A DNA stretch of 20,072 nt from a virus. Each line of letters opens with the position of its first letter. Position 1 is the first letter of the stretch. Under the pieces are notes generated by a model, which did no database searches, was not told where the DNA came from, and was given only the letters and a program-made list of their open reading frames with translations. The stretch is taken from positions 1 through 20,072 of the IMG/VR virus record IMGVR_UViG_3300036766_000031; one strand, 5' to 3'. The position numbers and the translations under genes are program-made. Below are positions 1-20,072 of the stretch, piece after piece.

Positions 1-1431
1 CTGGGCCGCGCTCCTAGCGGGCAACATGGCCCTGTCTTTCATGTAGTCGGCAATCGCCAGCGTCCCAGCCCTTAGCGTAACAGCATCCATCTTTCCAGCA
101 TTAGACAAGTCAATGAAGTGTTGTAACATGGCAGGACTTCTGCCCCCGGCGGCCCCGAAGTGGGCCAGCATCACGGCGGTATCTGCCAGCATATTCTTAT
201 TGATGAGGGCGATGATGCGCGGGTCATCGTCCGGGCTGGCCCCCACTCCCCCAGTCACGAACTTGTTATACCGCGAAGCCAGTACGCCCAACTTGCCATC
301 CTTCTCCAGTGAATCCAGAAGCTGAATCACGCCTTGCGTCTCCGGCCTGCTGGGGTCGCCCCTCTTGGTCATCAGGGTGACGGCGTGGCGGGCATTCATC
401 ACATCGCGGACTTCCTGCGCGGGCATTTTGAGCGGGCTGGCACCCGGCGGGGCTTCTGTTGCTGCACCCGCCTCTTCTTTCCCGGTCGCCGGATTAGTCC
501 ACATCGCCCAGCTATCTACCGCAGCTTCTTGGGATGGCGGGCGAGAACCGGATGGTATCTGTTGTCCCGGCAGTATGCGTTGCAGGGAAGTTCCTCCCTT
601 GCCATCAGGCACGGCCATGAGTACGCCCTTTTCTCCGCCGCCACCGTTGTTGATAGTAATGGCTTGCCTGTTGGCCCTCAGCGTCTGCTCGTGTGCCTGG
701 AGCCATGCCTGGTCCTCCAGACTGACGGGCTGTTTCAGATTCATCTTGGCACGGATGCTGTCGGCACGAACTACCTGTTCCTCTGCCGTGGGTGCTTTTG
801 GCTGGGCGGGATATTCCGTCCCGGCTACTTTGGGAACAATCTTGGTGACAGACCTGCCATTGGCGTCCACGGTCTGTACTGCCACCACATCATCACCCTT
901 AATCTTGTTCTTTACCAACTCCTTCTGGTACTCCCCTATCATGGCTGGAGTCAGCCCCATACCCTCGGGGATGCCGGGGATGGCCTTGCGTATCGCCTGC
1001 ACGCGGGGGTCAGCATCGGGTAGGGCGGTATTCATCAAGGTCGTATTGGCGGCCTTCGTCTTCTCCCAGTTGGCCTTGTCCTGCTCCATGGCCATTTTCT
1101 GCATGACCATGCGTTGCTCGAAGTCGCGCTCCTCGTAGTCCGGGATGCGCGCTCCCAGGGCATTACCAAAGCCCCGCAAGAATGCTTCCAACATCAGCGA
1201 CAGATTAGACCGCTTGCGGGTCCCCCCAGGAGCAGCCGTGGCCGCGCTGGCAGCGGCCATTTGCGGGCTGTATGTGCTTTCCGGCTGTTGTTGAGTGGCC
1301 TGCGCGCCCATGGCCGGGGGGATGTTGGGAGGAGGCACGAAGTCCGGCATGCGTATCGGCGCTCCCACGGAAGATACGGGAGCGTTTACATCCGGGGGCA
1401 TGGGTTCGGGGGCGGGAGTGATGGCAGCCAT
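1..1431 (-). CDS. Large virion structural protein, probably internal or tail-associated (partial, C-terminus beyond the window)
   Basis: The minus frame stays open for 477 codons from ATG at 1431 to the window edge, so the C-terminus is missing. The ATG follows the TAA of the upstream gene directly and has GGTGG five bases before it. The first 70 residues are rich in Pro and Ala. Residues of about 95 to 135 are charged and probably helical (DYEERDFEQRMVMQKMAMEQ). A low-complexity NNGGGGEKG stretch lies near the middle. The last 150 visible residues look alpha-helical (for example LINKNMLADTAVMLAHFGAAG). There is no signal peptide or enzyme motif. Its place at the end of the structural genes, after a Gly/Ala-rich helical protein, fits internal (ejected) virion proteins of short-tailed phages. 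That role is inferred from position and composition, not from a recognised domain. Confidence 0.8.
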   Translation of the reverse strand, partial: MAAITPAPEPMPPDVNAPVSSVGAPIRMPDFVPPPNIPPAMGAQATQQQPESTYSPQMAAASAATAAPGGTRKRSNLSLMLEAFLRGFGNALGARIPDYEERDFEQRMVMQKMAMEQDKANWEKTKAANTTLMNTALPDADPRVQAIRKAIPGIPEGMGLTPAMIGEYQKELVKNKIKGDDVVAVQTVDANGRSVTKIVPKVAGTEYPAQPKAPTAEEQVVRADSIRAKMNLKQPVSLEDQAWLQAHEQTLRANRQAITINNGGGGEKGVLMAVPDGKGGTSLQRILPGQQIPSGSRPPSQEAAVDSWAMWTNPATGKEEAGAATEAPPGASPLKMPAQEVRDVMNARHAVTLMTKRGDPSRPETQGVIQLLDSLEKDGKLGVLASRYNKFVTGGVGASPDDDPRIIALINKNMLADTAVMLAHFGAAGGRSPAMLQHFIDLSNAGKMDAVTLRAGTLAIADYMKDRAMLPARSAAQ

Positions 1432-2346
1432 TTACGCCACCACCCGGCAATCACGCATGGCGCAAGCCAGCGCCACGTCGAATAAGGGACGAAGGGCAAC
1501 CACCAGCAACGGTTGTCGCGCCACCCAGCGCCCCACCTTGCCGTAAACCCACATGGTAGCTCGACCGATGATGCTGCGTTCCGCCCAGACATCATTCAGC
1601 CAGTGCCGCAGCAGGTGGGTCTGCCATGCGGTAGTGCCGTAGATGGATTCAGCTATCCAGCATTTAGCGAGTGCCACCGCCCCCATGTTGGCCCCGCCCG
1701 CGATAGCAGCATTCAACACGCCCCACAGCGGGGATGGCGAGTCTGCCGTCCTTGCCGCCTGTGCCCCCGTACCCAGATAGTTGGCCCCGATGTTCCCAAA
1801 CCCCGTAGCCGTCTGCGCCTGCGTACCCGCCAGCACACCATACAACGACCCGGCAAACTTCTTGCGGTCAGCATTCTGTTGCTCAGCATACAGCTTCAAT
1901 CCCAGTTGCCCGCTTGCCATGGTACGGGCCTGATTGGCCTCGAACCCGGCGATGCGCCCGACATCGGTACCGCCAAAGCCACCGGCCTGGTAGCCCCCAC
2001 GGGAGGCAATAGTCTGCTTTACTTGGGCCAATGCGGAACCATATTGCTGGGATACTGAGTTGCGGAAGTTAGACAACATCATGGCTTCCGTCTCCGTGCT
2101 GAATCCCTGCCCATTCAACCAGTCCTTGAATGCGGCCTCATCTTTGTTGACGAGGGCATTGGAGATTGCCAACTGGGACTTGGCGATTACCTGGGCATCC
2201 TTGGAGGCGGAAATAGCTTCCTTCGTCACCTTCTTGGAGTTTTCATTCTTGCACAATGCCCACGGGCCAGAGTACGGCTCGGCCACGAGCCGCAGCAGCC
2301 GTCCAGTCGCCATGTCATATTCGGCTAGGGTAATCGCAATCGCCAT
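1432..2346 (-). CDS. Gly/Ala-rich virion-associated protein with C-terminal CFI-box-like motif
   Basis: A 304-residue protein. Residues 35-115 are probably helical. Residues 115-225 are rich in Gly and Ala (GGYQAGGFGGTDVGRIAG; AAIAGGANMGAVALAK), as seen in small internal or membrane-active phage virion proteins. The C-terminus (about 229-292) has the pattern of the CFI-box: a Cys followed by WIAESIYG, then LLRHWLN, a GR pair, VYGKVGRWVA and LRPLFD. The start at 2346 is supported by GGTGGAG eight bases upstream and overlaps the previous gene by 22 bases. A later ATG at 2313 is possible. The stop abuts the ATG of the next gene. Position suggests an internal or tail-tip protein; the biochemical role is unknown. 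Confidence 0.8.
   Translation of the reverse strand: MAIAITLAEYDMATGRLLRLVAEPYSGPWALCKNENSKKVTKEAISASKDAQVIAKSQLAISNALVNKDEAAFKDWLNGQGFSTETEAMMLSNFRNSVSQQYGSALAQVKQTIASRGGYQAGGFGGTDVGRIAGFEANQARTMASGQLGLKLYAEQQNADRKKFAGSLYGVLAGTQAQTATGFGNIGANYLGTGAQAARTADSPSPLWGVLNAAIAGGANMGAVALAKCWIAESIYGTTAWQTHLLRHWLNDVWAERSIIGRATMWVYGKVGRWVARQPLLVVALRPLFDVALACAMRDCRVVA
1471..1662 (-). other. CFI-box-like C-terminal domain (within the Gly/Ala-rich protein)
   Basis: Residues 229-292 of the gene at 1432-2346. The order Cys-aromatic-Ile-Ala, small residue, aromatic-Gly, a Leu-Arg-hydrophobic segment, Gly-Arg, then Tyr-Gly and Val-Ala resembles the CFI-box motif found at C-termini of many bacterial and phage proteins, whose function is not established. 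Recognised by eye. Confidence 0.55.
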
Positions 2347-2720
2347 AATGGCATCTCCACCTTCTCGAACCCAACATACTGGGCGACCTTTGCGGTCGCC
2401 TCATCCGTACCCCAGAACACCAGTTCCCGCGCCCCATTCGCTGCCGCCAGCATGGCAGTCGCAGCTACCATGGCTTTCAGCGCGTGCGTCATCTCGAATG
2501 GCGTCGCGCCCGGCTTCAGGGCCAGCGCCCCCAGCATGATAACTGGAATCACCGGCATATAGCATATTGTATCATCCCTGCCACTTACCGCTTCCATCAC
2601 CGTGGCGGCGTTCCTGTCGTTGTCGTCGGCGTGGTTGCGCTCTTCGTTGGCCTCCAGCCACTCCAGGAACCGGGCATGGTCACGGCAGGGGATGGCAACA
2701 TACATGGTATGCAGGCTCAT
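2325..2720 (-). CDS. GNAT-like acetyltransferase family protein
   Basis: Read as 131 residues from ATG at 2720. This ATG overlaps the TGA of the upstream gene in an ATGA junction, which argues for this start over the 18-residue upstream extension, although no clear ribosome site is seen. The second half has the shape of a GNAT fold: a hydrophobic strand (PVIPVIMLGALALKP), a long helix (THALKAMVAATAMLAAANGA), a strand (ELVFWGTD), a helix (EATAKVAQYVGFEKV) and a final strand (PLWRLRL). The G-F-E-K-V piece before the last strand is typical of GNAT C-termini. A clear Q/R-x-x-G-x-A acetyl-CoA loop is not visible, so activity is uncertain. It sits between two virion genes, like other small GNAT-like genes in phage structural modules, and its substrate is unknown. 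Confidence 0.72.
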   Translation of the reverse strand: MSLHTMYVAIPCRDHARFLEWLEANEERNHADDNDRNAATVMEAVSGRDDTICYMPVIPVIMLGALALKPGATPFEMTHALKAMVAATAMLAAANGARELVFWGTDEATAKVAQYVGFEKVEMPLWRLRLP

Positions 2721-3712
2721 AGCAGATTCTTGAAGATGTTGTGAGCGGCAATCATGGGACTGTGCCTGCCACACCAGAAGCGATGCTCAGGCTCGCAGGA
2801 TATCACTACCCGCAGCCCGTCAGGCGCATCCACCCATTCCAGCCCCCCGACATACCCGCTACCGCCACCCGGCTGTCGCACCATTATGCGATTACTGAGT
2901 GTCAGCAATGATGCTGGCTCATCGGAGCCATCGAACAATGGTTGCGGTGTCTCCGGGCTAATCTCTATCTCATCCCCGGCATCCGTGCGTATCAGTACAA
3001 ATGTATCGCAAGGCGTCAACTTGATGCTCACTATCTCCGTCCAGCCATCGCCATCAGGTGAGGCGATGCGCTCTCCCGGTTCCAGCGAGGCGCATTTTAC
3101 AATGCCACGGGACAGTGACTCTACCACCATGTAATCGCGCGGGCAGCCTCCGGGGACGGTGCCGCCCACCACATCGCCACGAGAGCCGCCGCCAGTCACG
3201 GCAGTAGAGCCGGGAGTGGCGCGAGTGGTGAAGTATATGGCCCCAAATGACAGTGCCTCGCGGTCTTGTGTGGATTGCTGCGCCGCAGCAGCATCCGTGG
3301 GCGCGGTGTGAGCAAAGGACGGGCTACCAGTATTCCCAGCCACAAAGCCCACGCCACATCCCAGAGTAGCGAAGAATGGGTAAAAGTAGTAGATGGTAGA
3401 TGGTACAAGTCCATTCACGGTCATGGATGCGGCCACCACCGCCTGTTTGGTGCCATCTCCACGTTGTAGCAGCCCACTCCAGTTCAATGTGATGCTGATA
3501 TCCGTAACCGCCCCAGTAAAGCTGGGAAACGTAACTCCGGGAGGGCTGCCCTTGGCCACTATCTTCCGGCCATCCACCCGCCCCCCGGCGGTGAACCCGC
3601 CCATGTCTATAGGGCCAAATCTCATTCCCTCCGCCCTGGAGATACCGCTTTTCGCGTTGCGCTCCAGGCGGCGCAACCGCGTGACTATCTGGCCGATATC
3701 GAAGTCATCCAT
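2717..3712 (-). CDS. Virion-associated protein with C-terminal Hint (intein-like) domain
   Basis: A 331-residue protein starting one base after the stop of the beta-propeller gene. Residues 1-30 are charged and probably helical (IVTRLRRLERNAKSG), a possible trimer or anchor segment. Residues 60-165 are beta-rich, resembling a fibronectin-III-like module (DISITLNWSG, NGLVPSTIYYFYPFF). Then comes a Gly-rich linker (GGGSRGDVVGG). From Cys190 to Asn325 the sequence follows the Hint/intein layout: Cys190, LEPGERIASPDG, DEIEISPETPQPLFDG, a block-F-like SCEPEHRFWCG, and the closing MIAAHN. After HN comes Ile, not the Cys, Ser or Thr needed for splicing, so cleavage without splicing would be expected if the domain is active. 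The usual block-B His is replaced by Gln in TPQP. The Hint call is recognition by eye. Confidence 0.75.
   Translation of the reverse strand: MDDFDIGQIVTRLRRLERNAKSGISRAEGMRFGPIDMGGFTAGGRVDGRKIVAKGSPPGVTFPSFTGAVTDISITLNWSGLLQRGDGTKQAVVAASMTVNGLVPSTIYYFYPFFATLGCGVGFVAGNTGSPSFAHTAPTDAAAAQQSTQDREALSFGAIYFTTRATPGSTAVTGGGSRGDVVGGTVPGGCPRDYMVVESLSRGIVKCASLEPGERIASPDGDGWTEIVSIKLTPCDTFVLIRTDAGDEIEISPETPQPLFDGSDEPASLLTLSNRIMVRQPGGGSGYVGGLEWVDAPDGLRVVISCEPEHRFWCGRHSPMIAAHNIFKNLL
2738..3145 (-). other. Hint/intein-like domain (within the gene at 2717-3712)
   Basis: Residues 190-325 of the host protein, about 136 residues, the size of a mini-intein without an endonuclease. Candidate elements are the first nucleophile Cys190 (GGC-PRD), a G-E-R-I strand followed by SPDG, the S-PETPQPLFDG segment where block B would be, PEHRFWCG as block F, and the terminal AHN with His324 and Asn325. 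Only six residues (IFKNLL) follow it. Confidence 0.55.
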
Positions 3713-3713
3713 G

Positions 3714-5585
3714 TTACATCCCTACCGGGTGGAAGGCTATGTCAACCCCGTATACTTTGAAGTTGCTGTCTGCGGCATCCCAACTCAACTTGAAAGCAAC
3801 GCGCCGTGCCGCTGGTGTGTTGAACTTGTAATACTTCTCTGTCAGGTTGATTCCCTGTGTTCGCAGGTCGGAGGTTACACCCACAGCCGGTGACTGGAAT
3901 GTGGCCGTACTGGCATCATCGTCCGTGCATATCTGTACCGAGTCGGGCTGGGTAGCATCCCCCTCCACGGCGATGTAGTCGCATACTCCCCGCCGGTTGG
4001 GGTTGGTGTCGGGAGTCATGGCGAACAAATTGGTAGTCACAGATGCCGAATAGGGAATGCCATCGTCATTGTAGTTGCTGGGCGTCAGTTTCAACACCTT
4101 GCCGCTACTGTGCCCGATGGCCAAGTCCCATTGGCCCGCCGCCGTCTCCCCGCAGTGAATGGCGTGAGCAGTGATGATGCGGGGTGGCATCCACAGCTTG
4201 GTATCCAGGTCGAAGGTGTACAACTTACCGCCTGCTCCATCCGCCAGCAGCAGCCACTTCTTCTTGCCGTTGATGTGGAATGCCAGGGCTGACTTTGTGT
4301 GGTCTATCGAGGCAGTGTCGGGGCGAATGGGCAGGCCAATCTCGCCCAACCCCAGCATCCAGATGGTATTGGCCGAATCCAGCCATGCCGCCAGTACCGT
4401 TCCCGGTTCCAGGGATATGGTGGCGATGTTGGTAACGTTCTTTACGCCATTGCGTACCGACACGGTATAGCGCCGGAAGCTGTCCAATGAGTCACCATCT
4501 ATCCCGAACAGGGTGTCCGTAGTGGCAATCACTACCAGCGAGTCCAGCCCCGCCAGCCCGTTTATCTGGCTGGGATAGGGAAAGAAATTGCCGTCGCCGC
4601 CCGATGGCACACACTCCTCTTGCACTCCATTGATAATCTCCTCGAAGCCGGTGAAGTGTACCTTGTTGGCTGCCTTCATCCAGATGCGGCTGGCAAAGGC
4701 GGCAAAGCCATTGGCCGCTGGCGGCGGGTCATTGGCCAGCGCGGCCGGTGCGAAGCGCAGTCCCAGGGCAGCATCCAGCGTCTGGTCGGCGATAGTCTGC
4801 GTGGTATTAGTGAATGGCGACCCGGTTATCTGGGCGCAATCCTCGGGGGCTTGTGACCCGGCATCCGTGGTGCGGTAGACATATATCTGGTCTACTTGGG
4901 TATCCGGGGATACTGTCACCAGTAGATTTATCACGCCATTGGTGAACAGGCCGGAACAGGCGCTGATGGGGGATGGCGAGGATTCGTTGGAGTTGTTGCT
5001 GTTGCCGTATGTATAGAAGTAGTGATAACCCTCGAATGCGGTCAGGTTGCCGGAGCCGATGGATGAGATGGTCGGCGTTATCGTGGGCGAGTCAATACCC
5101 CACAGCCGGTCAGCGGTAGTTCCCGTCACGCCATCAAAGGCCCGCATCTGGGTGCGGGTAGTCCCGTTACCATAGAAGCAGGTATTGTTGCCCACGATGA
5201 AGTCGAAGGGGGCGCTGGAAGCCACATCCTGATGTATCTGTATGAAGTTGGCATCCACGCCCTGCTCCATCTTGTAGACTGTGGAAGTGTTGAGCGCGGT
5301 GTCCGTCTCGCACTTCATCCAGTAATAGCTGCCGGTAGTCCCAGCCACGTCCCATTTCTTCCATGCGAATAGACGGGATACGGTAGCGGTAGCTGCCGCT
5401 ACTTGTGGGTTGACCTCGACGCCCGCAGCAAATCCCGGATACCGTTCCAGGATATCCTGGATGGATGTCATCACGTTTTGCCCCGCAAAGTATTGCGGGC
5501 TGGCAGATACCGGGGAACTGAAAGTGACGTAGGGCAACACTGGACTTTTCAGTGTGCGGTGTGCGGTCTGGGATGCGACAGTCAT
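3714..5585 (-). CDS. Beta-propeller-like tail protein (nozzle/stabilisation protein-like)
   Basis: A 623-residue, beta-rich protein. Repeated short blade-like segments occur along it: SLVVIATTDTLFGIDGD, TIWMLGLGEIGLPIRP, KWLLLADGAGGKLYTFD, QWDLAIGHSSGKVLKL. This looks like the propeller-containing tail proteins of short-tailed phages (T7 gp12-type nozzle, P22 gp10-type stabilisation protein). The first 65 residues include YVTFSSPVSASPQYFAGQN and IQDILERYPGF, typical of proteins that report a ground for each propeller blade. A beta-sandwich-like stretch (about 190-270) includes YHYFYTYGNSN. The ATG follows the TAG of the tail-fibre gene with no gap and lacks a good ribosome site, suggesting translational coupling. 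In the virion it would form the distal tube below the connector. The fold is inferred from sequence pattern only. Confidence 0.75.
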   Translation of the reverse strand: MTVASQTAHRTLKSPVLPYVTFSSPVSASPQYFAGQNVMTSIQDILERYPGFAAGVEVNPQVAAATATVSRLFAWKKWDVAGTTGSYYWMKCETDTALNTSTVYKMEQGVDANFIQIHQDVASSAPFDFIVGNNTCFYGNGTTRTQMRAFDGVTGTTADRLWGIDSPTITPTISSIGSGNLTAFEGYHYFYTYGNSNNSNESSPSPISACSGLFTNGVINLLVTVSPDTQVDQIYVYRTTDAGSQAPEDCAQITGSPFTNTTQTIADQTLDAALGLRFAPAALANDPPPAANGFAAFASRIWMKAANKVHFTGFEEIINGVQEECVPSGGDGNFFPYPSQINGLAGLDSLVVIATTDTLFGIDGDSLDSFRRYTVSVRNGVKNVTNIATISLEPGTVLAAWLDSANTIWMLGLGEIGLPIRPDTASIDHTKSALAFHINGKKKWLLLADGAGGKLYTFDLDTKLWMPPRIITAHAIHCGETAAGQWDLAIGHSSGKVLKLTPSNYNDDGIPYSASVTTNLFAMTPDTNPNRRGVCDYIAVEGDATQPDSVQICTDDDASTATFQSPAVGVTSDLRTQGINLTEKYYKFNTPAARRVAFKLSWDAADSNFKVYGVDIAFHPVGM

Positions 5586-6821
5586 CTAAGTGATGAGTTC
5601 TACCAGCCAGCCCTGTGGGGTCACCTGGTCGGTATTGGCTACGTTGAAGGTAGCCTTGACTACAATTGGCGAGCCACTGTTGGTATTCTCCGCCGGAGCA
5701 CCAATGCGAGCATCCCCGGTGGCTCCAACCCCCACAACGGAGGTTGCCATCCATTGCGCCGTGGTCGAGGCAGTATTGTTGAATACCATGGAATGTATCT
5801 CCATGGAGTTGGTGTTAGCCGTTACCGCCGCAACGGTCACTGCGGTCGCGCCGAAAGATACCTTGTACGTGACCGAATTGGCCCCGGTACTGTGCCGTAG
5901 ATACATGGTTACGCGTATGCCCTTGCTGGCCGCCAATGTCCCCGACGGCATGGAGTAGGTGTACATCGTCTTGTCGGTAGAGTCCCCGGTCAGCGCCCCC
6001 AATACATCCTGCTTATCCAGTATCACCGCCGAGGTGGGGGCTGCCTGGGCTGCCCATGATGCTGCCGTGGCACTGGTAGCCGTCAGTACATCCAGGGCCG
6101 CCGGAACTCCCGTAACCGCCACGCCATTCAGCATAGCCACATTCAGGTTGGGAACAACCGTGGTAGAAGTGATAGAGAGTGGCGCAGTCCCAATAGCCAG
6201 CGTGGAGGTAATCACTCCACTGGCGGAGATGGATGTCACCCCAGACAGCGCCCCGGCGATAGCCAGCGCCCCCGACATGGAGCAACCGGCAGCCCCGCCC
6301 AGCGCCAAGATGTTCCCACTCATGGATGCCAGATTCAGGTCTGTGGTGTTGCCGCTATTTCGTATCTTGATAGCATCCACATTCGCCAGCCGCACCTGTC
6401 CGGTGGTAGCTATGCCAGCAGTCAATGAGCCGAGCGCCTGCCCCAATATCTCGTCACCCACCAATTGCAACACTGTCCCGGTGAAGTTGCGTATTGCCAG
6501 CGCCCCCGGAGTCCTCAAATCCAGCACGGCGCTGTTGGCGGGGATGGATGACTCATTTCCTGCGCCCATCGAGGTCGGCACCACCACCAGACATGCGGCC
6601 ACATCTGCCAGGGCCGCGTCAATCTTGTTGGTCACGGTAAGCCCGGGGAACTGGTCGGCAAACCGTACGTCTTCCAGCTTCACGATGGACAATGTGCCGG
6701 TGAATGATCCCGTGCCGCTGCAAATGATGTTCTGGGAATATACATCCCACTGCTGGGACGCGCTGCCCAAGTCATATCCGGTAGCAGAGGGCAACAGATT
6801 GTCGGCGTATACCAGACTCAT
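5586..6821 (-). CDS. Tail fibre protein with shared N-terminal anchor module (third paralogue)
   Basis: A 411-residue protein starting at ATG 6821 with GTGGAG eight bases upstream, in an ATGA overlap with the beta-helix spike gene. Residues 1-37 (MSLVYADNLLPSATGYDLGS, then SQQWDVYSQN) match the N-termini of the two preceding genes and probably attach the fibre to the tail. A segment near residue 190 (SGVITSTLAIGTAPLSI... followed by LNVAMLNG) is a diverged copy of the LNADLLDG repeat seen in the 8875-9558 protein. The C-terminal 150 residues are beta-rich (TMYTYSMPSGTLAASKGIRV; YKVSFGATAVTVAAV; GWLVELIT), resembling receptor-binding or shaft domains of phage fibres. No enzyme motif is seen. 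Confidence 0.82.
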   Translation of the reverse strand: MSLVYADNLLPSATGYDLGSASQQWDVYSQNIICSGTGSFTGTLSIVKLEDVRFADQFPGLTVTNKIDAALADVAACLVVVPTSMGAGNESSIPANSAVLDLRTPGALAIRNFTGTVLQLVGDEILGQALGSLTAGIATTGQVRLANVDAIKIRNSGNTTDLNLASMSGNILALGGAAGCSMSGALAIAGALSGVTSISASGVITSTLAIGTAPLSITSTTVVPNLNVAMLNGVAVTGVPAALDVLTATSATAASWAAQAAPTSAVILDKQDVLGALTGDSTDKTMYTYSMPSGTLAASKGIRVTMYLRHSTGANSVTYKVSFGATAVTVAAVTANTNSMEIHSMVFNNTASTTAQWMATSVVGVGATGDARIGAPAENTNSGSPIVVKATFNVANTDQVTPQGWLVELIT

Positions 6822-8866
6822 CCCAGCGACTCCACGATAAGATTCAAGTCATACTGCATGGTCGTACCGCCGCCATCGGTATATCCGAAAGCATACTGGA
6901 GGTTTGTCCCGGTCTTGGCATAAGCATGGACCGCTCCACTCACCGTAGTAGCCGTGGTGTTGGTGGTAGAAGTCATGCCCGTAACACTGGCGGGCGTGGA
7001 TGTCTTTACCACCGAATCGTTGATGTCGGTATAGACGACCTGGAATCCCGTCGCGCCGCCCAGTGTCGAGGAGACGCTTCCCGCCCGCGTGATGGATGCT
7101 ACCCACCGTATGGCATAGAAGCCGGAAGTCGGTACGGCATATATGGTGGTAGTGGATATGGCCGCCCCCTGCGCCGTCAGGTTGGCCTTGGCTACGATAG
7201 AGGGAATGCCATTCCCCGTCAGTGCCACGCCATTGTAGGTAGTAATCAACCCTCCCAACGTCATGCCCGCAGTGAAGGCAGGATTTCCGCCCGCCAGTAC
7301 CACCGCTCCTGTCCCGGTCACGCCATTCGACAAGTCCGCTGCCGCCAGCGATGCTGACACGAAGTTGGTTCCATCGCCGCGCAATACCTTGCCGGATGCG
7401 GCTGCTCCGGCTACCCGGAAGCCCGTAGTGGCGTTGAACACCGTGGCGTTGTAGCTCGGCCCGTAGATACCGTAAATCAGCCAGTTGGCCGCCTTGGTGC
7501 TGGCGAACACGGCGTTGAAGGTGGTGGCTCCGATGGCCGTCACCGTCACGTCTTCGGAGTTGGTGCCGTCTGCGTTCATCACGAACAGCTTCTGCCCGAC
7601 GGAGATGGCGTCGGTGTATCCGGGTGCGCCCATAAACGCCGGGGTGACGGTCTGCGCGCCTCCGGCGTGACCTGACGCTGCATAGGTTTGCGTCTCTTGC
7701 CAGATATTGTTGCGGAGCAGGGCTACGCCGAACCCGTCCACAAAGCCACCGGAAGTCTTGGACGTTCCAATGATTAGCTTCGAGTTTCCAACGATGGTCA
7801 GTCCGGTCGCCTGGTTTGACGCGCCATTCTTGAAGGTGAACAATCCAGTACCAGCCGTGGCGGAACCCCAGTTACCGGAGATCACACCTCCAGTGATGAA
7901 GTCCAACCTGAAATCGCTATTCCCGCTGCTGGCGTTGGTCACGTTCCCGTGGGCCACCAGCCCGGATGAGAGTCCTACATAATTCCCGGACAGGGTAGTG
8001 GCAAACCACTGGTACGGCGCTTCTGTATGGCTCTCGGCCTCGTTGCCGCTCAACACCAAGCCGGTCACGTTGGCGGCCCGCACCGCCATCACGCCAGCAT
8101 TGAAGTTGTTCCCGCTGATGGTGTGACTGCCGCCGCCATCGTCAATGACCTGAATGCCCACGCCAGCCGTGTTGTTGAACTGGTTGCGGAGGATGCTGAT
8201 GCGATTGGTGAAGCCGGGGAGTGCGCCCGCCGTCCAGTCAGCCCCGTTGGTCAGCCAGATGTTCCCGCTGTTTGCCCCTACCGGAGCCCAGAAGTAGTTG
8301 TCGTAGACGCTGACAATCTCGGCCTGGTCGAGAATCAGGCTGTACTTGCAGCCCGTGAGCCAGACGTTGTGAACGTAGAACCCGGTGCCGCCGACGTTCT
8401 CGATGCAGGCTCCGGTCGGCGTTGCGTTGGTATTGGTGATGCCGATGCCGGAGATGTCAATGTTGATGTTGGTCGAACTGTTGATGGCAGAGATTGTCTT
8501 AAATGCACTTCCAGCAAAACTAGACGTGATGGTGACATTTGCTGGCCCATCCCCGGTGATCGTCCACCCGGTCTTCATGTCAATGCGGACGGCTTGGGCA
8601 TAGTGACCAGCCGGGAAGTGGATATGGGAGTTGACTGGCAGCAGATTGATGGCCGCCTCCCAGCCCGTCCATGGGCTGGCCAATGTACCTGCGCCGCCCG
8701 TGGAGGCCAGTGACGCTATGGTGGCGTTGGGTGACAGCAGGTTATGGAATATCACCGTGCCGGATACATCCAGGTTCTGGGCGTAAACATCCCACCGCTG
8801 GGTGGGACTTCCAGCGTCATACCCGGTCACGCTCGGCAGGATATTGTCGGCAAATACTGTGCTCAT
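6818..8866 (-). CDS. Tail spike with parallel beta-helix domain, possible depolymerase
   Basis: A 682-residue protein. Residues 1-36 are the anchor module shared with two neighbours (ADNILPSVTGYDAGSPTQRW). Residues of about 48-120 look like the entry to a right-handed parallel beta-helix (WTGWEAAINLLPVNSHIHFP, AGHYAQAVRIDMKTGWTITGDG). To about 390 there are successive short turns with N-rich ladders (ISILRNQFNN, HTISGNNFN, GLVLSGNEAES, GVISGNWG, GLTIVGNS), typical of pectate-lyase-like spikes that bind or cut capsule or O-antigen. The last 126 residues (from IVAKANLTAQ to LIVESLG) are a separate beta-rich domain of the kind that ends many phage tail proteins. Catalytic residues cannot be assigned, so it may bind rather than cleave. 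The start has AGGGGA four bases upstream. Confidence 0.82.
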   Translation of the reverse strand: MSTVFADNILPSVTGYDAGSPTQRWDVYAQNLDVSGTVIFHNLLSPNATIASLASTGGAGTLASPWTGWEAAINLLPVNSHIHFPAGHYAQAVRIDMKTGWTITGDGPANVTITSSFAGSAFKTISAINSSTNINIDISGIGITNTNATPTGACIENVGGTGFYVHNVWLTGCKYSLILDQAEIVSVYDNYFWAPVGANSGNIWLTNGADWTAGALPGFTNRISILRNQFNNTAGVGIQVIDDGGGSHTISGNNFNAGVMAVRAANVTGLVLSGNEAESHTEAPYQWFATTLSGNYVGLSSGLVAHGNVTNASSGNSDFRLDFITGGVISGNWGSATAGTGLFTFKNGASNQATGLTIVGNSKLIIGTSKTSGGFVDGFGVALLRNNIWQETQTYAASGHAGGAQTVTPAFMGAPGYTDAISVGQKLFVMNADGTNSEDVTVTAIGATTFNAVFASTKAANWLIYGIYGPSYNATVFNATTGFRVAGAAASGKVLRGDGTNFVSASLAAADLSNGVTGTGAVVLAGGNPAFTAGMTLGGLITTYNGVALTGNGIPSIVAKANLTAQGAAISTTTIYAVPTSGFYAIRWVASITRAGSVSSTLGGATGFQVVYTDINDSVVKTSTPASVTGMTSTTNTTATTVSGAVHAYAKTGTNLQYAFGYTDGGGTTMQYDLNLIVESLG

Positions 8867-8874
8867 GGGTTCCC

Positions 8875-9558
8875 CTAGGGTTTGTAATAGGCTACCTTAC
8901 CAGTAGCCCCAGCCACGTTGATTACTATGTAGCCCTCTACGTTGGCCTTCACTGCCTCCCCAGTCCCATTGCTGGCCGTGGCCGCCACGGTCGAGCCGAA
9001 GCCCACTTGCGATGCTGCTACGGTGGGAGCAGCGGCGGTCAAGGTCAGGGTTGTCAAGGCCGCCGCCGCCGGAGTAGTGGAACCCAGCGCCCCCGGAGCC
9101 GCCCAATCTCCCCCGTCCAGTAAATCAGCATTCAGGTTGGTACACTTGGTGACAGAGGCGATAATCAGCGGGGCCGTTCCAGTGCTGACGGTGGATGTGA
9201 TAACACCACTGGCGGATATAGTAGTAAAGCTGGCCGCGCCCGGAGTCACACCCCCGATAGTTCCCGGAGCCGTCCAGTCCAGTCCATCCAACAAGTCCGC
9301 ATTCAGACTGGCTACCTTGGTGGTGGAAGCAACCACGAAGGGGGCAGTCCCGGTAGCTACCGTAGATGTCAACTGGCCGCTCAATGTCAGCGAAGTGATG
9401 CCGCTGACTGCCGCCCCAAAGGTCACGGCTCCACTCAGTGTGGTAGCGCCGGATACCGCCAAGGTCTGCGCGAACACGTCCCACTCCTGGGACGGAGAAG
9501 CCCCCAGGTCATATCCGCTGGCCGAGGGAATGAGATTGTCTGCTATCACCTGGCTCAT
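8875..9558 (-). CDS. Short tail fibre protein with LNADLLDG repeats (first paralogue)
   Basis: A 227-residue protein with ATG at 9558 and GGGGG seven bases upstream. Residues 1-35 (MSQVIADNLIPSASGYDLGA, SQEWDVFAQT) are the shared anchor module. Residues 54-113 and 114-170 are two copies of a unit of about 57-60 residues: SG-x-(I/L)-TSTV, GTAP, LNADLLDG, DW-x-APG, then TPGAA or TPAAA. The last 50 residues end in GYIVINVAGATGKVAYYKP, a small beta domain common at the ends of phage tail fibre proteins. It is short for a full fibre, so it may be a trunk, adaptor or side fibre. It lies directly after the connector-like gene, one base away. Confidence 0.8.
   Translation of the reverse strand: MSQVIADNLIPSASGYDLGASPSQEWDVFAQTLAVSGATTLSGAVTFGAAVSGITSLTLSGQLTSTVATGTAPFVVASTTKVASLNADLLDGLDWTAPGTIGGVTPGAASFTTISASGVITSTVSTGTAPLIIASVTKCTNLNADLLDGGDWAAPGALGSTTPAAAALTTLTLTAAAPTVAASQVGFGSTVAATASNGTGEAVKANVEGYIVINVAGATGKVAYYKP
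9049..9399 (-). repeat. Two tandem LNADLLDG units coding for a fibre shaft
   Basis: Copy 1 spans about 9220-9399 and copy 2 about 9049-9219. Both encode GTAP-(F/L)-(V/I)-(V/I)-AS, then LNADLLDG and an APG turn. A third, diverged copy lies in the fibre gene 5586-6821, near 6240-6110. Confidence 0.8.
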
Positions 9559-9559
9559 A

Positions 9560-10291
9560 TCACAGCCCCCATATATTCAGTCCCCATCCCGTGTCCCTGC
9601 CCGCGCCCATACCCTCGCCGGGGAAGATGGTTTCGATGGTGCCATAGTCCTCGTTCTCCGACATCTGGTCCAGTGCCCCGCGATACTCGGCGAACTGGCC
9701 CGTGGCTACCTGCCCGCCCCTGTATCTCACCAATCCACCAGCCCTGCCATCATCCGACAACTTATATGCCCAATACATCATCCCCTTCAAGAACACCTGC
9801 ATATGCTGGTCGTCAAACCATAGTTGGTCGGTCAATGCGGTAATCTTCGGGGCATTCATCTGGAACTGGCCGGACAACTCCATGGTAGTCCCGGAAGGTA
9901 CGGCCACCGCACTCTCCAGCCGTATCTTGCCCAGGGAGGGTTGCAGGCAGGCTGACCGGATGGATTGGTAACTGCGGGATATCAGGTCTACCGATATGTC
10001 CCTCGCCACATCCAGTTCCCAGTTTTCATTGGGCGAGGTATCGGTGCGGGTGATGCTGACCTTGAGCAAGCGGTAGATGTTGGTCGGAGCATTGTAGTCT
10101 TGCACCGCATCTACCAGCGGTATGTTGCCCGCCGGGATGTTCGCCAGCGACACCCGCCACGGGTAGAACCCCCACATCTCCGAGGACACCATGTCGGCAA
10201 GCTGAGGGGTGATGGCCACCAGACCGCCGACATTTTTCAGTAACGGCTCAAGCAGCGCAGATACGTCCGAGACTTTGTAGGTCTGCGGCAA
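9560..10291 (-). CDS. Connector/tail adaptor-like protein (tail tubular protein A-like)
   Basis: A 243-residue protein. The only start in reach is TTG at 10291, immediately after the TAA of the previous gene, with AAGGTGG eight bases upstream. The N-terminus is helical (SDVSALLEPLLKNVGG). The centre contains WGFYPWRVSLANIPAG, VQDYNAPTNIYRLLKVSI and a W-E-L-D-V segment. The C-terminal half has LWFDDQHMQVFLKGMMYWAYKLSDD. The pattern of an early aromatic W-x-W-like strand, a Y-x-x-P-x-D/N-x-x-R motif and a late amphipathic helix resembles proteins at the portal-tail junction of short-tailed phages. Its place between the head genes and the tail fibres agrees. Function is inferred; length and motifs are compatible, not decisive. 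Confidence 0.65.
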   Translation of the reverse strand: MPQTYKVSDVSALLEPLLKNVGGLVAITPQLADMVSSEMWGFYPWRVSLANIPAGNIPLVDAVQDYNAPTNIYRLLKVSITRTDTSPNENWELDVARDISVDLISRSYQSIRSACLQPSLGKIRLESAVAVPSGTTMELSGQFQMNAPKITALTDQLWFDDQHMQVFLKGMMYWAYKLSDDGRAGGLVRYRGGQVATGQFAEYRGALDQMSENEDYGTIETIFPGEGMGAGRDTGWGLNIWGL

Positions 10292-10741
10292 TTACACCGC
10301 CACCTTCCGGCGTTCCGCCATATGCTCCAGTGCCGCCATGTCCAGCGTCTTGAAGTTGTTCAAGTTGATGCCATTGGTAATCTGTTCGACAGAACACTCT
10401 ACCCGGGGCAACTGAGTATTGCACCGCTGGCAGGTGGGCACGAAGTACGGCTTTTCGCCCGCCGGAGTATGCGCCTGGGCCACCCAGGTATGGTTTTTGC
10501 CATTGTGATGCGGGCAGTTACGCTTCCTCATCGCCTTCATCTCCATCTCGGCCTTGCCGCGCTCCAGGGCCTCATTGGCATTGCGCTTACGCAACGCCAC
10601 CTTTTCATCAATCAAGCTCTGCTCATACTCACTGGGCTTCTTGGCCGCAGCTACCACTGCCTCCAGTAACTGTTGCAACTGTTCTGCCGATAGCCCCACC
10701 GATGGGGCCGGGGCTGATGCCTGTTCCTTTTTGTCGAACAT
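10292..10741 (-). CDS. Unassigned protein with His/Cys zinc-site-like cluster
   Basis: A 149-residue protein, ATG at 10741 with AAAGGAG eight bases upstream and directly after the TAG of the previous gene. Residues 1-75 are Ala/Gln/Glu/Lys rich and probably a coiled coil (LSAEQLQQLLEAVVAAAKK; SLIDEKVALRKR). Residues 75-110 hold CPHHNGKNHTW followed 20-odd residues later by CQRCNTQ: two Cys/His groups in the spacing of a zinc ribbon. No known family is recognised. Zinc binding and any DNA, protein or RNA contact are inferred. It sits among head-completion genes and may be a minor virion or assembly protein. Confidence 0.7.
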   Translation of the reverse strand: MFDKKEQASAPAPSVGLSAEQLQQLLEAVVAAAKKPSEYEQSLIDEKVALRKRNANEALERGKAEMEMKAMRKRNCPHHNGKNHTWVAQAHTPAGEKPYFVPTCQRCNTQLPRVECSVEQITNGINLNNFKTLDMAALEHMAERRKVAV

Positions 10742-10987
10742 CTATGCGTCTCCTTTGTATAGATTGGGTTGCTCTTCCTGGTTGCTGCGACGGGTGTGGT
10801 CGCCCACCACCAGGGCCGCCTCTGCCAATATAGCCAGTACCCGGTGGCGGGACATACCGTCATTGTTGATGAATTGGCAACTGTTGTCGTGCTCGTTGAA
10901 GGCTACGCCCACCAGCAGGAATCCCTCTTCGCGGGCCATGCCCAGCGCCCCATTGAGCAATGTCTTGGTTTCCTTTGAGAACTCCAT
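10742..10987 (-). CDS. Small unassigned protein
   Basis: An 81-residue acidic protein, not recognised. It has a helical N-terminus (SKETKTLLNGALGMAREEG), a strand-like FLLVGVAFNE, an NNDGMSRHRV turn and a helical VLAILAEAALVVGD segment, followed by a polar tail. The start is ATG at 10987, with a weak AGGTGA site very close to it. The stop is adjacent to the next ATG, so it is probably co-translated with the His/Cys-cluster protein. No membrane segment or enzyme motif is seen. Confidence 0.65.
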   Translation of the reverse strand: MEFSKETKTLLNGALGMAREEGFLLVGVAFNEHDNSCQFINNDGMSRHRVLAILAEAALVVGDHTRRSNQEEQPNLYKGDA

Positions 10988-11008
10988 GTCACCTACTATA
11001 CCATATGG

Positions 11009-11551
11009 CTAAGTAGTCAGCGCCTGCCACTTCTGGCTGGCGCGGGAGGGCGGCCCGAACAGGGCGTTGGCCTTCGGCTCCGATATCAGCCCCTTGCGTA
11101 TCAGTACAGCAATGACCCTGCGCCATCCCGGTATGACGGTCGCCCCCAGCAATTCCCCAGCCTCATCCGTGCTTCCAGTAATGAACTCTCGGCACATTCC
11201 TCGGTGCATACCGCAAATAAATTGTCTTCCCCCCGGCGATCCAGGGTCGAGCAAATAGACGCCGTACTGTTTGTCATTGGCATGGGACACCTCGAACCAT
11301 AGATTGGGATTCAGTTTCATCAGGCGGCGCATGATGATGTCGGAGTGGATGGGGATGCCCGTCTGCTGCTCCGCATCCAGCATGGAGCGGCCAGCGTCGG
11401 GGGAGATGGCGGCCTTACGCTTTGATTCGGCCACGGAGTAGGCACTGCGGCTGCGGGCCACCGCCTCATCTCGTCGCTTGCGCTGGGCGTGACGAGCCTG
11501 TAGCTCCGAGTCGAATACGGCGGGCGCTTTGACTCTATGCAATGCGGACAT
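11009..11551 (-). CDS. Unassigned protein in the head-neck region
   Basis: A 180-residue protein, not recognised. Residues 1-60 are very basic and helical (LQARHAQRKRRDEAVARSR). The middle contains a strand-rich region (NLWFEVSHANDKQYGVYLLD, RQFICGMHRGMC) followed by an acidic helical segment (ITGSTDEAGELLGATVIPGWRRV) and ends in helix and a polar tail. There is no ribosome site before the ATG. Instead, a strong hairpin ends six bases upstream, so translation may depend on that structure. It lies between a beta-rich virion protein and small head-region genes. A role as a minor structural or assembly protein is a guess from position. Confidence 0.68.
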   Translation of the reverse strand: MSALHRVKAPAVFDSELQARHAQRKRRDEAVARSRSAYSVAESKRKAAISPDAGRSMLDAEQQTGIPIHSDIIMRRLMKLNPNLWFEVSHANDKQYGVYLLDPGSPGGRQFICGMHRGMCREFITGSTDEAGELLGATVIPGWRRVIAVLIRKGLISEPKANALFGPPSRASQKWQALTT

Positions 11552-11557
11552 GGTGTT

Positions 11558-11600
11558 TTGTGTGCAGATAGTCCGATATTACCAGACTACCTGCACACAA
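11558..11600 (-). other. Strong 16-bp intergenic hairpin before the gene at 11009-11551
   Basis: Arms at 11585-11600 and 11558-11573 pair over 16 bases with a single G-U wobble, around an 11-base loop whose ends could pair further. It fills most of the 60-base gap and ends six bases before the ATG. There is no run of U after it on either strand, so it is not a classic terminator; RNA processing, mRNA stabilisation or translation control are more likely. Confidence 0.75.
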
Positions 11601-11611
11601 TACCGAGTTAG

Positions 11612-12058
11612 TTACCCCCGCTGGGAAGCAGCCAGGGTGGTCAACAGCCAGATGGTCGAGGTGATGACCGGCGTGCTGCCCCCGATGACATATCCGATTT
11701 TCATAAAGGCGGGGTCGAACACGCAGTTCTTCGCCAAGGTTCCACCCGTGGTAGCAGATGGGCTTTCCAGGGCCGCATCGCTCTCTCCCAGGCCAAGCCG
11801 GAACACGAAGTGGATGTTCCCGGCAGCAGTGACCTGAGTAGAGCGAATCGGCAACCCGACATAGGTTGTTCCCCGATCCGGCGAGGTTTGCAACTGGAAA
11901 TCCGCCGTGGGGGAAGTTCCGCTGACCGATGCAGTGACGATGACGATGTGATAGCTGTCACAAATCCCCATGTCGAATGCAGCAGTTGCGCCAGTGGATG
12001 AGTATGCAGTGGAGGCAAAGAGTTTCTTGCCCTGTACCTGATTCAGTCCCTTTGCCAT
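11612..12058 (-). CDS. Small beta-rich probable virion protein
   Basis: A 148-residue protein. Strand-like segments alternate with Thr/Ser-rich loops (SYHIVIVTASVSGTSPTADF; NIHFVFRLGLGES; MKIGYVIGGSTPVITSTIWLL), a composition seen in phage head decoration and neck proteins. The ATG shares one base with the TAA of the upstream gene (TAATG), and GGAGGT lies six bases before it, giving efficient coupled translation. It follows the capsid gene by one gene. Decoration or head-completion function is inferred from position and beta content. A 60-base gap containing a hairpin follows. Confidence 0.72.
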   Translation of the reverse strand: MAKGLNQVQGKKLFASTAYSSTGATAAFDMGICDSYHIVIVTASVSGTSPTADFQLQTSPDRGTTYVGLPIRSTQVTAAGNIHFVFRLGLGESDAALESPSATTGGTLAKNCVFDPAFMKIGYVIGGSTPVITSTIWLLTTLAASQRG

Positions 12059-12591
12059 TACAGCACCTCCAGTGCGAGTTCGTCGAGGTAGCCAGTATCG
12101 CCGCCACCCGTGGCGATGGTGATTTCAACCGATAGTCCCAACCCGGACTGGCTGAAGTCCACCGCAGTCGGGGCTGCGGTCAGAATGGCAATCGCGGTAA
12201 AGACCGGAGACACACCATTGAGTCCCCAGAAATGACCCGTGAGTACCTGTGAAACGCTGCTCCAGTACAGATTACCACCAATGGCCCATGACGCCTCGGC
12301 AGTGGAGATGGCCGCTGCGACACCAGCCGCGATGATGGTATTCGAGCCAGCCGTGGTGGATACACCGTAGCTGACCTTGGGAGTGACGTTGTGGGAGCCG
12401 CTATTCAATGCCCGGCCAATAGCGTGGAACCTGAATGCCATGGTCTTGGGCGCGGAGGATTGCGCCAGTACCGGGAAGAAAACGGCGGCAGCCTTGGTGC
12501 TGTCGTCGGCTTGAAGAAAGGTGGTGGCCGAAGTCGGGTTAACGAGATTGGCCGCCCTCTTTGCCTTGTAGCATACATTTGCATTAGCCAT
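12058..12591 (-). CDS. Small beta-rich probable virion protein (possible capsid decoration protein)
   Basis: A 177-residue Ala/Ser/Thr-rich protein directly after the major capsid gene. Strand-like segments include KTMAFRFHAIGRAL, NVTPKVSYGVSTT, and the closing LGLSVEITIATGGGDTGYLDEL followed by LEVL, compatible with a beta-sandwich. The start at 12591 has AAGGAG seven bases upstream. Genes in this place often encode capsid decoration or stabilising proteins made in large amounts, and the good ribosome site fits that. No family is recognised, so the role is inferred. It is coupled to the next gene through TAATG. Confidence 0.72.
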   Translation of the reverse strand: MANANVCYKAKRAANLVNPTSATTFLQADDSTKAAAVFFPVLAQSSAPKTMAFRFHAIGRALNSGSHNVTPKVSYGVSTTAGSNTIIAAGVAAAISTAEASWAIGGNLYWSSVSQVLTGHFWGLNGVSPVFTAIAILTAAPTAVDFSQSGLGLSVEITIATGGGDTGYLDELALEVL

Positions 12592-12604
12592 GTGTTATCT
12601 CCTT

Positions 12605-12623
12605 GCGCGGTTCACCGCCGCGC
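12605..12623 (-). other. Short GC-rich hairpin between capsid and next gene
   Basis: Arms GCGCGG and CCGCGC with a 7-base loop, ending two bases before the AAGGAG site of the gene starting at 12591. There is no U tract. It could lower or regulate translation of the downstream protein relative to the capsid, or protect the capsid message 3' end. Confidence 0.5.
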
Positions 12624-12636
12624 TCGGGTTTGTTGG

Positions 12637-13593
12637 TTAGATTACCGAGGCGTCGGCCTTGATAATCTTGAAACGTAGGTTGACAGTATCCAGCGTCTTG
12701 GCTGCGAATGCGAACCAGTAAGAGGCGAAGGTAGAAATCTCGCCTACCGGGTCAGCCGTAGACAGACCGGGGTTGACGACGTTGATGCGGAACTTCTGGT
12801 TGCGTGGGTCTTCCACCCGGTCAGGCCCGCGCCCGCTCAGGTCCACGATGCCTACCCCGTTCTCGCCGAAGATGTAGGTGTAGTAGAGCACATTGGGAAC
12901 AGAGCCGGAGGAGCCGACATTGGTGGATTCCAACAGCCTGCATCCGCCCACCATGCCAACCTCGCCCTGCAATACCTGGTTGCCGCCGGAATACTTGAGA
13001 GCATCAATGAATCCGCCAGCGGTATTGTCGGAGATAAGGTCATAGTGCACATAGGGATGGATGACACTAAGAAACTCGTTGCCTGTCTGGGGGCGCACGT
13101 TGATGCCCTTCAGTAAGGCCACGTTCTTCTTGAAATCAGAAGCCGTTAGGGTAGCTCCGATGGTTGACACCAGGGCTGACGTATTCGAGTCAATCTCGGT
13201 GCGGATGATGGTGTCCACCGAGCCAGCGGCGCGGTATGACAGATCATCCACCATGCGGGTGAGGGGTTTGTTGATGTCGGTCAAATCAAGCAGTTGTGAA
13301 CTGGACTCGAAGTCCGAATACTGCTCGACAGTGGCCGATATGGGTGTGGTGGTCATGGATGTCGGCGTTCCGATGGCACCTTCCGCCGATGGATTCGTGT
13401 TGAATCCGGGCAGCGTGGTGCGGAACATCTGGATGGTCTTGCCGGAACCCTGGGGAAGCGGGTGCGGGTCGCATACTTGTGCGAAACGAAACATCGCTTC
13501 CAGCCTGTCTAGTGGCCGCTTGTCATAGTAGACGGTTGCCAAGTGTGCCAGGGTTGCAGTTTGAGTTGTCAACCCGGCGGGTGCATATGCCAT
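12637..13593 (-). CDS. Major capsid protein, N4-gp56-like family
   Basis: A 318-residue protein with a strong ribosome site (AAAGGAG, eight bases before ATG). The layout matches the N4-gp56 family: a short N-terminal arm with TVYYDKRPLDRLEAMFRFAQ, then PLPQGSGKTIQMFR, an acidic/Pro/Thr stretch (EGAIGTPTSMTTT), QYSDFESSSQLLDLTDIN, and a helical DDLSYRAAGSVDTIIRTEI. A central domain (FLSVIHPYVHYDL) and a C-terminal strand region (STFASYWFAFAAKTLDTVN) follow. Copies would form the HK97-fold shell. Its own promoter lies upstream, fitting high production. The scaffold gene is not adjacent: five other genes separate them, which is unusual. Confidence 0.88.
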   Translation of the reverse strand: MAYAPAGLTTQTATLAHLATVYYDKRPLDRLEAMFRFAQVCDPHPLPQGSGKTIQMFRTTLPGFNTNPSAEGAIGTPTSMTTTPISATVEQYSDFESSSQLLDLTDINKPLTRMVDDLSYRAAGSVDTIIRTEIDSNTSALVSTIGATLTASDFKKNVALLKGINVRPQTGNEFLSVIHPYVHYDLISDNTAGGFIDALKYSGGNQVLQGEVGMVGGCRLLESTNVGSSGSVPNVLYYTYIFGENGVGIVDLSGRGPDRVEDPRNQKFRINVVNPGLSTADPVGEISTFASYWFAFAAKTLDTVNLRFKIIKADASVI

Positions 13594-13675
13594 AGATTTT
13601 GCTCCTTTCGATTTTGGGGTGTTGCTGTAATCGGGGCAGCCGGACGAGCAGTCTGGGCGACCGTGGCTGCGGGCA

Positions 13676-13720
13676 GCGGGAGCACCGCGTGGGCAGGTAT
13701 ATCAGCGCGGGAGCACCGCG
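13676..13720 (-). repeat. Direct repeat of a 14-base hairpin-forming sequence in the capsid leader
   Basis: The 14-base sequence CGCGGTGCTCCCGC (minus strand) occurs at 13707-13720 and 13676-13689, 31 bases apart. Each copy can fold with loop TGCTC: a 5-bp stem in the first (13706-13720) and a 4-bp stem in the second (13676-13688). They lie in the transcribed leader between the promoter and the capsid ribosome site. A protein-binding operator or RNA element is possible. Confidence 0.7.
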
Positions 13721-13728
13721 ACACACTA

Positions 13729-13757
13729 TGTATAGCAAATAGCTAGGGGGTTGTCAA
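13729..13757 (-). promoter_or_regulatory. Sigma70-type promoter for the major capsid gene
   Basis: On the minus strand, TTGACA (13752-13757) is followed after exactly 17 bases by TATACA (13729-13734), with TG one base before the -10 box (extended -10). The start of transcription would be near 13722, giving a leader of about 128 bases before the capsid ATG. The promoter overlaps the last codons of the glycosyltransferase gene. Confidence 0.75.
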
Positions 13758-14342
13758 GCGAGGGGCGATATATCCTGTGACCGGTTGCCATGTCTCCGAC
13801 TTCTTGCCGGGATGATTGGCCCACAGTTGCTTCATGTAGCCGACCTTGAGGCCCCGCCGCTGGTATGCCGCACAGTGTTCCTGGTCATAGCCACGGCGGG
13901 TCTGTTCCGGCCACTCGGTGATGATACCCTTGCGGCAGAAGCGGATGCCGCCGACATTGTGTTCCTCTTGTACGGCCTCGTCTATATAGGGCGGGGAGCC
14001 ATCCACGGTTGCGGGCATCAGGGTGGTGTTCTCCAGCAGGGGAGACAGTATCCCGAACTGGGGATAGTTTTCCATGTACCTGCGCCCATATAGTATCCAT
14101 GCCAGCCAGTTGTCCATGCGGGATGGTTCCATGTCGTCATCCGCCACTATGTAGATGGGGGTAGTGGATTCATGCTCGGCCACCCTGCGGCGCTCCGACT
14201 GGAACTGGTAGGACTCTCCCGGCTCGGCCTGTAATACGGTGATGGCCAGATGGAACTCGCGCCACTTGGCCAATACCTCGCGGGCGCGCCTGTGCCGCTC
14301 CGGGGACTGTGGGGCAGAACAGAAGAAGATGTCAGGTATCAC
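13743..14342 (-). CDS. Glycosyltransferase-like protein (GT-A fold, DXD)
   Basis: A 199-residue protein starting at GTG 14342, which overlaps the stop of the deacetylase gene (GTGA). The N-terminus MIPDIFFCSAPQSPERH and helix resemble the start of small GT-A enzymes. YIVADDDMEP (residues 64-72) is the Asp-rich nucleotide-sugar/metal motif after a strand. GILSPLLENTTLMP and GGIRFCRKGIITEWP fit the middle of GT2-like enzymes. GYDQEHC with a later WANHPGKKSETW fits the acceptor/metal His region. It is shorter than typical GT2 enzymes (about 250 or more). The sugar and acceptor are unknown; virion proteins, phage DNA or host glycans are possible. It ends inside the capsid promoter. Confidence 0.75.
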   Translation of the reverse strand: MIPDIFFCSAPQSPERHRRAREVLAKWREFHLAITVLQAEPGESYQFQSERRRVAEHESTTPIYIVADDDMEPSRMDNWLAWILYGRRYMENYPQFGILSPLLENTTLMPATVDGSPPYIDEAVQEEHNVGGIRFCRKGIITEWPEQTRRGYDQEHCAAYQRRGLKVGYMKQLWANHPGKKSETWQPVTGYIAPRLTTP

Positions 14343-14929
14343 TGTAGTCCATCTAGCTGACTGACCGTTACAAACTCCCTGTCCGGGAACATCCGCAATA
14401 TGATGTCTACAGCCTCTACGGTATAGCGCCGGTCGCCCAGACCATCCGGGGAACCATCGTGCAGCAACACTATTTCACCACGGGTAGCAGCATTCAACTG
14501 CTCCGCAACGTGCATCACGGTGTCGCGGGTGTTCTTGGCCGCCCAGTCGCCGGGGCAACATGACCACATCACTACTTTGTAGCCCATGGATTCGGCAATG
14601 GCATCTACCGGGGTGGGGGCGACGCGGCCATAGGGCGGACGGAACAGGCAGGGCGGCGCGCCGATGGCTTCCTGGCACTTGGTAATCTGCTCCCGTATCA
14701 CATCTTCCGAGTGGTCGCCCAGGTACAGGTGGTCGAACGAGTGATTGCCAATCTCGTTCCGTGACCCCGACATCAACTGCCCCATGGCCCGCAACTTTCT
14801 TCCGAGTTGAAAGAACGTAGCGCGGGCGGAATGTTGGTGCAGCAACTTGACTATTGGCAAAGTCCATTCACCCGGCCCATCATCGAACGTCAGTGCCACC
14901 TGCTGCGGGTTGGTTCCATGGGTCAACAT
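14339..14929 (-). CDS. NodB-type polysaccharide deacetylase (carbohydrate esterase 4)
   Basis: Read as 196 residues from ATG 14929. A GTG at 14983 gives 18 more residues but overlaps the previous gene by 61 bases. All CE4 motifs are visible: LTFDDGP (residues 13-19, metal and base Asp), NHSFDH (62-67, the two metal His), RPPYG (97-101), DW at 128-129 in PGDWAAKN, and LLHDG (155-159, catalytic His). The family removes N-acetyl groups from sugars such as GlcNAc in peptidoglycan, chitin or capsule. There is no signal peptide or membrane segment, so it acts in the cytoplasm or as part of the particle. It overlaps both neighbours by a few bases and is surely co-translated with them. The substrate is unknown. 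Confidence 0.88.
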   Translation of the reverse strand: MLTHGTNPQQVALTFDDGPGEWTLPIVKLLHQHSARATFFQLGRKLRAMGQLMSGSRNEIGNHSFDHLYLGDHSEDVIREQITKCQEAIGAPPCLFRPPYGRVAPTPVDAIAESMGYKVVMWSCCPGDWAAKNTRDTVMHVAEQLNAATRGEIVLLHDGSPDGLGDRRYTVEAVDIILRMFPDREFVTVSQLDGLQ

Positions 14930-15579
14930 TGTATGAGACTTAACCCCCTCCAGGAGTCCAGGTGCACTACCTCCTTGCCGCACTCCAAAATACCCCGTCG
15001 CAGCCGTGGCTCATTCCGGGTATCGTGCATGGCGGCGATGCTGCCCGGCTTCATGCGAAGCAGTGCTCCGATTCGGGTATTGTAGCTGTCCTCTTCGGAT
15101 TCCCCGCTATCCAGCCACGCAAAGTCGCAAATCTCCACTTCGGCCAAGTCATCCGCATTGCACCACCTGACCTCCACGGGCAATGATACCGTTTTGCCAT
15201 CCGGCCTGCCGCCGCAACGGGTGCGCGTTACCCCGCACAATGTATCCATGGTGTCACAAGTGACCACCCTGCCATGCCCATTATCCAGCGCCGCCCGCCC
15301 CAGCGCGTATGTGCCGAATCCCAGGCTGCACCCCACTTCCACTATCAACTCCGGCTTCAGCAGCCGCACCAGGGCATACAGCATATCCAGCGCCTCTAGC
15401 TCCGTGGACGTACCATAAACCGGCAGTATCCACTCGCGCCGGTATTCATTGCCGCCGTGGGAATATGCCGGGGCAACATCGGGGAACACTGACAGTTCAT
15501 GGATGAGCGATACCCAGCCAGTACCAATCTCCGGGCGGGCATCCAGGGGAATGTTGCGAAACTCAGCGTCCCTTTTCAT
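14923..15579 (-). CDS. Class I SAM-dependent methyltransferase (Methyltransf_24 / CmcI-like)
   Basis: A 218-residue protein. LIVEVGCSLGFGTYALGRA (residues 78-96) is the SAM-binding motif I with the preceding strand. VVTCDTMD (105-112) gives the acidic residue that holds the ribose. DFAWLDSGESEEDSYNTRIG (152-171) fits the post-motif region, and PGSIAAMHDTR (178-188) is the typical late strand and loop. The family methylates sugars or small molecules, or hydroxylates in CmcI. The N-terminal 60 residues may hold the acceptor site. The start at 15579 overlaps the previous gene by 17 bases and the stop overlaps the deacetylase start by 7. A methyl-sugar or protein target is possible but not shown. 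Confidence 0.85.
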   Translation of the reverse strand: MKRDAEFRNIPLDARPEIGTGWVSLIHELSVFPDVAPAYSHGGNEYRREWILPVYGTSTELEALDMLYALVRLLKPELIVEVGCSLGFGTYALGRAALDNGHGRVVTCDTMDTLCGVTRTRCGGRPDGKTVSLPVEVRWCNADDLAEVEICDFAWLDSGESEEDSYNTRIGALLRMKPGSIAAMHDTRNEPRLRRGILECGKEVVHLDSWRGLSLIQC

Positions 15580-15742
15580 TGCTGACCAGCCTCTTTACCA
15601 CGCGCCGCAGCCGTAATACCTCCTGGGCAAATGCTGCCTCGCGGGTATTTTCTTTCACCGATGCTGCCATACGCGCTACCTCGTCGTCGTCGTAGCGGCG
15701 CAGGTCCTTGGGTGCATCACTCTTGTCATACGAGATAGACAT
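15563..15742 (-). CDS. Small charged helical protein, unassigned
   Basis: Read as 59 residues from ATG 15742 (weak GGATGG site). An upstream ATG at 15793 would add 17 residues but overlaps the Cys-pair gene. The sequence is highly charged and probably one helix: LRRYDDDEVARMAASVKENT, then EVLRLRRVVKRLVSNEKG. It sits ten bases after the preceding stop and overlaps the methyltransferase start by 17 bases. No family is recognised. A small assembly partner or regulator is possible. Confidence 0.6.
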   Translation of the reverse strand: MSISYDKSDAPKDLRRYDDDEVARMAASVKENTREAAFAQEVLRLRRVVKRLVSNEKGR

Positions 15743-15752
15743 ATTCCATCCA

Positions 15753-15908
15753 CTATGGCTGCACGGCAGGCTGCTTCCAGAATGCGGTGTCATGGTAATT
15801 GCAATATGTACAGTGACTGTACACTATGTCCTTCTTTTCCGTTCCGACCGCATGATATAGCACTAGGACGATGCAGCCGCACTTTGCCGCCAAGACTGCT
15901 GATTTCAT
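15753..15908 (-). CDS. Small Cys-pair (zinc-ribbon-like) protein, 51 residues
   Basis: This frame runs from ATG 15908 to TAG 15753 and fills the apparent gap after the scaffold gene, five bases from its stop and ten before the next ATG, which supports reality. The sequence has KCGCIVLVLYHAVGTE near the start and SHCTYCNYHD near residue 31-40. CGC and CTYC pairs are spaced like a small zinc ribbon. No clear ribosome site precedes the ATG. A 17-base palindrome lies inside it (15807-15823). The function is unknown; DNA, RNA or protein binding would fit such a mini-protein. Confidence 0.6.
   Translation of the reverse strand: MKSAVLAAKCGCIVLVLYHAVGTEKKDIVYSHCTYCNYHDTAFWKQPAVQP
15807..15823. repeat. 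Perfect 7-base-arm palindrome with 3-base spacer
   Basis: TGTACAG, TGA, CTGTACA, within the 51-residue gene. It may be a repressor site or chance; no promoter boxes align with it on either strand. Confidence 0.4.
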
Positions 15909-15913
15909 GGTGA

Positions 15914-16843
15914 CTATTGGGTACTGTATTTCAGCTTCTTGTACTCAGCCTCAATCTGGTCACTGGTCATGTTGGCGAAGTTGGTGTTGACCGGCACGGT
16001 GTTCTGCGGGGCCAGCATCGGGGGCGGGACGGGCGCAGCAACCACTTGCGGCTTGGCCCCACCACGCGACACCGCAATCTGCTCGGCAGAACGCGGCGCG
16101 TACAGCTTGTTCTGGATACAGTAAGCATGGGCCAGTTTCAGGTTGCCCAGCGTCTCCGGGAGCTTGTTGTCCTGCATGGTGGTATATAGGGTATCCAGTG
16201 ACTCCTTGGTGAAGGGGAACTCCGGGCACTCGCGCTCGAATGCGCCAGCGATGTTCTGCGCCCGCTGTATCTCCGTGGCAGACTTCATGTCAATGAAGTC
16301 CTGCTTCATCTCATCTGTATTGTCATAGCCCAGGGAACGGGCCATGGCCATGGCGGTGGCTTCCGCCGGGTCAGGAAGGTTCTGGTAATACAGTTCGGCA
16401 AACTGGTCGGGTGGCAAGCTGGACAGGGTGGCAGCTACTTGTTCGCGCTGCTCTACTACTGTGGCGTCGGCGGCGGGAGTGGGCGCGGGAATGGCATCTA
16501 GCCGCTGCTTGGCTTCCAGGTAGCTCCTGTTGGTGGCAACCTTGGACGCTGCCAGCTTCTGTGCCACGTCCAGCGGTTGCCCATCGAATACCTCACCGGT
16601 GACCAGTTTGGTATGGAGCGTCCCATCTGTCCGCAATTCATATTCGGAGAATCCCTCGGGCAGCAATGGCTCGGGCGCAGACACCCCCGCCGGAAGGCCC
16701 GCCACATCATCTGCCGCCGGAACGGGCGCGGGCGCGGCGGCTACTTGGGCGCGCAGCACATTGGATGCTTGTACCAATTCCCCCGGAGACATCTGCTCCG
16801 GCGACTTCTCGGTAAGATTGGGCGTGACGATTGGTGCACTCAT
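15914..16843 (-). CDS. Scaffold / capsid assembly protein
   Basis: Read as 309 residues from ATG 16843, which overlaps the previous stop (ATGA) and has GAGGAAG seven bases upstream. A longer in-frame extension to 16999 is out of place with this site. The protein is acidic and Ala/Pro-rich (APAPVPAADDVAGLP), with long helical stretches (AQKLAASKVATNRSYLEAKQ; TEIQRAQNIAGAFE). It has Pro-rich linkers (PQVVAAPVPPPMLAPQ) and a C-terminal helical, basic end (SDQIEAEYKKLKYSTQ). This shape and its position after the portal and before the capsid are typical of scaffold proteins, whose C-terminal basic helix binds the capsid protein. A protease function is not seen. Confidence 0.82.
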   Translation of the reverse strand: MSAPIVTPNLTEKSPEQMSPGELVQASNVLRAQVAAAPAPVPAADDVAGLPAGVSAPEPLLPEGFSEYELRTDGTLHTKLVTGEVFDGQPLDVAQKLAASKVATNRSYLEAKQRLDAIPAPTPAADATVVEQREQVAATLSSLPPDQFAELYYQNLPDPAEATAMAMARSLGYDNTDEMKQDFIDMKSATEIQRAQNIAGAFERECPEFPFTKESLDTLYTTMQDNKLPETLGNLKLAHAYCIQNKLYAPRSAEQIAVSRGGAKPQVVAAPVPPPMLAPQNTVPVNTNFANMTSDQIEAEYKKLKYSTQ

Positions 16844-17148
16844 TGTGTGTCTTCCTCGTTGTTGTTGGCTGAGCTTATCAGTTGCTGTCTCTCTTCTACC
16901 CGCGCATCCACAAAGCCGATGACTGCCTGCATCATAGCCTTCCTCGCCTGCCAGGTCAAGCGCAGGGCATGGCTTACTGCCGGGTCGCTGGATAGGCAAT
17001 CCGACAAATCATGCTCGGCATCTTCTACCAGTTCCCGCAGGAACTCGCATAGTTGCTTCCACTCCGCCTGCTCCGAGAAGCGATAGAAGCCCTCACATTC
17101 CACCAGGGACTGGTATTCGGCCTCGCTCAACTGGGGATAGGGATTCAT
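16840..17148 (-). CDS. Small helical protein between portal and scaffold
   Basis: A 102-residue protein, ATGA overlap with the portal stop, and again with the scaffold start. It is largely helical and acidic: LSEAEYQSLVECEGFYRFSE, WKQLCEFLRELVEDAEHDLS, LRLTWQARKAMMQAVIGFVD. The last 25 residues are polar. No enzyme or DNA-binding motif is recognised. Small ORFs in this slot are common in phages of this layout and may be head assembly partners; the role is inferred only from place. Confidence 0.72.
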   Translation of the reverse strand: MNPYPQLSEAEYQSLVECEGFYRFSEQAEWKQLCEFLRELVEDAEHDLSDCLSSDPAVSHALRLTWQARKAMMQAVIGFVDARVEERQQLISSANNNEEDTQ

Positions 17149-19235
17149 TTCTTCCTGGGCGGCTTATGCGTGGCCGCTATTGCAGCCGGGGGCGGCAACC
17201 CGACTACATCATGGGCCACGTCCGGGGTGATGATCTTGGAGCCGATGGTCTGCATGATGGATACGGCATTCTTGTCCTGGGCCATGGCATCTTGCGCGTC
17301 CAGCCGCTCCCGCTGCATCTGCATCCTCAATTGCTGGTCGCCGGAGGGCTGGTTCAGAGATGCCTGCACCTGGGGCTGAATCTGCATGAACAAGTCCTTG
17401 CCGCGCACATTCAGCGCGTCCGCCACCATCTCCACCAGCGCCGGAGTATTCAACTGGTAGCCCATCTTGGCCTGCAACTCCAGGAAGGCGGGATTGGCGA
17501 ACGTCTCCATGATGACTTGCAAGCCGCCGGATTGCAGCGCCCCGCGTGACCGCATCTTCGAGGACGCCTTGAACTCGAACTTCACCGAGGCGTTCAGTAT
17601 GTCCATGGGGTCTATCTGTATGGCATTACCGTCCTGTCCGACGATATTGATTATCTCCTCGGGATTCAGGAACCGTTTGTCCATGGCCAGCAAGATGTTG
17701 CACAGTGGGTACATAAACATGGTTTCCCAATCTTCTATCAGCATCTGGACGCGGCGGCTGGCGGCGGCACTCTGGGTATTGATTCCGGTGGCCGTCCGAT
17801 TGGCCGAGTTGCCGCCCGATGTCCCGATGCCCATCATCCCGGTATCGGTGATGCCGGTGGTCTTCTGGACTCGGCGCTCTGCGGCATCTACCTCGATATG
17901 GGAATCTTGCGTGACGTTCCCCATCTGCATTCGCACTACATCCCGCTGCGGATCGCCGTCAATCTCCCAGACCACGCCGGGACGTAACCGGCGCGCCGAT
18001 GGCGGGATGCTCATTCCCCTGCGGCGCACGATGGGGGGATGCACGTTCAAGTTCACCTCATCCACCCTTGCATTCAGCAGGGACTCTATGAGCTTCTGGT
18101 CGCCCTCCACCAAGTCGCAGATGCTCAGGCCATAGAAACGCCCCAGCACCGGGATGTAATTCATGTTCAGGAATGGCAGTGCGTTATAGCAGTTTGGTTT
18201 GTTATGAGCTACCCACTTGCGCGACAGTATCCAGACATGGCGGTTGGGCCTCCAGTAGCGGAGGACCTCGATGCGCTTCATGGCGGGATCGTCGGTATAG
18301 TCGCGCTGGGGAGTATACCAGTTGCCGCGATATACCTCTTGCTGCTGTTTGGTTTGGTCGCCGAAGGTGGAAGTCTTGGCCGCCGCCAGTTCCCGCAATA
18401 CATCATCGGGCGGGATATCGAAACCGGGAGTGCCGCGCATGGCGGACAATTCCTCCACCGTGCGCCAGTGCCGCGTCTCGCAATGGGTGGCCAATTGCAC
18501 GTCGGGACCGGAACAGTGGGGGTCTATGTAGAAGTCTTGTATCTGCGTGAACTGGCAGATGGGCTTGTTGACGGCGTGCTCCACCTGCTGGCTGGTCACG
18601 GACAGGTCATATTCTCCGCTGGGCAGATATGCGGGCTGTCCATCCGGCCCCACCTGGGACATCATGCGGGGATTCATGCGACGGGTGTATTCTATGCGCT
18701 GTACCTTCTTGGCCAGCCAGCCCCACTCCAGGATGCCGTTGCCATAAATGAGGGATGAGTCCACGCAATTGGATACCAACTGACGCAGAGCTACTATGCC
18801 CTTCTCGTCCAGGCCATCCATCTGGTGACGTATCAACTCCTGGACGGTGACGGCCTGTTGCCATGTAGTGTCCCCATGGGGCAATGTACCAAAGGGCGGG
18901 TCGTCGGAAAACAGCGCATCCAGGAGGGCGGGCTTGAGTGCTTGTACCTGGCTCAGCGCCAGAAACACCGGCAGCGAGGCGCGGGGTATCTTGGTATCCT
19001 CCCATGTCTTCTTCGCCACCCATGCAAGATAAACCTCGTCGGCAGCCTTGAATCTGCGGTCGTGATTCTGGAAGCGGTATGTCTCGGCTTCCCGGAAGTC
19101 GCGCAGTACGATGTCAAGTGCCGACCTGTCATCCCATGGCTCCAGCGCCGGGATGACGCGCCTCTGTTCCTCGGCGGAACGCTGCGGGTCGGGAACGTTG
19201 GTTGTTTGCTCAGTGGTAATGGGAGTGGTTGCCAT
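17145..19235 (-). CDS. Portal protein
   Basis: Read as 696 residues from ATG 19235. A GTG at 19256 adds seven residues, and neither start has a good ribosome site. The first 250 residues hold helical and turn segments (ALDIVLRDFREAETYRFQNH; RQLVSNCVDSSLIYGNGILEWGWL). The centre has FLNMNYIPVLGRFYGLSICD and a long helical stem region with VEGDQKLIESLLNARVDEVN. Near residue 460 comes RRVQKTTGITDTGMMGIGTS and TATGINTQSAAASRRVQMLIEDW, a Gly-rich segment and helix typical of P22/T7-like portal proteins. The tail end is Gln-rich, helical and basic. Twelve copies would form the DNA gate at the capsid vertex and dock the terminase. Confidence 0.88.
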   Translation of the reverse strand: MATTPITTEQTTNVPDPQRSAEEQRRVIPALEPWDDRSALDIVLRDFREAETYRFQNHDRRFKAADEVYLAWVAKKTWEDTKIPRASLPVFLALSQVQALKPALLDALFSDDPPFGTLPHGDTTWQQAVTVQELIRHQMDGLDEKGIVALRQLVSNCVDSSLIYGNGILEWGWLAKKVQRIEYTRRMNPRMMSQVGPDGQPAYLPSGEYDLSVTSQQVEHAVNKPICQFTQIQDFYIDPHCSGPDVQLATHCETRHWRTVEELSAMRGTPGFDIPPDDVLRELAAAKTSTFGDQTKQQQEVYRGNWYTPQRDYTDDPAMKRIEVLRYWRPNRHVWILSRKWVAHNKPNCYNALPFLNMNYIPVLGRFYGLSICDLVEGDQKLIESLLNARVDEVNLNVHPPIVRRRGMSIPPSARRLRPGVVWEIDGDPQRDVVRMQMGNVTQDSHIEVDAAERRVQKTTGITDTGMMGIGTSGGNSANRTATGINTQSAAASRRVQMLIEDWETMFMYPLCNILLAMDKRFLNPEEIINIVGQDGNAIQIDPMDILNASVKFEFKASSKMRSRGALQSGGLQVIMETFANPAFLELQAKMGYQLNTPALVEMVADALNVRGKDLFMQIQPQVQASLNQPSGDQQLRMQMQRERLDAQDAMAQDKNAVSIMQTIGSKIITPDVAHDVVGLPPPAAIAATHKPPRKK

Positions 19236-19258
19236 GTAGTTATTAGATAATACCACGT

Positions 19259-20072
19259 TTACCAGCCGGTCACGGAGTCAACCCCGGCCACCACATCATC
19301 CTCGCTACTGTCCAGCCCGTGGAAGGCGCGGTAGTCCGGGTTCATGGTTATAGGGTCAGCCCCCTCGCGCAACATCTCCCGTTCCAACGGTATCACATCC
19401 GAGGTCACGCCGCCCTCGCGGTTCTGCATGGCATCCGCCAATGTATCCAGGATGTCATCGTGTTGGTACTTGGGAAAGCGCAATATCTCATTGATGAGCT
19501 GTAGCCGACAGGGTAGGTCGGCCACGAAGCGGATGGCTTTCTGGTGGAACCAGGGTTGGAGTGAACCGATGCGCTGCTGCTTGGAAGTACGGTTATCCCG
19601 CCGCAGCTCCGTGAAGGGCAGCCATTTGCTGCGCTTGGCCATCTCCCGCTTCAAGAACGGCAACAACACCCGCGAGTGAGCCTCCTTCTCTATCTTGATA
19701 CTTTGCAGCCGGGGATGGTCATGGGCTATCTGGAACAGCAACTCTATAACCTCCTGGGGGGTAAAGCGGCCATGCCATATCATGGGGACATACAGTACGC
19801 CGCCGGTGAAGCCGTGCAAGGTCATGGCAGTATAGTCATTGTCGGGGCGGTTATCCCTGGAGCGCCCCGCCGGTTCCATGCCCGCCAGGTCCACGGTCAG
19901 ATGCAGCGACAGGCGGGGGTAAATCTGTTCCGCCATCTCCGCCGACGGTATCCACACCAAGTCGCTCTCTGATGCCAGCCCCTGCTTGCCCACGATGGGA
20001 TTCATCAGATATTGCGGATACAAGATAGCGGGGCCACGCGCCACATCTTCCTCGATTGCCTTCAATGCTTCC
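19259..20072 (-). CDS. terL: Terminase large subunit, C-terminal part (partial)
   Basis: 271 residues in frame up to the window edge; the frame is still open there, so the ATPase part lies outside. The visible part has the RNase H-like nuclease domain: LHLTVDLAG (first metal Asp), DNDYTAMTLHGFTGG (strand), FTPQEVIELLFQIAHDHP (helix), IKIEKEAHSRVLLPFLKREM (next strand/helix, the second acidic position), and HDDILDTLADAMQNR (last metal Asp). Together these cut concatemeric genomic DNA during packaging. The end shows an acidic, flexible tail (SSEDDVVAGVD). The next gene starts just after. The packaging strategy cannot be read from this fragment. Confidence 0.9.
   Translation of the reverse strand, partial: EALKAIEEDVARGPAILYPQYLMNPIVGKQGLASESDLVWIPSAEMAEQIYPRLSLHLTVDLAGMEPAGRSRDNRPDNDYTAMTLHGFTGGVLYVPMIWHGRFTPQEVIELLFQIAHDHPRLQSIKIEKEAHSRVLLPFLKREMAKRSKWLPFTELRRDNRTSKQQRIGSLQPWFHQKAIRFVADLPCRLQLINEILRFPKYQHDDILDTLADAMQNREGGVTSDVIPLEREMLREGADPITMNPDYRAFHGLDSSEDDVVAGVDSVTGW

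Follow-up and report, generated by a model that had tools for sequence, protein, structure and literature searches.

A variable slot for glycan enzymes between the scaffold-position and major capsid genes in a clade of uncultured podoviruses

Gene content of the locus

The stretch of DNA analyzed here (the window) is an entire IMG/VR record of 20,072 bases in which every clear gene lies on the minus strand. The genes follow one another in the order partial TerL, SU10-type portal (PF23899, E 1.2e-31), g3, scaffold-position gene, g5, methyltransferase (MT), CE4 deacetylase, glycosyltransferase (GT), major capsid protein (MCP), g10 to g15, fibre-like genes and others (Table 1), the name "scaffold" being given on gene position alone. 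A preliminary description of this DNA had placed three enzymes, overlapping each other by 4 to 7 bases, between the scaffold and capsid genes, and both the coordinates and the overlaps are reproduced here: MT and CE4 share 7 nt (ATGTTGA), and CE4 and GT share 4 nt (GTGA). The short gene that opens the cassette, g5, was absent from that description, and overlaps the MT start by 17 nt. The G+C content of the cassette is the same as that of neighboring genes, and a scan for promoters and terminators around it yielded no matches above chance. The lack of a signal peptide, noted earlier for the deacetylase, extends to all three enzymes, none of which carries a transmembrane segment either (maximum 19-residue hydropathy of 0.71, 0.72, and 1.24 in the three). 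No family match was found for g10, nor, in a Pfam search, for the scaffold-position protein.

Two further genes of the window were examined by eye, neither having a Pfam or NCBIfam match: the C-terminal half of g20 (2717-3712), which ends in AHNIF..., looks Hint/intein-like, and g21 (2325-2720) has the look of a GNAT-type acetyltransferase.

Table 1. Genes in and around the slot, in their order along the minus strand.
Feature	Position	Strand	Description	Basis
Scaffold-position gene	15914-16843	-	Upstream border of the slot	Homologues directly precede MCP in 22/42 groups
g5	15563-15793 (gene caller prefers 15563-15742)	-	Short conserved ORF, first in the cassette	68% identical homologue inside the L003/L004 cassette
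MT	14923-15579	-	Class I SAM-dependent methyltransferase (Methyltransf_24), 218 aa	PF13578, AlphaFold2, fold comparison
CE4	14339-14929 (ATG start; ORF list also has a longer GTG form, 14339-14983)	-	NodB-type polysaccharide deacetylase without signal peptide, 196 aa	PF01522, PDB matches
GT	13743-14342	-	Small GT-A glycosyltransferase (predicted), 199 aa, GTG start	22-member alignment, AlphaFold2, fold comparison
MCP	12637-13593	-	Major capsid protein, downstream border of the slot	PF25209 E 3.2e-9, phrog_1357 E 4.5e-28
g10	12058-12591	-	Small conserved head-module protein	Homologues after MCP in most loci
g11	11612-12058	-	Small conserved head-module protein	Homologues after g10 in most loci; 46% identity to L003

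The three enzymes

The earlier assignment of MT to the class I methyltransferases is borne out both by a match to PF13578 (Methyltransf_24; E 1.6e-7, 32.6 bits against a curated cut-off of 26.3) and by its predicted fold. The AlphaFold2 model (pLDDT 82, with low confidence in the first 55 residues) resembles O-methyltransferases of the COMT/SafC type (Z 19.4 to 8c9v and 19.0 to 3tr6), and thus has the predicted fold of a COMT-type, cation-dependent O-methyltransferase. Residues D157 and D186, invariant in 18 homologues, match by eye two of the metal ligands of COMT (an Asp, Asp, Asn set), the third position not being Asn.

CE4 is clearly a NodB-domain protein with putative deacetylase activity, matching PF01522 (Polysacc_deac_1; E 6.9e-24, 84.6 bits against a cut-off of 23.1) and PDB deacetylases with E values down to 3e-23. 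As had been claimed, all CE4 motifs are present, and they align to those of the PDB enzymes: DD (D16, D17), HxxxH (H63, H67), RPPYG, DW, and LLHD, which provide the Asp-His-His metal triad and the five catalytic motifs. Its score against the NodB equivalog model of NCBIfam (TIGR04243) is 89.8 bits, under the cut-off of 240. A role as a secreted peptidoglycan deacetylase or lysis aid was considered and set aside because of the missing signal peptide, although lysis could in principle give access to the wall.

For the GT, there is no match among Pfam, PHROG, or NCBIfam models, nor any meaningful sequence match in the PDB. Twenty-two homologues were aligned, three of which match PF00535 (Glycos_transf_2) weakly (best E 0.0048; the window GT has no match to it), while the 22 family members gave no match among PHROGs. 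The AlphaFold2 model obtained with this alignment (pLDDT 91, pTM 0.90) has GT-A enzymes as its nearest structures, namely B4GALNT1 (Z 14.1, rmsd 3.0 over 169 residues), LH3, GalNAc-T2, and TarP, and the top structural matches listed are overwhelmingly GT-A enzymes; Foldseek matches include structures of domain 1 of A064R from PBCV-1 (E 7e-5 to 1.3e-4). Within the family D69, D70, G131, D153, H177, and G179 are invariant, and G132 is nearly so; a DXD metal motif at D68-D70 and a C-terminal His at H177 make up the residue pattern expected of a metal-dependent GT-A enzyme. We are confident in this protein as a predicted GT-A fold enzyme of an undescribed family that has no library model; its earlier designation as GT-A was right, but no sequence model matches and the relationship is visible only by structure prediction.

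The scaffold-capsid slot in related phages

Since single-sequence scans of IMG/VR with the window GT and portal found nothing, profile queries built from the window and L003 were employed (L-numbers being the labels of related loci or records compared with the window). The MCP profile recovered 77 related loci from IMG/VR, forming 46 groups at 95% MCP identity, in 42 of which both the scaffold and the MCP gene can be seen. Searches of 84,980 bacterial and archaeal genomes with the GT and MCP profiles recovered no relative, and tblastn queries taken from the GT and MT families had no match among 50,697 phage records.

The preliminary description had taken scaffold and capsid genes to be normally adjacent, and a gap of only 82-300 nt in 22 of these 42 groups agrees with this; the gap exceeds 1 kb in 18, and is intermediate in two (496 and 614 nt). 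Of the 18 long slots, 14, that of the window included, hold a homologue of the GT family. In nine of the 13 GT-bearing slots other than that of the window, a GT start codon shares exactly 4 nt with the scaffold stop; unlike these scaffold-coupled GTs, the window GT is the last gene of its cassette. MT lies beside GT in the long slots of the window, L004, L013, L018, L030, L042, L054, and L090, and a second GT is present in those of L034, L069, and L070, as well as L004 and L054. Of the four remaining long slots, those of L008, L020, and L023 contain ferritin-like and Fn3-like ORFs, and that of L079 contains other ORFs. GT is also encountered outside the slot, in some cases together with MT, before TerL (L015, L026, L027, L061) or after g11/g12 (L014, L032). 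In this podovirus clade, the region between scaffold and MCP is a repeatedly refilled and exchanged site for glycan-enzyme cassettes.

Individual slots show further variety. A ferritin-domain gene followed by an Fn3-like ORF occupies L020 7704-9204 (PF00210, E 1.2e-16), L008 11670-12447, and L023 8775-9853; an NAD-dependent epimerase (PF01370) follows two GTs in L070 (8904-9842), and a histidine phosphatase (PF00300) lies beside a degenerate GT in L057 (8529-9176). Tunturi_3 (L114, PP885686.1), a distant phage of an acidobacterium, has an annotated acetyltransferase (5821-6246) in the equivalent slot, with the scaffold-position ORF4 on one side and the major head protein on the other. The MCP genes themselves are interrupted in some records by insertions with LAGLIDADG-type ORFs (L004 15100-16120, L080 9230-10150, L086 9200-10190, L090 9200-10060, L064 9300-10190), the insertion points in this set lying near residues 21, 56, 56, and 6-7. 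The presence of stop codons after the first exon makes these look like introns and not inteins; an Rfam search of the interrupted genes found no group I intron.

Co-occurrence of the three enzymes

CE4, GT, and MT were searched for over whole records in 34 members of the clade plus the window. CE4 is present in five of these 35 (the window, L018, L030, L032, and L090), all of which also carry GT and MT. The GT and MT pair is found in 11 records, and CE4 thus occurs in 5 of 11 with the pair versus 0 of 24 without it (one-sided Fisher p 0.0014, or 0.0045 without the window, values uncorrected for relatedness that are indicative only, since the records are partly interrelated and partly incomplete). 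L075, where GT is matched but MT only below threshold, was placed among the records that lack the pair. L101, retrieved via its MT, was left out of the count; CE4, MT, and a GT2-like gene are present in this record, but no member of the GT family. Over the MCP tree, CE4 undergoes four state changes, the filled slot nine, and GT in the slot eleven; an independent-pairs test of CE4 against the GT and MT pair on this tree has too few pairs and is underpowered.

Two other clusters bring the three activities together. The slot of L090, a second in-slot trio, holds GT, another GT-like ORF (GT2), a CE4 of divergent sequence, and an MT that overlaps CE4 by 4 nt. In MW202801.1 (L115, Podoviridae sp. 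ctQWt234), MT, NodB-like, and GT genes with 4-nt overlaps are located in the head module just after MCP, and this trio is a second, independent assembly of the same reaction types from other MT and GT families. Six genes follow MCP in that phage (9641-14304), namely radical SAM/SPASM, GT2, PhyH dioxygenase, DREV methyltransferase, NodB-like, and GT-B genes, with several 4-nt overlaps.

The coordinated three-enzyme pathway put forward in the preliminary description thus holds in part: CE4 accompanies GT and MT in all five clade members that have it, and trios recur in L090 and MW202801.1, but the association is not obligate, for six records (L004, L013, L026, L027, L042, L054) have GT and MT without a detected CE4, and in L018, L030, and L032 CE4 lies upstream of TerL, kilobases away from GT and MT. 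Scattered sites among relatives had been named as evidence that would speak against such a pathway, and these three remote CE4 genes are, in part, an instance of them. GT and MT are the common core and CE4 is a rarer add-on, while a strict three-gene unit is supported only in part. The CE4 of L032 (2322-2904) is itself split into two frames by a frameshift, which could stem from a sequencing error or from decay.

The same observations bear on the possibility that the three enzymes are independent cargo in a tolerant insertion slot, with no common product, a reading that we regard as quite unlikely. The presence of ferritin-like and Fn3-like ORFs in some slots, the variable order and content of the cassettes, the pairs without CE4, and the CE4 genes at other sites all fit it, whereas the occupation of most long slots by one GT family, the restriction of CE4 in the clade to records with GT and MT, and the reassembly of an MT-NodB-GT set from other families in MW202801.1 argue against it.

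Exchange of the cassette

Comparison of the window with its nearest relative, L003/L004, reveals 46-81% identity for TerL, portal, scaffold, g5, MCP, and the following head genes, g11 (46%) being less conserved than most of its neighbors. MCP is 81% identical to that of L003, but GT and MT are only 31% and 32% identical, CE4 is missing in L003/L004, and the gene order is rearranged. The window GT groups instead with those of L032, L097, L012, and L013 (SH-aLRT 93), and L032 also has the MT closest to that of the window, despite capsids that are not nearest neighbors. These sequence comparisons show that the cassette is exchanged between phages relative to the capsid. The fibre-like genes g16 and g17 (6818-9558) share only ends of approximately 40 residues with L003, a pattern that suggests modular exchange of putative receptor-binding parts. 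Exchange of both the glycan cassette and the fibres would fit a surface-exposed trait.

Proposed function

We give even chances to a head-coupled pathway that would add, de-acetylate, and methylate a sugar on virion proteins, with the acceptor, the sugar, and the order of steps as we infer them. The three genes would represent one version of the contents of a variable slot for glycan enzymes, located in the head operon of an uncultured podovirus clade, and would probably be translated together with scaffold and capsid; the 4-nt overlap of GT with the scaffold gene in most GT-bearing groups suggests that GT translation is tied to head assembly. In the cytoplasm, the soluble GT would move a sugar from a nucleotide sugar onto a protein made by the phage; the capsid, or the small head proteins encoded after MCP, would be the most likely acceptors, with g10 and g11 as speculative candidates. 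CE4 would then strip an acetyl group, most likely N-acetyl, from the transferred sugar, and MT would cap it, most likely by O-methylation, the outcome being particles with a modified, variable glycan. Since GT and MT form the core and CE4 an add-on, MT probably acts independently of the amino group exposed by CE4, and O-methylation would fit its predicted fold. The chemistry proposed is modeled on Nod factor synthesis, and the virion target on A064R of PBCV-1 and on the glycosylated mycobacteriophages (see below).

The main rival, which we consider unlikely, is that the cassette alters host surface glycans or their cytoplasmic precursors (LPS, capsule, or wall polymer), for example against superinfection or re-adsorption of progeny. 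Relatives of CE4 act mostly on chitin-like or peptidoglycan polymers, wall teichoic acid GTs, TarP among them, are found among the structural neighbors of the GT, and temperate-phage GTs that modify the host serotype are known (PMC12619734). Against this stand the absence of signal peptides and membrane segments from the three enzymes, which is shared by the CE4s of L018 and L030 in that they likewise start without a signal peptide, and the location in the head operon with a GT mostly coupled to scaffold. In addition, no integrase was found in most of the GT-bearing records examined, some of which may be incomplete, and this makes a lysogenic serotype role less likely. The position of the slot in the head operon, the coupling of GT to scaffold in most relatives, and the exchange of the cassette favor the virion as acceptor over the host surface, and decoration of the particle is the most likely use of the cassette, with the virion as its presumed target.

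A further alternative, modification of phage DNA or nucleotides by GT and its partners as protection against host nucleases, appears very improbable. Virus-encoded GTs that glycosylate DNA have been described (Pyle 2024, as cited in PMC12619734), but a search of 22 clade records, for the most part 42-50 kb long and in many cases GT-bearing, detected no gene of the thymidylate synthase/hydroxymethylase type (PF00303), and the cassette is placed among head genes and not replication genes.

Decoration of the virion by a joint pathway also has to be weighed against two counterpoints: the pairs without CE4 and the remote CE4 genes imply that the three enzymes need not share one product, and the cassette of some relatives lies outside the slot, preceding TerL or following g12. 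A more specific form of this proposal, possible though doubtful, is that of a capsid-glycan pathway outside the actinobacteriophages, in which an undescribed small GT-A family, scaffold-coupled in most relatives, would place a sugar on head proteins, de-N-acetylation would then yield a free amino sugar, methylation would modify it further, and phages would swap cassettes in the manner of serotype genes.

Comparison with known systems

The GtrA/GtrB/Gtr serotype-conversion clusters of temperate phages also have swapped, variable GTs, and need a membrane flippase and a lipid-carrier GT. The cassette resembles them as a phage-encoded means of sugar transfer with exchanged GTs, and differs in that its three enzymes have no membrane segment; in this record, which covers part of the genome, no Gtr-type flippase or lipid-carrier GT lies beside the window GT, the other genes of its slot being g5, MT, and CE4, and the borders of the slot scaffold and MCP.

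In the synthesis of the Nod factor core, the rhizobial enzymes NodC, NodB, and NodS bring to one sugar the three reaction types predicted for the window enzymes, those of a GT, a cytoplasmic CE4 de-N-acetylase, and a SAM-dependent methyltransferase (PMC5080398). The window enzymes differ from these individually: CE4 falls below the cut-off of the NodB model, MT belongs to Methyltransf_24 and not to NodS, and GT is not NodC-like in size or family.

A064R of the chlorovirus PBCV-1 has a GT-A domain joined to a sugar O-methyltransferase that finishes the capsid glycan (PMC9614988). Together with A061L, it acts on the N-glycan of the MCP, and shares with the window a small cytoplasmic GT-A domain of approximately 200 aa and a SAM-dependent methyltransferase that caps the sugar, but the domains are fused, the host virus is a giant algal virus, and no deacetylase is involved (PMC9614988). 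The likeness is structural, from Foldseek, and A064R is not the closest structural match of the window GT.

MW202801.1, whose capsid is distantly related (MCP 27.6% identical), has the same order of MT, NodB-like, and GT genes in its head module, although its cluster comes after MCP and not before, employs a DREV-type MT and a GT-B-type GT, and includes additional radical-SAM, GT2, and PhyH genes.

Virion glycosylation by phage-encoded GTs is known in the mycobacteriophages Che8, Corndog, and Myrna (Freeman et al. 2023, as cited in PMC12363180 and PMC12619734), and in Che8 and Corndog the capsid and tail tube are the proteins glycosylated (PMC12363180 and PMC12619734). Such glycosylation was reported only in 2023, in mycobacteriophages. 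As in the window, the agent proposed is a soluble GT encoded by the phage, which would modify virion proteins with no membrane pathway dedicated to the task; in contrast, the window GT is of an undescribed family and lies between scaffold and MCP, with MT and sometimes CE4.

Should the cassette indeed decorate capsids, variable glycans on the virion would be a widespread trait of soil podoviruses, encoded at a defined locus that is open to exchange and has a fixed position within the head operon, and the benefit of a variable sugar coat to a lytic soil phage could then be tested; the GT family would be a new enzyme family to characterize. To the phage-encoded glycan modification already known, the cassette adds a GT family that no library model covers and a well-defined site of exchange.
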